Positions 1-64,000 of a DNA stretch of 64,000 nucleotides are shown piece by piece. The notes under the pieces are model-generated. The model saw only the letters and a list, made by a program, of their open reading frames with translations. It was not told where the DNA came from and made no database searches. How positions within the stretch are numbered: the first letter of the stretch is position 1; the number at the start of each line of letters is the position of its first letter. The position numbers were made by a program, and so were the translations under genes. Source of the stretch: Treponema sp. J25 (GTDB lineage: Bacteria; Spirochaetota; Spirochaetia; Treponematales; Breznakiellaceae); NCBI RefSeq assembly GCF_004343725.1, contig NZ_PTQW01000021.1, forward strand, positions 1 through 64,000, written 5' to 3'.

Positions 1-754
1 GTTCTACCGTCAGATCCCCCTCACTCAGGGAGCGAATACCCCCCACGATCGATACTACACTCCGTGCAATGGTACCGGAAAACAGCAGGGCCGCTACGGT
101 GGTAAGCACCACAAACACCGCAATAACCCCCAGGGTAACAAAGAGGGACTGGCGCCGTATCTGGGCTATACGGTCATCGATAACCAGGCTCTGTTCATCA
201 ATCACCTTGATGGAAGAATCAAGACTATCGTTTAAAATACCGATGGCCGATTCAAGACGGTTCAAGTTGAAAAGGGCCTGCATCCGGAGATTGCCATCCT
301 TATTAAGAGGGTCATCGGTAAGAATTCGACGGAAAGTCATTCGATCTACCGAGACGAAAAGTTCTTCCGTATTGGCATAAAGCTCTTTAAAAATTTGGTC
401 CACATTTTTAAGATTTTCTTCGTTTAACTTCTGAAGTCGCTCGATAATCTCCAGGGCTTCCCGTAAAGTAGCGTCCCGCCGCAAATAGGAAACCTCGTTT
501 ATCCTCGTAAAAACCTCTCTATAACGATTCTGGGCTTCCTCAAAACGAAGCTTACTTCGGCTAAACATGGCCGTACTGAGCCGATTCGTTTCGATAGAAA
601 GGTTGTACATGCCATTTTTGACCGTATCCAGGATTCGCCGTTCTGATTCTATCCGTTCAACAGGGGCCTGCATCACCACATAAAGAGAAGAGGCCCCGAG
701 AACCAGGGCCACCACCGCGACCACTAGGGCAACTAGTTTTGCTCGAATGTTCAT
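1..754 (-). CDS. methyl-accepting chemotaxis protein, partial (C-terminus beyond window)
   Basis: This is the N-terminal part of a chemoreceptor read off the left edge. Translation from the ATG at 754 gives a short basic start (MNIRAKL), a first membrane segment at about residues 6-27, and a roughly 150-residue helical periplasmic region. A second membrane segment follows (FVTLGVIAVFVVLTTVAALL), then the start of a HAMP linker ending SLSEGDLTVE. The two-membrane, all-helical sensor plan is that of four-helix-bundle MCP sensors. The methylation and CheA/CheW hairpin would lie outside the window. It follows rhaA by 61 bases with no terminator seen between, so read-through from the rhamnose genes is possible. 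The start lacks a Shine-Dalgarno sequence. A histidine kinase with the same topology is less likely but cannot be excluded. Confidence 0.8.
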   Translation of the reverse strand, partial: MNIRAKLVALVVAVVALVLGASSLYVVMQAPVERIESERRILDTVKNGMYNLSIETNRLSTAMFSRSKLRFEEAQNRYREVFTRINEVSYLRRDATLREALEIIERLQKLNEENLKNVDQIFKELYANTEELFVSVDRMTFRRILTDDPLNKDGNLRMQALFNLNRLESAIGILNDSLDSSIKVIDEQSLVIDDRIAQIRRQSLFVTLGVIAVFVVLTTVAALLFSGTIARSVVSIVGGIRSLSEGDLTVE

Positions 755-760
755 ATAAGT

Positions 761-766
761 ATTCTA
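761..766 (-). promoter_or_regulatory. possible -10 box giving a leaderless chemoreceptor transcript
   Basis: On the minus strand a TAGAAT hexamer lies 6 bases before the ATG at 754, and there is no ribosome-binding site. A start of transcription at the A of the ATG would make the message leaderless. No good -35 is visible. Confidence 0.3.
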
Positions 767-815
767 ACATAGAATAAACAAGATTAAAAGAAGTAGTAAG
801 TCATACAATAAAATA

Positions 816-2090
816 CTATCTTCGATGAGAAAGTACCTCCCGTTCGTACCGTTCTACCTGGGATCGCCAGGTAGGACCATTGGGGATATGTTCCCGATAA
901 CACAGATAATCCCAAACCGCCGTGAAAGGAAGGGTCTTTGCTTCTTCCATAAGGGCAAGGCGTTCGTGGAGTTTTCCCCCCATTTCGGCCTTCCGAATTT
1001 GGTTAACCGGCTCAAGGAACGCTTCCAGCAAGGCCAGACGGAAACTACGGGCCCCAATCACCCAAGCAGCAATCCGATTAATCGAGGCATCAAAAAAGTC
1101 CAGGGCAAAGGCAACCCGGTTCACTAAATTAGCCCGAACCACCGCCCGGCAGACATCCCGCACATCGTCGGAATACAAAACGACGTGATCCGAATCCCAG
1201 CGAATTCCCCGGCTTATGTGGAGAAGCACCGTTGGGACGAAAAGACTTAAGGCAGAGATTTTATCGTGGATTGTCTCAGTCGGATGAAAATGCCCCATAT
1301 CAAGACAAAGCCCTATTTGACGTTGCACCGCATAGCCCATATAAAATTCATGGGAACCCACCACGTAGGCTTCGCTCCCGATCCCAAAAAGCTTGCTCTC
1401 CACGGTGTCTATGATGTGTCCAGCAGGATAGGATTCCTTAAGGATTTCATTCAGGGAGTCGAAAAGCCGCTCCCGCGGTCCGAGCCGATCCAGGGGAAGA
1501 TCCTTTGAACCATCAGGGATCCAGATGTTATCGATACAGGGCTCATTAAGGGTCTTTCCCAGGTAAGCCGCAATACGCCGACAGGCTTTCCCATGACGAA
1601 CCCAAAACTGTCGAATAGCATTATCTGGATGGGCTAAGGTATATCCTGAAGATGCTTTAGGATGAGAAAAAAAGGTAGGATTAAAGTCCAGGGCTATCTG
1701 TTGTTCCTGAGCCCAATCAATCCATTTTTTAAAATGTTCTGGTTCTAGCTCATCCCGATCTACCTTTTTGCCACCAGTTTCCGCATACATGGCATGGAGA
1801 TTAAAACGTTTTTTCCCGGGAATAAGGGAAAAGGCAAAGGAAGCATCTTGACGAAGTTCATCTCCGTTTCGGGCCCGGCCAGGATAATTACCGGTGGCAA
1901 GGATTCCTCCGCCGGACAAGGAATCGCTTCCTTCAAAGCCTACCACATCGTCTCCCTGCCAACAATGAAGCGAAAGGGGAACCGCCAGCGTTTGGGTTAT
2001 CGCCTGATCCGTATCCACCCCATAACTTGCATAAATTTCCTTAGCAATTTCATAGGCCTTTTCTATCGAGGTCTGCTGTGTTCTTTCCAT
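816..2090 (-). CDS. rhaA: L-rhamnose isomerase
   Basis: Cytoplasmic metal-dependent isomerase converting L-rhamnose to L-rhamnulose, the first step of rhamnose catabolism. The 424-residue product matches the family's usual length (about 420) and carries its typical stretches: LSLHCWQGDDVVGFE near the N-terminus, GGILATGNYPGRARN, FNPTFFSHPK, ESKLFGIGSEAYVVGS, and the metal-binding LCLDMGHFHPTE and HISRGIRWDSDHVV. The ATG at 2090 is preceded by AAGGAGA. It is the last enzyme gene of a minus-strand run whose upstream members are aldolase, mutarotase and a RhaSTPQ-type transporter, and that context supports rhamnose as the substrate. Confidence 0.96.
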   Translation of the reverse strand: MERTQQTSIEKAYEIAKEIYASYGVDTDQAITQTLAVPLSLHCWQGDDVVGFEGSDSLSGGGILATGNYPGRARNGDELRQDASFAFSLIPGKKRFNLHAMYAETGGKKVDRDELEPEHFKKWIDWAQEQQIALDFNPTFFSHPKASSGYTLAHPDNAIRQFWVRHGKACRRIAAYLGKTLNEPCIDNIWIPDGSKDLPLDRLGPRERLFDSLNEILKESYPAGHIIDTVESKLFGIGSEAYVVGSHEFYMGYAVQRQIGLCLDMGHFHPTETIHDKISALSLFVPTVLLHISRGIRWDSDHVVLYSDDVRDVCRAVVRANLVNRVAFALDFFDASINRIAAWVIGARSFRLALLEAFLEPVNQIRKAEMGGKLHERLALMEEAKTLPFTAVWDYLCYREHIPNGPTWRSQVERYEREVLSHRR

Positions 2091-2171
2091 AATTAATCTT
2101 CTCCTTGTTCTTATGGGATTTTCTCCCTTTAATATTAGGCTATCGGACAGGACATACCTTTTCTTCCCTTC

Positions 2172-3344
2172 CTAACGGGTCGAAACTTGACTCCGGTATT
2201 GCTCCACCTCCCAATTTAGAATAAAGGCAACCTGTTCTCTGGTAAGGAGTTTACTCCCCCCAAAGGATTCGGCATAAGCAGCAATTTCCAAACTATCCAT
2301 AAACAGGGCCACCGCCAAATGAGCCGCCTTTTCGGTATTTCCCATGCCAAAGGCCCCAATGCCCCGGACTACTATTATTTTAGGAGAACGGTTATATCGA
2401 CGGTAATACGATTCCCAGCGAGGAGACAATTCCTCTAGAGTAGGCACATACAGGGGCTCAGGTCCTGCATACACGATATGGTCAGGTGTGAAAGCCCCTG
2501 CCAGGGGAGAAAAAGTAGTTTCAGTTTGAGCACGGAATTCCAATTCCCGCGTATTTCTAGCAGCCACAAAAAGAGGAGCATCTTCTCTTTCTCGGCTTTT
2601 CTCTTCTTGTGTCTCTGAAAAACCACCAGGGATATGAGGAGGTGCCACCAACGTTTTCAAACGTTCCTGAATTTGTTCTATCGTAGCTGGATCTACCGGA
2701 AGACTCTTACCATCAGGGCGACGCCTCAGAGCCATTTCCAGGGTGCTCATAATACCATCATAGATCTGCCGAATTTCTTCCGGGCTAGATCCTCCCACAA
2801 AAACGCCATGGTTTTCCAAAAACGAAATAGGCGGAATTGCCTTACCTTCCCGGCCCCGACTATCCAGTATCTCTCGAACCTTGCATGAAAGAACATACCC
2901 CGGGTCTGTGTAGGGAATCCAGAGAGCCTGTTCCCCAAAAAGACGATGGGCCACCGTTTCACCGAGTTGAGCACAGGTAAGACCATTTACCAGCGCGGGA
3001 TGGGTATGAACCACGTAAGCAAAGGGCAAAAGGTCGTGGAGCAGGGTTTCTACACTGGGCCGTTTATGTTCTTCCCCAGGGAGACGAGCAGCCATTAAAT
3101 CACCCAATACTTGGACTTCCCGTTCCGAGGCATTCGTGCTATAGGAACGAAGCCAGATGGACCTAAGACGTTCCCGATCCATGCGAACAAAACCAGCTTC
3201 ATCTATCGTTGCGAGGGATGTGCCCGACCCTTTTATATACAGAATAGAACCTTCTTTATATGAAGTATTTCCACCACCTCCAATGACATAGCCGGGAGTA
3301 GATCCATACCAGCGGGATAACTGTACTAACTCTGTAATACCCAT
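2172..3344 (-). CDS. rhaD: class II aldolase, probable rhamnulose-1-phosphate aldolase
   Basis: Predicted to cleave L-rhamnulose 1-phosphate to dihydroxyacetone phosphate and L-lactaldehyde. The 390-residue protein has the class II aldolase/adducin fold: GGGGNTSYK near residue 22, the zinc-ligand motif HTHPALVNGL, and LENHGVFVGG. It resembles the N-terminal aldolase half of the bifunctional RhaD-type enzymes, in which an SDR lactaldehyde dehydrogenase is fused behind it, more than the short E. coli RhaD. Here the dehydrogenase half is absent. A charged linker around residues 235-255 precedes a second conserved block (TFSPLAGAFTPDHIVYAGPEPLYV). It sits 8 bases after rhaM and 81 bases before rhaA. 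The exact substrate is inferred from context. Confidence 0.85.
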   Translation of the reverse strand: MGITELVQLSRWYGSTPGYVIGGGGNTSYKEGSILYIKGSGTSLATIDEAGFVRMDRERLRSIWLRSYSTNASEREVQVLGDLMAARLPGEEHKRPSVETLLHDLLPFAYVVHTHPALVNGLTCAQLGETVAHRLFGEQALWIPYTDPGYVLSCKVREILDSRGREGKAIPPISFLENHGVFVGGSSPEEIRQIYDGIMSTLEMALRRRPDGKSLPVDPATIEQIQERLKTLVAPPHIPGGFSETQEEKSREREDAPLFVAARNTRELEFRAQTETTFSPLAGAFTPDHIVYAGPEPLYVPTLEELSPRWESYYRRYNRSPKIIVVRGIGAFGMGNTEKAAHLAVALFMDSLEIAAYAESFGGSKLLTREQVAFILNWEVEQYRSQVSTR

Positions 3345-3352
3345 GGGTACCC

Positions 3353-3667
3353 CTAATCCATATGAAACATTTCGATGAGATCTTCCGCGACCGGTGACTC
3401 GTCAGGATTGGTTTCCATGAGATCCTTCATCATGTGCCACCATTTTTGCACTACCGGATTCTTAGGAAGCTCCCCATCAGTGGCATCATCGGCTAGATAC
3501 TGGAACGCAAAGAGAAGATTCGTCTTGGGTTCCAGATAAATTGAATAATCGGAAATCCCCGCTTTTCGGAGTTCCGCCTTAAGTTCGGGCCAGATGGCAT
3601 CATGCCGTCGCTTATACTCTTCCTGGCAGCCCGGCTTAAGGTACATCACAAAGGCATGTCGTTTCAC
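3353..3667 (-). CDS. rhaM: L-rhamnose mutarotase
   Basis: Small cytoplasmic enzyme that interconverts the alpha and beta anomers of L-rhamnose and so feeds the isomerase. The 104-residue length is typical. Recognisable parts are KRHAFVMYLKPGCQEEYKRRHD at the start with its catalytic-region histidine, WPELKAELRKAGISDYSIYL, and the C-terminal WWHMMKDLME and MFHMD. It starts three bases after the end of the upstream permease gene and ends 8 bases before the aldolase gene, so the three are surely co-transcribed. Confidence 0.95.
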   Translation of the reverse strand: MKRHAFVMYLKPGCQEEYKRRHDAIWPELKAELRKAGISDYSIYLEPKTNLLFAFQYLADDATDGELPKNPVVQKWWHMMKDLMETNPDESPVAEDLIEMFHMD

Positions 3668-3670
3668 TCT

Positions 3671-4684
3671 TTACCTCCCTTTTCGCAATCGTTTAAAGGT
3701 TTCCCCGATGATAACCGAAAGAATCAGCAGGGCCCCCGTTACGAAATTCATAACTCGACCGGGAATATTGACGAGCCCCATGGCGAATTTGAGGTACCCC
3801 AGGAGAAAATTCGCCAGTACTACTCCATAGATACCTCCAAAACCACCAGTAATTGCCACTCCACCCAACACTACCGAGGTAATTGCATCAAGTTCAAATC
3901 CCATGGCTATGTTGGGTCGAGTAGAACCAATACGGCTGGTTAACAAAATAGCGGCAAGACCTGAAAAAAGGCCAGCCCAGGAGAAAATTAAAAAGCGGAT
4001 GGTATCTACTGGTACACCCGAAAAACGAGAGGCCACAGGATTTCTCCCAATGGCATACACCTTGCGACCAAAGGTGGTACGATGGAGCAGGATCCCTGTA
4101 CCAGTGGCCAGCACCAAGAACAGGACAAGCTGGAACGGTACGTGGGTCCCCGGGAAATATCCCTGTCCCAAATAGGCGAAATCCGCTGGATACTGGGTAT
4201 AGGCCTGATCCCCCAGAACGGCCTGAGAAATTCCTCGAAAGAGAGACTGGGTACCAATGGTAACCGCAATTGCAGGAATCCCAAAGCGAGTGATAAGAAA
4301 ACCATTAAGCATCCCTGCTGCAAGCCCCACCATGAGCCCCACAACCACCAATACCGGGGTTGGCATTTGGGCCTGGGCTGCAGCTCCCATTGCAAGAGAG
4401 GCCAACGCCACGATAGACCCTACCGAGACATCGATATCCCCACAAAGAATGATAAACATCATGGGAAGGGCAATAATCGCCTTTTCAGTAAAGTTAAAGG
4501 TGGTTTCTAGAAGATTTCCCCAATCAAGAAAGAAAGGAGAAAGGGAGGCCCCAACGGCCATCACTACAAAAAAAATGATAGTAAGGACCACCTCCCAGCT
4601 TCGAAAAAGATTAAACAATCGCTCCTGCCAGCCCCGAGAATATAATATACGCTGTTCCTGAATCCCAAGACCTTCCACTTTCAT
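3671..4684 (-). CDS. rhaQ: rhamnose-type ABC transporter permease (second)
   Basis: Inner-membrane permease of the ribose/rhamnose (BPD_transp_2) family, 337 residues with about 8-10 hydrophobic segments. The family signature ILCGDIDVSVGSIVALASLAMG lies near residue 100, and RTTFGRKVYAIGRNPVASRFSGV matches the cytoplasmic loop that contacts the ATPase. Its start overlaps the stop of the preceding permease gene by ATGA, which points to translational coupling. Together with the adjacent ATPase, second permease and RhaS-like binding protein it forms a RhaSTPQ-type importer. P and Q are assigned by order only. Confidence 0.88.
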   Translation of the reverse strand: MKVEGLGIQEQRILYSRGWQERLFNLFRSWEVVLTIIFFVVMAVGASLSPFFLDWGNLLETTFNFTEKAIIALPMMFIILCGDIDVSVGSIVALASLAMGAAAQAQMPTPVLVVVGLMVGLAAGMLNGFLITRFGIPAIAVTIGTQSLFRGISQAVLGDQAYTQYPADFAYLGQGYFPGTHVPFQLVLFLVLATGTGILLHRTTFGRKVYAIGRNPVASRFSGVPVDTIRFLIFSWAGLFSGLAAILLTSRIGSTRPNIAMGFELDAITSVVLGGVAITGGFGGIYGVVLANFLLGYLKFAMGLVNIPGRVMNFVTGALLILSVIIGETFKRLRKGR

Positions 4685-5658
4685 ATCAGCTTCCTTTTAG
4701 CAACCATCGTTTTCTGATTTTTTTGATTTACCACCGTGTTAGCCACAATAGCCACAAGGATTGCGAAGCCCTGGAGAGCCATCTGATAAAAAGGTGAAAG
4801 ATTGACCACCGTGAGGGCGTTATATAAAAGACCCAGAAAAAAAGCTCCCAGAACCACCCCCAGGATAGTCCCCGAACCTCCACTCACAGAAACCCCTCCA
4901 ATCACACAGGCGGCTACGGCCTGTAATTCATATCCCAGGGCCGAATCGGTCTGAGCCGCGGCATAGCGGGTTACATACAGGAGTCCCGCCAACCCTGAAA
5001 TAGCACCACTTAACAGAAAAACAAGACCATCAACTTTGCTGCCTGAAATACCTACAAGCCGGGCCGCTGTTCGATTTCCTCCCACCGCATACACGAAACG
5101 CCCCCACCGACTGTAGGTTAAAAAAATCCCTACCAGACATACCACTATGGCGGTATACCACAATATCCCGCTTATCCCCAAAAAAGGTGTATGAGGGATG
5201 TTTTTAAAGGATTCGGCCATCTCGTGGGCACTTACCCACTGTCCCCCTGAAAGAAGAAAAACCAAGGCTCGATACATCGCCATGGTTCCAAGGGTAGTAA
5301 TAATGGAGGGAATTCGGAGAACTCCTACAAACAATCCATTGAGTCCTCCCTGGATAAGCCCCACTAGAATGGCAAGGGCAACTACCACTGGAATCGGTAG
5401 CAAAGGAACCTTCATGTTAAGCATGGCAAGGCTCATACCCGTTAGAGCCATTATTGATGGGATAGAAAGATCGATTCCCCCCGTTAAAAGAACGAGGAAC
5501 TGGGCCGTCGCAGCCAGCATGAGCACCGCCGTATCATTAAGAACATCGTACATATTAGAAGGAAGGGCAAATCCTGGAGCCCGCAGGCTTACTAGCCCAA
5601 TAAAAAGAAAAATGATAATTGTTAACGTTACTTCCCGTCGCTGTATCCAGTTACCCAT
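4681..5658 (-). CDS. rhaP: rhamnose-type ABC transporter permease (first)
   Basis: Inner-membrane permease of the ribose/rhamnose ABC family, about 325 residues. It shows LLTGGIDLSIPSIMALTGMSLA (the conserved second-helix signature) and SRWGRFVYAVGGNRTAARLVGI (the ATPase-contact loop). I chose the ATG at 5658 because AAGGAG lies 10 bases before it; a TTG at 5667 in the same frame is too close to that site. The gene overlaps the end of the ATPase gene by 8 bases and the next permease by 4. It presumably pairs with rhaQ as a heterodimeric channel. Confidence 0.88.
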   Translation of the reverse strand: MGNWIQRREVTLTIIIFLFIGLVSLRAPGFALPSNMYDVLNDTAVLMLAATAQFLVLLTGGIDLSIPSIMALTGMSLAMLNMKVPLLPIPVVVALAILVGLIQGGLNGLFVGVLRIPSIITTLGTMAMYRALVFLLSGGQWVSAHEMAESFKNIPHTPFLGISGILWYTAIVVCLVGIFLTYSRWGRFVYAVGGNRTAARLVGISGSKVDGLVFLLSGAISGLAGLLYVTRYAAAQTDSALGYELQAVAACVIGGVSVSGGSGTILGVVLGAFFLGLLYNALTVVNLSPFYQMALQGFAILVAIVANTVVNQKNQKTMVAKRKLI

Positions 5659-7192
5659 GGTGGACAAGCTCCTTTTGATGTGACACTTTTGTTCCCATGG
5701 CAGCTTTCATAATTAGTTCTTCTTTATAGTCTTTCCGTTCAAAAACACCAGCCACCACTCCTTCATGCATTACCACCACCCGATCGCTCATGCCTATGAT
5801 TTCCGGTAGTTCTGAAGACACCATAATAACCGCCATTCCCTCAGCAGCCAAATCGCTAATAATGCCATGGACCGCCGCCTTTGTGGCCACATCAATACCC
5901 TTCGTAGGTTCGTCAAGAATGAGTACCCGAGGACGAGTTGCGAGCCACTTGGCGAGTACCACCTTTTGTTGATTTCCCCCTGACAGGGTTTGCACATCGT
6001 ACTGCAAACCAGCAGCCTTAACTTCCAATAACCGGGCATACTCTTTCGCGAATTGTAATTCTCTCTTTCGATCCAAAAAACCTATCCGCGACAAAACATC
6101 AATCTGAGGAAGGGTTATGTTCTCCATAATTGACATGGTAAGCACCGCCCCCTGGCGTTGACGGTCTTCAGGGACATATACCACCCCCTTGTGCATAGCT
6201 TCTCCAGGATTTGTAAAACGACATTCCTGGCCATCCAAGAGAAGGAGCCCTGAATCATAGGAATCAACCCCAATAAGAGCCTGCATTACCTCGCTTCGTC
6301 CCGAACCAACAAGGCCGAAGAATCCAAGGATTTCCCCCGCTCGAACCTGGAAAGAGATATCCTTAAACACCCCACTTTTCGATAGGTTTCGCGCCTCTAG
6401 CCGAACTTCTCCAGGGGAGGAATTTTTTTTAGGAAAGAGTTGCTCGATGGTACGACCAACCATCATTTTAATAAGCTCTTCTTCAGTGGTTCCTGCGAGA
6501 GGCCCTTCTCCAATATAGGAACCATCCCGGAGAACCGTGTAATAGTCCGCAATTTCAAAGATTTCTTCAAATTTATGAGAGATAAAGACAATGGCAACCC
6601 CCTGGGCCTTAAGTCTTCGCACCAGGGAAAATAATTCCTCCGTTTCTCGAAACGTCAATGCACTGGTGGGCTCATCCATGACAAGGACCTTTGCTTCCCG
6701 AGAAAGGGCCTTGGCAATTTCCACCAGATGTCGTTCTGCGGTAGAAAGATTTTTGACCAGGGCATGGGTATCCAGGGGCATCCCTAATTTTTCAAGCACC
6801 CCCTGAGCTTGTTCGTGCATGGCCCGCCAAGAAAGGGGCCGCCACGGGAGAGGAAGACCTTTCCCCAGGAGAGGGGCATGGCCTATAAAGATGTTTTCTG
6901 CCACCGAAAGGTCCGCAAACATACTGGTTTCCTGGTGGATTACAGCGATACCCGCCGCCTGGGCTTCCTGGGGAGACTTAAAATCCACCTTTTTTCCCAG
7001 GTAGGTAATGGTACCTTTTGTGGGTCGATACACCCCGGTCATTATTTTTACAAGGGTGGATTTTCCCGCCCCATTTTCCCCAATCAAGGCATGAACTTCA
7101 CCAGGACGGACCGTAAAATGCACATCCTCCAGGGCTTTAATTCCCGGAAAATACATAGAAATATGCTCTAGACTAAGTATCGGTCCTTGCAT
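5651..7192 (-). CDS. rhaT: sugar ABC transporter ATP-binding protein, rhamnose type
   Basis: Tandem ATPase (513 residues) of the ribose/xylose/rhamnose import family, at the inner face of the membrane. The first domain has Walker A GENGAGKSTLVKIM, signature LSTAERHLVEIAKAL and Walker B VLVMDEPTSAL. The second has the variant P-loop GLVGSGRSEVM, signature LSGGNQQKVVLAKWLA and Walker B VLILDEPTKGID. The degenerate first signature and the GSGRS P-loop are normal for this family, in which one site is catalytically weak. It lies 115 bases after rhaS, behind a long RNA hairpin, and overlaps rhaP by 8 bases. Confidence 0.92.
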   Translation of the reverse strand: MQGPILSLEHISMYFPGIKALEDVHFTVRPGEVHALIGENGAGKSTLVKIMTGVYRPTKGTITYLGKKVDFKSPQEAQAAGIAVIHQETSMFADLSVAENIFIGHAPLLGKGLPLPWRPLSWRAMHEQAQGVLEKLGMPLDTHALVKNLSTAERHLVEIAKALSREAKVLVMDEPTSALTFRETEELFSLVRRLKAQGVAIVFISHKFEEIFEIADYYTVLRDGSYIGEGPLAGTTEEELIKMMVGRTIEQLFPKKNSSPGEVRLEARNLSKSGVFKDISFQVRAGEILGFFGLVGSGRSEVMQALIGVDSYDSGLLLLDGQECRFTNPGEAMHKGVVYVPEDRQRQGAVLTMSIMENITLPQIDVLSRIGFLDRKRELQFAKEYARLLEVKAAGLQYDVQTLSGGNQQKVVLAKWLATRPRVLILDEPTKGIDVATKAAVHGIISDLAAEGMAVIMVSSELPEIIGMSDRVVVMHEGVVAGVFERKDYKEELIMKAAMGTKVSHQKELVHHG

Positions 7193-7212
7193 GAATATTC
7201 CTTTCTCTATAG

Positions 7213-7277
7213 AGGAACCGCCTTTGGCTCGTTTCTGAACAAGCAGAAAATTGTTTCCAAACCAGAGGGCGGTTCCT
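7213..7277 (-). repeat. large intergenic hairpin between rhaS and rhaT
   Basis: AGGAACCGCC at 7213-7222 is perfectly inverted at 7268-7277. Inside it, TTTGG/CCAAA and a TTTCTG/CAGAAA stem-loop can also pair. There is no U-run after it on the minus strand, so it is more likely an mRNA-stabilising or processing structure protecting the binding-protein message than a terminator. That role is inferred from similar hairpins in other binding-protein operons. Confidence 0.6.
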
Positions 7278-7307
7278 TTCTTTATAAGGATTTAGTTCAC
7301 AACAACC

Positions 7308-8336
7308 TTAGAACATAGCCGCGAACTTCGCGATGTTATCTTTGGTAAAAGTAAAAGGTTCACCCATGATTGCCTGGCCTTTTGGACCAACCTTAATGGT
7401 TCCCATCCGACCCGCAGAGATAGTATCCCCTTCCTTTCCAGTATTCTTGCCTGTTACCAGGTTGTAACAGATGTACGTAGAGGTATAACCAAGATCGATC
7501 GGATTCCATAGAGCAATCGCCTTGGAAACCCCACCTTCCACATAGGCCCTCATCTCGGACGGGAGCCCAAGACCGGTCAGTTGAATCTTACCGGTAAGCC
7601 CCTGATCCTGGATAGCCTTGGCAGTGGCCGCCACCCCCACGGTAGTCGGTGCAATGATTCCTTTTAAGTTTGGATAAGATTTGAATAAGCCCAGGGCTTC
7701 TCGATAGGATTTATCAGAAGAGTCATCTCCATATACGACCGAAACAAGTTTCATTTCCTTGCATTTGGGATTTTCGGCTAGTTCTTTTTTCATGTATTCG
7801 ATCCACGCATTTTGATTGGTAGCCTGGGCGGTAGCAGAAAGGATAGCGATTTCCCCTTTCCAGCCAATCATCTCCCCTAAAAGCCGTACCTGGCTGCGCC
7901 CAATAAGTTCCGTATCAGAAGGGGCAAGATGAAGGATACGCCCTGCTTCAGCAATCCCTGAATCAAAAGAAATAACCTTGATACCCGCTTCCATGGCCTT
8001 CTTAGCGGCCGGGACCAGAGCATCCTGATCGTTCGCAGAAATCGCAATTGCGTCTACTTTAAGGGCAATCAAATTATTGATAATTTCAATCTGACCTTCC
8101 GCAGTAGCAGAACTGGGTCCCTGATAGATAATTTCCACATTCCCAAGTTCCTTTGCAGCCTCCTGAGCCCCATCCCGGACAGCTTCAAAGAATCCGTTTC
8201 CTAGGCTTTTTACAAGAATCGCAATCCGAATTTTCTTGGCAGGAGCACCACCCTTGGCTTCCTGCCCTCCACTTGCAAAAAGACTCCCGAATCCTGCGAT
8301 AAGCAGCACCAAGAGTAAGAGACTTTTCCGTTTCAT
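7308..8336 (-). CDS. rhaS: rhamnose-type sugar ABC transporter substrate-binding protein
   Basis: Exported sugar-binding protein of the periplasmic-binding-protein type I family. The start is the ATG at 8336, behind a perfect AAGGAGGAAGAC site; an upstream in-frame start would not use that site. The product is about 342 residues. It starts with a leader (MKRKSLLLLVLLIAGFGSLF) with likely cleavage before ASGGQE, a junction common in Treponema binding proteins. Mature sequence features include ILVKSLGNGFFEAVRDGAQEAAKELG, LKVDAIAISANDQDAL and VISFDSG. It is the first gene of the transporter block, follows the response regulator gene by 172 bases, and is set off from rhaT by a strong hairpin, consistent with higher expression than the rest. 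Confidence 0.92.
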   Translation of the reverse strand: MKRKSLLLLVLLIAGFGSLFASGGQEAKGGAPAKKIRIAILVKSLGNGFFEAVRDGAQEAAKELGNVEIIYQGPSSATAEGQIEIINNLIALKVDAIAISANDQDALVPAAKKAMEAGIKVISFDSGIAEAGRILHLAPSDTELIGRSQVRLLGEMIGWKGEIAILSATAQATNQNAWIEYMKKELAENPKCKEMKLVSVVYGDDSSDKSYREALGLFKSYPNLKGIIAPTTVGVAATAKAIQDQGLTGKIQLTGLGLPSEMRAYVEGGVSKAIALWNPIDLGYTSTYICYNLVTGKNTGKEGDTISAGRMGTIKVGPKGQAIMGEPFTFTKDNIAKFAAMF

Positions 8337-8416
8337 GTCTTCCTCCTTTACGGTATACCATTTTTCACCCACAGGGGTGACCCTTTTAGTATGGCCCCTC
8401 TTTTGTGTACCGCATA

Positions 8417-8434
8417 TAGGAGAGATCTCTCCTA
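8417..8434. promoter_or_regulatory. perfect 18-bp palindrome upstream of rhaS
   Basis: TAGGAGAGATCTCTCCTA reads the same on both strands and sits about 80 bases before the rhaS start, in the 172-base gap after the response-regulator gene. It is either a dimeric operator or a short hairpin. No U-run follows, so termination is unlikely. No convincing sigma-70 promoter was found in this gap. Confidence 0.5.
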
Positions 8435-8508
8435 AAGGGGGGATAAATCTACGATATCAATGGAAAAATTCCTCATCTTTGGATCCTGCATAGGGAAACA
8501 GAATGGGT

Positions 8509-9987
8509 TCATCCATTATTTACGGTGAGTTTTTTTAAGCGCTCGCTCTTACCAGCAGCATCCTTTTCTTCAGAAGGAACAACCCCAAAATGTTCCCGAT
8601 AGAGCCGGGCAAAATATTTCTCATCCCGATAGCCTACCTCCCAGGCGGTTTCTTTGACCGAGTGTCCCTCCCGAAGTAAAAGACGGGCCTTTGCTAGGCG
8701 CAAAAACGTTAGATACTCTATAAAGGTGTAGCCTGTTTTTTGATGAAATAGAGAAGAAAGATAATTTGGAGAAAAACCATACCGTCGAGCGAGCATGGCT
8801 ACGGAGAGTTCTTCCCGAAAATGTGCTGCCATATATTGTTGAATTTCTTTTATGGGATCTTTCAGAGCCTGGGATACACTAAAAAGATCAGGGAACTGTA
8901 GTCCAAGCCGTTCTCGAAGTCTAGGAATGTTCGGCCTACCCCCTATCAGATATTCTAAAGAGACCTGTTTTTCCACAAAGGTCTGAAAAAACTGATCGAA
9001 CGTTTGTTGGAGTTCCTTCGAAAAATCTTCAAAAAGCTCTCCCAGCGAAACAAAACATTCAAGGGCCCTCTCTTCATCCCGACGTTTCAAAGCGATGATG
9101 CCCTCATATAAAAACTGAGCCCCCTCCAACTCCCGGGAACCATAGGGAAGAAGGGATTCCCGCAGCGTCATCCACGAGAACAGCCGTTGAGGGAAAAGTG
9201 GAGCATAGAAAAGATTCTTTTCAAGAGAAGGGAACTGTTCGAGGGCTTCCTCAAACTGGAGAACAACCATACCCTCAAGGCCATAATAGGGAAGGCCGGT
9301 TTTTTCTAGAAGCAATCGGAGCCGTTCTTTTACAGCCATTCTGACAGGGGGATTTTCTTCTCCTTTCTCAGATCGATATTCTCCTATTAACTCCAGGGTA
9401 TACCCTTCCATATTGATACGCATCACAAGGTTTTCATCAGGGTCGTACTGGAGAGAAAGATATTCTTCTATCACCTGGGCGAGTGAAAAAAGATCACCCC
9501 CCAACACCAGGGGAATATAGCAGATCCGGGGATTTTCCGGTATTTTTTCCTTTTGACCAGAAGAACACAAACAATACTCCCACCTTTTTTTAAGGTCCTG
9601 CAGATGTTCTTTTTTTATTTTCTTAAGCTGTTCGAAACATCTTCGGCAAGCTTCTTCTACATCCTTCCGTTCTACCGGTTTTAAAAGATATCCACAGGCC
9701 CCCAGATCCAGGGCTTCTTTGGCATAGGAGAACTCAGGATAACTAGTAAGAACCACCCAGGGGAAGGTATATCCTTCTTGGACAAGGAGATTTATAGCAG
9801 TAAGTCCATCGATCCCTGGCATTCGAATATCCACAAAAACCCCATGGAACGTTTTTTCTCGCAGAACCTGTACCAGGGTTCGTCCGTGTTCTACCTCTTC
9901 AATCCATGCATGGCTATCTATCTCAAGAAGGAGACGTCTTATATTGTATCGAGCCAGGGGTTCGTCATCGGCTATAAGGTATCTCAT
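8509..9987 (-). CDS. response regulator with AraC-type DNA-binding domain (YesN-like)
   Basis: Cytoplasmic transcription regulator of 492 residues. Residues 1-115 form a receiver domain with the acidic pair ADDE near position 6, phospho-acceptor Asp in VFVDIRMPG and the conserved Lys in YLLKPVE. A roughly 270-residue middle part of unknown fold follows. The last 95 residues are a double helix-turn-helix of the AraC family (LSVAMLARRYGFSPNYLSSLF and VKETAWEVGYRDEKYFARLYREHFG). Its start overlaps the stop of the kinase gene by ATGA, so the two form a cognate pair. The position just before rhaS suggests control of the rhamnose transporter, but the signal is unknown. Confidence 0.88.
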   Translation of the reverse strand: MRYLIADDEPLARYNIRRLLLEIDSHAWIEEVEHGRTLVQVLREKTFHGVFVDIRMPGIDGLTAINLLVQEGYTFPWVVLTSYPEFSYAKEALDLGACGYLLKPVERKDVEEACRRCFEQLKKIKKEHLQDLKKRWEYCLCSSGQKEKIPENPRICYIPLVLGGDLFSLAQVIEEYLSLQYDPDENLVMRINMEGYTLELIGEYRSEKGEENPPVRMAVKERLRLLLEKTGLPYYGLEGMVVLQFEEALEQFPSLEKNLFYAPLFPQRLFSWMTLRESLLPYGSRELEGAQFLYEGIIALKRRDEERALECFVSLGELFEDFSKELQQTFDQFFQTFVEKQVSLEYLIGGRPNIPRLRERLGLQFPDLFSVSQALKDPIKEIQQYMAAHFREELSVAMLARRYGFSPNYLSSLFHQKTGYTFIEYLTFLRLAKARLLLREGHSVKETAWEVGYRDEKYFARLYREHFGVVPSEEKDAAGKSERLKKLTVNNG

Positions 9988-11942
9988 GATATCACCGGCA
10001 TAATAAGGGTTATGGTGGTTCCACCACCTGGATAGGATTCAATCCGTAAATAATCTTTGCTAAATTGGGGCATAGGAGAGCGGGGAGAAGAATACCACAG
10101 TTCTAACCGTTTTCTGACATTCTGTAATCCTATTCCTTCCGCAGTCGTAAGAGGATCGAAACCGACCCCTGTATCATGAATAATAATGCGGAGGGTCCGA
10201 TTGGGTTCTTCGCCTGGTTTTTCAATCTGAATTGTTACGGTACCTCCTTCCTCTTTGGGCTCTATTCCATGAATAAGGGCATTTTCCACCAGAGGATGCA
10301 GGAGCAACTTGGGAATACGTACCGGACCCGCTTCTGGATCGACATCAATAGTCCACCGAAGGCGATGCTGGAATCGGAGTTTTTGGAGTTCCAGGTATCG
10401 TTCAATAAAGTCGAGTTCTTCCGCGAGGGTGCTTTCCTTCCGATGATCTACGGTGTATCGCAGGAGCGTTTTTAATGCGAGGAGAGATTTTTCTAGCTCT
10501 TCTCTTTCTCCCATTTGATTCAAAGCCACAAAACTATTTAACACATTGTAAAGAAAGTGGGGTTGCACCTGAGCCTGAAGGGACTGATATTCGGCATTCC
10601 GTTTTTCCATCAATTCCATCGACATGATCACATGGGCAAGAAAAAGGGACGCAAAATCTAAATAATTCTCAAATCGAATTATTTCTAGATCATTAAAGGG
10701 CCCGCTAGATCGATAAAGAAGCAAAAATCCTCCCGATTGTTCTTCCACAAGGAGGTGCCCCGCTAGCCAGAAACCCTGTTGGGAATCTCCATCGCTAATA
10801 ATAGCCGGATAGGTACGTCGAGCTTCCTTAATAGCAGCCTGAAAACGCATCTGTAGATGTTCTGAGAGAGGAAAAGGAAGATTCCGCCAAGAAATAAAAG
10901 GCTTTTTTTCTACCCCCTTTTCCCGAATACCCCCAAAGAACGATTCCCCATCTTTAGAAATAAGCAAGCCTCCCTCAGCAGGAAAAAGTTGCACACACCG
11001 GTCCACAACGCCTGCCAGAACAGGATCAAGACTCTGGAGTTCCCCGTATTCATGACGGTTTTCTAAAAGTCCCCGGGCAAGAAACACCAAACTCCGCAAG
11101 TTTTCCTGCAAAAGTGCAGTGTATCCATTAAACTGATGAGCCAGAGTCTGAAATTCGTCCTGCACATTAAAAGAAAGGGGCGTCGAAAAATCACCTTCTG
11201 AAAGGCGGGAAAGGGCCTTACTAAGACTCGTGAGCCGAAAAACAATCCGGGAAGAAAAAACCAGGGGAATCCCTGTAGTAATTAAGGCCATTACCAATGA
11301 AAGCCCGAGAAAGGTATACATCATACCGGCCCGAACCCGATCCCCCTCCGTTTCGAGGGTCTCGATAAAATAGTTAAAATAACTTTCAAAACTATTTACA
11401 AGGTAATATGATGTTTGTCGGGCCTCATCGAAAAGGGCAATCACATCAGGGTCACTGGAAATCTGGATCTTAATATAGAGATCTTCCCCCCAGAGGGAAG
11501 AATTTTGTATCCGCTGTAATCGTTGCTGGAGCCCCTCCAGTTTTGCCAGAGCCTTGTGGAACATCACCTCCGCGGTATCGTATTCATCGCGTAATTTCCG
11601 TTCCTGTACCACCTGTAATAAAAGAGGATGACGCATGAAAGAATAAAATAATTGCTGGAAGTCGCGGGTCGCTTCCTTCCATTCCCGGAGGGTGGTATGA
11701 TAGGGCTGAAAATACAGAATATCCTTCAGATTACCATAGGCCTCCGGGGCAAAGGCGCCAATCATGGCATCTTTGGTAAGATGGCGGATTTTTCTTGTCT
11801 GTTCAAGAAGAGCCTGCCCCTCTTTCATGGCCCCGGAAAGGGCCTGCAGTTGAAACTGGATCCTCAAGGAAAGTAACACCACCACCAGCATTCCAGAAAA
11901 AACAAGAAAATTGATAATTACGAACTTTCCCCGCAGTTTCAT
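9984..11942 (-). CDS. sensor histidine kinase, YesM/LytS type
   Basis: Membrane kinase of 652 residues. There are two transmembrane segments (about residues 8-28 and 205-228) flanking a helical extracytoplasmic region of about 175 residues without obvious ligand fold. A HAMP linker (RIVFRLTSLSKALSRLSEGDFS) follows, then a roughly 130-residue cytosolic region that may be GAF-like, then the His_kinase block QAQVQPHFLYNVLNSFVALNQ with the phospho-accepting His. A HATPase domain has N-box LLHPLVENALIHGI and G-box IHDTGVGFDP. It lies 31 bases after the sorbose-phosphate-reductase-like gene and is coupled to the response regulator that follows. No binding-protein partner is fused or adjacent, other than RhaS further downstream. 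Confidence 0.87.
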   Translation of the reverse strand: MKLRGKFVIINFLVFSGMLVVVLLSLRIQFQLQALSGAMKEGQALLEQTRKIRHLTKDAMIGAFAPEAYGNLKDILYFQPYHTTLREWKEATRDFQQLFYSFMRHPLLLQVVQERKLRDEYDTAEVMFHKALAKLEGLQQRLQRIQNSSLWGEDLYIKIQISSDPDVIALFDEARQTSYYLVNSFESYFNYFIETLETEGDRVRAGMMYTFLGLSLVMALITTGIPLVFSSRIVFRLTSLSKALSRLSEGDFSTPLSFNVQDEFQTLAHQFNGYTALLQENLRSLVFLARGLLENRHEYGELQSLDPVLAGVVDRCVQLFPAEGGLLISKDGESFFGGIREKGVEKKPFISWRNLPFPLSEHLQMRFQAAIKEARRTYPAIISDGDSQQGFWLAGHLLVEEQSGGFLLLYRSSGPFNDLEIIRFENYLDFASLFLAHVIMSMELMEKRNAEYQSLQAQVQPHFLYNVLNSFVALNQMGEREELEKSLLALKTLLRYTVDHRKESTLAEELDFIERYLELQKLRFQHRLRWTIDVDPEAGPVRIPKLLLHPLVENALIHGIEPKEEGGTVTIQIEKPGEEPNRTLRIIIHDTGVGFDPLTTAEGIGLQNVRKRLELWYSSPRSPMPQFSKDYLRIESYPGGGTTITLIMPVIS

Positions 11943-11973
11943 CGAATATCATCCCCTCTGGGCCACCGGAACC

Positions 11974-13236
11974 CTAAATATCCGGAGCGTGCTGCAACAA
12001 ATACTCTTCCGCCTCTCGACTCCACAGGTTCCCGTGTTTTGCACAGATCCGGGCAAGTTCGGCGTAGAAAGGATCCGTCTTCCCCCGTTCGGCAAAATCT
12101 GTGATTGCCACTAGGTCCAACTTTTTATGGGTATAGATCAGCTTTTTTCCACCGGGGATTTTATCAAGGTGAATCACCGTATCGGGCACCGCATTCAGTC
12201 CCCCCACGTGGGTTATCATGAAAACCGGATTTAACAAGCCCCGGGACATCATCTCCAGAGATTCGATCATGTCTTCCGTATTCCCCCCACTGGTACCTAC
12301 GAGGTGATGGGATTCATAATGGACGTCATAAAAGTTCAGTTGGGCCGAAAAAGCAGGATCCGTGGGACCCGCAAAGAAATTGAGACACCCATCATGCCCC
12401 AGGAGCCGATCCGCCATTTCCACCAGGGCCCGGACTGGTGCAAAGACAAACACATCATCAAACTTTTTGCCCCCGTTCAGGCTCACCAAATGGTCTACCG
12501 GATCTGGCAGGTCCCGGGTGTTTACATAATGAAGGGTAATACCCAGGCGCTGGGCTTCAGCGGGGCTCAACAGTTCCTGAGCCCGGCTGAGACGGGCCTC
12601 ATCAATATCAGTAACGACGATGTACCGGGGTTTGCGAGGATTATGAAGGGCATAATCGATGGCCCCGAGCCCCATCGGTCCCACTCCTGCAAGGAGGGCG
12701 AGGCTTCCCCCTTCTTTTATACCCATTTCATGAACATACGATCCGGGAGAAGTATGATACTGGGCGTGGAAGGCTCCCACAATACAGGAGACCGGTTCCG
12801 CCAATGATCCCATAAAGAAGTTGTCCCCCTGATAATCCAATAGGCAGTTCATTTCCATTACTTCAGGGGGAATAATCACGTAGGTGGCATCTCCGCCGAT
12901 ATATTGATAGGAATAACCCGGCGCCCAGAGGGTCCCTTGATAATTCAGAGCCGGTTGAATTGCAAATTTAGAACCCTCCTTAAAACGGCCCTGCCATTTT
13001 TTACCCACCTTCTCGATAACCCCACAGAATTCGTGCCCCACCATCACCGGTTCCTTCGCGAGGTCATGACGGACCCGCTTATGGGAAGTTCCCTGCATGG
13101 CAAGCTTATGGGTAGACATACAGACCGAATCGGTTACTACCCGGGCCAGGATCTCATCGTCCCGAAGTTCAGGGAGTTCAAATTCCTCAAGCCGTAAATC
13201 GTTAACTCCGTACAAACGGACCGCCTTTGTTTTCAT
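11974..13236 (-). CDS. zinc-type dehydrogenase of the L-sorbose-1-phosphate reductase (SorE) family
   Basis: Medium-chain dehydrogenase of 420 residues. It has the GHE zinc region (VMVGHEFCGVIEKVGKKW), a Rossmann glycine motif (LLAGVGPMGLGAIDYA) and an acidic end of the second strand (VVTDIDEARL), which favours NAD(H). Blocks such as CLNFFAGPTD, VHYESHHLVGTSGG and KIPGGKKLIY, and the C-terminal AITDFAERGKTDPF, are as I know them from SorE, which reduces L-sorbose 1-phosphate to D-glucitol 6-phosphate. The start at 13236 has a GAGGAGGG site. It follows the FGGY kinase by 33 bases, so a kinase-then-reductase order is plausible. The actual substrate here is not shown by sequence. Confidence 0.82.
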   Translation of the reverse strand: MKTKAVRLYGVNDLRLEEFELPELRDDEILARVVTDSVCMSTHKLAMQGTSHKRVRHDLAKEPVMVGHEFCGVIEKVGKKWQGRFKEGSKFAIQPALNYQGTLWAPGYSYQYIGGDATYVIIPPEVMEMNCLLDYQGDNFFMGSLAEPVSCIVGAFHAQYHTSPGSYVHEMGIKEGGSLALLAGVGPMGLGAIDYALHNPRKPRYIVVTDIDEARLSRAQELLSPAEAQRLGITLHYVNTRDLPDPVDHLVSLNGGKKFDDVFVFAPVRALVEMADRLLGHDGCLNFFAGPTDPAFSAQLNFYDVHYESHHLVGTSGGNTEDMIESLEMMSRGLLNPVFMITHVGGLNAVPDTVIHLDKIPGGKKLIYTHKKLDLVAITDFAERGKTDPFYAELARICAKHGNLWSREAEEYLLQHAPDI

Positions 13237-13269
13237 GGTACCCTCCTCATTGGTGATACGTATTTTCCC

Positions 13270-14847
13270 CTAGCCCCGGATCCACCGTTCCCAGGCTTTT
13301 CGATAGTCCCCTATTTCTTTATAGGATTCTTTGGGGACTTCCCGGTACTCAACCACAAAATCTTCCGACAAATCAGAAAGTCCCTTGCCGGCATAAGCCA
13401 TTTTGGCGATCATAGCAGCTCCAAAGGCACTGGCTTCGGCAATATCTGTCAAAAAAAGAGGATTCCCGGGGAGAGCTGCGGAAAGCAGGTGATTATAGGC
13501 GTGATCTTTTCGGAAGCCTCCCTCCACAAAGATCGGCTGAGAAGACCGAAGCACCACCCGTTCCAGGGCAGTAAGACTTTGCATCACCAGTCCTATTCGG
13601 AGAGCCGCAATAGCATCCTCATAGGGAAATCCTGCCAATGGCCCTCGTCCAGAGGCATTGAAGTTTTCTTGCGTTGAGCTCTGTTTTTCCCTTTCTTGGA
13701 TGGGCACCGATCCTGGTAGCCCTGCCATCTTTACAAGTTCCTCGTATTCATAGGAATAGCCCTTTACCACAAGACGGGCTCGGGACTGAGGGTACTGTCC
13801 CGAACCGGGGGTAAGTTCAGGAAGCACAAAGACAGATCGCTCTGAAAGGAGTCGCTGGTACCGTCCAGGCTCAAAGGGAGGAATGTCAGACCGGCCGTAT
13901 AAGCGCATCAACAAGGAAGACCATTGCTCAAACTCAAAACCACCGAGAAAAATGGCGGTTTTTACGGGACTGCGAAAAGCAGACTGATTAAAAAACACCA
14001 CCTTTCCCAGATCTTCGGGATTGAATCCATAGGTATCCATCGGGTTCATGATGACACACCAGGTACCGGTAGAATTGAGCACAAAGCCGGTTTTCCCCTT
14101 CTTTGCAAAATGAGGAAGAAGGGCCGCATTGGAGTCATGAATACCCATGGTAACCAGAACATTTGGGGAAAGCCCTGTGAGCCGCGCTATCTCTGGATTC
14201 AGGGTTCCCAAGATATCCCAGGAATTTTGCAGGTGAGACGGCAGTAGAGGAAGGAGCCCCAACGCTCGGGCCACCGAAGACCAGTCCTGGCGCTCCCAAT
14301 CCCACAGATAGGTGTGGCAGCCCGTATAGGTCCCTTCCGCCCCAACCTGTCCTGTAAGACGAAATCCCCAATATTGGGGATAATTCAAGACATATCTGAC
14401 CTGGGACCAGTCTTCAGGGAATTGTTGCTGGGCAAACCAGATTCCCTTGGCAAGATTGATAAGGGCTCCAAAGGGAGGCGTGCCAGTGCTTTTCTGGAGT
14501 TCGATGGGATTACCAAAACGCTTATAAAATTCGGTGTGGAAGGAAGGTCCCGGCTCGTGGGTGTATAAAACGCAGGGAAGTACGGGTTTCCCTTTTTTAT
14601 CCACACCCACAAAGGTCGCCCCATGGGTTGATACCGAAAGAGCCACAATCGGATATTTTTGGGCAACCTTCCTCAATTCTTCTATAAACCACTTTTCTAT
14701 TCCCTCAAGATCATGACAGGGTATACCCCCCCTTTCTACTGGCTGAAACGTCCGGTATACCGCCTCCAATTGGTTCAAGTTTTCATCGTAAATCGCCAAT
14801 CGTTTATTGGTCATTCCAATATCAAAAACCGCAATGGCATATTCCAT
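13270..14847 (-). CDS. FGGY-family carbohydrate kinase (candidate rhamnulokinase or sorbose kinase)
   Basis: Cytoplasmic sugar kinase of 525 residues from the ATG at 14847; a GTG six bases upstream is too close to the GGGGG ribosome site. Family features are the N-terminal phosphate loop VFDIGMTNKRLAIYDE, ALSVSTHGATF, the GCHTYLWDWERQDWS block, catalytic-Asp region MGIHDSNAALLPHF, NSTGTWCVIMN and the C-terminal FVEGGFRKDHAYNHLLSAALPG. FGGY enzymes such as RhaB/RhaK and FucK phosphorylate ketoses at C1. As the only sugar kinase in the cluster, it could make rhamnulose 1-phosphate for the aldolase. It could equally make a ketose 1-phosphate for the SorE-like reductase that follows. A Ser/Gln-rich insert near residues 385-400 is unusual. 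Confidence 0.85.
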   Translation of the reverse strand: MEYAIAVFDIGMTNKRLAIYDENLNQLEAVYRTFQPVERGGIPCHDLEGIEKWFIEELRKVAQKYPIVALSVSTHGATFVGVDKKGKPVLPCVLYTHEPGPSFHTEFYKRFGNPIELQKSTGTPPFGALINLAKGIWFAQQQFPEDWSQVRYVLNYPQYWGFRLTGQVGAEGTYTGCHTYLWDWERQDWSSVARALGLLPLLPSHLQNSWDILGTLNPEIARLTGLSPNVLVTMGIHDSNAALLPHFAKKGKTGFVLNSTGTWCVIMNPMDTYGFNPEDLGKVVFFNQSAFRSPVKTAIFLGGFEFEQWSSLLMRLYGRSDIPPFEPGRYQRLLSERSVFVLPELTPGSGQYPQSRARLVVKGYSYEYEELVKMAGLPGSVPIQEREKQSSTQENFNASGRGPLAGFPYEDAIAALRIGLVMQSLTALERVVLRSSQPIFVEGGFRKDHAYNHLLSAALPGNPLFLTDIAEASAFGAAMIAKMAYAGKGLSDLSEDFVVEYREVPKESYKEIGDYRKAWERWIRG

Positions 14848-14861
14848 AGGCACCCCCTTTC

Positions 14862-16397
14862 TTAGTGGAGCATCACCTGTCCCCCCGTTACCGGCACAGC
14901 CTGACCCGTTTCATATTCCTGTTCCACGATGTAATAAAGGGCTTTGAGTACGTCTGGCCCCGTACAGCCCCGTTTCATAGGAATCTTGGCTTCATAAAAG
15001 GCCCGCACATCCTGCACGGTCTTCGCCCCCGGGACCTTCCCGGCCCGTAAATATTGAACAAAGAGCCCCCGTTCAGGGTCAGACCAGAGGGGCCCATCAA
15101 AAAAGTTACCAGGACAGATGGCATTCACCTTTATGTTATACTCTACCAGTTCTAGGGCAAAACTCTGCACCAGGCCAATTCCTCCAAATTTACTCCCCGC
15201 ATAGGCGCCGTTCTTGTTAGACCCTTCAAGCCCTGATTTAGAGTTAATTTGAACTATATCCGTATACCAGTAAGGGGCCATAAGAGCCTGACGACGAAGC
15301 ACCTGCGCTGCATACTTGGTCACCAAGAAAAAAGCCGTATAATTCACTCGAGTTACCTGATCAAAATCTTCAAGGGATTGATCAAGTACGCTCCCAGCTC
15401 GGAGAATCCCCGCATTACTGACACAAATATCCAGTCCTCCCGTTTGCTGGCTTACAAGCTCAAAAAGATCCCGCACTGACCTTTCTTCTGCCACATTACA
15501 AAAAACGGGAATGGTAATTTTTTTGTTGAGAGCACGATTTATTGTCTCCGAAAGGGCTTTGGCTTTTTCCAGGTTCATATCAGCGATATACACCAGGGCC
15601 CCCGAAGCGGCGAGCCCGCGGACGAGTTCTTCTCCGAAGCCCTGGGCGCCACCAGTAACCAGGGCTACACGGCCGGCAACAACCTGGTTTCGCCCCTCTG
15701 CCCGGGCACATAGTGGCGCCACCGCATCGATAGAAAGAAGAGTAACGTTGTCGGCCTCCCCTTCTTTCATATGCGGCGGCCCGGGCTTCTCCCATTGAGT
15801 ATTTGTTGCGGGTTCTTGTCCTGGGGTGTCTTCCTTTGACAGAACAAGCTCCAATGAGGAGAAGTCCTCTGTAGCGGCCCGCCGGCAGAGCCGATCGTAG
15901 TCTGTATCGACCCAGAAGCAAAAAAGATCATTGCCACAGCGAAGGGCCAACAAAGAAGTAAAACCGCCGTTTCCTTCATCCCCGGCGGCAGGGGAAGGAG
16001 CCGCCCGATTTTCTGTGAGGGCGGTTCCTTCCTGTCCCTTTGAGCGGGATCCAGAAAGTTTTTTCCCTGGAGCAGGTCCATCAGTAAATCCAGAGAAAGC
16101 CTCTCTAAGTTTTTTGGTGACCCCCTCTTCCCATTCCTGCCGGCGGGCCGCCAACGAAGTCTCGAAGGTCCCCCCTTTCGGACCCTGGAGTTTCGCCGAC
16201 ACGCTTTGTTTTTCTGTACTCCCCTCAGGGATTCCCTCTGCGGGATTTTTTTCCTGCGGGAGTACCGGTACCTCTACCAGGGGTACCGATGGGGGAACCT
16301 CCTTTACAGGACGCCCCTGGACTAAAACCGAATACCGTAACCTATCAAGATAGAGGCCCCGGACAAAGGGAGCTAATAGGATTTCAAGATCACCCAT
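14862..16397 (-). CDS. SDR oxidoreductase of sorbitol-6-phosphate dehydrogenase type with a novel N-terminal half
   Basis: The start is the ATG at 16397 (AAGGAGG site), overlapping the end of the PHP gene by 8 bases; the product is 511 residues. The C-terminal 270 residues (from about 241) are a short-chain dehydrogenase: TGGAQGFG cofactor loop, NAG at the fourth strand, QINSKSGLEGS and catalytic YAGSK. The end (IPMKRGCTGPDVL and TGQAVPVTGGQVM) is closely like SrlD/SorD, which oxidises glucitol 6-phosphate to fructose 6-phosphate. SrlD itself is about 260 residues. The extra N-terminus has an ordered block (1-47), a Gly/Pro/Glu-rich spacer (about 48-144), a second short block (145-188) and another spacer. 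I do not recognise it. Confidence 0.82.
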   Translation of the reverse strand: MGDLEILLAPFVRGLYLDRLRYSVLVQGRPVKEVPPSVPLVEVPVLPQEKNPAEGIPEGSTEKQSVSAKLQGPKGGTFETSLAARRQEWEEGVTKKLREAFSGFTDGPAPGKKLSGSRSKGQEGTALTENRAAPSPAAGDEGNGGFTSLLALRCGNDLFCFWVDTDYDRLCRRAATEDFSSLELVLSKEDTPGQEPATNTQWEKPGPPHMKEGEADNVTLLSIDAVAPLCARAEGRNQVVAGRVALVTGGAQGFGEELVRGLAASGALVYIADMNLEKAKALSETINRALNKKITIPVFCNVAEERSVRDLFELVSQQTGGLDICVSNAGILRAGSVLDQSLEDFDQVTRVNYTAFFLVTKYAAQVLRRQALMAPYWYTDIVQINSKSGLEGSNKNGAYAGSKFGGIGLVQSFALELVEYNIKVNAICPGNFFDGPLWSDPERGLFVQYLRAGKVPGAKTVQDVRAFYEAKIPMKRGCTGPDVLKALYYIVEQEYETGQAVPVTGGQVMLH

Positions 16398-17835
16398 GCC
16401 ATCCTCCTTGTTCGATTCGCTCTGCCCACTGGTGGGCACTTTTTTCTGGTTCCTTCCGGTCCAGGCCTTTCCCAATTGTGGCATAACGGTCAAGTCGTTC
16501 TTTAAGCGAAAGCTCTTTCCAGGGATTGGTTGACGAAAAAAGTCCTAAGGATGGCCGGACCGAGGCCAGCCGTTCATGGGCAATAAGGGCCCAGGTAGTG
16601 TCCACCAGGTGGCGAAACTCTGGTTCTACCACCTGGGGGCACCGAAAGGATTGGCGGGAACTGTTGATATCTACCCCTGATATTTCCATAAATCCATATT
16701 CAGCACAGAGCCTTTGCACACGACGAAGTTGTTCCCGGCTATTGCGGGGGGGCATGTAGGTTACTGCCTGGAAACCCGTTGTTTTAAGGAAAGAGAACAG
16801 TTCATCCAAATATGAATCTTCAAACTGTTCTGCTTTTTTATCCCCCGTCGGAGATTCAGACACATCCCCCAGGTACGCATAGGCAGGAATGGCTCCGATA
16901 GTACGGGCAAAATCTACCACCCTATGTACCGGTGGGCACTCGGTCTCGTCCGGTTCAATATAAATAAGGGGAAGGATTTCGGTCTTAAAAATTCCCAGAA
17001 GGTCGTAAAGATAATGGGGATTGTTTTCTTCCAAAAGGTATGACACAAATCGAGGGGGGACCTGAACGAGCAAAACTTCTTCTAAAGCTGTAAGTAAGGG
17101 CTGACCCCTTCCAAAAACCGCCATACATCGCTGGGCCAGAGCAGCTAGAATGTGTCGTTCCGTAATGGTCCCCCCCCGATGATAGAGGGAGAGGGGCACC
17201 ACATGACTCTCAAAAGAAAGGGGACCGAGTGGTGAACTTTCAAGTAATTTTTCATTAAGCCGTTCTACCATGCGACGACTACGGAGATAGCGGGCCTTTC
17301 TGACAGGATCAAGGAATTGCTGGACCACACCAAGGGATGGTGAAGGGATACCCTGTACCGTCATGTAGGCAATCCCGGGAGAATCGGGGTTGTTAATCTT
17401 ACGATCCTTGAAAGTAGTAAAGTTCCCCTGTCGATCAGTTTTAAAACTGACCCGAACTTCAAAGCCTACACAGGATCCGATTCCCACGAGCGCACAGGCG
17501 GCCTTCATTTCTTCTGCAGCGCCTACCGAATCGTGATCTACCGAGCCAGCCGCTCCTAGTCCCGCATCCCAAGCCCGCAGGGCTGCCATGGTCGGAGTAT
17601 AGGGACTAAAGCTATACACCGTGTGAATATGGTTGTTTACTTCCTGAACTTCTTCCTGAGAAGATGAGGTAAGCTTTCGTTCCGCTTCCCCGTTACATCC
17701 TTCAAGGTATAGCACGAGGGCTCGCAGCCGTTCTTCCCTAGTAGAAAAGGGGGTATCAATTCGTTCAAGCAGTTCCTGCTGTTCTCTGACTTTCGCTTCC
17801 CTAGGGCCTTCCCGACATGGTTGAATAGGTTCCAT
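16390..17835 (-). CDS. PHP-domain metal-dependent phosphoesterase
   Basis: Cytoplasmic protein of 481 residues with a PHP metal site: NNHIHTVYSFSPYTPT near residue 70, SVDHDSVGAAEEM, then GFEVRVSFK and, near the C-terminus, EISGVDINSSRQSF. These histidines and acids are those that hold the metal cluster in PHP phosphoesterases. The middle contains a long helical section (residues about 170-280). The gene lies 9 bases after the E1 gene and overlaps the SDR gene, so it belongs to the pathway. A sugar- or polyol-phosphate phosphatase role is plausible but not demonstrated. Polymerase-type or histidinol-phosphatase roles are unlikely from context. Confidence 0.8.
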   Translation of the reverse strand: MEPIQPCREGPREAKVREQQELLERIDTPFSTREERLRALVLYLEGCNGEAERKLTSSSQEEVQEVNNHIHTVYSFSPYTPTMAALRAWDAGLGAAGSVDHDSVGAAEEMKAACALVGIGSCVGFEVRVSFKTDRQGNFTTFKDRKINNPDSPGIAYMTVQGIPSPSLGVVQQFLDPVRKARYLRSRRMVERLNEKLLESSPLGPLSFESHVVPLSLYHRGGTITERHILAALAQRCMAVFGRGQPLLTALEEVLLVQVPPRFVSYLLEENNPHYLYDLLGIFKTEILPLIYIEPDETECPPVHRVVDFARTIGAIPAYAYLGDVSESPTGDKKAEQFEDSYLDELFSFLKTTGFQAVTYMPPRNSREQLRRVQRLCAEYGFMEISGVDINSSRQSFRCPQVVEPEFRHLVDTTWALIAHERLASVRPSLGLFSSTNPWKELSLKERLDRYATIGKGLDRKEPEKSAHQWAERIEQGGWHG

Positions 17836-17844
17836 AAGGGCCCC

Positions 17845-20301
17845 CTATACTCCCATACGATACCGACGAGCCAGATCTCCCCGAGTTTGCACGGTTGTCG
17901 GTCGATACCCCGGCAAGGGAAGAATCCGTTCATGAATGGTATCCACTATCCATTCCACCTGGGGGAAATAGAGGCTTTCCATTTCTGCCGCAGGGGTAAT
18001 CCAATTGCGGCTTCCGACCACCGCCACTGGCGCATCGAGGTAATCAAACGCCAGGGTTTGTACCATACTGGCCACGGTATGCAAGAAATTTCCCCGTTCC
18101 ACCGCATCGCTTGCCAGCAGAAGCCGCCCCGTTTTTTGCACCGACTCCACAAGAAGATCGTATTTTAAGGGATTGATAAACCGCAGGTCGATGACTTCCG
18201 CAGAAAGACCCCATCGTTCCTCCAGGAGCTTTGCTGCATCCAGGGCCCGATAGAGGGTAGCTCCCAGGGTCGCAATGGTAAGATCCTGACCTGGACGACG
18301 AACAATGGGTTCCCCTTCGGGAATCTCATAGTACCCTTCAGGGACACCACCAGGAACAAAGAGTTCTCCCATATCATAGAGCAACTGGCTTTCAAAGAAA
18401 ATCACCGGATCGGTTCCTCGCAGGGCCAGATTAAGCATTCCCTTGGCATCATAAGGGGTAGCAGGGAACATTACCTTGAGGCCGGGGATGTGGGCCACCA
18501 GGGCACTCCAGTCCTGGCTATGCTGGGCTCCGTACTTGTTCCCCACCGAAACCCGGACGACGAGGGGCATTTTCAAAAGACCCGCCGACATGGCCTGCCA
18601 TTTTGCGGCCTGGTTAAAAATTTCATCCCCCGCCCGGCCCATAAAGTCGCAATACATGAGTTCCACCACTGCTCGCCCACCCGACAGGGCATATCCTACA
18701 CCGGCACCGACAATGGCTCCTTCCGAAATGGGGCTATTAAAAAGACGATGATAGGGAAGAAGTTCAGTAAGGCCCCGATATACCGCAAAGGCGCCACCCC
18801 AATCACGGTTTTCCTCACCCCAGGCCGCCATGGTAGGATCCACTGAAAATCGATAGGCCAGGGCCTCAAAAAGGGCATCCCGATACTGGTATACCCTGTT
18901 CTTAGGGAGAGGTTTTCCCTCGGTATCGAGGGCATACCGAGCCCGACCTGCAATAGACTTTACTCGGGGATTTTCCTCAAGGGGCTGCAAGAGTTCCACT
19001 GGTCGCTCATCAAACCTTTCTACCTTTCCGTTAGAAAACATTACCGATTCAATAAACGTCCCGGTTGCCCGGGGACAGGCCGTATCATCTGCGGCGAGGG
19101 CCAATACTCGCCGGACCTTTTCCACAATAGCTCCCTGTATGCTGTCAAGTTCAGTCTGGCTTACCACACCGCCTTCTACCAGGTACTTTCCATACCAGGC
19201 AATAGAATCCGCCTCTTGCCAGAGCTTAATTTCCTCGGCAGTCCGGTAACTCGATGCATCCGAGGGGGAATGTCCCGAAATCCGGTAGGTAAGGGTATCC
19301 AGGAGAACCGGTCCTTTGCCAGCAAGCAGAATTTCCTTTTTTCGTTTAATCGCATCGGCTACGGCGAGGGGGTTATACCCATCGACCCGTTCACTGTGCA
19401 TGTTTTCGGGATTTACCCCCGCGCCTACCCGGGCCAGGACCTGGTAGCCCATGGTTTCTCCCATGGTCTGGCCACCCATACCGTAAAAGTTATTGAAGAA
19501 ATTAAAGAGAATAGGCGGGGACCCACCTATTTCCTTTGGCCAGAGGGTCCGATACTGATCCATCGAAGCCAACATCATGGCTTCCCATACGGGGCCACAG
19601 CCCATCGATGCATCTCCAATGTTGGCAATAACAATTCCCGGTTTCCGGTTTATCCGTTTGTACAGGGCCGCGCCGGTGGCGATGTCCGCAGAACCTCCCA
19701 CAATGGCGTTATTAGGCATGGAACCAAAGGGAGTAAAAAAGGCATGCATAGAGCCCCCAAGGCCGCGATTAAAACCAGCCTTTCGGGCGAATATCTCAGC
19801 CAGGGTGCCAAAAAGCACAAAATTTTCTGCCAGGTCCCGGATATTCGTATATGGTATCCGTTCGGCATAGGAAAGGGTTTCTCCACCAAGGTACTGTTTC
19901 ATTATCTTTTCGAGCTGGCGTTCTTCAATCTTTCGAAGAGCTGAATAACACTTGGCAAGGATTTCCCCATGACTGCGATGGCTCCCAAAAATAAAATCCT
20001 CTGGGCCCAGATGCACACACTGACCAACAGCGGCGGCTTCTTGTCCTATTGAAAGATGGGCCGGGCCCTTATGGGTATACGATATTCCCTCCCAGGAACC
20101 GGTAGTCTTTATGGCATTCAACATGCTTTCAAAGGTACGAATGGTCACCATATCGTACCAGATGTGAATAAGCCCTTCCTTGCCATACTCTTTCAATTCC
20201 CTTGAGAGATCGCTCGTATAAGAATTAAGAGGGATCGATTCGATTTTTAAAGTACCCTTTTTTCGTACCTCTTTGGGATCTATCACTATGGATTTTGGCA
20301 T
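17845..20301 (-). CDS. thiamine-dependent 2-oxoacid/acyloin dehydrogenase E1, alpha and beta fused
   Basis: The start is the ATG at 20301, six bases after AGGAGG; an ATG at 20307 abuts that site. The product has 818 residues. Residues about 40-400 are the alpha part, with TPP/magnesium motif [11 protein letters not shown] at 228-238 completed by NFFNNFYG near 267-273, and phosphorylation-loop-like [13 protein letters not shown]. Residues about 470-818 are the beta part ([63 protein letters not shown]). Fused E1 chains occur in some pyruvate, branched-chain and acetoin-type complexes. With the E2 and E3 genes just upstream it forms a complete complex that would give acyl-CoA, CO2 or an aldehyde, and NADH. 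Substrate unknown. Confidence 0.88.
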
Positions 20302-20318
20302 AAACATCCTCCTATTTT

Positions 20319-21728
20319 TTATTCAAAGGCCCACACCGCATCTCGCAGCACCTCTGAAACTGTGGGGTGAGGAAAAATTAATTCCCGGACATCCTGAATA
20401 CGGAGTTCCTGTTCAAGGATGAGGGCGGCCCCCCAGATAATTTCCGACGCATAGGGACCCACCAGGTGAATTCCCAGGATACGGCCTTTATGGGGGTCCG
20501 CCAGAACTTTGCAAGTGCCGGGGATTCCAAAGCCATTTTCTGCCACAAAGCGACCCGAAACCTTGAGGGGCACCGTTACCTTTTTGTAAGGGATCCCCTG
20601 CCGTTGGGCATCCTGTTCAGTAAGGCCAACCCCTGCCGCTTCGTTTATTCCATATACCACCCAGGGGATGGCCCCCCACCGCATACGGAACGTTCCCCGC
20701 CGAGGGGAGGCCCCCTCAAGATAGGTCAGGATATCCTGGGATGCCACATCGGCCATCCTGTAGGCTCCGTGGGCAAGCAGGCTCCTCCCCGTCACGTCCC
20801 CCGCCGCCCAGATACCCGGTATATTGGTGCGCATCCATTCATCCACCACAACTCCCTGGGGACCTACGTCAAGGCCAACCGTTTCAGCTCCCCATCCCTG
20901 GGTTTGGGCACGGCGTCCTACTGCCATAAGGATTCGGTCTGCGGTGAGCTGTTCGCTCTTTCCTTCCCGATTCGTATACGCAAGCGTATTCCCTTCAATT
21001 TTCTCCACCCTAAAACCGAGACGAAAATCCACTCCCTTAAGGGATTTTCGAAGCAGGGGCGCCAATTCTCGATCCATAAAGGGGAGAATCTCATCGGTCA
21101 TTTCAATTACCGTGACAGGCACCCCGAGGGCTGAGAAGAGACCAGCAAACTCAACCCCGATGACTCCCCCTCCCACTACTACTAAGCTCTGGGGAGGATC
21201 CCTACTATCTAAAAGCCCCGTAGAATCCACAACGGCGGGGTTATTCTGGATCCCGGGAATAGGGGGTATTATTGGTACTGAACCGGTACACACGAGCACC
21301 GCGAGGGCGCTGTATTCTTCTCCGGCCTTTTCCCCCTGGCTAATCTGGACACGGGCAGGCTCCGTTCCTCGAGGTGGAGATATCAACCTACCCCACCCTT
21401 CTATCACGGCGACACCAGACCGTTTCATCTGGAAGGCAATCCCTTCCCGGAGCTTTGTCACCACCTCTTCTTTCCAGCCCTGCATGGTCTCCCAATCATA
21501 GCGAAGCCCTTCCACGGTTACGCCAAAGGATCCCGCATCTCGGCTATGGAAGTAGAGCTTTGCACTATGGAGGAGCGTCTTGGTGGGGATACACCCCACA
21601 TTAAGACAGGTGCCCCCTAAAAACTGAGGTTCTATCAACAATACCTTACGATGGTGGCTCCCTAGGCGCTCTGCCGCCTGATAACCCGCCGGGCCACCCC
21701 CCAGGATAATCACATCAAAGGCTGACAT
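20319..21728 (-). CDS. lpdA: dihydrolipoyl dehydrogenase (E3)
   Basis: FAD-dependent disulfide oxidoreductase, 469 residues, which reoxidises the lipoyl group of E2 with NAD. It shows the FAD loop [16 protein letters not shown], the redox disulfide [13 protein letters not shown], the NAD loop [19 protein letters not shown], the second FAD motif [15 protein letters not shown] and the C-terminal catalytic base region [10 protein letters not shown]. It lies between the E2 gene (90 bases upstream) and E1 (17 bases downstream), so this copy is dedicated to the complex encoded here. Confidence 0.94.
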
Positions 21729-21818
21729 GGTTTTTCCCTTTCCTTATTATGCTCTTTCATGATCTACACCTCATCTTTTTCCTTCCCCTAACAGTCAGAA
21801 GGCCTCCTTGCTTCCCCA

Positions 21819-23363
21819 TCAAAGGGCCATCCAGAGATCAAACTGTTCTACCGCCTGGACCAGGGCCTGCAAGAACCGGGCAGCCGGGGCCCCATCTACG
21901 ACCTGGTGATTAATGGTAAGACTAAAGCCTATGTGAGGTTCCAACACGAGGTTCCCCTCAGGCCCCTGGATAGGCCGCGGTTCTATGGAACATACACCGA
22001 GGATAGCTACCTCTGGCACATTAAGTACCGGTGTAAAGCTTGTTACGCCGAGGGCCCCCAGATTAGTGACCGTAAATGTAGAACCCGTGAGGTCATCCGG
22101 CGAAATGGTTCCATCGAGACAGGCCTGGGCAAGGAGTTTTGCCTTCCGAGAAATTTCTACTAACGAACAGCGATTGGCATAACGAATCACCGGTACCATG
22201 AGCCCTCGGGGGGTATCCACCGCCATTCCCAGGTGCACATCCTGGTAGGTAATAAGCTGTTCATCCACCTTATGGGCATTCATGTATGAATAGTGAAGAA
22301 GCACCCGGGACACTAAGAAAAGAATCATATCGTTGATGGTAATATTCCTGAGGCCCAGTGTTTCTGCACTCTCTTTAAATTCCTGTCGCAGAGCAAGGAT
22401 CTTCTGAGCGGATCCATGACTATGAAGGGTAAATTGGGCGGTAGTAGCCAGGGATTGCCACATCCGTTCTGCGATAACCTTCCGAATACCCTTGATAGGG
22501 GTAACGATGGGCCCCTCTGTACCAGATGTTGGGGTCTCTTTTTCTTCCTGTGAAGTAAGAACCCCTTTCTGGCTTACCCCAGGCGGGAAAGAGCGATCCT
22601 TCTCTTTTCCTTCTGGAAATACAAAAGAACGAAGATCTTCTTCCCGGATCCGACCTCCAATTCCAGTTCCTTCAGTCGGAAGGGATGTAAATTCTTGAGA
22701 TTTTCCAGAAACATCATTTCCGTAACCAGCCTGAGGCGGCCCGGAATTCCTACTTTCTATCAGAGTTGCCCGGGCTGCGGTGGTAAGGGGCGGTCGTTTT
22801 TCAAGATAGGCCTCTACATCCCGTTCGATAATTCTTCCCTCAGGGCCGCTACCCGAAAGGTGGTAAAGGGGCACCGCTTCTTTTTCCGCCCGTTTCCGAG
22901 CCCGTGGCGAAGCAGGTACATGGTCCGCGGGGGGTGAGGATGGGGGTTTCATTTCCTGAGAGGGGGCTTCAACCGAAATGGGGCCTTTTACTTGTCCGGA
23001 AGGTACCCCACCTGGAGATGTGGACAACGGGCCCAGGTTTTTCTCCTCCTGTCCCCTAGCGGAGAGTGAGCCCCTCGCATCCTCTTTGTGCTCTTTCTGG
23101 CCGAGGGCCGTTTCCCAGGCTTCTCCCGCTTCGCCAATAACCGCAATAGGCTGTAATACCGGAACATCTTCTCCCTCGGGATATAACAACTTCAGAACCA
23201 CCCCTGCCACACCGGCAGGCACCTCAAAGGTGGCCTTATCGGTTTCCACATCACACAGAGGAGTTTCTGGTTGTACCAAATCTCCTTCCTTAACATGCCA
23301 GGCCACAATAATGCATGATTCTACCGTGTTTCCCTGCTTTGGCATTACCACCACCTGGGCCAT
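21819..23363 (-). CDS. dihydrolipoyl acyltransferase (E2) with two subunit-binding domains
   Basis: The start is the ATG at 23363 behind AAGGAGG; the product is 514 residues. Domains in order: a lipoyl domain (1-80, lipoylated Lys in VETDKATFEV), a Pro/Gly/Ser linker, a peripheral subunit-binding domain (ASPRARKRAEKE to SGSGPEGRIIERDVEAYL, about 130-170), a second apparent subunit-binding domain (LTTAARATLIES to GTGIGGRIREEDLRSF) split by about 25 extra residues, another linker, and a catalytic domain (about 285-514) with NITINDMILFL and the active-site INHQVVDGAPAARFL. The HxxxDG motif is intact. It is the second gene of the DeoR-led operon, just before E3. The acyl group transferred cannot be told from sequence. 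Confidence 0.88.
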   Translation of the reverse strand: MAQVVVMPKQGNTVESCIIVAWHVKEGDLVQPETPLCDVETDKATFEVPAGVAGVVLKLLYPEGEDVPVLQPIAVIGEAGEAWETALGQKEHKEDARGSLSARGQEEKNLGPLSTSPGGVPSGQVKGPISVEAPSQEMKPPSSPPADHVPASPRARKRAEKEAVPLYHLSGSGPEGRIIERDVEAYLEKRPPLTTAARATLIESRNSGPPQAGYGNDVSGKSQEFTSLPTEGTGIGGRIREEDLRSFVFPEGKEKDRSFPPGVSQKGVLTSQEEKETPTSGTEGPIVTPIKGIRKVIAERMWQSLATTAQFTLHSHGSAQKILALRQEFKESAETLGLRNITINDMILFLVSRVLLHYSYMNAHKVDEQLITYQDVHLGMAVDTPRGLMVPVIRYANRCSLVEISRKAKLLAQACLDGTISPDDLTGSTFTVTNLGALGVTSFTPVLNVPEVAILGVCSIEPRPIQGPEGNLVLEPHIGFSLTINHQVVDGAPAARFLQALVQAVEQFDLWMAL

Positions 23364-23409
23364 ACCGTACACCTCCTTGTGGTTCGGAATTTTTCCCTTT
23401 CCGAACCCT

Positions 23410-24186
23410 TCATACCAGTTTCAGATTAACCGCCGCTTCCTGAAGTTCCGCTACCGCCGCCTCTGGAAGGGCCGAATCGGTAATGATCAGGGCCACCGCT
23501 GAAAGAGGAAGGACCGACACGAAACCAACCTTTCCATATTTACTTGAATCAGCCACGAGGATTGTTTGTTCCGCATGACGCTTCATGGCTTTTACGATTT
23601 CCGCTCCTTCAATAAGATGGGTAGTCATTCCCCGGCCCAGGCTAAAACCATCGGTACCTACAAAGGCAAGACGCACATTAAGCTGACCAATCGTCTCAAG
23701 CGCCAGGGGACCCACCAGCGATTCGGTGGGTCTGCGAAATTCTCCCCCCGTCATAGTAACTTGCAACGCCGGATTCATACGGGCATAGGAAAACGCCAGG
23801 GTAGAATTGGTCACGATATGGACATCCCGTTTCCCTATTAAATAGCGGGTAATAAGCGCCGTCGTGGTTCCTGCTTCTATCATTACCACATCCCCATCTC
23901 GAATGAGCTCTGCTGCAGCCCGGGCAATCCGATGCTTTTCTTCTATATGCTGTTGTTGTCGTTCCAGAATATCCTTGTGATAGGCGGGAACCGCTCCCCC
24001 TCGGGTCCGGATGAGCCAGCCCTTTTCTTCCAGCCCCCGCAGGATAGTCCGGATACTAACCTCCGAGAGATCCCATTCCTGAGCAAGCTCGCTTACCTGG
24101 AGGGACCCTTCCCGGGCAAGTCGTTCAAGGATAAGTCGCTCCCGATCCTGAAGTTCATCAATCATAACGCCAAAACCTTTCGTCAT
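23410..24186 (-). CDS. DeoR-family transcriptional repressor
   Basis: Cytoplasmic regulator, up to 258 residues. The N-terminal winged helix (RERLILERLAREGSLQVSELAQEWDLSEVSIRTILRGLEEKG) is followed by GAVPAYHK and a DeoR sensor domain with the sugar-phosphate-binding signatures IEAGTTTALITRYL, VTNSTLAF, GTDGFS and LVADSSKYGK. The ATG at 24165, with AAAGG ten bases before it, is an alternative start. It heads the operon that continues with E2, E3 and E1, and its promoter carries three phased direct repeats, so it probably represses itself and the operon. It should be relieved by a sugar phosphate, as in RhaR of rhizobia, GlpR or FruR. Confidence 0.88.
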   Translation of the reverse strand: MTKGFGVMIDELQDRERLILERLAREGSLQVSELAQEWDLSEVSIRTILRGLEEKGWLIRTRGGAVPAYHKDILERQQQHIEEKHRIARAAAELIRDGDVVMIEAGTTTALITRYLIGKRDVHIVTNSTLAFSYARMNPALQVTMTGGEFRRPTESLVGPLALETIGQLNVRLAFVGTDGFSLGRGMTTHLIEGAEIVKAMKRHAEQTILVADSSKYGKVGFVSVLPLSAVALIITDSALPEAAVAELQEAAVNLKLV

Positions 24187-24245
24187 AGTTTCATATTACT
24201 TTCATTACACTTTCATATTATACATCATAATACGAGAAATGCAAG
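24187..24245 (-). promoter_or_regulatory. promoter and triple direct-repeat operator of the DeoR-led operon
   Basis: On the minus strand a perfect TATAAT lies at 24222-24217, with a weak TTGCAT 16 bases upstream. On the plus strand TTTCATATTA (24189-24198), TTTCATTA (24200-24207) and TTTCATATTA (24211-24220) begin at exactly 11-base steps, overlapping the -10 and the transcription start. DeoR repressors are known to bind phased direct repeats, so this is a likely autoregulatory operator. Confidence 0.65.
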
Positions 24246-24328
24246 CAGAAAATAAGTAAATCAACAGTCTTTTTGAAAAAAACAAAGGGGAAAGAAATTT
24301 AGAGGGGGCTTTTTTAAACACCGGTTAC

Positions 24329-24360
24329 CGAGGCTAGTATTTTTCAAACAGCAAGCCTCG
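24329..24360 (-). terminator. possible terminator after the sugar-binding sensor gene
   Basis: CGAGGCT at 24329-24335 is inverted at 24354-24360 with an 18-base loop, just after the stop codon at 24368. The sequence beyond on the minus strand is not U-rich for about 14 bases, so this is weak as an intrinsic terminator. Confidence 0.3.
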
Positions 24361-24367
24361 CATCGCT

Positions 24368-25354
24368 TTACTTCACAAAAGGAAACAGAAGCTTTTGGTG
24401 CTCTGGATAATACATATTTTCAGGAGTAATCAACACTGAACCAGTGTCGGTAAAAGAGGGAAAGGTTTTTCCCCTCAGGACATCCGCTGCTATTTGGACA
24501 GAAAGGTATCCCATCGAAAAGGGCCGCTGGATTACGGTGGCATTCAAGACTCCCTCTTCGAGGAATTGAACCTCCACAAGGGAATTATCAAAACCATAGA
24601 GTTGCACCACACCTTTTTTCCCCAGATCCCGGATGGCCCGGGCACACCCGATTACCGAGACCTCATTCATCGCAAGGAGTGCCCTTAAGCGAGGATGCTG
24701 ATTCATCAATGAACGGGCGATGGTATAGGCATTTTCCTCAAAATTGTCGGTAAAATAGGTACCAATAATAGTAAAGCGAGGATCCTTTTCAAGGATACTA
24801 CGAACCCCCTGTTCTCGTTCTATAGCTGTAGTGGCTCCAGGGATGTGATTTACAATAGCTACCATACTCCCTGGCGGGATATGTTGCTGGGCATAGCGAG
24901 CAAGTTCCCGGGCCGCTTCCACATTGTTGGTTGCCACAAATGTCCTGGGTAGCGGACTTTTTACCCCCGAGTCGAGGGTAATTACCGGAATTCTTTGGCT
25001 ATGAGCCTTTTCTACCAGAGGAACAAGCCGATCTCTATCTGTGGCCGCCAGAATAATTACTGATGGCTTTTGTTGAATTACTGCCTCCATAATACGGATT
25101 TGACTTTCGATGTCACTTTCGTCGGGAGGACCTACAATTTCAAGACCTATTCCTAATTCATTCGCCGCCATTCGCATGGCCGTTTTAACTACTTCCCAGA
25201 ATTCCATATTTGTATCGATGGTTTTTAAAACCGCCACAACTCGTATTTCTTTTTGTGGAAAAGGGGTTCGAGTAAAATACAGGATGATAAAAATCCCCGT
25301 AAAAAGAAGAAAAAGAAGTATCGCCGGTACAATAAAAACCGTACGTCGTTTCAT
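24368..25354 (-). CDS. membrane-anchored periplasmic sugar-binding protein of a three-component sensor
   Basis: Type I periplasmic-binding-protein fold, 328 residues. An uncleaved-looking N-terminal anchor (hydrophobic residues about 8-28, VPAILLFLLFTGIFIILYF) has no clear signal-peptidase site. The body has VVAVLKTIDTNMEFWEVV, IQQKPSVIILAATDRDRLV, VITLDSGV, LLAMNEVSVIGCARAI and LYGFDN. No transporter permease or ATPase lies beside it; instead it directly follows a YesM-type kinase (9-base gap). That arrangement matches the XylFII-LytS-YesN type of system, in which a membrane-tethered binding protein presents sugar to the kinase. Sugar unknown. Confidence 0.85.
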   Translation of the reverse strand: MKRRTVFIVPAILLFLLFTGIFIILYFTRTPFPQKEIRVVAVLKTIDTNMEFWEVVKTAMRMAANELGIGLEIVGPPDESDIESQIRIMEAVIQQKPSVIILAATDRDRLVPLVEKAHSQRIPVITLDSGVKSPLPRTFVATNNVEAARELARYAQQHIPPGSMVAIVNHIPGATTAIEREQGVRSILEKDPRFTIIGTYFTDNFEENAYTIARSLMNQHPRLRALLAMNEVSVIGCARAIRDLGKKGVVQLYGFDNSLVEVQFLEEGVLNATVIQRPFSMGYLSVQIAADVLRGKTFPSFTDTGSVLITPENMYYPEHQKLLFPFVK

Positions 25355-25363
25355 ACTTTTCCC

Positions 25364-27304
25364 CTATTCTTCTATATCTTCTAAAATCGCCGGCAGGTCG
25401 ATGTAGACAGTTGTTCCTTTACCTTCCTGGCTTTCATAGCGTAAACCATAGGCTGGACCAAAATACAACTTGATTCGTTCATCCACATTAAGAACCCCCA
25501 GTCCATGATGCGAAGTCCCGCTATGAGAATTATCTGCTATTTTTAAAGGAATTCCAAAGGATGTCCCTCCCTTTCTAGACAGGCCTCCCTCCCCAGAAAA
25601 GGACGCACCAGATTCTCCTTCAGAAAACCCACCGGCTTCAGATTCAGAGGGAAGACCTTCATTTTTTACCCTTCCCAGTCGTTTTCGCAATCTTTGAAGC
25701 GTCTCATCATCCATGCCAACCCCATCATCCTGAACAAAAAGCTCTATCCGGTCTCTACTTCCCTCAGGTTCATGGATCAAACAACCACCAATTACCACAA
25801 GTCCTGGGCCTCCTTTGTTTTTGATGCCATGATAAATAGCATTTTCTACCAACGGCTGGAGGATAATTTTTACCGTTCGATATTCTATAAGAAGGTCCGG
25901 TATTTCTATTCGATAATCGAGTCGGTCCCGATAACGGATCTTCTGAATAGTAAGATAATTACGGACATGTTCCACTTCCGAGCCAATAGTCACAATCTCC
26001 CGACCCTTACTAATACTGAGCCGAAAGAGCTTTGCCAGGGCTGCACTCATTTCTACCACTTCGGTCTGTTTTCCTCCTTCGGCCATCCAAATAATAGAAT
26101 CCAATGTATTGTACAAAAAGTGGGGATTTATTTGCATTTGAAGGGCCTTTAACTCGCTTTTTCGTTTTGCTTCCTGTTGTTCCTTAATTCGATAGAGAAG
26201 TTTTTCGATTTCTTCTACCATCAGATTAAAATCCCGGGCCAGTTCCCCTATTTCATTATTCGCCCGAATATTTGACCGAATATGGAAATTCCCCTGTTCC
26301 ACAAGACGCATCGAATTCCGCAGTCGCTTTATGGGACGAGAAATTTGTTGGGCTACAACAATAGAAAGAAGTATCGAAATCGAGAAAAAAGCCACCCCCC
26401 ACAATGCATAGGTCCGTCGAATGTGCTCCTGATTTTCCACTAATTCATCTTTATAGTTAACCCCCACCACTTTCCAATCCACATTCTGGAGGTTTTGAAC
26501 ACTATACAGAACTTTCATGTCGGGAATATCGGCGATAAAATAATCACTTTTTGTTTCAAGAATTTGAGGGATATTCTCTTTTTTTAAACCACTATAAATA
26601 AGCTGTTGCTGGGGATGGTATACTAATTCCCCCTTTCCATCAATAATAAATACATACCCCCGTTTCCCAAGCCGGACAGAGCTACAGATCCGCTGGATAA
26701 GATCATAATTCAGATCCACCAGCAAGATACCAAGAGTAGAGGCGTCCTGTTCTGAAACAATACAACGGGATAAAGATATCACCCACCGATATTGATTTTT
26801 AAGGATGTTCTGGACGTGGGAAGAGGAAATATGACTTTCTCCCGGCCTTTGCATAGCCGAGACAAACCAGTTTTCCCGCCTTGGATCCCGATGAGGATTT
26901 ACTTCGAGCCGCTCATCATGAAAAAGAGGTTTGCCCTGCATATCAAAAAGAGCGACTAAACTTATATCTTTCCGGCTGCGGATAATAGTTTCCAACACTT
27001 CCCGGGCCCGTTGACGAGAAAAAAAACGACTTTCCTCTGTAGCAGAAAGATATCCCTGAATATCCTGATTTCCCTGGATAAAGGAAGAAATACTCTTCAT
27101 GTAATCGATATACATGTCCACATTCTGGGCAATCTGACGAATCAATTGGCGAGTATAGGTCCGGGAAGAAAGTCGGGCCGCTTCCTCTGTAAAAGCATAT
27201 GAAAGTAAAATAGCAGCCACGATGATAGAGACCGATACCACCGAAAAAGCCAGGGCCATGGTTACTTGAATACTATGAGAATGGGATGCTGCTCGTTCAC
27301 TCAT
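25364..27304 (-). CDS. sensor histidine kinase, YesM type, with dCache sensor and inserted ATP lid
   Basis: The start is the ATG at 27304 (AGGAAG site), overlapping the response-regulator stop by 8 bases; the product is 646 residues. Two membrane segments (about 15-38 and 290-312) enclose a Cache-type sensor (SLVALFDMQGKPLF, REENWFVSAM-like block, GYVFIIDGKGELVYHP). A HAMP linker (RPIKRLRNSMRLVEQGNFH) follows, then the phospho-acceptor block LQMQINPHFLYNTLDSIIWM and a HATPase with LQPLVENAIYHGIKNKG and DDGVGMD. Between that G1 box and the G2 box HHGLGVLNV lies a Gly/Ser-rich insertion of about 60 residues, far longer than the usual lid of YesM kinases. It probably acts with the regulator before it and the binding protein after it. 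Confidence 0.88.
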   Translation of the reverse strand: MSERAASHSHSIQVTMALAFSVVSVSIIVAAILLSYAFTEEAARLSSRTYTRQLIRQIAQNVDMYIDYMKSISSFIQGNQDIQGYLSATEESRFFSRQRAREVLETIIRSRKDISLVALFDMQGKPLFHDERLEVNPHRDPRRENWFVSAMQRPGESHISSSHVQNILKNQYRWVISLSRCIVSEQDASTLGILLVDLNYDLIQRICSSVRLGKRGYVFIIDGKGELVYHPQQQLIYSGLKKENIPQILETKSDYFIADIPDMKVLYSVQNLQNVDWKVVGVNYKDELVENQEHIRRTYALWGVAFFSISILLSIVVAQQISRPIKRLRNSMRLVEQGNFHIRSNIRANNEIGELARDFNLMVEEIEKLLYRIKEQQEAKRKSELKALQMQINPHFLYNTLDSIIWMAEGGKQTEVVEMSAALAKLFRLSISKGREIVTIGSEVEHVRNYLTIQKIRYRDRLDYRIEIPDLLIEYRTVKIILQPLVENAIYHGIKNKGGPGLVVIGGCLIHEPEGSRDRIELFVQDDGVGMDDETLQRLRKRLGRVKNEGLPSESEAGGFSEGESGASFSGEGGLSRKGGTSFGIPLKIADNSHSGTSHHGLGVLNVDERIKLYFGPAYGLRYESQEGKGTTVYIDLPAILEDIEE

Positions 27305-28892
27305 AATTCTTCCTATATTCGCCAGGTGTCTTGCCAATTAGTTTTTTGAATATTAGCCCAAAATAGTGCGGATCCTGATATCCCACAAGGCGGGCAATTT
27401 CCGCGGTTTTTTTGTCGGAACTTCGCAGTAATTCACAGGCCTTCTGGATTCTCGTTTCGGTAAGAAGTTCCACAAAGGTTTTGCCGGTGTGGGTTTTGAG
27501 AAGGGCACTTAAATAACTAGGACTAATATATAGTTCCTCACAGAGACGACGAATAGAAAGATCCTCTTGCATATAAAAACGTTCTATATACCCCAGGGTC
27601 TCTCGAACCTTCTGGATAGCCAACTTCTCTTGTCGTCGTGTTATCAGAGCCTGGATACTTTCCGCCATGGCAGAAAGCCAGTTTCTTAAAGTATCTAACG
27701 TACGAATAGAACGAAGGTCTTCAAAAGGGCCGGCCCCCGGAGGGAAAAGTTCCGACAAGGGGATATTGAGTTCTTCTAACACTACCACCACCAGAGCCGC
27801 CAAACGTTCAAGCAAAAGATGAAAACCATGAGGGGATAGCTCATACAACACAACCTTCGAGACTAGTTCATCGATGGCCTTTGATATCAAAACAGGTTGA
27901 ATCAACGTTAACCCTCGTTCCAAAAGATCCAGGGTTTGCCTGAAGGGCTCAAGCGTTTGGGTATTTTCTTGCGAAATTTCATTTCGTACGAGAACAATTC
28001 CTCCTTCTCCTCGAAGCACATGACTTTGCAGAATTCGGCGAGTTATCCGATATTGGTCGGGAAATTGATGTATTGTCCGAATAACCTCACTAAGGCACAC
28101 CACGATAGGACCTAATGCATGTTCTTGAAATCGTTGAAGGCAAATCTCTGCAATTGAAAAGGCCTTGCCGTACAACGTATTCACCGTTTCTTCCCAGAAA
28201 ATACCCACGAGGTATCCCTCATCATGCAAAAGAGATTCTCCTCCCCTCAGAGTAATTTCATTACGAAGAGAGAGAATAGTTAGATCCAGCGTTTCTCCCT
28301 GAAGAACAGAACAGGTATCGATCATCAAGAGAAGATACACCATCCCCTGCAAGGGTAAGGAAATGGAAAAATAGTGGAATCGTTCCTGAAGTTCCTGAAG
28401 GTCCGGTACGGCTGTAAACAATTGAGCTAGATATCGTTCTTTTAAGAGCGGAAGACTTTCGGCAAGCTGTTGTCGTAGCTTGCTATATTCTTCTTTCTGG
28501 CTCCGTTCTGCATCAAGGAAATCTCTAAGTTTTTCAAGGGTTTGTTTAAACTCTTTAAGGGTAATAGGTTTTACAATGTAATCATGAACCTGTAGCTGCA
28601 AGGCCCGACGGGCATATTCAAATTCATCATAACCAGAAATGATAAGAATCTTAGTCCCCGGATATCGAGTAAGAACCTGCTCGCTTAAGGCAAGTCCATC
28701 CATAAAGGGCATATTAATATCGGTAATAAGAACATCAACCGGTTCTTTCTCGAGCATCTCCAGGGCTTCTTTCCCATTGTCCCAGGCCCCTACCCAGCGA
28801 AACCCCAGGTCCTCCCAGGGAACCAGATTACTCATTCCTTCCCGGATTTCTGGTTCATCATCTACCACCGCACAGGTATAAAAACGCTTCAT
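27297..28892 (-). CDS. response regulator with AraC-type DNA-binding domain (YesN-like)
   Basis: A 531-residue regulator. The receiver domain (1-120) has VVDDEPEIREG, phospho-acceptor Asp in VLITDINMPFMDG, ISGYDEFEYA and YIVKPI. A middle region of about 300 residues of unknown fold follows. The C-terminal AraC double helix-turn-helix has LSIRRLCEELYISPSYLSALLKTHTG and KTAEIARLVGYQDPHYFGLIFKKLIGKTPGEYR. It is the first gene of the three-component set, ahead of kinase and binding protein, and is divergent from the LacI regulator gene across 220 bases. There is no ribosome site before the ATG; TACAAT lies 7 bases upstream, so a leaderless message is possible. Confidence 0.88.
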   Translation of the reverse strand: MKRFYTCAVVDDEPEIREGMSNLVPWEDLGFRWVGAWDNGKEALEMLEKEPVDVLITDINMPFMDGLALSEQVLTRYPGTKILIISGYDEFEYARRALQLQVHDYIVKPITLKEFKQTLEKLRDFLDAERSQKEEYSKLRQQLAESLPLLKERYLAQLFTAVPDLQELQERFHYFSISLPLQGMVYLLLMIDTCSVLQGETLDLTILSLRNEITLRGGESLLHDEGYLVGIFWEETVNTLYGKAFSIAEICLQRFQEHALGPIVVCLSEVIRTIHQFPDQYRITRRILQSHVLRGEGGIVLVRNEISQENTQTLEPFRQTLDLLERGLTLIQPVLISKAIDELVSKVVLYELSPHGFHLLLERLAALVVVVLEELNIPLSELFPPGAGPFEDLRSIRTLDTLRNWLSAMAESIQALITRRQEKLAIQKVRETLGYIERFYMQEDLSIRRLCEELYISPSYLSALLKTHTGKTFVELLTETRIQKACELLRSSDKKTAEIARLVGYQDPHYFGLIFKKLIGKTPGEYRKNYE

Positions 28893-28899
28893 GACGTAT

Positions 28900-28905
28900 A
28901 TTGTA
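28900..28905 (-). promoter_or_regulatory. possible -10 box giving a leaderless response-regulator transcript
   Basis: TACAAT on the minus strand lies 7 bases before the ATG at 28892, and there is no Shine-Dalgarno sequence between. The upstream stretch is A/T-rich without a clear -35. Confidence 0.3.
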
Positions 28906-29005
28906 AAACAAAAAAATTAAATCGGGGAATTTTTGTGTTTCCTGTCATAAGGGAAAGAGTGCCCGTAGTTCCAAACCGAACCAGGCCAATGGGGCACGTA
29001 CCCCA

Positions 29006-29032
29006 AGGGGGTACCATGGCTGTTTACAGAAC
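29006..29032 (+). repeat. conserved upstream element, copy A
   Basis: A 27-base stretch starting AGGGGG, then TACCATG, and ending CTGTTTACAGAAC is matched by copy B at 38191-38218, with one base inserted and one substitution. It contains the inverted repeat CTGT-TT-ACAG. It ends 20 bases before the -35 box of the LacI promoter and directly follows a GC-rich hairpin (GTACCCC/GGGGTAC). It is not coding on either strand. Confidence 0.65.
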
Positions 29033-29052
29033 AAATATGCCACACATTTTTC

Positions 29053-29081
29053 TTGACACCAACGAATTCCCATAGGATAAT
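29053..29081 (+). promoter_or_regulatory. sigma-70 promoter of the LacI regulator-fucI operon
   Basis: Consensus -35 TTGACA (29053-29058), a 17-base spacer and -10 GATAAT (29076-29081). Transcription should start near 29088, just at the edge of the palindromic operator. Confidence 0.8.
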
Positions 29082-29093
29082 ACACATTAAGAA

Positions 29094-29109
29094 ATGTAAT
29101 CGATTACAT
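29094..29109. promoter_or_regulatory. LacI-family operator
   Basis: ATGTAATCGATTACAT is a perfect 16-base palindrome with the central CG typical of LacI-family operators. It lies between the predicted transcription start and the regulator's start codon at 29113, so it should mediate autorepression and control of the coupled fucI gene. A Shine-Dalgarno sequence is missing here because the operator fills its place. Confidence 0.75.
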
Positions 29110-29112
29110 ACT

Positions 29113-30186
29113 ATGAGTAGTAACGATTCAGTAACGGTAAAATTAGTAGCCCGTAAGGCAGGGGTCTCAGTCGCCACCGTATCCCGGGTACTGAACGACC
29201 ACACGAGTCATCTTGTTCGAGAGGAGACCCGCCAGAAGGTCCTTCGTACTATCGAAGAACTGGGATATCGACCCAATCCTATTGCCCGAAGTCTTAAGAC
29301 CCGTTCTTCCCGTACTATTGGTATTATCGCTCCAGAACTTACCAATGATTTCTTTATGGAATTGGCAGAGGTAATTGAGCAGGAACTGCAGGATAGAGGC
29401 TATAGTCTTTTGATAGCCTCTTCTTCCAATGATTCTGATATTGAAGCCCAACGGCTTTCCCTATTTGCAGAACGGCGGGTAGATGGGATCATTCTTATCC
29501 CGGCAGGCAAAAAGACTGAGTATCTACGGGATTTTGTCGAGGCCGGACCACCGCTTATTCTCGTAGACCGATACGTGGAAGGTCTCCCTCTGGAAGGGGT
29601 GGTTTCCGATAATATTACCGGTGCCTGGGAATTAACTCGCCGTCTGATTCAGCGGAGGTGTAAGCATATTGCTTTTGTGGGGGGAACCCTCGATCTATCT
29701 CCCGCTCGAGATCGATTTGCGGGATTTCAGAAGGCCCTAACAGAAGCGGGGATATCTCAAGACCCTCGGCTATATCGACTCGGTGGCATGGAAATCCAGG
29801 ACGGATACAAACGGATGACTGAACTTCGACAAGAAGGTCTCTATTTTGATGGTATCTTTGCGGTTAATCTTCTGGTGCATATAGGAATACAACGGCAGTT
29901 ACTGGATTTCCCTCTTTCCCAACCGGTACCAATCGTGGCCTTTGATGAAAGTCCTTACATTCCTTTCTTCCCTCATTGCATTGCCACCGCCCACCAAAAT
30001 GTCCAGGAAATTGCAAAAGTAGCGGTTCGACGTTTACTACAACGGGTCGAAGGGGAAACGGATCCGGCCCAGGATCTCTTCCCAAAGGACCCCTCCCTCC
30101 CAAGGGACATCCGGGAGCCCCCACACATTTCTATACCTGTCCAGATGAAGGACTATACACCATACGCTAAGGAGGTAGCGCTATGA
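29113..30186 (+). CDS. LacI-family transcriptional regulator
   Basis: The product is 357 residues from the ATG at 29113; upstream in-frame starts would fall inside the promoter. The helix-turn-helix is at residues 5-30 ([24 protein letters not shown]), the hinge helix ends [11 protein letters not shown], and the type I binding-protein core contains [49 protein letters not shown] and [11 protein letters not shown]. The effector is probably a sugar. The stop overlaps the start of fucI (ATGA), so the two genes are translationally coupled and the likely regulon is L-fucose or D-arabinose utilisation. Confidence 0.9.
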
Positions 30187-31991
30187 ACAAAGATTTTGAG
30201 ATCCAACAACCGGTATATCGATACCAAGGGGAGCCCCCTAAGATAGGGATTCGTCCCACCATCGATGGCCGGATGGGAGGGGTGCGAGAATCCCTTGAAA
30301 CAGTCACCATGGGAATGGCCCGAGCAGCCGCTCGCCTCATTCAGGATAATCTACGCCATCCCAACGGGATGCCCGTAGAATGCGTTATCGCCGATACCAC
30401 CATCGGGGGAGTAGCAGAGGCAGCAGCCTGTGCGGCTAAATTCAGTAGAGAAAACGTGGCCATCACCCTCACGGTAACCCCTTGCTGGTGCTATGGGTCT
30501 GAAACAATGGATATGGATCCCCTGACCATCAAAGCCGTGTGGGGATTCAACGGAACCGACCGTCCAGGAGCAGTATATCTAGCAGCGGTTCTCGCGGCCC
30601 ATAATCAGAAAGGATTACCCGCCTTTGGTATTTACGGACATGATGTACAGGACCTCACGGATACGGACAAGATTCCTCCTGACGTGGCAGAAAAAATTCT
30701 TCGCTTTGCCCGAGCAGCCCTTGCGGTGGCATGGATGCGGGGAAAAAGTTATCTTTCGGTAGGTTCCGTTTCCATGGGAATTGCCGGTTCTATCGTGGAT
30801 CCCGATTTTTTCCAGACCTACCTGGGGATGCGAAACGAATACGTAGATATGAGCGAATTGGTCCGGCGAATAAACGAAGGGATTTATTCAAAGGAGGAAT
30901 TTCAACACGCTCTCCAATGGGTCAAAACCTATTGTCATGAAGGTAGTGACATTAATCCCCCAGAAAAACAACATAGCCGAACCCGGAAAGATCAGGTATG
31001 GGAAACAAGCATTAAGATGGCCATGATTGTCCGGGACCTTATGGTGGGGAACCCCCAGTTGAGGGCCCTTGGTTTTTCAGAAGAGGCCCTGGGGCATAAT
31101 GCAATTCTTGCCGGATTCCAGGGGCAAAGACAATGGACTGATCACTTTCCCAATGGGGACTTCCTGGAAACCATCCTAAACTCCTCTTTCGATTGGACTG
31201 GCATTCGACAGCCCTACCTTGTGGCTACTGAAAATGATGCTCTCAATGGTGTCGCCATGCTTTTTGGACATCTTCTTACTGGAACCGCCCAGATTTTTTC
31301 CGATGTTCGAACCTACTGGAATCCCCAGGCGGTGCAACGGGTCACCGGATGGAAGCCTCAAGGAGTGACAGAAGGGGGCTTTATCCATCTTATTAATTCA
31401 GGGGCCACCTGCCTTGACGGCACGGGCAAACAACAAAAGGACGGAAAACCGGCCATAAAACCATACTGGCAAGTAACTGCCGAAGAAGCAAAGGCCTGCC
31501 TTGATGCAACTCTGTGGCGTTATGCGGACCTTGGCTATTTTCGGGGCGGCGGATATTCATCAGACTTTCTTACCGAAGGGGGCATGCCTGTTACCATGAG
31601 TCGGATAAACCTGGTTAAAGGGTTGGGTCCGGTTCTTCAGATTGCTGAAGGGGTTACCGCCACACTTCCCGCGGAAGTTCACGATAAGCTGGACAAACGA
31701 ACCAACGAGACCTGGCCTACCACATGGTTCGTCCCTCGATTAACGGGCAAAGGCCCCTTTACGGATGTTTATTCCGTGATGGCCGCATGGGGCGCTAACC
31801 ATGGGGCCATAAGTTATGGCCACATTGGGGCAGACCTTATTACGCTGGCATCCATGCTCCGGATTCCTGTATGTATGCACAATGTGGAAGAAGATCACAT
31901 TTTCCGTCCCACCTATTGGAAGGCCTTTGGGATGGATAGTGAAGGAGCCGACTATCGGGCATGTAAGACCCTGGGGCCTCTCTATAGATAA
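30183..31991 (+). CDS. fucI: L-fucose isomerase
   Basis: Cytoplasmic, manganese-dependent ketol isomerase, L-fucose to L-fuculose; family members also act on D-arabinose. At 602 residues it is close to the E. coli length of 591. Characteristic blocks are [90 protein letters not shown] (metal-ligand Glu/Asp) and the C-terminal [25 protein letters not shown]. It has a strong AAGGAGG site. No fuculokinase or fuculose-phosphate aldolase is next to it; these may be shared with the rhamnose cluster or lie elsewhere. The 294 bases after it up to trpS hold only the trpS promoter. I saw no clear terminator there. Confidence 0.95.
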
Positions 31992-32210
31992 ATCTTTCCG
32001 AAAATTCTTCGCAGCAGTTACAATAAAGCGGGGTCCTATTTTCTGTTTCTCATGGATCGGGGAAAAGTGAAAAAGGAAAGGGGCCCCGCGATTTGTTGAA
32101 AGGCCCGATCATGCAAAAATAGTCCGTTTTTAGAAGGGTGACAGTTTTACTCAAAGGTGCGGAGATTATCCTTTTTCTGAGTTCGAAGGAAAAGAAGACC
32201 CTATCATTCC

Positions 32211-32239
32211 TTGCCGCGGCTGCCCAAAACCAGTACAAT
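32211..32239 (+). promoter_or_regulatory. probable trpS promoter
   Basis: TTGCCG (32211-32216), a 17-base spacer and TACAAT (32234-32239), about 47 bases before the trpS start. The gap 31992-32285 shows no leader-peptide or T-box-like feature that I can recognise. Confidence 0.5.
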
Positions 32240-32285
32240 AAGGGGGCCTACAAGCACGACTTTATCACTAAACCAGGAGCAGCCC

Positions 32286-33284
32286 ATGTCAAAGGTATCC
32301 CTTACGGGCATCAAACCGACCGGCGATGTCCATATTGGAAATTACTTTGGAGCCATCAAACCGGCCCTTCGTCTTGCAGAAACCTATGAAGCCCGGTATT
32401 TTATCGCCGATTATCACGCCTTAAATACCGTAAAAAATCGGGACGAACTGGTGCAGAACATCCGCAGCGTGGCAGCCAGCTGGCTCGCCGCGGGGCTCGA
32501 TCCCAATCGGGTAATCTTCTATCGACAAAGTTCTATTCCTGAAACCTTTGAGCTTTCCACCATCTTGATGTGCTTTACCGCCAAGGGACTAATGAACCGG
32601 GCCCATGCCTACAAGGCGGCGGTCCAGGCTAACCTTGAAAAAGGGGAAGATCCCGATGCGGGTATCAACATGGGCCTGTACACCTACCCCGTCCTTATGG
32701 CGGCGGATATTCTCCTGTTTGATACCCACGTGGTTCCGGTGGGGAAAGACCAGGTCCAGCACGTAGAAATGGCCCAGGATATCGCCCAGGCCCTGAATTA
32801 CAACTACAAGAAGGACCTGCTGGTCATTCCTCAGGCTCTTATCCAGGAAGAAGTGGCGGTGGTCCCCGGCTTAGATGGCCGCAAGATGAGTAAGAGCTAC
32901 AACAACACCATTCCCCTCTTTGTTCCGGAAAAACAGCTACGAAAGCTGATCATGCGGATCGTGACCAATTCCCAGACCGTAGAAGAACCGAAGGATCCCG
33001 ACAAGTGCCAGATCTTTGCCCTGTACAAGCTCTTTGCCACGGCGGAAGAACAGGCCCAGCTTGCCCAGCGATACCGGGCGGGTGGCATGGGCTGGGGCGA
33101 AGCCAAAGAAGCCCTTTTCCAGGTCATGAACCGGGAACTGACCCCCATTCGGGAACGGTACGAAGCCTACATGGCAAATCCCGCTGAGCTAGATCGGATC
33201 CTTGCCGAAGGGGCAGAGAAAGCCCGGGCCATCGCCCGTCAAACGATTCAGCGGCTGCGCCGGGCCATTGGTATCGAATGGTAA
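32286..33284 (+). CDS. trpS: tryptophanyl-tRNA synthetase
   Basis: Class I aminoacyl-tRNA synthetase of 332 residues from the ATG at 32286 (AGGAG site); an upstream in-frame extension has no support. The nucleotide-binding motif appears as GDVHIGNYFGA near residue 12 and the second signature as GRKMSKSYNN near residue 200. The tryptophan pocket region AYKAAVQANLEKGED and NMGLYTYPVLMAADILLFDTHVVPVGKDQVQH are typical. It stands between the fucI and ndk units with its own promoter and no obvious operon partner. Confidence 0.97.
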   Translation: MSKVSLTGIKPTGDVHIGNYFGAIKPALRLAETYEARYFIADYHALNTVKNRDELVQNIRSVAASWLAAGLDPNRVIFYRQSSIPETFELSTILMCFTAKGLMNRAHAYKAAVQANLEKGEDPDAGINMGLYTYPVLMAADILLFDTHVVPVGKDQVQHVEMAQDIAQALNYNYKKDLLVIPQALIQEEVAVVPGLDGRKMSKSYNNTIPLFVPEKQLRKLIMRIVTNSQTVEEPKDPDKCQIFALYKLFATAEEQAQLAQRYRAGGMGWGEAKEALFQVMNRELTPIRERYEAYMANPAELDRILAEGAEKARAIARQTIQRLRRAIGIEW

Positions 33285-33371
33285 CAAAGAGAGGGGCAGA
33301 AAAGCTGAAACTGAGGCCGGAGCCGGAACCGGCGCCCTCGCGTAGAAGGTAGAAGCAGGGCACCAGGGGGA

Positions 33372-33416
33372 GTTCCGGGGTATATATCCCGGAACGAGAG
33401 GCCCTGCCAAAGGGCC
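33372..33416 (+). repeat. two successive hairpins between trpS and ndk
   Basis: GTTCCGGG (33372-33379) pairs perfectly with CCCGGAAC (33388-33395) around an A/T loop. GGCCC (33400-33404) pairs with GGGCC (33412-33416). There is no U-run after either, so they are poor intrinsic terminators. They may slow or partly end trpS transcription. Confidence 0.45.
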
Positions 33417-33440
33417 CCTATAGCACACCTAGAGAAATCT

Positions 33441-33449
33441 TGCTATAGT
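33441..33449 (+). promoter_or_regulatory. extended -10 promoter of ndk, possibly leaderless
   Basis: TGC-TATAGT forms an extended -10 element whose last base lies 8 bases before the ndk ATG. There is no Shine-Dalgarno sequence, so transcription may begin at or next to the start codon. The -35 is poor, as is usual with extended -10 promoters. Confidence 0.4.
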
Positions 33450-33457
33450 AGCCTATT

Positions 33458-33901
33458 ATGGAACGCACCTTTGTGATGCTCAAACCGGGCGTCTTACAAC
33501 GTCGAATCGTCGGAGAGGTCCTGCACCGTTTTGAACGGAAGGGCCTTAAAATTATCGCCCTGAAAATGATGCAGCTAAGCGAAGAATTGGTAAAAACCCA
33601 CTATAAAGAACATGAGGGCAAACCTTTTTACGAAAAATTGATCGCCTACACTACGTCAGGTCCCGTGATTGCCCTTATCATCGAAGGAGAAGGGGTTATC
33701 GCTACGGTACGGCGCCTGGTGGGTCCCACCGATGTCACCGCGGCCCTGCCGGGAACCATCCGGGGGGACTATGCGTATCAGACCCGACTCAATATCGTCC
33801 ACGCCTCAGATTCTCCTGAAGCGGCGGAGCGGGAAATCAAGCTATTCTTTGAGCCCGAAGAAATTCATCCCTGGGAGGACGGCAATGCCCGGTGGTTCTA
33901 A
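33458..33901 (+). CDS. ndk: nucleoside diphosphate kinase
   Basis: Transfers the gamma phosphate from ATP to nucleoside diphosphates through a phosphohistidine. The 147-residue length is typical. The start ERTFVMLKPGVLQRRIVGEVLHRFERKG, the RRLVGPTDVTAALPGTIRGDYA loop and the active-site NIVHASDSPEAAEREIKLFF are all family features, and the histidine is present. Its last 17 bases overlap the start of the oligopeptidase gene. Confidence 0.97.
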   Translation: MERTFVMLKPGVLQRRIVGEVLHRFERKGLKIIALKMMQLSEELVKTHYKEHEGKPFYEKLIAYTTSGPVIALIIEGEGVIATVRRLVGPTDVTAALPGTIRGDYAYQTRLNIVHASDSPEAAEREIKLFFEPEEIHPWEDGNARWF

Positions 33902-35696
33902 TAAACTTCCCCGGTGGGACTTATCTCCTATTTACGACAATTTTGATAGTCCCCGGTATCAGCAGGACAAGATTCATCTTAAAGAAGAAACAGAAAAGCT
34001 GTTACTCCTGCTGAGCAAACCTCTGCCTGACGGGGCAGAACCTTCTTCTGAGAACGAAGTGGTAAGGGCCGTACTGGAACTGTTCCATGCCTATGAACGG
34101 TGCGGGGATCTGGCGGAAAACCTGGAAGCCTACGCGTCCGCAATCTACACAGCGGATACCAAAAACACCCGGGCCCTCAAAGAAATCAATGACATCGAAG
34201 CCCTTTCGCTTCCCCTGGGAAAGGCGGCGGTCCTGTTACGGAGCCGTCTCGCAGAAAAGGAAGTTCTCCTGCGTTCCCTCCTGGAACACCCCGAACTTGA
34301 GCCCTATCGCTTTTTCATAGAAGAATCCTTCATAAAGGCCCGTCACCAGATGAGCGTGGACCTGGAGGACCTGGCCAACGATCTCTGTCGTTCCGGGGCC
34401 GATGCCTGGAGCCGCCTCCAGGAGGCTATTTCTTCGAACCTTTCGGTGGTCTGGGATGCTACCACGGGGGAGAAAAAAACCGTGGTGGCCCTGCGGAATC
34501 TGGCCTTTCATCCCGATCGATCGGTACGGAAACGGGCATACGAAGCAGAGCTAGAGGCCTGGAAATCGATGGAAATCCCCCTGGCGGCTTCCCTGAATGG
34601 GGTAAAGGGCTTTGCTATTTCCGTGGACTCCCGACGGGGGTGGAAATCGCCCATCGAAAAAGCGGCCTTCCAGTCCCGGATCAGCATGAAAACCCTGGAA
34701 GCGCTGATCAGCACCATCGAAAGCTCTCTTCCGCTGTTTCGGCGTTACCTAGCCCTGAAGGCCCGGGCCCTTGGTGTAGGGCGGTGCGCCTTCTTCGACC
34801 TCTTTGCGCCGGTGGGAAAGAGCCACAAGCACTGGGACTGGAAAGAGGCGGAGGAATTTATCTGTCGTTCCTTCGAAGCCTTCGACCCCACAATGGGGGA
34901 TTTTGCCCGGGCCGCCTTTACCCGCCACTGGATTGATGCGGAAGTTCGGGAAGGCAAGATCGGCGGCGCCTACTGTACCGATTTTCCCCTGCCAGGGGAG
35001 TCCCGGATTCTGTGCAACTTCGAAGGGTCCTTTGATTCGGTGAGCACCGTGGCCCACGAGCTGGGACATGCCTGGCATCACGAGGTCATCAAAGACCTCC
35101 CCCGGACCTTAACGGCCTATCCCATGACATTGGCAGAGACGGCCAGCACCTTTGCGGAAACCCTTATCCTTGAAAAGGCCCTGGAAAGGGCGAGCAAAGA
35201 AGAACAACTCTTTCTTATTGAAAGCAGCTTAAAAGATGCCTGCCAGGTCCTGGTAGACATTCTGAGTCGCTTTTATTTTGAACGGGCCCTCTTTGAAAAA
35301 CGGGCTGGAGCAGAATTGAGTCCGGAAGAACTGTGTTCCCTTATGCTGGAAGCCCAAAAGGCAACCTACGGGGAAGGGCTCGACCCGGATTTTCTTCATC
35401 CCTACATGTGGGCCGTGAAGAGCCACTACTATAGCCAGGCCCTGGGATTCTACAACTTTCCCTACGCCTTTGGGCAACTCTTTGCCTATGGCCTGTATCG
35501 ACGGTTCCAGAAAGAAGGGCCATCATTTGCGGAAACCTACCGGAAACTCCTGCGGCTTACCGGTCAGGCACCGGCAGAAGCGGTAGGAAAGGCAGCCGGC
35601 TTTACCATAGAAGACCCCTCTTTCTGGGAGTCGGGAATTTCGCTCATTCAGGAGCGGGTTGATCTCTTTGAACACTTGATAGAGGAAACACCATGA
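33885..35696 (+). CDS. pepF: M3-family oligoendopeptidase F
   Basis: Cytoplasmic zinc metallopeptidase of 603 residues from the ATG at 33885, behind GGGAGGACGGCA; the longer upstream reading frame overlaps ndk and is not used. The zinc site is TVAHELGHAWHHE (HExxH) with the third ligand in MTLAETASTFAETLI. LPRWDLSPIYDNF at the start and YYSQALGFYNFPYAFGQLFAYGLY near the end are typical of PepF, which trims oligopeptides. It overlaps ndk by 17 bases and gpsA by ATGA. Confidence 0.95.
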   Translation: MPGGSNKLPRWDLSPIYDNFDSPRYQQDKIHLKEETEKLLLLLSKPLPDGAEPSSENEVVRAVLELFHAYERCGDLAENLEAYASAIYTADTKNTRALKEINDIEALSLPLGKAAVLLRSRLAEKEVLLRSLLEHPELEPYRFFIEESFIKARHQMSVDLEDLANDLCRSGADAWSRLQEAISSNLSVVWDATTGEKKTVVALRNLAFHPDRSVRKRAYEAELEAWKSMEIPLAASLNGVKGFAISVDSRRGWKSPIEKAAFQSRISMKTLEALISTIESSLPLFRRYLALKARALGVGRCAFFDLFAPVGKSHKHWDWKEAEEFICRSFEAFDPTMGDFARAAFTRHWIDAEVREGKIGGAYCTDFPLPGESRILCNFEGSFDSVSTVAHELGHAWHHEVIKDLPRTLTAYPMTLAETASTFAETLILEKALERASKEEQLFLIESSLKDACQVLVDILSRFYFERALFEKRAGAELSPEELCSLMLEAQKATYGEGLDPDFLHPYMWAVKSHYYSQALGFYNFPYAFGQLFAYGLYRRFQKEGPSFAETYRKLLRLTGQAPAEAVGKAAGFTIEDPSFWESGISLIQERVDLFEHLIEETP

Positions 35697-36763
35697 CCAC
35701 GAACGTCGGTATTTTAGGAGCGGGAGCCTGGGGAACGGCGGTAGCCAAGGTGATCGCCGAAAAGGGTATCCCCGTAGATATCTGGAGCCATGAAGAAAGC
35801 ACCGCCGAGGACATTAACCAACTGCACGAGAACCGCCGTTTTCTCCCCGAGGTACGCCTGCCCGAAAACCTGCGGGCGTCGACGGATGCGGAAGCCGTGG
35901 CTAACGGGAAGGAGTTCCTTATTCTGGCGGCCCCCTCGCTCTACCTGTTAGATACGGTAAAGAAAATTCTTTCGGTTCCTTCAATCATGGAGGGCCAGAC
36001 CACCATTGGGGTCATTACCAAGGGGTTCATTCCCACGAAAAAGGGGCCCCGGCTTATCCTGGAGACCCTGGAGGACTATCTCCCTGGCTTTTACAAACAT
36101 TCCCTGGTATACATTGCCGGTCCAAGCCATGCCGAAGAGGTGTCCCGCGGGAAAATCACGGGCCTCATTGCGGCAAGCGAAAGCGCTAAACACTCGATTC
36201 GCTTCCGGGACCTCCTGCGCACCAATCGACTCCTGGTGTTTTCTTCTTTTGATGTAAAGGGGGTCCAGGTAGCAGCGGCCTCTAAAAACGTAGTCGCCAT
36301 CGCCTTTGGCATGCTTGATGCTCTTAAAACGGAGGCGTGCAAAAAAGATATCGAAGACATGTTTGGGGATGGGACCGAATCACTCCTCCTTGCGGCGGGG
36401 CTTAACGAGATCCAGCTGTTAGGTCGGGCCATGGGGGCCACCCATCCGGAAACCTTTACCAGCATTTCCGGTGTGGGAGACCTGGATGTAACCTGTCGTT
36501 CTATCTTTGGACGAAACCGGCGCTTTGGGCGGGAAATTATCGAAAAGGATATCCTTGCCTCTTTCACTTCTATTGATGATATCATTGAGCGGATCGGAGA
36601 AATCGGTTATCTTCCTGAAGGGGTGGTGGCCGCCAAGTATGTATATCAGCTCGCAGAACAGTACAAGCTGAAAATGCCCATCTCTCAAGGGGTGTACCGT
36701 ATCCTGAATCGGGAAATCGGGCCCCTAGACTTTCTCCACACCTTTATCAAAGATCTGGGGTAA
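35693..36763 (+). CDS. gpsA: NAD(P)-dependent glycerol-3-phosphate dehydrogenase
   Basis: Makes sn-glycerol 3-phosphate from dihydroxyacetone phosphate for membrane lipid synthesis. The 356-residue protein has the cofactor loop GILGAGAWGTAVAKVIAEKG, KGFIPTKKGPRLI, the substrate region YIAGPSHAEEVSRG, catalytic-Lys region AAASKNVVAIAFGMLDAL and the helical VSGVGDLDVTCRSIFGRNRRFG block. Its start overlaps the pepF stop and it is 3 bases from ffh. Confidence 0.97.
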   Translation: MTTNVGILGAGAWGTAVAKVIAEKGIPVDIWSHEESTAEDINQLHENRRFLPEVRLPENLRASTDAEAVANGKEFLILAAPSLYLLDTVKKILSVPSIMEGQTTIGVITKGFIPTKKGPRLILETLEDYLPGFYKHSLVYIAGPSHAEEVSRGKITGLIAASESAKHSIRFRDLLRTNRLLVFSSFDVKGVQVAAASKNVVAIAFGMLDALKTEACKKDIEDMFGDGTESLLLAAGLNEIQLLGRAMGATHPETFTSISGVGDLDVTCRSIFGRNRRFGREIIEKDILASFTSIDDIIERIGEIGYLPEGVVAAKYVYQLAEQYKLKMPISQGVYRILNREIGPLDFLHTFIKDLG

Positions 36764-36766
36764 GCC

Positions 36767-38113
36767 ATGTTCGAGAAAATCACCCAGAAGGTACAGGATG
36801 CCCTGCGCACCATCGCAGGGAAAGCTACGATTACCGAAAAGAATATTGAAGATGCGGTAGAAGCCATTAAGATGGCCCTGCTAGAAGCGGATGTAAACAT
36901 CCGGGTGGTGCGGCGTTTTGTCAACAGTACCATCGAAGAAGCAAAGGGCGAACGGGTTCTTCGGTCGGTGGAGCCGGGGCAACAGTTTATCAAGATAGTC
37001 CATGATAAGCTGGTGTCCTTCTTAGGGGATCAGAAACAGGACCTTCATCTGAAGGGGCCCGATGCGATATCGGTCATCCTTATGATGGGGCTCCAGGGGT
37101 CCGGTAAAACTACCACGGCGGCCAAGCTAGCCCTGCGGCTTAAAAAAGAAGGCCGTAAGATCCTCCTCGTGGCGGCCGACCTGGTGCGACCTGCGGCGGT
37201 AGAACAGCTTTCAGTCCTGGGTGAGAAAATCGGTGTTCCCGTGTATAAAGAAAGTGGCGCCACCGATCCGGTAAGGGTATATCAGGGGGCCCTCGCCTGG
37301 GCTAAGAAAAACCTGATCAACACGATCATTGTGGATACCACCGGCCGCCTGCAAATCGATGAGGCCATGATGGCCGAACTTAAGCGGCTCCGGGACGTGG
37401 CTCAACCGGACGAATTACTCCTCGTGGCCGACGCTATGACCGGCCAATCGGCGGTAGACATCGCCAAAGCCTTTGATGAACAGATTGGCCTTTCGGGGGT
37501 CATCCTTACCAAATTCGATTCTGACACCCGAGGGGGTGCCGCCCTTTCCCTTAAAACCATCACCGGCAAGCCCCTCAAATTCGTGGGGGTGGGTGAAAAA
37601 CCGGAGGATCTGGAACCCTTCTATCCCGATCGGATGGCAAGCCGCATTTTAGGTATGGGCGACGTGGTAAGCCTTGTAGAAAAGGCCCAGCAGGTGGTGA
37701 GCCAGGAAGAGGCCGCCAGACTCCAGAAAAAAATGGAAAAAGAGGAGTTTACCCTGCAGGACTGGCTGGATCAAATTCGATCGGTAAAGAAGATGGGTTC
37801 CCTTAAGTCGATGCTGGAACTCCTGCCGGGGATGGCGGGCCAAATAAACGAAGAAGATCTTAACACGGCGGAGCTTAAGATAGAAGAGGCCATTATCTGT
37901 TCCATGACCAAGCAGGAACGGGCCAACTATCTTATTATCGGACCCTCTCGCCGGGCCCGCATTGCCCGCGGGTCGGGCACCTCCGTGGCAGAGGTGGCCC
38001 GTTTACTGAAGAAATTCGAAAAGATGCGGACCATGATGAAAAAAATGGCAAAGATGAGTAAGAATCCCCAGGCGGCCCAGTCGCTCCTTTCCCGTCTTGG
38101 CGGAAGGGGATAA
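36767..38113 (+). CDS. ffh: signal recognition particle protein
   Basis: GTPase that binds signal sequences with 4.5S RNA and targets ribosomes to the membrane. The 448-residue protein has an N-domain helical bundle (1-85), G motifs GLQGSGKTTTAAKLALRLKKEG, DTTGRL and TKFDSDTRGG, and a methionine-rich M domain (residues about 300-440, ending MRTMMKKMAKMSKNPQAAQSLLSRLGGRG). It is the last gene of ndk-pepF-gpsA-ffh. Hairpins follow, and the rpsP operon starts with its own promoter. Confidence 0.98.
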   Translation: MFEKITQKVQDALRTIAGKATITEKNIEDAVEAIKMALLEADVNIRVVRRFVNSTIEEAKGERVLRSVEPGQQFIKIVHDKLVSFLGDQKQDLHLKGPDAISVILMMGLQGSGKTTTAAKLALRLKKEGRKILLVAADLVRPAAVEQLSVLGEKIGVPVYKESGATDPVRVYQGALAWAKKNLINTIIVDTTGRLQIDEAMMAELKRLRDVAQPDELLLVADAMTGQSAVDIAKAFDEQIGLSGVILTKFDSDTRGGAALSLKTITGKPLKFVGVGEKPEDLEPFYPDRMASRILGMGDVVSLVEKAQQVVSQEEAARLQKKMEKEEFTLQDWLDQIRSVKKMGSLKSMLELLPGMAGQINEEDLNTAELKIEEAIICSMTKQERANYLIIGPSRRARIARGSGTSVAEVARLLKKFEKMRTMMKKMAKMSKNPQAAQSLLSRLGGRG

Positions 38114-38123
38114 AAATGGGGAG

Positions 38124-38144
38124 AGCCCCTTCTCTAGAGGGGCT
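38124..38144 (+). terminator. probable terminator hairpin after ffh
   Basis: AGCCCCT (38124-38130) pairs with AGGGGCT (38138-38144), 11 bases after the ffh stop. It lacks a U-tract. Its position and the independent promoter that follows make a termination or 3' end-protecting role likely. Confidence 0.5.
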
Positions 38145-38157
38145 TGGGAACACCTCC

Positions 38158-38188
38158 GCCTACCCCTATCTGTTGGATTGGGGTAGGC
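38158..38188 (+). repeat. perfect 9-bp hairpin preceding conserved element B
   Basis: GCCTACCCC (38158-38166) is perfectly inverted at 38180-38188 with a 13-base loop. It directly precedes the conserved element, as a GC-rich hairpin also does at copy A, so hairpin and element may be one unit. Confidence 0.55.
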
Positions 38189-38190
38189 CC

Positions 38191-38218
38191 AGGGGGATAC
38201 CATGTCTGTTTACAGAAC
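38191..38218 (+). repeat. conserved upstream element, copy B
   Basis: Twenty-eight bases: AGGGGG, then ATACCATG, ending CTGTTTACAGAAC. It matches copy A at 29006-29032 at all but one aligned position and one inserted base. It includes the inverted repeat TCTGT-TT-ACAGA. It ends 14 bases before the -35 of the rpsP promoter, on the same strand and in the same order as copy A. Confidence 0.65.
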
Positions 38219-38232
38219 GCCCCTTTCTTCCC

Positions 38233-38261
38233 TTGACGAAACAGGTTCTTTCTGGTACATA
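38233..38261 (+). promoter_or_regulatory. rpsP operon promoter
   Basis: -35 TTGACG (38233-38238), a 17-base spacer, and TACATA (38256-38261) preceded by TG-G, an extended -10. The leader of about 115 bases before rpsP can form GCCCG/CGGGC enclosing GAATC/GATTC, then a TTCCC/GGGAA hairpin just before the ribosome site. Confidence 0.6.
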
Positions 38262-38382
38262 GTAAGCTTACGCGCCCCTTTACTACAAGCGCAAACAGGT
38301 TTCGGAGAAAAGCCCGACTCCGGAATCGGTGGATTCATTGTCCGGGCCTTCCCTTAGGGAATTGATTTCGAGGAGGAAACCC

Positions 38383-38631
38383 TTGAGCGTACGGATACGA
38401 CTAAAGAAGTTTGGTACCAAAAAGCGTCCCTGTTATCGGATCGTGGTAATGGATTCTCGTGCTCCCCGGGATGGAGCAACCATCGATGAGGTAGGGTATT
38501 ACCATCCCATCGCTGCGGAAGGATCCCAAATTCACTTTGATAGTGAAAAGGTCCGTTCCTGGCTGCAGAAAGGAGCTATTCCCACCGATACGGTACGGAA
38601 GATCCTGAACAATGCCCATTTCACCTTCTAA
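38383..38631 (+). CDS. rpsP: 30S ribosomal protein S16
   Basis: Structural protein of the small ribosomal subunit. The start is the TTG at 38383, six bases after GAGGAGG, giving the usual 82-residue S16 that begins MSVRIRLKKFGTKKRPCYRIVV; a longer frame from an upstream ATG has no ribosome site. DSRAPRDGATIDEVGYY and the C-terminal VRSWLQKGAIPTDTVRKIL are typical. It is the first gene of the operon with khpA, rimM, trmD and rplS. Confidence 0.97.
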   Translation: MSVRIRLKKFGTKKRPCYRIVVMDSRAPRDGATIDEVGYYHPIAAEGSQIHFDSEKVRSWLQKGAIPTDTVRKILNNAHFTF

Positions 38632-38653
38632 ATAAATCAAGGGAGAAGCTATT

Positions 38654-38887
38654 ATGGAAAAGGATCTCGTTGAGTACATTGCGAAATCTCTGGTTGACAA
38701 TCCTCAGGCTGTCCAGGTAAAGGTTGTAGAAGGAGAAAAGTCCACCATTCTAGAATTAAAAGTGGCGCCAGAAGATATTGGTAAGGTCATCGGTAAGCAA
38801 GGGCGCATCGCCAAAGCAATTCGGACTATCCTCCAGGCTGCCACGGTCTCTTCCGGGAAGCGAACAGTACTGGAAATTCTCGATTAA
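38654..38887 (+). CDS. khpA: KH-domain RNA-binding protein
   Basis: Small cytoplasmic RNA-binding protein, 77 residues, consisting of a single KH domain with the GxxG loop in [21 protein letters not shown]. It starts [19 protein letters not shown], the family's usual N-terminus. It lies between rpsP and rimM, as in many bacteria. KhpA homologues bind RNA as homodimers or with KhpB and affect cell division and small-RNA action in Gram-positives. Its role in spirochaetes is not known to me. Confidence 0.95.
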
Positions 38888-38899
38888 TAAGGAGCCCGG

Positions 38900-39412
38900 G
38901 TGGTAGATCGGTTTATTACCGGTATCATCGGGGCCCCCTATGGTGTACGTGGCTATATACGACTCCAGCTTTTTTCGGGTGAAACGGCCCATATAAAGAA
39001 GCTTTCACGGATAGTGTTGCGTCGGGGCGAAAAAGAGCTCCTGTTTGAGGTAGAGGGCACCCAAAAAGCGGGGAAAGCCTTCCTTATAAAGCTGAAAGGG
39101 GTGGATAGCCCTGAAGCGGCCCGTTTATTGCAAGGTGCAGAGCTGATTGTCCGACGAGAAGAGGCGGCTCCCCTCCGGAAGGATGAATATTACATTGAAG
39201 ACCTGCGGGGCCTTACCGTATATAGCCCGACACCAGAAGGAGAGGTGGTTGGGACCATCGCCGACGTGGTAGAGGGCGGAGGCGGTCAACTTGTGGAAAT
39301 TCATTGTGCCGATGGTTCTTATAAACTGGTTCCCTTCCGGAATGAGTTTTTTGGAGCCATTGAAGTGGAAAAGGGGTTTGCGGTCCTTAAAGAAAGGTGG
39401 ATTTTAGAGTGA
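38900..39412 (+). CDS. rimM: ribosome maturation factor RimM
   Basis: Assembly factor for the 30S head, binding protein S19. The 170-residue product begins at a GTG (38900) behind AAGGAG. The N-terminal beta-barrel begins ITGIIGAPYGVRGYIRL, and the C-terminal PRC-barrel has DEYYIEDLRGLTVYSPTPEGEVVGTI and FVPFRNEFF-like sequence. Its stop overlaps the trmD start, so translation is coupled. Confidence 0.96.
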   Translation: MVDRFITGIIGAPYGVRGYIRLQLFSGETAHIKKLSRIVLRRGEKELLFEVEGTQKAGKAFLIKLKGVDSPEAARLLQGAELIVRREEAAPLRKDEYYIEDLRGLTVYSPTPEGEVVGTIADVVEGGGGQLVEIHCADGSYKLVPFRNEFFGAIEVEKGFAVLKERWILE

Positions 39413-40206
39413 AATACACCGTTCTTACCCTTTTCCCGGAAATTATCCAGGCCTTCTTTGCCACCTCCATCATGGCAAAGGCGGTGGAGCGGGGCCATAT
39501 TGGTTACCGAACCATTAACATTCGAGATTTTGCGCTGGATAAACATCATAAATGCGATGATGCTCCCTATGGGGGTGGGGCGGGGATGCTCATGCTTCCC
39601 GAGCCCCTGGGAAGGGCCCTCCAGGCGGCAGGGGTAGTTCCCCGGTGGCAAAGGCAAATCCCAGAAGGGGCGCCAGAGAGCGAAGAGGCACCTCAGGGTT
39701 CGGCTCCCTATGTGATATACCTTTCTCCCTCGGGGAAGCTCCTTACCCAGGAAAAGGCCCGGGGGCTTGCGCAAAAGAAAGAGCTGGTGCTTATTTGTGG
39801 AAGGTACGAAGGTATCGATCAGCGGATTATCGATGCCTACGTGGATGAAGAACTTTCTATCGGGGACTATGTACTATCTTCCGGTGAAGTGGCAGCCCTC
39901 GTTCTTATTGACGCCACCTATCGATTGGTAGAGGGGGTCATTTCGCGGGAATCGCTGGAAGAAGAAAGTTTTTCTGGAGGCCTTTTAGAATACCCCCAGT
40001 ATACAAGGCCAGAAGTTTATGATATGATGCGAGTTCCAGAGGTGCTCCTTTCAGGACACCATGAACAGATCCGTCGATGGAGACTGGAACAACGGGTTCG
40101 TAAGACCCTTACGGTCCGGCCCGATCTGATTGAGCGGGGCCTTAAAGAGGGGGTCTTCGACGGAGAAGTGAAAGCGTTAATAGAAAAACTGCGAAAGGGA
40201 GAGTAG
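39409..40206 (+). CDS. trmD: tRNA (guanine-N1-)-methyltransferase
   Basis: Methylates G37 of tRNAs with S-adenosylmethionine in a trefoil-knot site. The start is the GTG at 39409, overlapping the rimM stop, giving [17 protein letters not shown]; 265 residues. [12 protein letters not shown], the knot region [35 protein letters not shown] and [22 protein letters not shown] are all present. An acidic, Gly/Pro-containing insertion of about 15 residues (near 88-103) lengthens the protein slightly. Confidence 0.96.
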
Positions 40207-40246
40207 TCCTTCTCTTATATCGCAGAGAAGAATTAAGGGGACACAG

Positions 40247-40630
40247 ATGAACGAGATTAGGGCTATCCAGGCATCACAAATGAAGGAAGAGGTGGATCAA
40301 TTCAAAGTAGGAGATACGGTCCGGGTCCACTTTAAAATCGTGGAAGGAAAAACCGAGCGGGTCCAGGCCTACGAAGGGCTTGTTATTTGCATGAAAAACT
40401 CCGGGGTAGGAAAAACCTTTACGGTTCGGAAAAATTCCTACGGCGTTGGGGTGGAACGGGTATTCCCCCTTCATTCGCCCCGGATTGTTAAGATCGAAGT
40501 CATGAGACCCGGTAAGGTTCGGCGGGCGAAGCTGTACTATATTCGCGAGAAAATTGGAAAGGCCTCTAAGATTAAGGAGCTTATTTCCAAGAAGAGCGAC
40601 GAAGCAGCCCGGGAAGAAGTTCAAGCATAG
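40247..40630 (+). CDS. rplS: 50S ribosomal protein L19
   Basis: Large-subunit protein at the subunit interface, 127 residues. It shows [53 protein letters not shown] and the [20 protein letters not shown] end. It closes the ribosomal part of the operon. The next gene starts 6 bases after its stop, so the flagellar and c-di-GMP genes downstream are probably on the same message. Confidence 0.98.
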
Positions 40631-40636
40631 GATAGT

Positions 40637-41737
40637 ATGAAAACAGGGCCCCTGCCGCCTGCGGGGCCTGACAGAGTTCAGGCAGGAAAGCGACATCCCG
40701 CACCGGTGGACCCGACAGAATCATTCCATTCCCCAGTAAAGAGCCCTGCTCCTGAAAAAAAAGAGGGAGGGGGTTCTGTTTTTTCTCTTTCCCTTCGAAC
40801 CTTTTCTCCCGAAAAGATATTGGAATCAGTTGGGCTTCCCGCTGATACTCTCTCCCGGAGGATTGTCCAGTTTCTCACATTACTTCAGCTTCCTTTTAAA
40901 AAGGAGATAATCCAATCCCTTCGCGCTTCGAGCCTCCCCTATCCCATCAACCAACGGGAGGGAGCGGCCTGGTTACACACCCTTGCGCTGGCTAAGGGGG
41001 TACACCTCTCCATCAACTTTGTTTCTCGGACTCTTTCGGAGCTTTTCCCTACCCTGCCTTCCACAAAAGAAGAACAAGGGGGATATTTTCCCGTGAAGAC
41101 GAGTTCTTCTCCTAACCCATCCCAAGCCGTAGAATCCCTCGACCCCGATGGGGGCCACCCAGACGATGGGGCCTCTACCTTTTCTCAGAACGAAAACCAA
41201 TCTTTTAATGAAAAGAATCCTCCCCAATCGGAAGAAAAAAGTGAAGAAGAAGCTCCTGCCAGGTTCCTGTTACAAAAAATTCAGGAACTGTGTGACCCTC
41301 TGGTAGGGGGACCTTCTTTTTCTTCGCAGGAACCGGGGGGACTGCTTTCTTCTCTTTTTGTTTCCTCCCTCCCTTCCTGGAACTTTTTTAACCGAATTCC
41401 CTCAAAAACAGGGCGGGAATGGCTTATCCTTCCCCTTACCCCAGAAGAAGGGGTCAGCGGTACCCTGCGCTTCCTTTTCAGCACCGCCCCTAACAATCCT
41501 CCTCTTCTCCAGAGTTTTACGATAGATGTAACCGATATACCCCGTTTTCGCTTTGTCTTTGTATTCAGCCAGGGAAGCTCAAACCAATGGCGGGCCCTTG
41601 TAATGTCCCGCCCCTACCCATCCGATACTAAAGGTATCCAGGCCATCCTTGCGCCATTTACGCAGGAAGTCACCTATAAGCCCATCCCTCAGGAAGAGGG
41701 ACTCTTCCCAGAATTGGAGGACCTCCTGGAACTATGA
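40637..41737 (+). CDS. hypothetical protein, possible FliK-like partner of the FlhB-like domain
   Basis: I do not recognise this 366-residue protein with certainty. It has a Pro-rich, apparently disordered N-terminus (1-50) and a helical section (about 55-140, including LSRRIVQFLTLLQLPFKKEIIQSL). A long Ser/Gln/Glu-rich low-complexity region (140-210) and a folded-looking C-terminus (about 245-366, WLILPLTPEEGVSGTLRFLF) complete it. That plan of disordered N-terminus plus compact C-terminal domain, and the position directly before an FlhB C-terminal-domain gene (4-base overlap), recall FliK-type hook-length proteins and the ylqG-ylqH pair after rplS/rnhB in Bacillus. No secretion signal was seen. 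Confidence 0.55.
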   Translation: MKTGPLPPAGPDRVQAGKRHPAPVDPTESFHSPVKSPAPEKKEGGGSVFSLSLRTFSPEKILESVGLPADTLSRRIVQFLTLLQLPFKKEIIQSLRASSLPYPINQREGAAWLHTLALAKGVHLSINFVSRTLSELFPTLPSTKEEQGGYFPVKTSSSPNPSQAVESLDPDGGHPDDGASTFSQNENQSFNEKNPPQSEEKSEEEAPARFLLQKIQELCDPLVGGPSFSSQEPGGLLSSLFVSSLPSWNFFNRIPSKTGREWLILPLTPEEGVSGTLRFLFSTAPNNPPLLQSFTIDVTDIPRFRFVFVFSQGSSNQWRALVMSRPYPSDTKGIQAILAPFTQEVTYKPIPQEEGLFPELEDLLEL

Positions 41738-41991
41738 AAAAAAAGCTGGCCTCTGCCCTTTCCTATAAAACCGGAGACTATGCACCTCGAGTTGTAGCCC
41801 AGGCAAAGGGGAAACAGGCGGAATACCTGCTTCGGATTGCGCAAGAATGGGGTATTACTATCGTAGAGGACGCTACCCTTGCCCAGCTTCTGGAGGAGTC
41901 TGCCCCCATTGGTTCCTACATCCCCTCCTGGTGCTGGGAGGCGGTGGCCCGAATTCTGGCATACATTAAACGGAAAGAGGAAGGTCTATGA
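41734..41991 (+). CDS. lone FlhB cytoplasmic-domain homologue (FlhX/YlqH-like)
   Basis: At 85 residues it corresponds to the post-cleavage C-terminal domain of FlhB, the flagellar export switch. It shows ALSYKTGDYAPRVVAQAKGKQAEYLLRIAQEWGI, then VEDATLAQLLEE and IGSYIPSWCWEAVARILAYIKR. The membrane domain and the NPTH autocleavage motif of full FlhB are missing. Such single-domain paralogues can stand in for cleaved FlhB in some bacteria. It overlaps both neighbours by 4 bases and so is translated with the hypothetical protein before it and the HD-GYP protein after it. Confidence 0.88.
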   Translation: MKKKLASALSYKTGDYAPRVVAQAKGKQAEYLLRIAQEWGITIVEDATLAQLLEESAPIGSYIPSWCWEAVARILAYIKRKEEGL

Positions 41992-43208
41992 AAAAAGTAC
42001 CGCTCAGTCAGCTGAATCCGGGTATCGTTTTTACAGAACCGGTCTACATTCAGGATAACCACCTGTTTGTAGCCGCCGGTGTTCCGGTAAAACCAAAAGA
42101 GTTGGAACGGCTTAAAGCCTGGGGCATTGATGCCGTATACACCAATGGCGACATTCTAGTTCCCCCGCAAGAAAAAGAAGAAGCGGCACCCTCGAGAGGA
42201 ACGGCAAAAACCCCAGATGAAGGGACACTTTCATCCCCACAAGCAAAAGAAGAGCTTTCTTCAGCAAAACGACAAATTCTGAGTTTACCCGAAGTACTCG
42301 AACGGTCCGGGGCCTATAAAACATACACCAATCTTATTGAAAAACTCTCAGACATTTTCGAAACTATCGCCCAGGGCCTATCGGTAAACAATCGGAGTAT
42401 CGATACGATTACCGATCGTCTCTTAGAACTGGTTCGAGAAAACAGCGATCAGGTGGTTACCTACATTCTAGCGGGAGAAATAACAAGTGCCTCCCTGGCA
42501 AAAAGCTCAGTAAACACGGCCATTCTTGCGGCGATGATCGCGGAAGAAATGAAAATTCCGAATGTAAAGATTCTTACCATCACTACCGGTGCCTTACTCC
42601 ATGATATCGGGATGCTCCGGGTTCCTCGAGAAATCCTTGAAAAAAAGGAAAATCTAACCACTCAGGAGCTTCAGCGAATTCAGGTACATCCCCTATATGG
42701 GTATAAAATCATCGTAAAAGAATTGCTTTACTCCGAAGAGGTTGGTCGCATTGCCCTGCAGCACCACGAACGATGGGATGGAGAAGGCTACCCCCGGCGA
42801 CTTTCCGGCGAAGCTATCGACATAGGGGCCCGTATCGTGAGCGTTTGCGATGCCTTTGAAGCCATGGTAAGCGAGAAACCCTACCGCAACTCCATGATTG
42901 GGTATCAGGCCATGAAGAATCTTCTTTCCGATAATGGTCGCCGCTTCGATCCAGAGGTACTGAAAGCCTTTATCAAGACCATGGGGATCTATCCTATAGG
43001 CTCCCTGGTACTTATCAACAATGGCGCCTTAGCCCGGGTCATCGATGTCCATGGCGATGCGCCCCTGCGTCCTAAACTACAAATCTTGATCGATGAATTT
43101 GGCAAAGCATATAAAGGGAACGAAGGAGAAGTGCTGGATCTTTTAACCGAAAAGAGCCTTTTCATCGTTCGGGCCATCAATCCAAAGGAAATCGAAAACC
43201 TTGTATGA
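41988..43208 (+). CDS. HD-GYP cyclic-di-GMP phosphodiesterase
   Basis: Cytoplasmic protein of 406 residues. The N-terminal domain (1-55, VPLSQLNPGIVFTEPVY and LERLKAWGIDAVYTNGD) is of the DUF3391 type, followed by an acidic linker. The C-terminal HD-GYP domain (about 160-380) has the metal site TGALLHDIGMLRVP, VHPLYGYKIIV, the substrate signature QHHERWDGEGYPRRLSG and VCDAFEAMVSEKPYR. All residues needed for c-di-GMP hydrolysis appear intact. The linkage to an FlhB-like gene and a diguanylate cyclase six genes on suggests control of motility. Confidence 0.92.
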   Translation: MKKVPLSQLNPGIVFTEPVYIQDNHLFVAAGVPVKPKELERLKAWGIDAVYTNGDILVPPQEKEEAAPSRGTAKTPDEGTLSSPQAKEELSSAKRQILSLPEVLERSGAYKTYTNLIEKLSDIFETIAQGLSVNNRSIDTITDRLLELVRENSDQVVTYILAGEITSASLAKSSVNTAILAAMIAEEMKIPNVKILTITTGALLHDIGMLRVPREILEKKENLTTQELQRIQVHPLYGYKIIVKELLYSEEVGRIALQHHERWDGEGYPRRLSGEAIDIGARIVSVCDAFEAMVSEKPYRNSMIGYQAMKNLLSDNGRRFDPEVLKAFIKTMGIYPIGSLVLINNGALARVIDVHGDAPLRPKLQILIDEFGKAYKGNEGEVLDLLTEKSLFIVRAINPKEIENLV

Positions 43209-43558
43209 AAAACAAGCAAAAAGGGAAACAGGGAGAAGATCTGGCCGCTCGGTTTCTTGAAAAAAGGGGCTATCAAATTCTCGAACGGAATTTTCGCTCT
43301 ATCTCGGGAGAGATAGATATTATTGCATTACAAGAAGATACTATCGTTTTCGCAGAAGTGAAAAATTGGGATTGCTATGGAGAAGAGGACCTTGAGTATT
43401 CTATCAACCATAAAAAACAAGAACGGATCATTAAAACGGCTAACGTTTTTCTGGACAGCCATCGACAATATAACCGTATGAATGTACGGTTTGATGTACT
43501 CTTTATTCAGGGACAGGCGATTCACCATCTTGTCGGGGCCTTTACGGAGTGTGTATGA
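43205..43558 (+). CDS. yraN: YraN-family (UPF0102) nuclease-fold protein
   Basis: Small restriction-endonuclease-fold protein, 117 residues. It starts KQKGKQGEDLAARFLEKRGYQILERNFR and has the family signature SGEIDIIALQEDTIVFAEVKNW, i.e. the D-x(n)-ExK catalytic-type motif. The biological role of the family is not settled. Overlaps of 4 bases on both sides place it firmly in the operon. Confidence 0.92.
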   Translation: MKNKQKGKQGEDLAARFLEKRGYQILERNFRSISGEIDIIALQEDTIVFAEVKNWDCYGEEDLEYSINHKKQERIIKTANVFLDSHRQYNRMNVRFDVLFIQGQAIHHLVGAFTECV

Positions 43559-43725
43559 TAGAAATACAACAGCGACAGCAGTACCAGCGGCATTCAATAG
43601 AGGAACTGAAACGGCTTATTAACGATGAACGATATGTAGCATATGCCATACAGAGGATAGCCCAGGTACTGACCGAGGAATTAATGGCCCTGCCTGACCA
43701 AGGAGAAGACCATGAACGATCATAA
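43555..43725 (+). CDS. small hypothetical protein, 56 residues
   Basis: A short frame from the ATG at 43555, which overlaps the yraN stop as ATGA, to a TAA at 43723-43725, overlapping the next gene by 14 bases. The product (starts MIEIQQRQQYQRHSIEELKR, ends GEDHERS) is rich in Gln, Glu and Arg and probably alpha-helical. I do not recognise a domain. The tight overlaps at both ends and the lack of any gap make it a likely real, translationally coupled gene. Confidence 0.6.
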   Translation: MIEIQQRQQYQRHSIEELKRLINDERYVAYAIQRIAQVLTEELMALPDQGEDHERS

Positions 43726-44197
43726 CCGACCGTGGAATCATCGGAAAAAACAAAAACAAAAAAATAAGCAAAACCCTAAAACCACCGAAGCTCCGGTTTC
43801 TGCCAAACAACCAGATAAGATTCGCTATGATAAACAACGGGGAACCCTCGTAGAACGCCCCCAATGGATACCTCCTCGCCTGGGTCAGGCAAAACTGCCT
43901 CGTTTTGAGTGTCCCTACTGTGGTAAGCCTATTCAGGACATTATGGCCGCCCTCGCAGACCGAGAAACCGGGGTCCCCGTTCATTTTGATTGCGTCATGG
44001 AACGGCTTCGCTCCATGGAGTTCCTCTCTGAAGGAGACGTGCTAAGCTACATCGGCGGGGGGAGATTTGGGATTGTCCACTATCCTGAGCCAACGAATAC
44101 CACCAAATTCACCATAAAAAAGATTATCCAGTGGGAAGATAAGGATTCCCGTCCTCAGTGGCGGAAAGAAATCTGTGACAACTACTCTACGACCTGA
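43712..44197 (+). CDS. hypothetical protein with zinc-binding CxxC...HxxC motif
   Basis: A 161-residue protein with a very basic N-terminus (1-35, Lys/Gln/Asn-rich, likely nucleic-acid-binding or disordered). The core at about 65-95 reads FECPYCGKPIQDI then VPVHFDCVMERL, which would give a Cys-Cys-His-Cys zinc site. A strand-rich end (YIGGGRFGIVHYPEP) follows. I cannot name a family. It overlaps the 56-residue gene and lies 9 bases before the GGDEF gene. A structural zinc protein acting in translation or signalling is possible. Confidence 0.7.
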   Translation: MNDHNRPWNHRKKQKQKNKQNPKTTEAPVSAKQPDKIRYDKQRGTLVERPQWIPPRLGQAKLPRFECPYCGKPIQDIMAALADRETGVPVHFDCVMERLRSMEFLSEGDVLSYIGGGRFGIVHYPEPTNTTKFTIKKIIQWEDKDSRPQWRKEICDNYSTT

Positions 44198-44206
44198 GGG
44201 AGTTCC

Positions 44207-45376
44207 ATGACCCGGCAGGAAGATTTTTTAAGGAATCCTAAGGTTCTTTCCAATTACAGCCTCTTAGAAGAAATTGGGGTTTTCACCTATATTGATACCC
44301 TTAAGGCTGAAATTAAGGATTACGAAGACGTCCTGCGGGGAGCCCGGGAAATTTTTACTCAGCCCTCCATCGATACGGTTCTAGAAACTACGGTAAAACT
44401 CATTTCGGATAAATTCCTGCCCAGTTTTATGATTTTTCTCTGGAAACCCTCCACAACCCACCAGGACCTTATTGTAAAGGGGTACAAGAATTTCCGTCCC
44501 TTCGATGTTCGCATCGCCCTGCCCAATCTTTCGGTCTTTGAAACCTTTTTTAAACAGTATCCGCGGCCTATTAGTTTTGAGCTTTTCGAGTTTCAGCTTC
44601 AGAATGAAGTGGCCACCGCCCCCCTCAGGGCCTATGAACCAGCCATCGTTATTCCTATCATTGGGCCCTCGGGGCTCTATGGGCTTATCCTTGTCGGCAA
44701 TAAGTTACTAGAAGACCAATACAGTCCCCAGGAACTTTTATACCTGGACCGACTCATGGCCTTTTGTTCCCAGGCAATTCAAAACCTATTGAATTATGAA
44801 CACTCCGTGCGGGACCTTAAGACGGGACTGTATAACCATGGATATTTCCGATTGCGCCTCCAGGATGAAATCGCCCGGTCCCACCGGCTCCATATCCCCT
44901 TTTCTCTCATCATAATGGATGTGGATCGTTTTAAAAGCTTTAACGATACCTATGGACATCTGGCCGGAGATCGGGTGCTGGAAGCCATAGCCCTGACTAT
45001 CCGCGAGAGCCTTCGAGTTCAGGACATTCCCGCCCGTTTTGGGGGCGAAGAATTTACGGTGCTCCTTCCCGAAACAGACCGGGCAGGGGCCTGGCTTGTG
45101 GCAGAACGGCTGCGCCAGAAGGTCGCAAAAACCCAGATTCCCTGGGATCCTCCCCTCCCCTCGGTGACCATCAGTGTAGGGGCCGTAGAATACGAACCAG
45201 CCAGCAACCTTACCCCGGAAGAAATCATCGCTCGGGCGGATAAGGCCCTGTATCAATCAAAACAGCGGGGAAGGAATCGAACCACCATGTGGGGGGCGGG
45301 ACTCTTGCAGCGGACCATACTGCTGGCCCGACAACGGAATGTGGCGGGAGCCTCTCCTCAAAGTGCCTCTTCGTAA
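44207..45376 (+). CDS. GAF-GGDEF diguanylate cyclase
   Basis: Cytoplasmic protein of 389 residues. A GAF-like sensor occupies residues about 40-195 (DTVLETTVKLISDKFLPSFMIFLW, IVIPIIGPSGLYGLILVGN). The GGDEF domain at about 205-365 begins LKTGLYNHGYFRLRLQDEI and has IMDVDRFKSFNDTYGHLAGD, the active site RFGGEEFTVLLPET and SVGAVEYEP. The product-inhibition motif RxxD (RVQD) is exactly five residues before GGEEF, so feedback control by c-di-GMP is expected. It is the last gene of the long operon that begins at rpsP and also encodes an HD-GYP hydrolase. Confidence 0.93.
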   Translation: MTRQEDFLRNPKVLSNYSLLEEIGVFTYIDTLKAEIKDYEDVLRGAREIFTQPSIDTVLETTVKLISDKFLPSFMIFLWKPSTTHQDLIVKGYKNFRPFDVRIALPNLSVFETFFKQYPRPISFELFEFQLQNEVATAPLRAYEPAIVIPIIGPSGLYGLILVGNKLLEDQYSPQELLYLDRLMAFCSQAIQNLLNYEHSVRDLKTGLYNHGYFRLRLQDEIARSHRLHIPFSLIIMDVDRFKSFNDTYGHLAGDRVLEAIALTIRESLRVQDIPARFGGEEFTVLLPETDRAGAWLVAERLRQKVAKTQIPWDPPLPSVTISVGAVEYEPASNLTPEEIIARADKALYQSKQRGRNRTTMWGAGLLQRTILLARQRNVAGASPQSASS

Positions 45377-45466
45377 AAGAGACCTCAGTCGTGGTCGGTC
45401 ATCTTCTGGCCCAGGCACCCTCGCCCCGGATATTTTCTCCTATCACGGATAAAAGGAACGGAACAA

Positions 45467-45490
45467 AAGAGGGCCCCCTTACCCCCTCTT
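45467..45490 (-). terminator. intrinsic terminator of the PP2C gene
   Basis: On the minus strand AAGAGGG (45490-45484) pairs with CCCTCTT (45473-45467) around a 10-base loop, followed by TTGTT. It lies between two convergent genes and reads as a terminator for the minus-strand phosphatase gene. For the plus strand no U-run follows. Confidence 0.6.
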
Positions 45491-45545
45491 AACAAGAAGC
45501 AAGGAGCAACAGGTCGAATTTCGTCGCATCCCTTTCATCCTATTC

Positions 45546-46721
45546 CTATATTCCTTTGTATTCAAAATACAACAAAGACATATCATCCTGTTGCGGTACG
45601 GTTCCCCGGAATTGGTCTACCGCCCGGCTTACCACTTCGCACACGGACTTTTGTTCCCGCCGGGCACCAAGGAGAGAACGGAACAGCCGGTCCTCTCCAA
45701 ATTCGGTCCCCTCCGAGTTTTCCTGTTCCGTTATCCCATCGGTATAGACATACAGCGTATCCCCTTCTTTCAGGAGAATACCCGAAAGGTGGGGAGTAAT
45801 CGAGATGTCTACCCCAATGGGAAGGTTGGTGTGCTTACTCTTTACCCGAACGATGTGGTTGTTCCGCAGGAGTATGCTGTGGGAGTGCCCCATATCGGCG
45901 TATATCAGAAATTTCTTCTGCGGCTCGTACAAACAGAAAAAGCCCGTGAGGTATTTTTCAAGATGGAAGGTGTTTACAATGGCCGTGTTTAAATCGATGA
46001 GCAGTTCCCGTAGGCCCCGTCGGTATTCGTAGGCCCGGAGCATTCCCCAGAGGAGCGAGACCACCAGGGAAGCGGCAACCCCCTTCCCCGACACATCACA
46101 GAGGGTTGCAAAAACATTCCCATTCCGCAATTCCTGTACATAATAGAAGTCTCCCCCTACCCCTTTGGCCGGCCGGGACCATCCCTGGACAACACAATCA
46201 GGACGTTCTATCATGTTCTGGTCAAGCAACCGGGCCTGGAGACGACCGGCCAGTTCAATATCTTCCTGGGTCATGCGGGAAAGAAACTCGTGAAGGTCTA
46301 TGTTAGAAAAAATCCCTTCGAATTCTCCGTCATGGGAGACAAGTCCATAGTAATGAATATCCCGGGCGGTATCGGTAAAGGCCTGCAGTTGTTGGGCCAC
46401 CTCATAAATACCCGTCCGGCTATCAAAGAGGGGGACCTCCGCAACCAGTTCATTCACGATGCTCCGCTGAAACACATCCCGGCCGAAGGGCTTGCCAATC
46501 ATGGTAAACAGCCGTTCCCGCTCAAGAACCCCGCAGAACCGTTGATGTTCATCCAGTACGCCCAGAACCGGTACGTCTGGATGCCGCTGTAATTCATCGG
46601 CCACGTCTAAAAGACGGTCCGAAGCCGACACAGCCATGAAGTACCGGGCTATGGTACTGATGGCATTGGGATACCGTTTATGGGGACGAACCATAAAAAG
46701 GCAGGTTTTCTTTACCATCAT
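45546..46721 (-). CDS. CBS-domain PP2C/SpoIIE-type serine phosphatase (RsbU-like)
   Basis: Cytoplasmic protein of up to 391 residues. Two CBS-like repeats (about 25-165, PDVPVLGVLDEHQRFCGVLERERLF and YYGLVSHDGEFEGIFSN) precede a SpoIIE phosphatase domain with GGDFYYVQEL, TLCDVSGKGVAASL, YADMGHSHSILL, YVYTDGITE and DDMSLLYFEY. The metal-binding aspartates are all present. Such phosphatases reactivate STAS antagonists in partner-switching systems, and a STAS gene and a kinase gene lie divergently next to it. The start has no ribosome site; TACACT lies 7 bases upstream. Confidence 0.9.
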   Translation of the reverse strand: MMVKKTCLFMVRPHKRYPNAISTIARYFMAVSASDRLLDVADELQRHPDVPVLGVLDEHQRFCGVLERERLFTMIGKPFGRDVFQRSIVNELVAEVPLFDSRTGIYEVAQQLQAFTDTARDIHYYGLVSHDGEFEGIFSNIDLHEFLSRMTQEDIELAGRLQARLLDQNMIERPDCVVQGWSRPAKGVGGDFYYVQELRNGNVFATLCDVSGKGVAASLVVSLLWGMLRAYEYRRGLRELLIDLNTAIVNTFHLEKYLTGFFCLYEPQKKFLIYADMGHSHSILLRNNHIVRVKSKHTNLPIGVDISITPHLSGILLKEGDTLYVYTDGITEQENSEGTEFGEDRLFRSLLGARREQKSVCEVVSRAVDQFRGTVPQQDDMSLLYFEYKGI

Positions 46722-46930
46722 AGGGAACAGTGTAGGGGGTGTTTTTTATAAAACTGCTATTGAAATGTGAATTTTCCTTTAAAATATCAGGTCCGCCGGT
46801 CTTTGTTCCCAGTCCCTTCGTTTCTGGTTCTCGTTCCCCGGCCCCTCGTCTCCGCCCATTCCCCTCTAATTTTATAATTTTTTGATAGACTTTTCACGGC
46901 CTTTTTATTTTTCTCTGTCATCCTGTAGCC

Positions 46931-47278
46931 ATGGAAACCAAAATATACGAGTGGCCTACTCAAAATGGGAAAATACTCCAGATAAAAGGCGAGGTCGACC
47001 TATACTCAGCGCCCGGGCTTTTTACCACCATTACAAGCATCGTAGAAAAGGGCCCCTCCGCCCTGCACCTGGACCTCTCGGGGGTGGAATACCTGGACTC
47101 TTCTGGGGTGGGGACTATCATCAAAACCCTTCAGCTCGTTAAAAACCGTGGAACGGCTATTACCTTTTCAGGGATTAGCGGCTCTCCCCGAAAGGTCCTT
47201 TCCATGGCCAATATACTCCCCCTTTTACAAGAAATTCCAGTGCCCAAGGAACTTTCAGAACTATCCCTTACCCATTAA
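46931..47278 (+). CDS. STAS-domain anti-sigma-factor antagonist
   Basis: A 115-residue single STAS domain. It begins METKIYEWPTQNGKILQIKGEVDLYSAPGLFTTI, and the conserved phosphorylatable serine region is YLDSSGVGTIIKTL. It is the likely substrate of the kinase encoded next and of the phosphatase encoded divergently. The 209-base gap upstream contains a possible TTGATA at about 46884 but no strong -10. The start has no clear ribosome site. Confidence 0.92.
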   Translation: METKIYEWPTQNGKILQIKGEVDLYSAPGLFTTITSIVEKGPSALHLDLSGVEYLDSSGVGTIIKTLQLVKNRGTAITFSGISGSPRKVLSMANILPLLQEIPVPKELSELSLTH

Positions 47279-47466
47279 CCTCGAGGAACGGTAATAAGGG
47301 CAAAGGCCTTTCCCTGTGAACAGGACTCCCTCTGTTTTTAGCACCAGAAAGAGGGGTAGAAATCTGCAGGGGGCCATGACAAAAGGGGGAAACGCCAGGA
47401 AGAAAACGTTCTCCCAGGACGGAAGCCGAGGAAGCAGGGATAATGTTGAGCCAGAAGGAGCAAACC

Positions 47467-48006
47467 ATGAAACAGCTTATTATACGAAAACTTATTGTGG
47501 ACGAATACAATGAACTCTTTGATGCCCAGGGGATGAAGTATCGAGAATTCCCCAGCGACTATGCAAAAATCAGGGAATACACCCACATCATCTTGCAGGA
47601 ATGCCCTCCCCAGTACCTGGAGGGGAATCTGCTAGAACAGCAACTGTCGGAAATCATAAAAAATGGGATAAAGCATGGGAATAAAAAGGACCCTAGCAAA
47701 CTCCTGCGGGTCTGGTATGATTTTCGCAACCGGGTCCGGTTTATCGTTGAAGATGAGGGAGAGGGTTTCCAGGAGCTAGAGGCCTGGAACGAATTCTATC
47801 GAAAACGGCAGGAAGCGCTGTATCGAGAAGATTTTGATACCTTTCTTGCCCTGGCAAGCTATCGGGGGCCCCACAGTGATAGCGACGATGGGGGTAATAG
47901 CCTCATCGCCGCCCTGGAATACTGGAACGGGGGAATGATTTACAACAAAAAGAAAAACAAAGTAGGGGTAGTCCGCTGGTTCACCGACGGGTCCCGGCCT
48001 TCCTAA
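47467..48006 (+). CDS. HATPase anti-sigma-factor-type serine kinase
   Basis: Cytoplasmic GHKL ATPase of 179 residues from the ATG at 47467 (AAGGAG site). The N-box is LLEQQLSEIIKNGIKHGN and the G1 box is FIVEDEGEGFQELE. An insertion of about 40 residues (WNEFYRKRQEALYREDFDTFLALASY) precedes the G2-like DDGGNSLIAALEYW. It is like the RsbW/SpoIIAB family that phosphorylates STAS proteins, but longer. The 188 bases between the STAS gene and this one contain CCCTCT/AGAGGG and AGGGCAAAGG/CCTTTCCCT inverted repeats but no gene. The target that it holds and releases is not encoded here. Confidence 0.87.
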   Translation: MKQLIIRKLIVDEYNELFDAQGMKYREFPSDYAKIREYTHIILQECPPQYLEGNLLEQQLSEIIKNGIKHGNKKDPSKLLRVWYDFRNRVRFIVEDEGEGFQELEAWNEFYRKRQEALYREDFDTFLALASYRGPHSDSDDGGNSLIAALEYWNGGMIYNKKKNKVGVVRWFTDGSRPS

Positions 48007-48070
48007 GCACTACGCCGGGGAACTCTGCCCCATATTTGGTAAGGGGGAGTAGCACCGGACCCGTTTCTTC

Positions 48071-48157
48071 GCCCCCCATCTGCAGAGAAGGGAACTCGTG
48101 CCGCCCCCCCTTCCTCGTCCCCCTCTCTGCACAGAAGGGAAGTCGCCCCCCTCCTTC
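48071..48157. repeat. imperfect tandem repeat between convergent genes
   Basis: Two about 38-base units, 48071-48117 and 48119-48157, share the order C-run, TCTGCA, AGAAGGGAA, TCG, C-run, TTC. They lie in the 198-base gap between the serine kinase and GH94 genes, which has no other feature. C-runs of 5-7 bases make it prone to slippage. Confidence 0.55.
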
Positions 48158-48204
48158 AACCTGCCCCATCGAGATAGGGATGCGGGGTGTTGTAAAAAAC
48201 GTTC

Positions 48205-50400
48205 TCAGCCTTCTTCAACCGATAAGCCGAGGGGAAGAAGGTAATCCCACAAACAGAGGGCAACCCAGTTGACCGTCCCGGTTAACCAGGGAATTCCCCC
48301 TTCGCCAGCGCGTTCCGGATAGTAGCCGCCGTTGTAAAAATTAACCAGAACATAGGGCTCTGCTCTCGTTTTACGCCAGTCCTTGTAAAGGGGAAGTATC
48401 TTCCGGAAAATTCGCAGCGCATCGTCGGTCATTCCTGCCTTAAAAAGGGCATATACCGCGAAGGCCGCCGCATGGTTATACACCGCAAAGTTCTCGGCCA
48501 TACCCGGGCTTAAAGAAGAAAGGTTCCCCGCCGCGGGGTCCCAGGCGGTATAGCCGGGCTTACATTTTAATAGACCTACCTCTGTTTCTAACTCCCGGAG
48601 CATGCTGGTAAGGGCCTGGCGGGCTATTTCCGGGTTTCGCTCTGCCATTCCACTGATAGTAAACCACGCCTGGGGCAAAAGGAATATTCGGTTATCCCCT
48701 CCTTCTCTATTGGTGGTTCCCACAATCGTACCAGGTGCGGCACCGGTAGGACTATCCGATCCTACCACGGCCCGGTCAAACCAGGAACCATTCCAGTACC
48801 GCAACACCCCTTCATACAATCGTTCTTTATGCTCTTTGAGAGAAAGGGAATAGCGGTGGTACAATTCTGTTTCGCCCCTTTGGGCACCGGGACTTGTCTC
48901 AAGCAAAGATAATGCCCAATAGGCAAACATATTGAGGAACGTAGACCCACCCTGCGGTCCCGGTCCCGAAAGGGCATCGTTCCAGTCCCCGGCTCCCATG
49001 AGAACAAGTCCATGTTCGCCATATTTAAGGGCATAGGTAATTCCACGTATCGCGTGGTGTCGCAAAGTTTCTGGCTGGGGGCTATCCAGATAGGGAGCCA
49101 GTTCTTCCCAGATAGAAGGGTCCTGGCATATGCGCTCATAGGTAGCAAGGGCAACGGGAATCCAGAAGGGAAGATCCCGAAAATCCCGTTCATCGGGGGC
49201 TCCGCCTTCGGTATTCCATTGTCGGACACAGCGTCCAGAAAGATATTGATGAGAACAGAGATCCACCAGAAGGCTCCGGGCCTTCTCAGGTTCAAAGCGA
49301 CACAGGCCCATCACGTCCTGGGCCACATCCCGAAACCCCCGGAAGGTAGAGCGAACCATACCGGTAGACTGTTGATATACCTGGGTTCCAAAAAAGGTTT
49401 TAAGCCACGATGAAAAAAGTCCCGAACCGGTAACACCATACCAGTTCCGGAAAAGCCGTCGTTGCCAGAGACTCCGAACCAGGGCTAATTCCTCCTGGGC
49501 TCCCTGGGGAGTTCCGAGGTGGTTTATTTTTTGTAAGAAGTCGGGGGAAAGAAGACTTGATACTTCAGTGAGAAAAGAACCACCTACCATCGAATTTTTT
49601 GTGAGGGGCGCCAGCCCAGAAACCACCGCTACCGTCTTACTTTCCCCGGGCACGAGTTCCATAACCCATTGGAAAGCTCCCACATAGGGGTCCCCGCCGC
49701 TCATAGAGCCCGAAAGGGGCGGAGTCTGGATTTCCTGGGGTATACCGGGGGTTCCTTCCCCAATAAGCCGTTTAAGACTTCCCTGCCAAGAACTCGGCGC
49801 CGTACCCGTATGATACACCCCTACAACCTGGGCTCCCACATTTTTCTTTAGCCACAGGATAGTTCTTTCGGGGTCCCAAGTAGTATCGGTAAACCAGGAG
49901 TAATACACCGGATCAACCCCAAAAGAATTATACAAAAGGAATTCCTGCACCGCCGTCACATAAAGACATCGATTTTTCTGGCTCCGATTATGGACGGTAA
50001 CAAGAAGCACTTCCAGAGTCCCTTCCCGGGGTAGAAACACCGTCTGTTCAACCTGGATTCCGTTTTTCTCCGAAATCCAGCGGGTAGCCCAGGGACTGTG
50101 AATACAGTGATAGGTATCGAGGGCTGTCCCTGAAGGATGATATGAGGGATTCCAGACGCATCCACCGTCGGTAATATACACAAAACGTCCCTTTAGGGGC
50201 GTCCAGAAATCATAGTTACTTACCACTATCCGGGGTTCCTTCAAGGTAGTACTGTAGCCATCCCCTAGATGAGAAATTTTTAATCCCCCTTCCCCGTTAG
50301 AAAGATAGTTATACCAGGGTCTTACGCGTTGGGGGGTAAACAGATGAAAGCCCTCATCGTCTAACTTCCACTCTGGCCGGTTGTATGTCTCTATTTTCAT
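48205..50400 (-). CDS. GH94 phosphorylase, candidate chitobiose phosphorylase
   Basis: Start ATG at 50400 behind AAGGAGG; 731 residues, no signal peptide. The N-terminal beta-sandwich domain begins with LDDEGFHLFTPQRVRPWYNYLSNG and has VSNYDFWTPLKGRFVYITDGG. The (alpha/alpha)6 catalytic domain has RSTFRGFRDVAQDVMGL and the catalytic acid in LMGAGDWNDALSG. These are hallmarks of the cellobiose/chitobiose phosphorylase family, which splits disaccharides with phosphate to sugar 1-phosphate. The divergent operon encodes an importer, a hexosaminidase, NagA and NagB, so N,N'-diacetylchitobiose is the best guess. Cellobiose, laminaribiose or cellobionate cannot be excluded by sequence alone. Confidence 0.82.
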   Translation of the reverse strand: MKIETYNRPEWKLDDEGFHLFTPQRVRPWYNYLSNGEGGLKISHLGDGYSTTLKEPRIVVSNYDFWTPLKGRFVYITDGGCVWNPSYHPSGTALDTYHCIHSPWATRWISEKNGIQVEQTVFLPREGTLEVLLVTVHNRSQKNRCLYVTAVQEFLLYNSFGVDPVYYSWFTDTTWDPERTILWLKKNVGAQVVGVYHTGTAPSSWQGSLKRLIGEGTPGIPQEIQTPPLSGSMSGGDPYVGAFQWVMELVPGESKTVAVVSGLAPLTKNSMVGGSFLTEVSSLLSPDFLQKINHLGTPQGAQEELALVRSLWQRRLFRNWYGVTGSGLFSSWLKTFFGTQVYQQSTGMVRSTFRGFRDVAQDVMGLCRFEPEKARSLLVDLCSHQYLSGRCVRQWNTEGGAPDERDFRDLPFWIPVALATYERICQDPSIWEELAPYLDSPQPETLRHHAIRGITYALKYGEHGLVLMGAGDWNDALSGPGPQGGSTFLNMFAYWALSLLETSPGAQRGETELYHRYSLSLKEHKERLYEGVLRYWNGSWFDRAVVGSDSPTGAAPGTIVGTTNREGGDNRIFLLPQAWFTISGMAERNPEIARQALTSMLRELETEVGLLKCKPGYTAWDPAAGNLSSLSPGMAENFAVYNHAAAFAVYALFKAGMTDDALRIFRKILPLYKDWRKTRAEPYVLVNFYNGGYYPERAGEGGIPWLTGTVNWVALCLWDYLLPLGLSVEEG

Positions 50401-50424
50401 ATGCCCTCCTTGATAAAATTTTTC

Positions 50425-50475
50425 TTGACAGCCCAGTATAGCAGTGCTATTATAGTTTGTACAGAGAACGAACAA
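50425..50475 (+). promoter_or_regulatory. promoter and possible operator of the ROK/nag operon, overlapping the GH94 promoter
   Basis: -35 TTGACA (50425-50430), 17-base spacer, -10 TATTAT (50448-50453). The imperfect inverted repeat GTTTGT/ACGAAC covers about 50455-50473 at the transcription start. On the minus strand TGTACA, 17 bases, TATACT could serve the GH94 gene from the same sequence. The remaining leader up to 50605 (about 145 bases) has GAGGGG/CCCCTC able to form a hairpin, but no gene. Confidence 0.7.
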
Positions 50476-50605
50476 TAAAACGAGGGGAACTGGCAGCGAA
50501 ACCCCTCATCACAGTTCAGGGATTTTCAGGAAGGGGGAAAGGGCGTATGCTACGATCGACCATAAGGTCCCTTATCCTATACCCCCAGGGAGTGAAAATA
50601 CCGTT

Positions 50606-51781
50606 ATGAGGATAAACAACAATACCTTTCAGCGGGATGCCAATATCTCTCTTGTGGCCCAAACCATCTGGCGGCATCCAGGCATCAGCCGGATCGACAT
50701 AGCCCGGGCGCTCAATCTGTATCGATCCACGGTAACCAATATCATTCAAAATCTTATAGAAGCAGGCATTGTATACGAAGCGGAGGCAGGAGAAGTTACC
50801 CCCCAGGGAGGGCGTCGACCTATTTTGCTCCGAATCAATGAAAAAATGGGCTGTGTGGTAGGTCTTGAAATTCAACCGGATTTTTACCGGGCGGCGGTAA
50901 CGAACATCTATGGACAGCGGCTCTATGAAGAAGAAAAGCCCCTAAAGGATAGCTCCCTGGCCGCAGTTTTTGCGTTTTTGTTTGATCATCTGAGAACGGT
51001 GGTAGAAAACATCCGGCTTCCCTTCTTAGGAATAAGCATCGCCTTGCCGGGCATAATAAACCCTGATGAGGGAATCATCATTCAATCGGACCCTTTTGAT
51101 CTCACGAACTATCACTTCTACAGAGAGGTGGCAGCCCGATATCCCGTACCAATCATGATAGAAAACGATGCCAACTGCTGCGCCTGGGAAGACTTAAACC
51201 GCTACCGCGATACCCCCCTGGAGGATTTTATCAGCGTCTTAGCAGAATATCACACCAAGAATCCCCTTACGGGACTCCGGTCGGGAGTAGGCGTGGGCAT
51301 GGGCATTGCCTTAGGGGGAAAAATCCACTACGGCAAACGATATGCGGCCGGTGAATTTACCAGTGTGTTGTGGCAACAGGGAAAATCCGGTCAATTTGAA
51401 TTGTCCGATGAAGTGATGCTCCATGTGGCAGATAACGAAGGGGCCTACCGCCAATTTCTGATTGAGCTATTCAAAAGTCTGAAACCCATCGTTTCCGTTT
51501 TTGATCCCGAGGTGCTGTTCTTCCATGGCGAAGCATGCCGCAATCGGGAGGTAGTACTCGATCTCTTGGAAAAAGATGAACAGCACGGCCTAAAAAGCGT
51601 GCTTCAGCGGGTAGGCTGTCGACTAGAGCTTTCCCCCGGCGACGTTTTTGATGTGGCCCACGGGGCGGCATCCATGTTTATCCACCGGCTGTTTTCGGTT
51701 CCTGAACTCACCGACCGCAAGGGTTCGTACCGAATTAGCTGGGAAGAAATTTTTGAACGGGTGAAAAACGGGACACGATAG
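50606..51781 (+). CDS. ROK-family transcriptional regulator
   Basis: A 391-residue DNA-binding ROK protein of the NagC/Mlc/XylR kind. A winged helix-turn-helix (about 12-65, RDANISLVAQTIWRHPGISRIDIARALNLYRSTVTNIIQNLIEAG) is followed by a wing region PQGGRRPILLRI and the ROK core (GISIALPGIINPDEG, MIENDANCCAWEDLNRY, GVGVGMGIALGGKIHYG). The kinase phosphate motif DxGGT is replaced by LEIQPDFYRAA, so it is not a kinase. The usual zinc motif with clustered cysteines after the GE dyad is absent (AAGEFTSVLWQQGKSGQ). It probably represses this operon and perhaps the GH94 gene, in response to a GlcNAc derivative. Confidence 0.88.
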   Translation: MRINNNTFQRDANISLVAQTIWRHPGISRIDIARALNLYRSTVTNIIQNLIEAGIVYEAEAGEVTPQGGRRPILLRINEKMGCVVGLEIQPDFYRAAVTNIYGQRLYEEEKPLKDSSLAAVFAFLFDHLRTVVENIRLPFLGISIALPGIINPDEGIIIQSDPFDLTNYHFYREVAARYPVPIMIENDANCCAWEDLNRYRDTPLEDFISVLAEYHTKNPLTGLRSGVGVGMGIALGGKIHYGKRYAAGEFTSVLWQQGKSGQFELSDEVMLHVADNEGAYRQFLIELFKSLKPIVSVFDPEVLFFHGEACRNREVVLDLLEKDEQHGLKSVLQRVGCRLELSPGDVFDVAHGAASMFIHRLFSVPELTDRKGSYRISWEEIFERVKNGTR

Positions 51782-51796
51782 GCCCATCGTGTCCCG
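51769..51796 (+). terminator. strong hairpin overlapping the ROK gene stop codon
   Basis: CGGGACACGAT (51769-51779) pairs perfectly over 11 bp with 51786-51796, loop AGGCCC. The stop codon lies in the stem. There is no U-run, so it may act as an attenuator or RNA-stability element before the binding-protein gene. Confidence 0.5.
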
Positions 51797-51807
51797 GGAA
51801 CATATGA

Positions 51808-51823
51808 CGAACCGTATGGTTCG
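51808..51823 (+). repeat. second hairpin before the binding-protein gene
   Basis: CGAACC-GTAT-GGTTCG, a 6-bp stem with a 4-base loop, 12 bases after the larger hairpin and 42 bases before the next start codon. Confidence 0.45.
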
Positions 51824-51864
51824 CCCAATTCCAGCTACCTCTAGTATAAAGGAGGGTATAGGCT

Positions 51865-53208
51865 ATGTCTATTGTTAAACGGTTGACCAGTTTTCTGGTC
51901 CTGGGGACGCTCCTCTCCGCTCTGGCCTTTGCCAGCGGACAACAACAGGGCGCCTCTACAAAAGAGGGGGAGGTAGTTACCCTCAAGGTATTGAATTACC
52001 TTGATGCCTCTCAGGCAAACTCCGAACGGGAGATCAAGGAAATTTGGGGGGAATTTGAAAGGCGCTATCCTAACATCAAGATCGAACGGGAAGATCTTTT
52101 TAACGAACCCTTCCATCAGAAAACCTCTGCGTACATCGCAAGTGGTCAGCTTCCTGACGTTCTTTACATGTGGCCCAGTGGTCGTTCTGCGGAACTCCAC
52201 AACAAGAAGCTGGTAAAGGACCTTACCCCCTTCTTAAAGGCCGATGGGCTCTATGACAAATTTGTCCCCGCTGCGGTCGCTCCCCAGATGGCGGGATACC
52301 TGGCGGAACTTCCGATTGGTATTACCTTCACCCACATGCTGTATGTGAATACCAAGCTGCTTGCGGATAATGGTCTTTCCGTGCCCAAGACCTATGAAGA
52401 ACTGAAGGCCATGGTTCCCAAGCTCAAAGCTAAGGGGCTGGACACGGTGCTTATCGCGGCCCAGGACGATTGGGTCATGCAGAGCTGTCTCTTCTCCGCC
52501 ATTGTGGGCCGCATCGCAGGGGACAAGTTTATCGATGATGTGCTCGCCGGGAAGGCCAAGTTTACCGACAAGCCCTTTGTGGACTCCCTCAAGATCGTAG
52601 AAGACATGTTCAAGAGCGAAATCATCTCCAAGAAAGCCCTCCAGACTCCCTATGGAGAAGTGCCTGCCCTCTTTGCCGCTGGCAAGGCGCCCTTCCTTAT
52701 CGACGGTGACTGGCGAACCGGCGCCTTCATCACCGACAAGAGCACTGGGGTCGCCCTCATCCCACCGGAAAAGCAGAAGGACATCCAGCTCATGGTGCTC
52801 CCTGCCCTTCCGGGCGAAAAATTCCCCAACACCAGTTCTGCCGTGGTGGGCGTTGGGTTTGGCATGAACGCCAAGATTCCTGCCGGTTCTGCTAAGGAAA
52901 AGGCAGCATGGGAACTCATTAAGTTCCTTAACTCCGAGTATGTCCAGAAGATCCGGCTTGAATCCGGTGCGGCCTTCCCCTCCCTTAAGGGGGTAACAGT
53001 ACCATCCCTTGAACCCATCATGCAGAACCGCGCGAAGTTCTATGAAAACTACAAAGGGACCTACGTTCTCGACGCGGTACTGGATCCCAAGGTGTATGGG
53101 CCTATCAACATAGGTCTGCAGGAGATTGGCCTTGGGACTGCCACGCCTGAGCAGGTAGCCGCAAAGGTACAAAAGGCCTTTGATGAATGGAAGGCCGGAC
53201 AAAAGTAA
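51865..53208 (+). CDS. ABC transporter extracellular sugar-binding protein
   Basis: Exported solute-binding protein of family 1 (maltose/oligosaccharide type), 447 residues. The leader peptide (MSIVKRLTSFLVLGTLLSAL) has likely cleavage near AFA/SGQQQG, the junction seen in other Treponema binding proteins. Mature blocks are LKVLNYLDASQANSEREIKEIWGEFERRYPNIKI, SGQLPDVLYMW, FLIDGDWRTGAF and GFGMNAKIPAGSAKEKAAWELIKFLNSEYVQ. AAAGGAGG precedes the start. With the two permeases that follow it forms an importer lacking its own ATPase, which is normal for this family, where a shared MsmK/MsiK-type ATPase serves several systems. Chitobiose or GlcNAc oligomers are the probable substrate. Confidence 0.9.
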   Translation: MSIVKRLTSFLVLGTLLSALAFASGQQQGASTKEGEVVTLKVLNYLDASQANSEREIKEIWGEFERRYPNIKIEREDLFNEPFHQKTSAYIASGQLPDVLYMWPSGRSAELHNKKLVKDLTPFLKADGLYDKFVPAAVAPQMAGYLAELPIGITFTHMLYVNTKLLADNGLSVPKTYEELKAMVPKLKAKGLDTVLIAAQDDWVMQSCLFSAIVGRIAGDKFIDDVLAGKAKFTDKPFVDSLKIVEDMFKSEIISKKALQTPYGEVPALFAAGKAPFLIDGDWRTGAFITDKSTGVALIPPEKQKDIQLMVLPALPGEKFPNTSSAVVGVGFGMNAKIPAGSAKEKAAWELIKFLNSEYVQKIRLESGAAFPSLKGVTVPSLEPIMQNRAKFYENYKGTYVLDAVLDPKVYGPINIGLQEIGLGTATPEQVAAKVQKAFDEWKAGQK

Positions 53209-53259
53209 GTTCCCTCGTACTAGGCTTTTTAACACGCTCTTAAACAACTAACGGGCGGA

Positions 53260-53298
53260 GCCCCCTGTCAGATTTAATGATTTGGCAGGGGGCATTTT
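53260..53298 (+). terminator. intergenic terminator/attenuator after the binding-protein gene
   Basis: GCCCCCTGTCA (53260-53270) pairs with TGGCAGGGGGC (53283-53293) with one G-U, followed by ATTTTTC. It resembles a leaky intrinsic terminator, which would make the binding protein more abundant than the permeases downstream. Confidence 0.7.
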
Positions 53299-53351
53299 TC
53301 AAAAGCTATCCAGGAAGAAACTGGATACCCATGTTGACGTTGGAGGATTCT

Positions 53352-54254
53352 GTGAAAATCACAACATCTAAAGGAGAAGAGCGATGGGCCTATTGGTTGC
53401 TTGTTCTTCCAGCGGTTCTGCTCTATTTTGCCGTCATAACCTTCCCTACCATTTTTTCCATCTATCTGAGTATGACAAACTTTAGCGGAGGTCAGCTTTT
53501 TGGGGCGGAACTTACATTTGTGGGATTCCGTCATTATGGAGAAATGTTTAAGGACCCTTATTTTTGGCTCGCTTTAAAGAACAATTTTTATATCATCCTG
53601 GTTTCGGTGTTTGGACAGATTCCGATTGGTTTTGTCCTTGCCTATGTTTTATTTAGGAAACTAGTAGGTCTGCAAAACTTTTTTCAAACCATGGTATATC
53701 TCCCAAATACGATTTCTACTATCGTGATAGGGGTGATGTTTCAATCCTTTTTTTCCCCCTATGGGGCCTACACGGAATTACTCAAAAAAATAAATCCTAC
53801 CTACGAAAATACCTTAATGCTGGATCCTAACCTTGCAATGATCCCGGTCTTAATCGTGATTCTGTGGATGTATACCGGTTATTATATGATTATCTTCCTT
53901 GCAAATCTCCAAAAAATAGATATTTCAGTAATCGAAGCTACTAAGATTGATGGAGCCAACGAGTGGCAAACCCTTCGGTATGTCATCCTCCCTGCCCTTT
54001 CAGGGGTGATTGTTACCACGGCAATCCTTGCAATATCCGGATCCCTGAAAAGCTTTGACCTTATCTTCGCCATGACCGCAGGAAATCCGGCACGAAGAAC
54101 CAGTGTGCTTTCGATTTATATGTTCGACAATGCCTTCCGGGGGGCACCAAACTACCCCCTTGCAAACGCCATATCGACCTTCATGGTAGTGCTTAGCTTA
54201 CTACTGATTGTCATCATCCAAAAACTGGAACAACGGTTTGGGGGGAGGGAATAG
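53352..54254 (+). CDS. ABC transporter permease, MalF type
   Basis: Inner-membrane permease of 300 residues from the GTG at 53352, five bases after GGAGG; the ATG at 53331 would lie upstream of that site. It has six hydrophobic segments, the first RWAYWLLVLPAVLLYFAV. The EAA loop that docks on the ATPase reads EATKIDGANEWQTLRYVILPALSGVI. Together with the next gene it makes the heterodimeric channel of the chitobiose/GlcNAc-type importer. The binding-protein gene precedes it across a terminator-like hairpin. Confidence 0.88.
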   Translation: MKITTSKGEERWAYWLLVLPAVLLYFAVITFPTIFSIYLSMTNFSGGQLFGAELTFVGFRHYGEMFKDPYFWLALKNNFYIILVSVFGQIPIGFVLAYVLFRKLVGLQNFFQTMVYLPNTISTIVIGVMFQSFFSPYGAYTELLKKINPTYENTLMLDPNLAMIPVLIVILWMYTGYYMIIFLANLQKIDISVIEATKIDGANEWQTLRYVILPALSGVIVTTAILAISGSLKSFDLIFAMTAGNPARRTSVLSIYMFDNAFRGAPNYPLANAISTFMVVLSLLLIVIIQKLEQRFGGRE

Positions 54255-54255
54255 G

Positions 54256-55104
54256 ATGAAAAAGTCATATCAATTGGGATTTTCATATTTTCTTGGCAAG
54301 ATTCTCCTCTATGGAGTTTTCTGGATTTTCACTTTTTTAACCATTTATCCCCTCTTCTGGCTCGTTATGTCCTCCTTCAAAACCACCCAGGCCTTTCAGA
54401 TGGATAGGCTCGGCTTACCCAACCCCTTCTTTTTCGGCAATTATCCCATGGCATGGAAGATAGGGAAGTTCGACATCCTCTTCGGGAATTCCCTTTTTTA
54501 CACGATAACCACCACGTTGGCGGTGCTCCTCTTCTCGTTTATGGCCGGCTTTGCCTTCGCAAAGATAAAAAGCAAGGCCACGGGCTGGCTCTATAAAAGC
54601 TTCGTCATTGGAATTCTCCTCACCCTGCAATCCATCATGGTTCCCCTGTTTTTAGTAACCAATGCGGTGGGATTGTACAACACCCGCCTCGGGATTCTTA
54701 TCCCCTACATTGGGATCGGTCTTCCCATGGGAGTCTACCTGGGCACCGAATTCATTAAATCCATCCCCGACGCATTAATAGAGTCGGCCCGCATCGATGG
54801 GGCCAGTTACGGACGTATCTTTGCATCCATCGTAGTGCCCATGACAAAGCCCGTGGCTATCACCCTTTCCATCCTTACCTTTACCGGCATCTGGAACGAA
54901 TTCATGTTGATTAACATTCTGGCCTCTAAAGAAACCATTAAAAGCTTACCCGTGGGGATCCTGAAATTCTCGGGGGCCCTCGCCACAGACTACGGCAAGC
55001 AATTTGCAGCACTAACTATTGGAATGGTCCCCATGCTCGTGTTCTATCTCATCTTCCGAAAACAAATAACCCAGGGCGTTTCGGCAGGGGCGGTAAAGGG
55101 ATGA
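54256..55104 (+). CDS. ABC transporter permease, MalG type
   Basis: Inner-membrane permease of 282 residues from the ATG at 54256, two bases after the previous stop, with GGGGGAGGG upstream. It has six membrane segments, the first ILLYGVFWIFTFLTIYPLFWLV. The EAA loop reads ESARIDGASYGRIFASIVVPMTKPVAI. It is partner of the MalF-type permease. The C-terminus ends FYLIFRKQITQGVSAGAVKG, which is typical for the family. Confidence 0.9.
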   Translation: MKKSYQLGFSYFLGKILLYGVFWIFTFLTIYPLFWLVMSSFKTTQAFQMDRLGLPNPFFFGNYPMAWKIGKFDILFGNSLFYTITTTLAVLLFSFMAGFAFAKIKSKATGWLYKSFVIGILLTLQSIMVPLFLVTNAVGLYNTRLGILIPYIGIGLPMGVYLGTEFIKSIPDALIESARIDGASYGRIFASIVVPMTKPVAITLSILTFTGIWNEFMLINILASKETIKSLPVGILKFSGALATDYGKQFAALTIGMVPMLVFYLIFRKQITQGVSAGAVKG

Positions 55105-55194
55105 TCCGTGGGAATTCCCGGCCCAGAGAAAAGACCGATGCCCGGACCCAATACCCAAATAAAAACAAGAGCCAGAATCAAGGAGAATATGAGG

Positions 55195-56877
55195 ATGTTT
55201 GATACTAGAGAACTATTTTCCCGCATGAGCTTAGAAGAAAAGGCGGGACAACTCGTGATGCAGGACTTTGTAGGACGATGGGAGGTCCCCCAGGATGTTA
55301 CTCAGGGATTAGCTGAAGGAGCTATTGGCTCTATTCTGTATTTCTCTGGATGCAACGTTATCGATTCGTATCAATTACGAATCCTAACTGAAAAGGTTCA
55401 GACCGCAGCCCGGAGCGGACCATGGCGAATACCCGCCTTTATTGCCATCGACCAGGAAGGGGGACAACTCGCTCCGATTACCACGGGAATAAGCATCCAC
55501 CCCGGCAACATGGCCCTGGCGGCTATCGCAGAAAACGAGGCACCCCGCTATGCCGAAAAGGCTGGCGAAATAACCGGCAAAGAACTCGCTTCCATCGGAA
55601 TAACCTGCTGTTTTGCTCCCGTGGTTGATTTGTGTGAAGAAGAGGGCCTTCCGGTAAAGGATAATCGCTATTTTGGAAGCGACCCCCAGAAAGCAGCTAC
55701 CCTTGCCCGGGCCTTTGTACAGGGACTGCAGAAACAGGGAGTCATGGGCTGCGCAAAACATTTTCCGGGCCAGAGAAATGTAGATATCGATAGTCATTTT
55801 GAACTCGATGTAGTGCCCTATACCTACGAGCGCCTTAAAAATCGTGAATGGATACCCTTCCAGGCGGCTATTGATGGAGGGGTCGCCATGATGATGACCC
55901 TCCATGCCGCCTATCCTCAACTTGATCCTTCAGGGTTACCCGCAACCCTGTCGCCGGTGATTCTCCAGGAATATCTTCGTAAGAAGCTGGGCTATCAGGG
56001 GCTTGTTATTTCCGATGACATCCAGATGAAACCCATAAAAGACACCTACGGCATTGAGGGAGCCCTTATTCGGGCCATTCAGGCTGGGGTCGATATCGTC
56101 ATCGTTTCGGCAGGGGTACGGGAGGCAAACAGAATCATTGCGGAGGCGGTTCGAAAGGGGCATATCAATGAAGATCGTTTTAACGAATCGGTCCTTCGGG
56201 TGCTGGATGCAAAGAAACAATGGATAAAAGAAGAATTCCCCACAGAAAAGGAACGGAAAAAAGTCTGCGCCATCCCCGTCCACCTCAAAACCGTTCAAGA
56301 GGCGGCAGACAAGTCCCTTACGTTGATAAAGAATTCGGCAGGGCTCTTACCTCTGAAACCTTCGCCAAACCAGCGAATCGTTATCCTGCGCCCCACCATG
56401 GGACGGCTTGTCATGTCGGATAACACCAATTTCTACACCCATTCTTTCAAAGACATTTTCCAGGAATACTTTCCCCATCAGAAAATCATTGAATACTCCT
56501 TTGGCCTTGAGCCCAACGAAACGGAGATCCTCGGTGCCCAGGATTGGGCCTTTATGGCCGATTATGTGATTTTCTGTACCTATAATGCCTATCAATTCAG
56601 AAAACAGTTGGAGCTACTCCAGGGAATTCAGGTTTTTGCAAAAAAAGACAAACTTATTACGCTTGTAGTAAGGAGTCCCCAGGACCTTGTGGAGGTAGCC
56701 CCAAAGGTAGAAACCCTTGTGCTTACCTATGGGGTGGCCGAGTGTTCTTTGAGAGCCGCAGCCCGTCTTATTAAAGGGGATATTGCTCCACGGGGAAGCT
56801 TGCCGGTGGGGGTAGGCCTTCAAGAACAAGAGAAGGAGCGGATGTTCCCCCGGGGGACGGGGATACAAGGATGGTAA
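55195..56877 (+). CDS. GH3 beta-N-acetylhexosaminidase (NagZ-like)
   Basis: About 560 residues from the ATG at 55195, nine bases after AAGGAG; an ATG at 55189 is nearly as good. No signal peptide, so it acts in the cytoplasm on imported GlcNAc-containing saccharides or muropeptide sugars. The GH3 barrel has FIAIDQEGGQLAP, the acid/base loop KHFPGQRNVDIDSH with the Asp-Ser-His dyad kept, and nucleophile region GLVISDDIQM. A C-terminal GH3 domain follows (about 370-560, LTLIKNSAGLLPL), longer than in minimal NagZ. The loop residues Gln-Arg after KHFPG replace the usual His-Gly. It precedes nagA by 27 bases. Confidence 0.87.
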   Translation: MFDTRELFSRMSLEEKAGQLVMQDFVGRWEVPQDVTQGLAEGAIGSILYFSGCNVIDSYQLRILTEKVQTAARSGPWRIPAFIAIDQEGGQLAPITTGISIHPGNMALAAIAENEAPRYAEKAGEITGKELASIGITCCFAPVVDLCEEEGLPVKDNRYFGSDPQKAATLARAFVQGLQKQGVMGCAKHFPGQRNVDIDSHFELDVVPYTYERLKNREWIPFQAAIDGGVAMMMTLHAAYPQLDPSGLPATLSPVILQEYLRKKLGYQGLVISDDIQMKPIKDTYGIEGALIRAIQAGVDIVIVSAGVREANRIIAEAVRKGHINEDRFNESVLRVLDAKKQWIKEEFPTEKERKKVCAIPVHLKTVQEAADKSLTLIKNSAGLLPLKPSPNQRIVILRPTMGRLVMSDNTNFYTHSFKDIFQEYFPHQKIIEYSFGLEPNETEILGAQDWAFMADYVIFCTYNAYQFRKQLELLQGIQVFAKKDKLITLVVRSPQDLVEVAPKVETLVLTYGVAECSLRAAARLIKGDIAPRGSLPVGVGLQEQEKERMFPRGTGIQGW

Positions 56878-56904
56878 AAAATGCCTTCGTTTTAAGGAGG
56901 TCCT

Positions 56905-58083
56905 ATGGCATCGGTTTGTTTGTATAACGCCACGGTATACACCGGTTTTGCCCTGATGGAACGGTGTGCCGTTCTTATCGAAGGGGGTGTCATAGCCGAT
57001 GTATTCTCCCAGCGCCGCTTTGAGCAACGACGTTTTGGGAGCGAAGTACAGGTGGTCGATGTCCAGGGATGCTATATAGCCCCCGGTTTTATCGATACCC
57101 ATATCCATGGCTTTGGCGGTTTTGGTACCGACGATATGTCCGCCGATTCGGTTATCGAAATGTCCCGTCTCTTGGCCCAACAGGGAGTCACCGCTTTTAA
57201 CCCAACCCTCTATCCGGCGGAACGCCCCCGGCTTATCGAAGCTGTAAAAGAGGCTTCCAGGGCCATCGGCAAAGAGTCGGGGGCCCGCATCATGGGGCTC
57301 CACCTGGAAGGCCCTTTCATAAGCCCCGAACGGCTTGGGGTCCAGCGGCCGGAAACCTTGAGCCCGGTGGATCTTTCCTATATGGAAGAACTCTGGGAAG
57401 CAAGTAACGGCCATATCGTCAACATGACCGTGGCACCGGAACTCAAAAACATGCGGGACCTGGCCCTGTATTGTACTAAGAAGGGGATCGTGCTCCAGGC
57501 AGGTCACACCAACGCCCAGTACGAAAACATGGTAGAAGGAATGCAGGTGGGTATCCTTCACACCACCCACCTTTTCAACGCCATGAGCAAGCTCGACCAC
57601 CGGAATCCCAATGCGGTGGGGGCGGTGCTCATTCATCCCGAGATGTCCTGCGAAATCATTGCCGACGGGGTACATGTGCATCCGGACCTTTTTAAGCTTT
57701 TAAAGCGGGATAAACCCTCCGACAAGATTGTTCTGGTTACCGATGCCCTTAAACCAACCGGACAAAATCCCGCGGAAGGACCCTTGTATGCAAACGGAGA
57801 AGAGGTAATCTGGAAAGAGGGAGCCTTTCACCGTAAAATTGATGATGTGATTGCCGGCTCAGGGCTTACTATGATCCGGGGGGTTCAAAACCTTGTGCGG
57901 TTTGGCTTTTCCCTTGAAGAAGCCCTCCAGGCCGCCAGTACCAATCCTGCCAACGTGATGCGCTTTAAGCGGCTTGGGACGCTTGTTCCGGGAAATGAAG
58001 GAGACCTGGTGGTATTCGATAAGGATTTTACTATCCATGCCACCCTGGTTCGCGGTTTATTCAAGAAAAACAATTTTGTCTAA
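56905..58083 (+). CDS. nagA: N-acetylglucosamine-6-phosphate deacetylase
   Basis: Metal-dependent amidohydrolase of 392 residues making glucosamine 6-phosphate and acetate. It has the metal-site-type [14 protein letters not shown] near residue 63, [16 protein letters not shown] with the metal-ligand Glu, [31 protein letters not shown] and VLVTDAL with the catalytic Asp. A strong AAGGAGG precedes the start. It supplies the substrate of nagB, 11 bases downstream. No GlcNAc kinase is encoded in the operon. Confidence 0.95.
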
Positions 58084-58094
58084 GGAGAAAGACC

Positions 58095-58883
58095 ATGCGT
58101 CTTATTATTCAAAAGGATTACGAAGCCATGAGCCAGTGGGCCGCGGCCTACATCCTGAAGAGGATTCAAGAATTTGCCCCCGGTCCGGGCAGGCCCTTTG
58201 TGCTGGGGCTTCCTACGGGTTCTACTCCCCTGGGGGTATACCGGGAATTTATCCGTTATTACCAGGAAGGACGTCTCTCATTCAAACATATCGTCACTTT
58301 TAACATGGATGAATATATTGGGCTCTCCCCAGAGCATCCTCAGAGTTACCATCGATTCATGCAGGAAAACCTTTTTTCTCACGTGGATATTCCTGCCGAA
58401 AACATCCACATTCCCAACGGCATGGCCCAGGACCTAAAAGCCGAATGTGAGCGGTATGAAGCAACAATACGGCACTATGGGGGAATCGAGTTGTTCCTTG
58501 GGGGGATGGGGGGAGATGGGCACCTGGCATTTAACGAACCAGGATCTTCCTTAAGCAGCCGTACCCGGGATAAGGAATTAACCCGGGATACCCGGCGGGC
58601 CAATGCCCGTTTCTTTGGGGGAGATCCCGAAAAGGTTCCTGCCGCAGCCCTAACCGTAGGACTGGGAACCATCATGGATGCCCGAGAAGTGGTGGTTCTT
58701 GCTTCAGGCCCTGCCAAAGCCCGGGCCCTGCAGGCCGCGGTAGAAGGACCGGTAACGCACCTCTGGCCTGTCTCGATCTTGCAGCTCCACCCGAGGGCAA
58801 TCATCGTATGCGATGAAGAGGCCACCGAAGAATTAAAAGTGGGAACCGTCCGCTATTTTAAAGAAATAGAAGGGCTTGCATAA
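58095..58883 (+). CDS. nagB: glucosamine-6-phosphate deaminase
   Basis: Converts glucosamine 6-phosphate to fructose 6-phosphate and ammonia. The 262-residue length and motifs [59 protein letters not shown] and [17 protein letters not shown] are typical. An AAGGAGA site precedes it. It is the last gene of the operon; the hairpin at 58911-58935 follows. Confidence 0.97.
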
Positions 58884-58910
58884 ATATTAAGAATCGCATA
58901 TGTTACAAGA

Positions 58911-58935
58911 CAGGATAGGAGCCATTCCTATCCTG
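58911..58935 (+). repeat. perfect 10-bp hairpin between nagB and the mgtE leader
   Basis: CAGGATAGGA (58911-58920) is perfectly inverted at 58926-58935 with loop GCCAT. No U-run follows. It may mark the 3' end of the nag message, or be the first stem of the mgtE leader if transcription starts upstream (weak TTGCAT, 17 bases, TATGTT at 58876-58904). Confidence 0.6.
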
Positions 58936-58962
58936 CGTTGACCCCTGGCGATCTCGCATCTT

Positions 58963-59188
58963 TTACTAAGGAGGGATGGGTATGACCGATTCCGATGGCC
59001 CTGGTAGTCAGCCCCCGGAACCTTTCTTATGTATTCCTTGCGGAATACCCAACCGGGAGATGCCCTTAGTAAGAGAGCACAAGAAGACAACCAGGGAATA
59101 GTAAAGATCCTCAAAGCGAAAACCTGTTTTTCTTCTTTTATTCTTATTCTCTAAGGGCCTCCCGAAATGTAACCCACATGGAGGACCC
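58963..59188 (+). promoter_or_regulatory. mgtE leader RNA with mutually exclusive pairings
   Basis: TTACTAAGG (58963-58971, overlapping the leader peptide's ribosome site) is a perfect inverse of CCTTAGTAA (59064-59072). The overlapping GCCCTTAG (59062-59069) is also a perfect inverse of CTAAGGGC (59151-59158). GGGCCTCC (59155-59162) can pair with GGAGG-A-CCC (59180-59188), burying the mgtE ribosome site at 59179-59184. Internal stems GTATTCC/GGAATAC (59031-59048) and CCCGG/CCGGG enclose each other. The second and third pairings exclude one another. I see no M-box consensus. The 306-base gap holds this leader and its peptide only. Confidence 0.6.
58982..59101 (+). CDS. acidic, proline-rich leader peptide of mgtE, 39 residues
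   Basis: ATG at 58982 with AAGGAGG seven bases upstream, one of the best ribosome sites in the window; TAG ends at 59101. The peptide starts MTDSDGPGSQPPEPF, continues with a CxxC (CIPC) and has a basic end (VREHKKTTRE). The acidic and proline-rich N-terminus resembles in kind the MgtL and MgtP leader peptides of enterobacteria, where such residues destabilise the ribosome at low magnesium. It lies wholly in the leader of a magnesium transporter gene and overlaps the switching RNA stems. Function is inferred; expression is not shown. Confidence 0.6.
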   Translation: MTDSDGPGSQPPEPFLCIPCGIPNREMPLVREHKKTTRE

Positions 59189-59189
59189 C

Positions 59190-60569
59190 ATGGTAGAAGA
59201 ACTCATTTTACCCGATATCAAGGCCTTACTTGAAGAAGGGGCTACCGATGAGGTGGCCCAGTTTTTGAGTGACCGCTACCCCTCTGAGGTGGCAGAAATC
59301 CTTTCGAATTTTACCAAAGAGGAAGTATACGAAATCCTCAACAGGATGGATCCCCAGGTCCGGGCGGATGTGTTTTGCGAACTTCCCCAATCCTTGCAGG
59401 CAGAACTGGCTTCCCAGCTTGATAAAAACGAGCTTGCCAAGCTCGTCGTTCGCCTTTCCCCGGACGACCGGGTAGACCTTCTGAAGGCCCTGCCGGAAGA
59501 ACAGTTCGAAGAGGTCCTTCCTATTCTCGCCCAACGGGAACGGGAAGATATCCGGAAACTCGCTTCCTACCGGGAAGGAACCGCCGGGTCTATCATGACC
59601 ACCGATTATATCGCCCTGCCGGGGGATCTTTCGGTACGCCAGGCCCTGGAACGAATTCGGCTTGAAGGTTCGGCCAAAGAATCTATTTATTCCATTTTTG
59701 TGGTCGACGCCCACCGGCATCTCCTGGGGGTCATTGCCCTTGCCGACCTTATCCTTGCCAATCCCAATAAAAAACTTGAAGAAATCATGGATGACCAGGT
59801 GGTCAGCGTACAGGCCGATGCAGACCGGGAAGAGGCGGTATACAAGTTTTCCAAATATGACCTCGTGGCCCTGCCGGTGGTGGACCCCCAGGGTGTGCTG
59901 GTGGGTATTATCACCCACGACGATGCCCTGGACGTTATCGAGCAGGAACGAACCGAAGACATGGAACGGTTCATGGCCATCGCGGGGAAACACGAAGATA
60001 CGGCCTACCTTCACACCCCCATCTGGTCCCACTTCAGGCACCGGGTAGTCTGGCTTGTTATCCTCGCCGCCCTGGGGCTCATTTCAGGGGCCATCCTCCA
60101 ATCCTTCGAAGCAACCCTTACCAACCTGGTGATCCTGGCCTTTTACATGCCCATGCTTGCCGATACGGGGGGAAACACCGGGAGCCAGAGTGCGACGGTG
60201 GTGGTCCGGGCCCTGGCCCTTAAAGAAATAGAGCCCCGGGATACCCTGAAGGTGCTCTGGAAAGAATGCCGCGTGGGCTTGCTCTTAGCCCTGGTGTTAG
60301 GGGTTCTAGCCTTTGTCCGGGTATATTTCATGTCTAATCCCAGCCAGATACCACCGGGACTCGACGTGGTTCGCATCGGCCTTGCCATAGGGCTTGCCCT
60401 GGGCATTCAGGTAGTAAGCGCCACCGTTATTGGGGCTCTCCTGCCGCTCCTTGCGGCAGCGGTAAAGCTCGATCCCGCCCTGGTGGCAAGTCCGGCCCTG
60501 ACTACCATCGTGGATATCACGGGACTTTTCATCTATTTCAGCACGGCTAAATTTATCTTGGGTATTTAA
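59190..60569 (+). CDS. mgtE: magnesium transporter MgtE
   Basis: Inner-membrane magnesium channel of 459 residues. The start is the ATG at 59190, five bases after TGGAGG; an ATG at 59178 lies before that site. It has an N-terminal superhelical domain (about 15-125, repeats such as LPEEQFEEVLPILAQREREDIRKL). Two CBS domains follow (about 130-255, AGSIMTTDYIALPGDLSVRQALERI and VALPVVDPQGVLVGIITHDDAL). Five membrane helices (about 285-459) carry the pore signature MLADTGGNTGSQSATVVVRALAL. The N and CBS domains sense cytosolic magnesium at the protein level. The leader upstream suggests a second, translational level of control. Confidence 0.96.
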   Translation: MVEELILPDIKALLEEGATDEVAQFLSDRYPSEVAEILSNFTKEEVYEILNRMDPQVRADVFCELPQSLQAELASQLDKNELAKLVVRLSPDDRVDLLKALPEEQFEEVLPILAQREREDIRKLASYREGTAGSIMTTDYIALPGDLSVRQALERIRLEGSAKESIYSIFVVDAHRHLLGVIALADLILANPNKKLEEIMDDQVVSVQADADREEAVYKFSKYDLVALPVVDPQGVLVGIITHDDALDVIEQERTEDMERFMAIAGKHEDTAYLHTPIWSHFRHRVVWLVILAALGLISGAILQSFEATLTNLVILAFYMPMLADTGGNTGSQSATVVVRALALKEIEPRDTLKVLWKECRVGLLLALVLGVLAFVRVYFMSNPSQIPPGLDVVRIGLAIGLALGIQVVSATVIGALLPLLAAAVKLDPALVASPALTTIVDITGLFIYFSTAKFILGI

Positions 60570-60573
60570 CGGC

Positions 60574-61770
60574 ATGAAAAGGAAGGGCCCCTTTCTTTTA
60601 TATATCCTTCTCATGTCGGGACTGGGGAGCATGGTTCCGTTTTCCCAAACAGAACCGCCCCAGTCCTTTGGGGCATTCCCTTTGCCTTCAGCGAGGAATG
60701 AAGTCTTTTTTAAAGAGGATGATAAGGCAGCCCTTCGTAACTTAGAAACCTTTAGTCGGGCCTATCACCAATGGGGGAACGGAATTGAAGGGGCTATCGA
60801 AGAGGCCTACCGATCCTGTTTTAGAACCTATGTGGTTCAGGGGCGCTTCTTTACCCTTCCCCTCCCCTTTGCAGAAAATGACGAGCGCTCAGAGCTAGCC
60901 CCAACGCTCCTTAAAATCCAGGGAGGAGGGAAAAACTCCCCCGCCGCCATATGGCAAGAAATCGACAAACTCATTGTTTCGGATGATTTTAATCGATATC
61001 TTACTATCCTCCAGGACAGGCGGGAAAAGGTCATTATCTTTGACCTGGCCACCCGTCGCTGGACCTGGACAGAGGACCTCTACGAGATAGCCCGGATGAA
61101 GGCCCGCTCCTACAAGGGGCTTCCCCATCGTCCCTATGTGTTAGTCCATGGCGAAGCAGTTACCCTTCCGGACATCTATAACTATATCTATTGCATCGGC
61201 AGGGTGGGCATCGATTGTTCTGGTTTTGTCTGGTACATTTTAACCACCGTGGCCCGGCAGGCAGGGATAAATCTTACGGAAATAGTTCGCCGGTCTTTCC
61301 GGTCCCTCCGCATCACCGATCCTACCCTGTACATTGGCACCTCCTTTTTCGATTCTAAGAATCCAGAAATAGAAGCAGTCCCCGACAGGATCGGGAATTT
61401 AGCCCCCGGCGATATCATCCTCTTTCGGGGAACCAACGGCCAGGCGGCCCATTCTGCAATAATTCAATCCATCAATATCGAAAAAGGTCAGATTCGCTAC
61501 CTTCAGAGCACTGACGAGGCCCCCTTAGAAGAACGGGGGATCCATGAATCGTATATTTACTTTCCTCCGAACCAAAAGGACCTTTCATTAAAAGACCCCT
61601 CCCTGGTGTGGACCCAGAAACGATACGCCCCCTTCCCCGGAGAATTTTCTTCCCCCTTTTCCGACGATGGACAGCGATACCGGGCCTACCCGGAATTTGG
61701 GGGAGGCCGGGTAGTACGATTCAAAGTATTTGGGAAAGTAAAAAAAATCCTCGAAAAGAAAGGGCCCTAA
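60574..61770 (+). CDS. exported NlpC/P60-like protein
   Basis: A 398-residue protein with an N-terminal signal-like segment (MKRKGPFLLYILLMSGLGSM) and no lipobox. The middle is unfamiliar (about 50-190). Residues about 200-330 resemble the NlpC/P60 papain-like fold: a catalytic Cys in RVGIDCSGFVWYIL, the LAPGDIILFRG strand and His in AAHSAIIQSINI. This suggests a periplasmic peptidoglycan or peptide hydrolase, or an amidase-like relative. It starts 4 bases after the mgtE stop and so is probably co-transcribed. No ribosome site is evident. The C-terminal 60 residues are Pro- and aromatic-rich, then basic. Confidence 0.72.
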   Translation: MKRKGPFLLYILLMSGLGSMVPFSQTEPPQSFGAFPLPSARNEVFFKEDDKAALRNLETFSRAYHQWGNGIEGAIEEAYRSCFRTYVVQGRFFTLPLPFAENDERSELAPTLLKIQGGGKNSPAAIWQEIDKLIVSDDFNRYLTILQDRREKVIIFDLATRRWTWTEDLYEIARMKARSYKGLPHRPYVLVHGEAVTLPDIYNYIYCIGRVGIDCSGFVWYILTTVARQAGINLTEIVRRSFRSLRITDPTLYIGTSFFDSKNPEIEAVPDRIGNLAPGDIILFRGTNGQAAHSAIIQSINIEKGQIRYLQSTDEAPLEERGIHESYIYFPPNQKDLSLKDPSLVWTQKRYAPFPGEFSSPFSDDGQRYRAYPEFGGGRVVRFKVFGKVKKILEKKGP

Positions 61771-61778
61771 CTTCTCTT

Positions 61779-64000
61779 CTATATTTTTACCGCCCCATAC
61801 AGGGGAATCTCCTGTTTTTCCCTACCATCTACAAGGCCCTGGAGGGCCTCAAAAGTTCCCGGCGAAAAAGAAAGACTTTCGTACACCGGGCGGGTGATGA
61901 AAAGCCGGCGATGCAACCGTTCCCCAAGGCTGGAAATAACCCGGGCTATCCGTATCGGCTCGCCAAAGGCAAGAAACCCCTCCGTTTCAGAAAAAGAAAA
62001 GGAACAGGGGCCCCGGTCGATGCCACAGCACCAGGGGTGTTTTTCAAGAAAAACCAGGAGGTCCTCCACAAAGGTCTTAAGAGCCGCATTACGGTAGGAC
62101 TTTGCCATCCCCAGGGCCAAGGAAAAACACAGAATTTCCCCATCAGCCCAAAGAAACACTCCTTTATGGGCGCCGCAGAAGCGGCGCACCTCCCGCTGAA
62201 AGGTCCTGAGGCGCTCCATTACTACAGGAAGGGGTTCTTCGGAAAGCGCATAAAAAGAAGGGAATGGGCGGATCGTCACCATAATTGTATCCTCCGAATA
62301 AAAAGGAGAGGGAAAGGGTTCCACGTGATTGAGGAGAACCTGCAAGAAGTCAGGGCTTACCCGATGCTGGAATATGTGCAAAAAGGATCGGCGATACCAA
62401 TAGAGGATCCCATACTGGATTGAAAAAGCCATGAGGGCAGTGCCTAGAGGAAAAAGCAGCACGAGGGGAGACACATACCAGCCTCCTACCACAAAAAGCA
62501 GCGTGTACCCTACTCCTCCAAGGCCCATGAGAAAAAGGATGAAAATTCCCGCCACCACCGGCGTTAGCCAGGTTACCAGAAGGCCCATAAGAAGAATAGC
62601 CACCCCTCCTACCACACGAATCCAGAGCACCGACCCATACCGCACATAGGAACGGGAAAGGATCGTCGTGGCCACGGTAGCGGCCATTTCACTATCCGTA
62701 AGATTGGGCCCCCCTCCCACCCGCAAGGCTCCCCCCTGGGCAAGAAACTGCTCCCGGCCTGCTCCAATGATCCACCATTTGCCGGCCACCGCTTCTTTTA
62801 GGGATTCCCGTTTTTCCAGTACCGATTCGTAGGTACTGCGGGCCCAGGAAAAAGATTGCTGGACCAGTTCTTTTAAAGAACAGATCCGTTCGATTCCTTC
62901 AGCATCAAGCCGCTCTGTTTCCAGGAGACGATCATAGCCTTGGAGTATAGAGGTCTCCAGGTTCCCCCAAAGGAGTTCTTTTAATCGGCGGTACCACCGT
63001 TCCCGCTCGGCCCTCCATTGTTCCAGGCCTGTAGGATCTCCTCGAGAAAGAAGTTCCTGCTCAAGGGAACGGAGGTACTCAAAACGGGTGGTTGGATACT
63101 CCAGCGGATCAAGGGAAGCAAAATAGCCAGACCGTTCCATTTCTTTAAGATACTCGTAGAGTCGCCGTTCTTCTTCCCGATACCGTACAAAATTCCGGTG
63201 AGGGAGCCGATAAAAGGGGTCTTGCTTCCCCGGTCGTCGGGGAATTTCCAGTAACAAGCCCCCCTTCCTGGAAAGAGGGACTACCAGGGGCAGAGAGACG
63301 GAGGAAAGGGTATATCCTTTTGTAGTCGCCGGAGGCTGTTCCGTTTTAGACGCTTGTCTCATTCCATTTGCAGGTCCCGTCGGTGGTTTTTCTTCCTCGA
63401 GGGGAGCAGTCTGCGGGGCATCCCCTTCTATCGGAGCAGCCACAATAAGCTGCTGCGGCTGAAGGTAAAAATGGGCCTTACCAAGAAGCACCTCTACCAG
63501 CGCAAGCCCCACATGAAGATAGGTATTCTCAGGTTCCCTGCGGAGAGGATATAGCCGCCGATACGCCAGGGGATCCTCATTTTTAGAATAGAGCACCTCC
63601 TTTCCCCAGGTTTCAGTAGGGGGCCGTTCAACCACGTCCTGTTTAAACACAAAAAGGCCTTCCCTGTCGTCGGGAACCACCAGCGAAGGAAACAAACGAC
63701 TAGCCGCTACCATCTTTTGGAGGTCCTTTTTTTGACTGTCCGCCGTAGCCAGAACCAGTCGATGCTTACTTTCCTGGATTGACCGTTTAAGCTGGTTCAG
63801 AAAAAAATCCGCATCCTGAGGGCGAATAGAACCTCTTTTGATACCCGTAAAAAAGGTTTCCACATTTGAATTGATGAGGGTGAATTCCCGTTCGATTCGT
63901 TCGTTCTTTATCTCTCCCGAGGAGGTTTCCAGGTTCAACGAGAAAAGACACAGGCCACCCTGGCTTCCCAACTCCGCCAGGGTTATAAAGAGGTCCCGCA
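61779..64000 (-). CDS. CHASE2-type membrane protein with degenerate class III cyclase domain, partial
   Basis: The frame is open to the right edge (reading RDLFITLAELG before 63971), so the true start is outside. About 740 residues are visible. The extracytoplasmic part recalls CHASE2 domains and contains a long helical region. Then come two or three membrane helices (VVGGVAILLMGLLVTWLTPVVAGIFILFLM, YVSPLVLLFPLGTALMAF) and a C-terminal domain aligned to adenylate/guanylate cyclases. The first metal Asp motif (FADIxGF) is replaced by RPFPSFYALSE, the second keeps ADGE, and the IGDTVNLAARL-like motif reads FGEPIRIARVIS, lacking the catalytic Asn. It is therefore probably not a working cyclase but a sensor or pseudoenzyme. 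Confidence 0.75.
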   Translation of the reverse strand, partial: RDLFITLAELGSQGGLCLFSLNLETSSGEIKNERIEREFTLINSNVETFFTGIKRGSIRPQDADFFLNQLKRSIQESKHRLVLATADSQKKDLQKMVAASRLFPSLVVPDDREGLFVFKQDVVERPPTETWGKEVLYSKNEDPLAYRRLYPLRREPENTYLHVGLALVEVLLGKAHFYLQPQQLIVAAPIEGDAPQTAPLEEEKPPTGPANGMRQASKTEQPPATTKGYTLSSVSLPLVVPLSRKGGLLLEIPRRPGKQDPFYRLPHRNFVRYREEERRLYEYLKEMERSGYFASLDPLEYPTTRFEYLRSLEQELLSRGDPTGLEQWRAERERWYRRLKELLWGNLETSILQGYDRLLETERLDAEGIERICSLKELVQQSFSWARSTYESVLEKRESLKEAVAGKWWIIGAGREQFLAQGGALRVGGGPNLTDSEMAATVATTILSRSYVRYGSVLWIRVVGGVAILLMGLLVTWLTPVVAGIFILFLMGLGGVGYTLLFVVGGWYVSPLVLLFPLGTALMAFSIQYGILYWYRRSFLHIFQHRVSPDFLQVLLNHVEPFPSPFYSEDTIMVTIRPFPSFYALSEEPLPVVMERLRTFQREVRRFCGAHKGVFLWADGEILCFSLALGMAKSYRNAALKTFVEDLLVFLEKHPWCCGIDRGPCSFSFSETEGFLAFGEPIRIARVISSLGERLHRRLFITRPVYESLSFSPGTFEALQGLVDGREKQEIPLYGAVKI

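Follow-up and report, generated by a model that had tools for sequence, protein, structure and literature searches.

Does the short open reading frame that precedes the magnesium transporter gene mgtE in Treponema sp. J25 encode a leader peptide that controls the transporter as it is being translated, and what signal might such a leader report? Most of the described cases in which a peptide senses magnesium via ribosome stability come from enterobacteria, and most concern P-type ATPases; the MgtE transporter family is widespread in bacteria. The frame lies within a 64,000-nucleotide stretch of DNA, the whole of which is referred to here as the window.

The frame upstream of mgtE and its relatives

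The original prediction of a 39-codon frame with a good ribosome site upstream of mgtE is confirmed by the present analysis. The frame follows genes resembling nagA and nagB and is accompanied by several segments with predicted pairing partners, as listed below (SD, Shine-Dalgarno sequence).

56905-58083: nagA, named from its protein sequence only
58095-58883: nagB
58968..58974, + strand: leader SD, AAGGAGG, 7 nt before the leader ATG; inside segment A (58960-58975), which is complementary to segment B
58982..59101, + strand: leader peptide ORF, ATG...TAG, 39 codons plus TAG, MTDSDGPGSQPPEPFLCIPCGIPNREMPLVREHKKTTRE
58988..59023, + strand: conserved N-terminal coding stretch DSDGPGSQPPEP, the best candidate stalling or drop-off site
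59054..59075, + strand: segment B near the 3′ end of the leader ORF, CGGGAGATGCCCTTAGTAAGAG; pairs in folds with A (the leader SD) or with C
59151..59164, + strand: segment C, CTAAGGGCCTCCCG, predicted anti-SD of mgtE; pairs alternatively, in folds, with B
59180..59184, + strand: segment D, the mgtE SD GGAGG, predicted to be sequestered by C
59190..60569, + strand: mgtE, MgtE-family magnesium transporter, the putative regulated gene; start revised from 59178

A second in-frame ATG, at 58976, would yield a 41-codon version with an SD spacing of 1 nt. Because this spacing is too short and the relatives begin at the position of 58982, the latter is taken as the leader start. The downstream gene is identified as MgtE (TIGR00400, 395 bits). 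Its longest frame opens at 59178, and the start is placed at the ATG at 59190 on the basis of alignment with relatives and of the GGAGG at 59180, which has normal spacing to that codon; 88 nt then separate the end of the leader ORF from the likely mgtE start. Given its SD, its ATG and its conservation, the window leader is probably translated. Just 5′ of the leader, at 58911-58935, is a perfect 10-bp inverted repeat, CAGGATAGGA-GCCAT-TCCTATCCTG, with no T run after it, and a small hairpin before the leader SD seems, by eye, to be present in other leader loci too.

Similar frames can be found at related loci. Genomes of the order, together with a named genome collection, were searched for mgtE, which gave an orthologous set of 21 loci with 55-75% protein identity and readable upstream DNA. 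At 16 of these, representing 9 lineages, an SD-led ATG leader of 30-41 codons is located 147-198 nt before mgtE, and the five leader-less orthologues belong to the T. socranskii group and MS_R2_13. The SD, the ATG and the open frame are kept in every one of the 16 leaders though most of the RNA sequence has diverged. That the leader occupies the equivalent position in all 16 orthologues makes it more than a chance occurrence.

The conserved portion of the peptide is its N-terminus (MxDS[DE]..GSQPPEP, or MxxSDSSG..IPLP in rumen Treponema), while the C-terminus lacks conservation. The peptide type MxDS[DE]..GSQPP[ED]P is shared by the window, Gracilinema caldarium and its relatives, SKW19, RIFOXYC1, MM_PW and GWB1_60_80; MxxSDSSG..[IV]PLP occurs in five Treponema genomes, several of them from rumen or other gut samples, and MHDSAD...DVPxHS at two loci. 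A core of [Q/I/V]-P-[P/L]-[E/D/P] is common to most window-type leaders. The acidic and proline-rich character that was originally ascribed to the peptide is evident in residues 1-14 of the window leader (acidic D3, D5 and E13; prolines P7, P11, P12 and P14) and in most relatives, is weak in L043 and L045, and hardly applies to the rumen Treponema leaders MDQSDSSGSSSTIPLP and MSASSSGDGSIPLP, which are Ser/Gly-rich with few acids.

A profile of the leader has the mgtE site as its top match in all 16 genomes (E 2e-17 to 3e-5), compared with E 3e-4 or worse for the top match away from mgtE in any genome, a result that is partly circular because the same 16 leaders were used to build the profile. 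A DNA pattern of the SQPPEP-type motif matches 4 of 374 phylum genomes, once each and always before mgtE, and a reversed-control pattern has no match in the 374. By eye, the mgtE loci of Bacteroidota relatives mostly have coding sequence directly upstream and no comparable leader, and nothing similar was seen upstream of corA in the window genome.

Coding and predicted base-pairing parts of the leader

Within the N-terminal stretch, the window and SKW19 (L034) differ by synonymous change at six codons and by replacement at four, and third codon positions account for 8 of the 12 nucleotide changes; other pairs display a weaker excess of synonymous changes. The sole indel in this stretch among leaders of the SQPPEP group, an extra AGT in Gracilinema, is in frame. 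This codon-level evidence is moderate, since conservation extends to the nucleotides and leader codons 4-13 lie within a hairpin (UUCCG..CGGAA). In rumen Treponema, codons 8-16 of the leader likewise form a hairpin, in which GGC/TTG of L038 and L058 corresponds to GGT/TTA in L046, a change that is both synonymous and compensatory. The idea that the peptide arises only incidentally from a conserved RNA hairpin was considered and rejected; the hairpin over codons 4-13 exists but is more stable than its synonymous controls in only some of the leaders.

The 3′ half of the leader behaves differently. In Gracilinema relatives the stretch equivalent to segment B retains the DNA GTTCTAAACCGGAAGCCCTCCT, but its reading frame in L002 differs from that in L031 and L032. 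Conservation of the DNA despite a differing frame indicates that this half acts as RNA, through segment B, rather than as peptide. A putative nascent-chain part followed by a putative base-pairing part is the expected look of a cis-acting leader.

Downstream of the leader, the mgtE SD is paired in most folds of leader-bearing loci with an anti-SD that lies some tens of nucleotides 5′ of it. The anti-SD and SD sequences vary by lineage, being CCTCC/GGAGG in the window, GCTTCC/GGAGGC in Gracilinema, GGGTACC/GGTACCC in SKW19 and GGTCTCC/GGAGATT in rumen Treponema. Opening the mgtE SD of the window is predicted to cost 11.3 kcal/mol, compared with 7.0 +/- 1.7 kcal/mol in shuffles (fraction 0.02). 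The cost lies above that of shuffles of the upstream part at 14 of the 16 leader loci (13 at a fraction <=0.03, and L036 at 0.12), with a Fisher p of 1.3e-7 for the 9 lineage representatives; at L045 and L034 it is not beyond shuffles. No comparable sequestration was found in any of the five leader-less orthologues or in three other window genes, and the leader and the sequestering hairpin thus occur together. The window leader itself folds strongly (z=-2.4). In all 16 leaders the leader SD can pair with the leader 3′ part or with sequence just after it, at -12.5 to -21.7 kcal/mol (raw energies, without shuffle control), the A:B duplex of the window having -21.5 kcal/mol. Overall, leader conservation and a cis-acting architecture are well supported, and the folds support a sequestered SD that accompanies the leader.

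The proposed pairings A:B plus C:D, for a completed leader, and B:C, for an early stop, would be mutually exclusive, and the position of the ribosome could decide between them. Each leader was folded with 31 nt kept unpaired at selected codons to represent a ribosome footprint, alongside chimeras in which leaders were joined to downstream parts from different lineages. With the footprint at the leader end rather than at codons 12-18, the mgtE start region becomes costlier to open by a mean of +1.9 kcal/mol in native sequences versus -0.36 in chimeras (MWU p=3e-5 for all 16 sequences; a modest Fisher p=0.018 when each lineage contributes one). Individually, L002, L035, L036 and L044 have a large effect and the window a small one (+0.6), values for L034, L038, L043 and L054 are near zero, and those for L032 and L045 fall slightly below it. 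The effect is clear in Gracilinema caldarium, a relative that has been cultured. Sequestration of the SD is therefore the strong component, absent where there is no leader, and the effect of ribosome position is significant but small and uneven. That mgtE accessibility depends on where the ribosome stands in the leader is moderately supported by these folds, which lend support to, rather than prove, the two alternative states.

That the leader switches mgtE on or off is very probable, with magnesium, sensed by way of the translating ribosome, as its likeliest cue. Taken with the conserved N-terminus, these features make it reasonably probable that the window frame is a translated, cis-acting leader controlling mgtE by ribosome-coupled translational attenuation, in which an early stop at the N-terminus in low Mg2+ releases the mgtE SD. 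In the default state, the mgtE SD (D) would be held by the upstream anti-SD (C). A ribosome translating the whole leader would cover B, so that C stays on D and mgtE is poorly translated. If ribosomes instead stopped early, by stalling or dropping off within the Asp/Ser/Pro-rich N-terminus, as low Mg2+ should favour, B would be free to pair with C, releasing the mgtE SD and allowing more uptake. Three elements of this scheme are inferred: that ribosomes stall or drop off early, that they do so in response to Mg2+, and that mgtE is induced when Mg2+ is low.

In E. coli, EttA relieves pausing on early acidic residues. As a separate observation, the window's own 99.9% complete genome (G000) has no match to EttA (TIGR03719) above the cut-off; such a match is present in 12 of the 14 genomes searched.

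Leaders of distant mgtE genes

The order also contains a second, distant type of MgtE, with about 33-41% identity. Upstream DNA was read at 117 distant mgtE loci (L007-L022, L080-L086, L093-L187; counts unweighted for relatedness), and leaders were scored as acidic where an SD-led frame of 18-48 codons has acidic-x-acidic or Asp-Gly-Ser near its start, a criterion fixed after examples had been seen. Such leaders reside at 44 of the 117 loci, compared with 0.38 expected from shuffles. They fall into families typified by MSDSDGGGS, xxDTDSDPYGSK, MDDPDGSTDYHIRQ and MGDGSSSGSYPGN/MPDGSSSSGSYPAN, and MDDPDGSTDYH is also among the acidic N-termini at these positions. The original prediction looked to related genomes for conservation of the frame and its composition; both the frame and an Asp/Ser/Pro N-terminus recur in relatives, with other acidic leaders before the distant mgtE genes of the order.

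Among 30 mgtE loci of other orders in the phylum, L216 has MSDSDGSSRCQQ and L206 has MDDGTVPQQ, and the remaining loci of these 30 have nothing alike upstream of mgtE. The frame at L216 (G457), which is SD-led and begins MSDSDGSSRCQQKTQK..., resembles the MSDSDGGGS family, and is located outside Treponematales.

Sequestration of the distant mgtE SD is beyond chance in only a minority of loci. An SD hairpin as the common output of all mgtE leaders in the order was thus rejected, and the output mechanism is not uniform across the order, as the distant leaders do not share this hairpin. At L013, L120 and L125, a recurrent GTGTCCTC 3′ of the leader can pair with the SD region GAGGATAC of the distant mgtE, sometimes about 100 nt away.

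A broader proposal is that order-wide, sequence-diverse nascent-chain magnesium sensors control MgtE in spirochaetes, comprising several families (MxDSDGPGSQPPEP, MxxSDSSG..IPLP, MSDSDGGGS, DTDSDPYGSK, MDDPDGSTDYH and MGDGSSSGSYPGN), independent of MgtL, MgtP and MgtQ and standing where other bacteria use the M-box. We consider the case for and against this wider reading to be evenly balanced.

Known magnesium leaders and alternative explanations

The closest comparison is with mgtQ of Salmonella, in which Asp2 and Glu5 have been shown experimentally to destabilise the ribosome, favouring stem 2:3 over the stem 3:4 that holds the mgtB RBS (PMC8092293). Like mgtQ, the spirochaete leader is a short ORF with early acids before a Mg2+ transporter gene, its transporter RBS is predicted to lie in a 3:4-type stem, and its leader region is predicted to form alternative pairings (1:2, 3:4 or 2:3 in mgtQ). 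However, mgtQ is located between mgtC and mgtB, has 8 codons and serves a P-type ATPase of Enterobacteria (PMC8092293), whereas the present frames are 5′ leaders of 30-41 codons before mgtE of spirochaetes, and mgtQ and the window leader have no sequence likeness by eye. MgtL, the leader peptide of mgtA in E. coli and Salmonella, shares with the window leader an acidic, Pro-rich N-terminus; its EPDP motif causes drop-off, and mgtL acts through Rho termination on mgtA (PMC11282234), whereas the evidence here points to sequestration of the mgtE SD. The design of the spirochaete leader thus appears, by analogy, to match the logic of mgtQ and mgtL, with a different transporter family, a different phylum and unrelated peptides. 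The likeness to enterobacterial magnesium leaders originally proposed for the peptide extends to RNA architecture, in the predicted sequestration of the transporter SD and its alternative pairings with the leader end.

The M-box (RF00380), including the Mycobacterium M-box with uORFs (PMC12810186), also controls Mg2+ transporter or magnesium-linked genes, including those of the mgtE type. Neither the window nor any of the 14 genomes searched from its group gave an M-box match, in a search that does find the M-boxes of B. subtilis and L. lactis; the window region matches no other Rfam family either, the nearest match being at the level of chance. The candidate mgtE motif riboswitch of Thioalkalivibrio is, as here, a structured region 5′ of mgtE that includes the SD and AUG, but it is a candidate from one gammaproteobacterial genus and is not classed there as a uORF (PMC11109978). 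As originally supposed, the open-access literature yielded no account of an mgtE leader peptide from a spirochaete.

It could be that the leader is an attenuator responding to something other than Mg2+, with [Q/I/V]-P-[P/L]-[E/D/P] causing a proline-type arrest that reports EF-P activity, charged tRNA-Pro, m1G37 status or a small ligand. EF-P is known to act on PPE/PPD and on consecutive prolines. The proline core, in which P14 is invariant, is the one feature common to acidic and Ser/Gly-rich window-type leaders, and because some acid-poor leaders keep this core, such an arrest competes seriously with acidic destabilisation as an explanation. In Salmonella, mgtA and mgtB have been described as being under EF-P control (PMC6460261, PMC5299641). 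Yet the distant mgtE leaders often lack PP or PLP while keeping Asp-x-Asp or Asp-Gly, which fits ribosome destabilisation better, and the regulated gene is a Mg2+ transporter throughout, so that a non-Mg2+ signal seems unlikely, if conceivable. Somewhat more doubtful is that the same leader drives Rho-dependent or other transcription attenuation, with SD pairing secondary. The precedent of mgtL would accommodate this, as would an extended pyrimidine-rich segment (59127-59150) in the interval that separates the leader from mgtE, but that segment was noticed in the window only and SD sequestration is specific to leader-bearing loci. An attenuator based on intrinsic termination was rejected: no G+C-rich hairpin followed by a T run was found between the window leader and mgtE, and a simple custom scan gave terminator-like sites in just 1 of the 16 window-type leaders and none of the 44 distant ones.

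Strong folding and the hairpins over the early codons, including the compensatory change in rumen Treponema, are features that a structured RNA, either a metal-sensing riboswitch or a protein-binding leader, would also display, with the frame merely coincidental. This explanation is improbable given the lack of an Rfam match, the retention of SD, ATG and open frame in 16 of 16 leaders amid RNA divergence, the N-terminal residues kept across synonymous changes, and the recurrence of acidic SD-led frames before distant mgtE genes. Least credible is a free small protein acting in trans, for instance on the MgtE protein. Its N-terminus is conserved, and small regulators of Mg2+ transporters do exist in Salmonella, MgtR among them; however, the peptide has no obvious membrane segment and no domain match, its C-terminal half lacks conservation and changes frame between close relatives, and the predicted pairing with the start region of mgtE argues for a cis effect.

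Frames of such length are easily missed in annotation. If leader-coupled control of mgtE operates as proposed, the natural peptide variants, both acidic/Pro-rich and Ser/Gly-rich, would help to test which nascent-chain features destabilise or stall ribosomes. Recurrent acidic leaders before mgtE across Treponematales would extend the principle of peptide-based magnesium sensing to another phylum and to the MgtE family.
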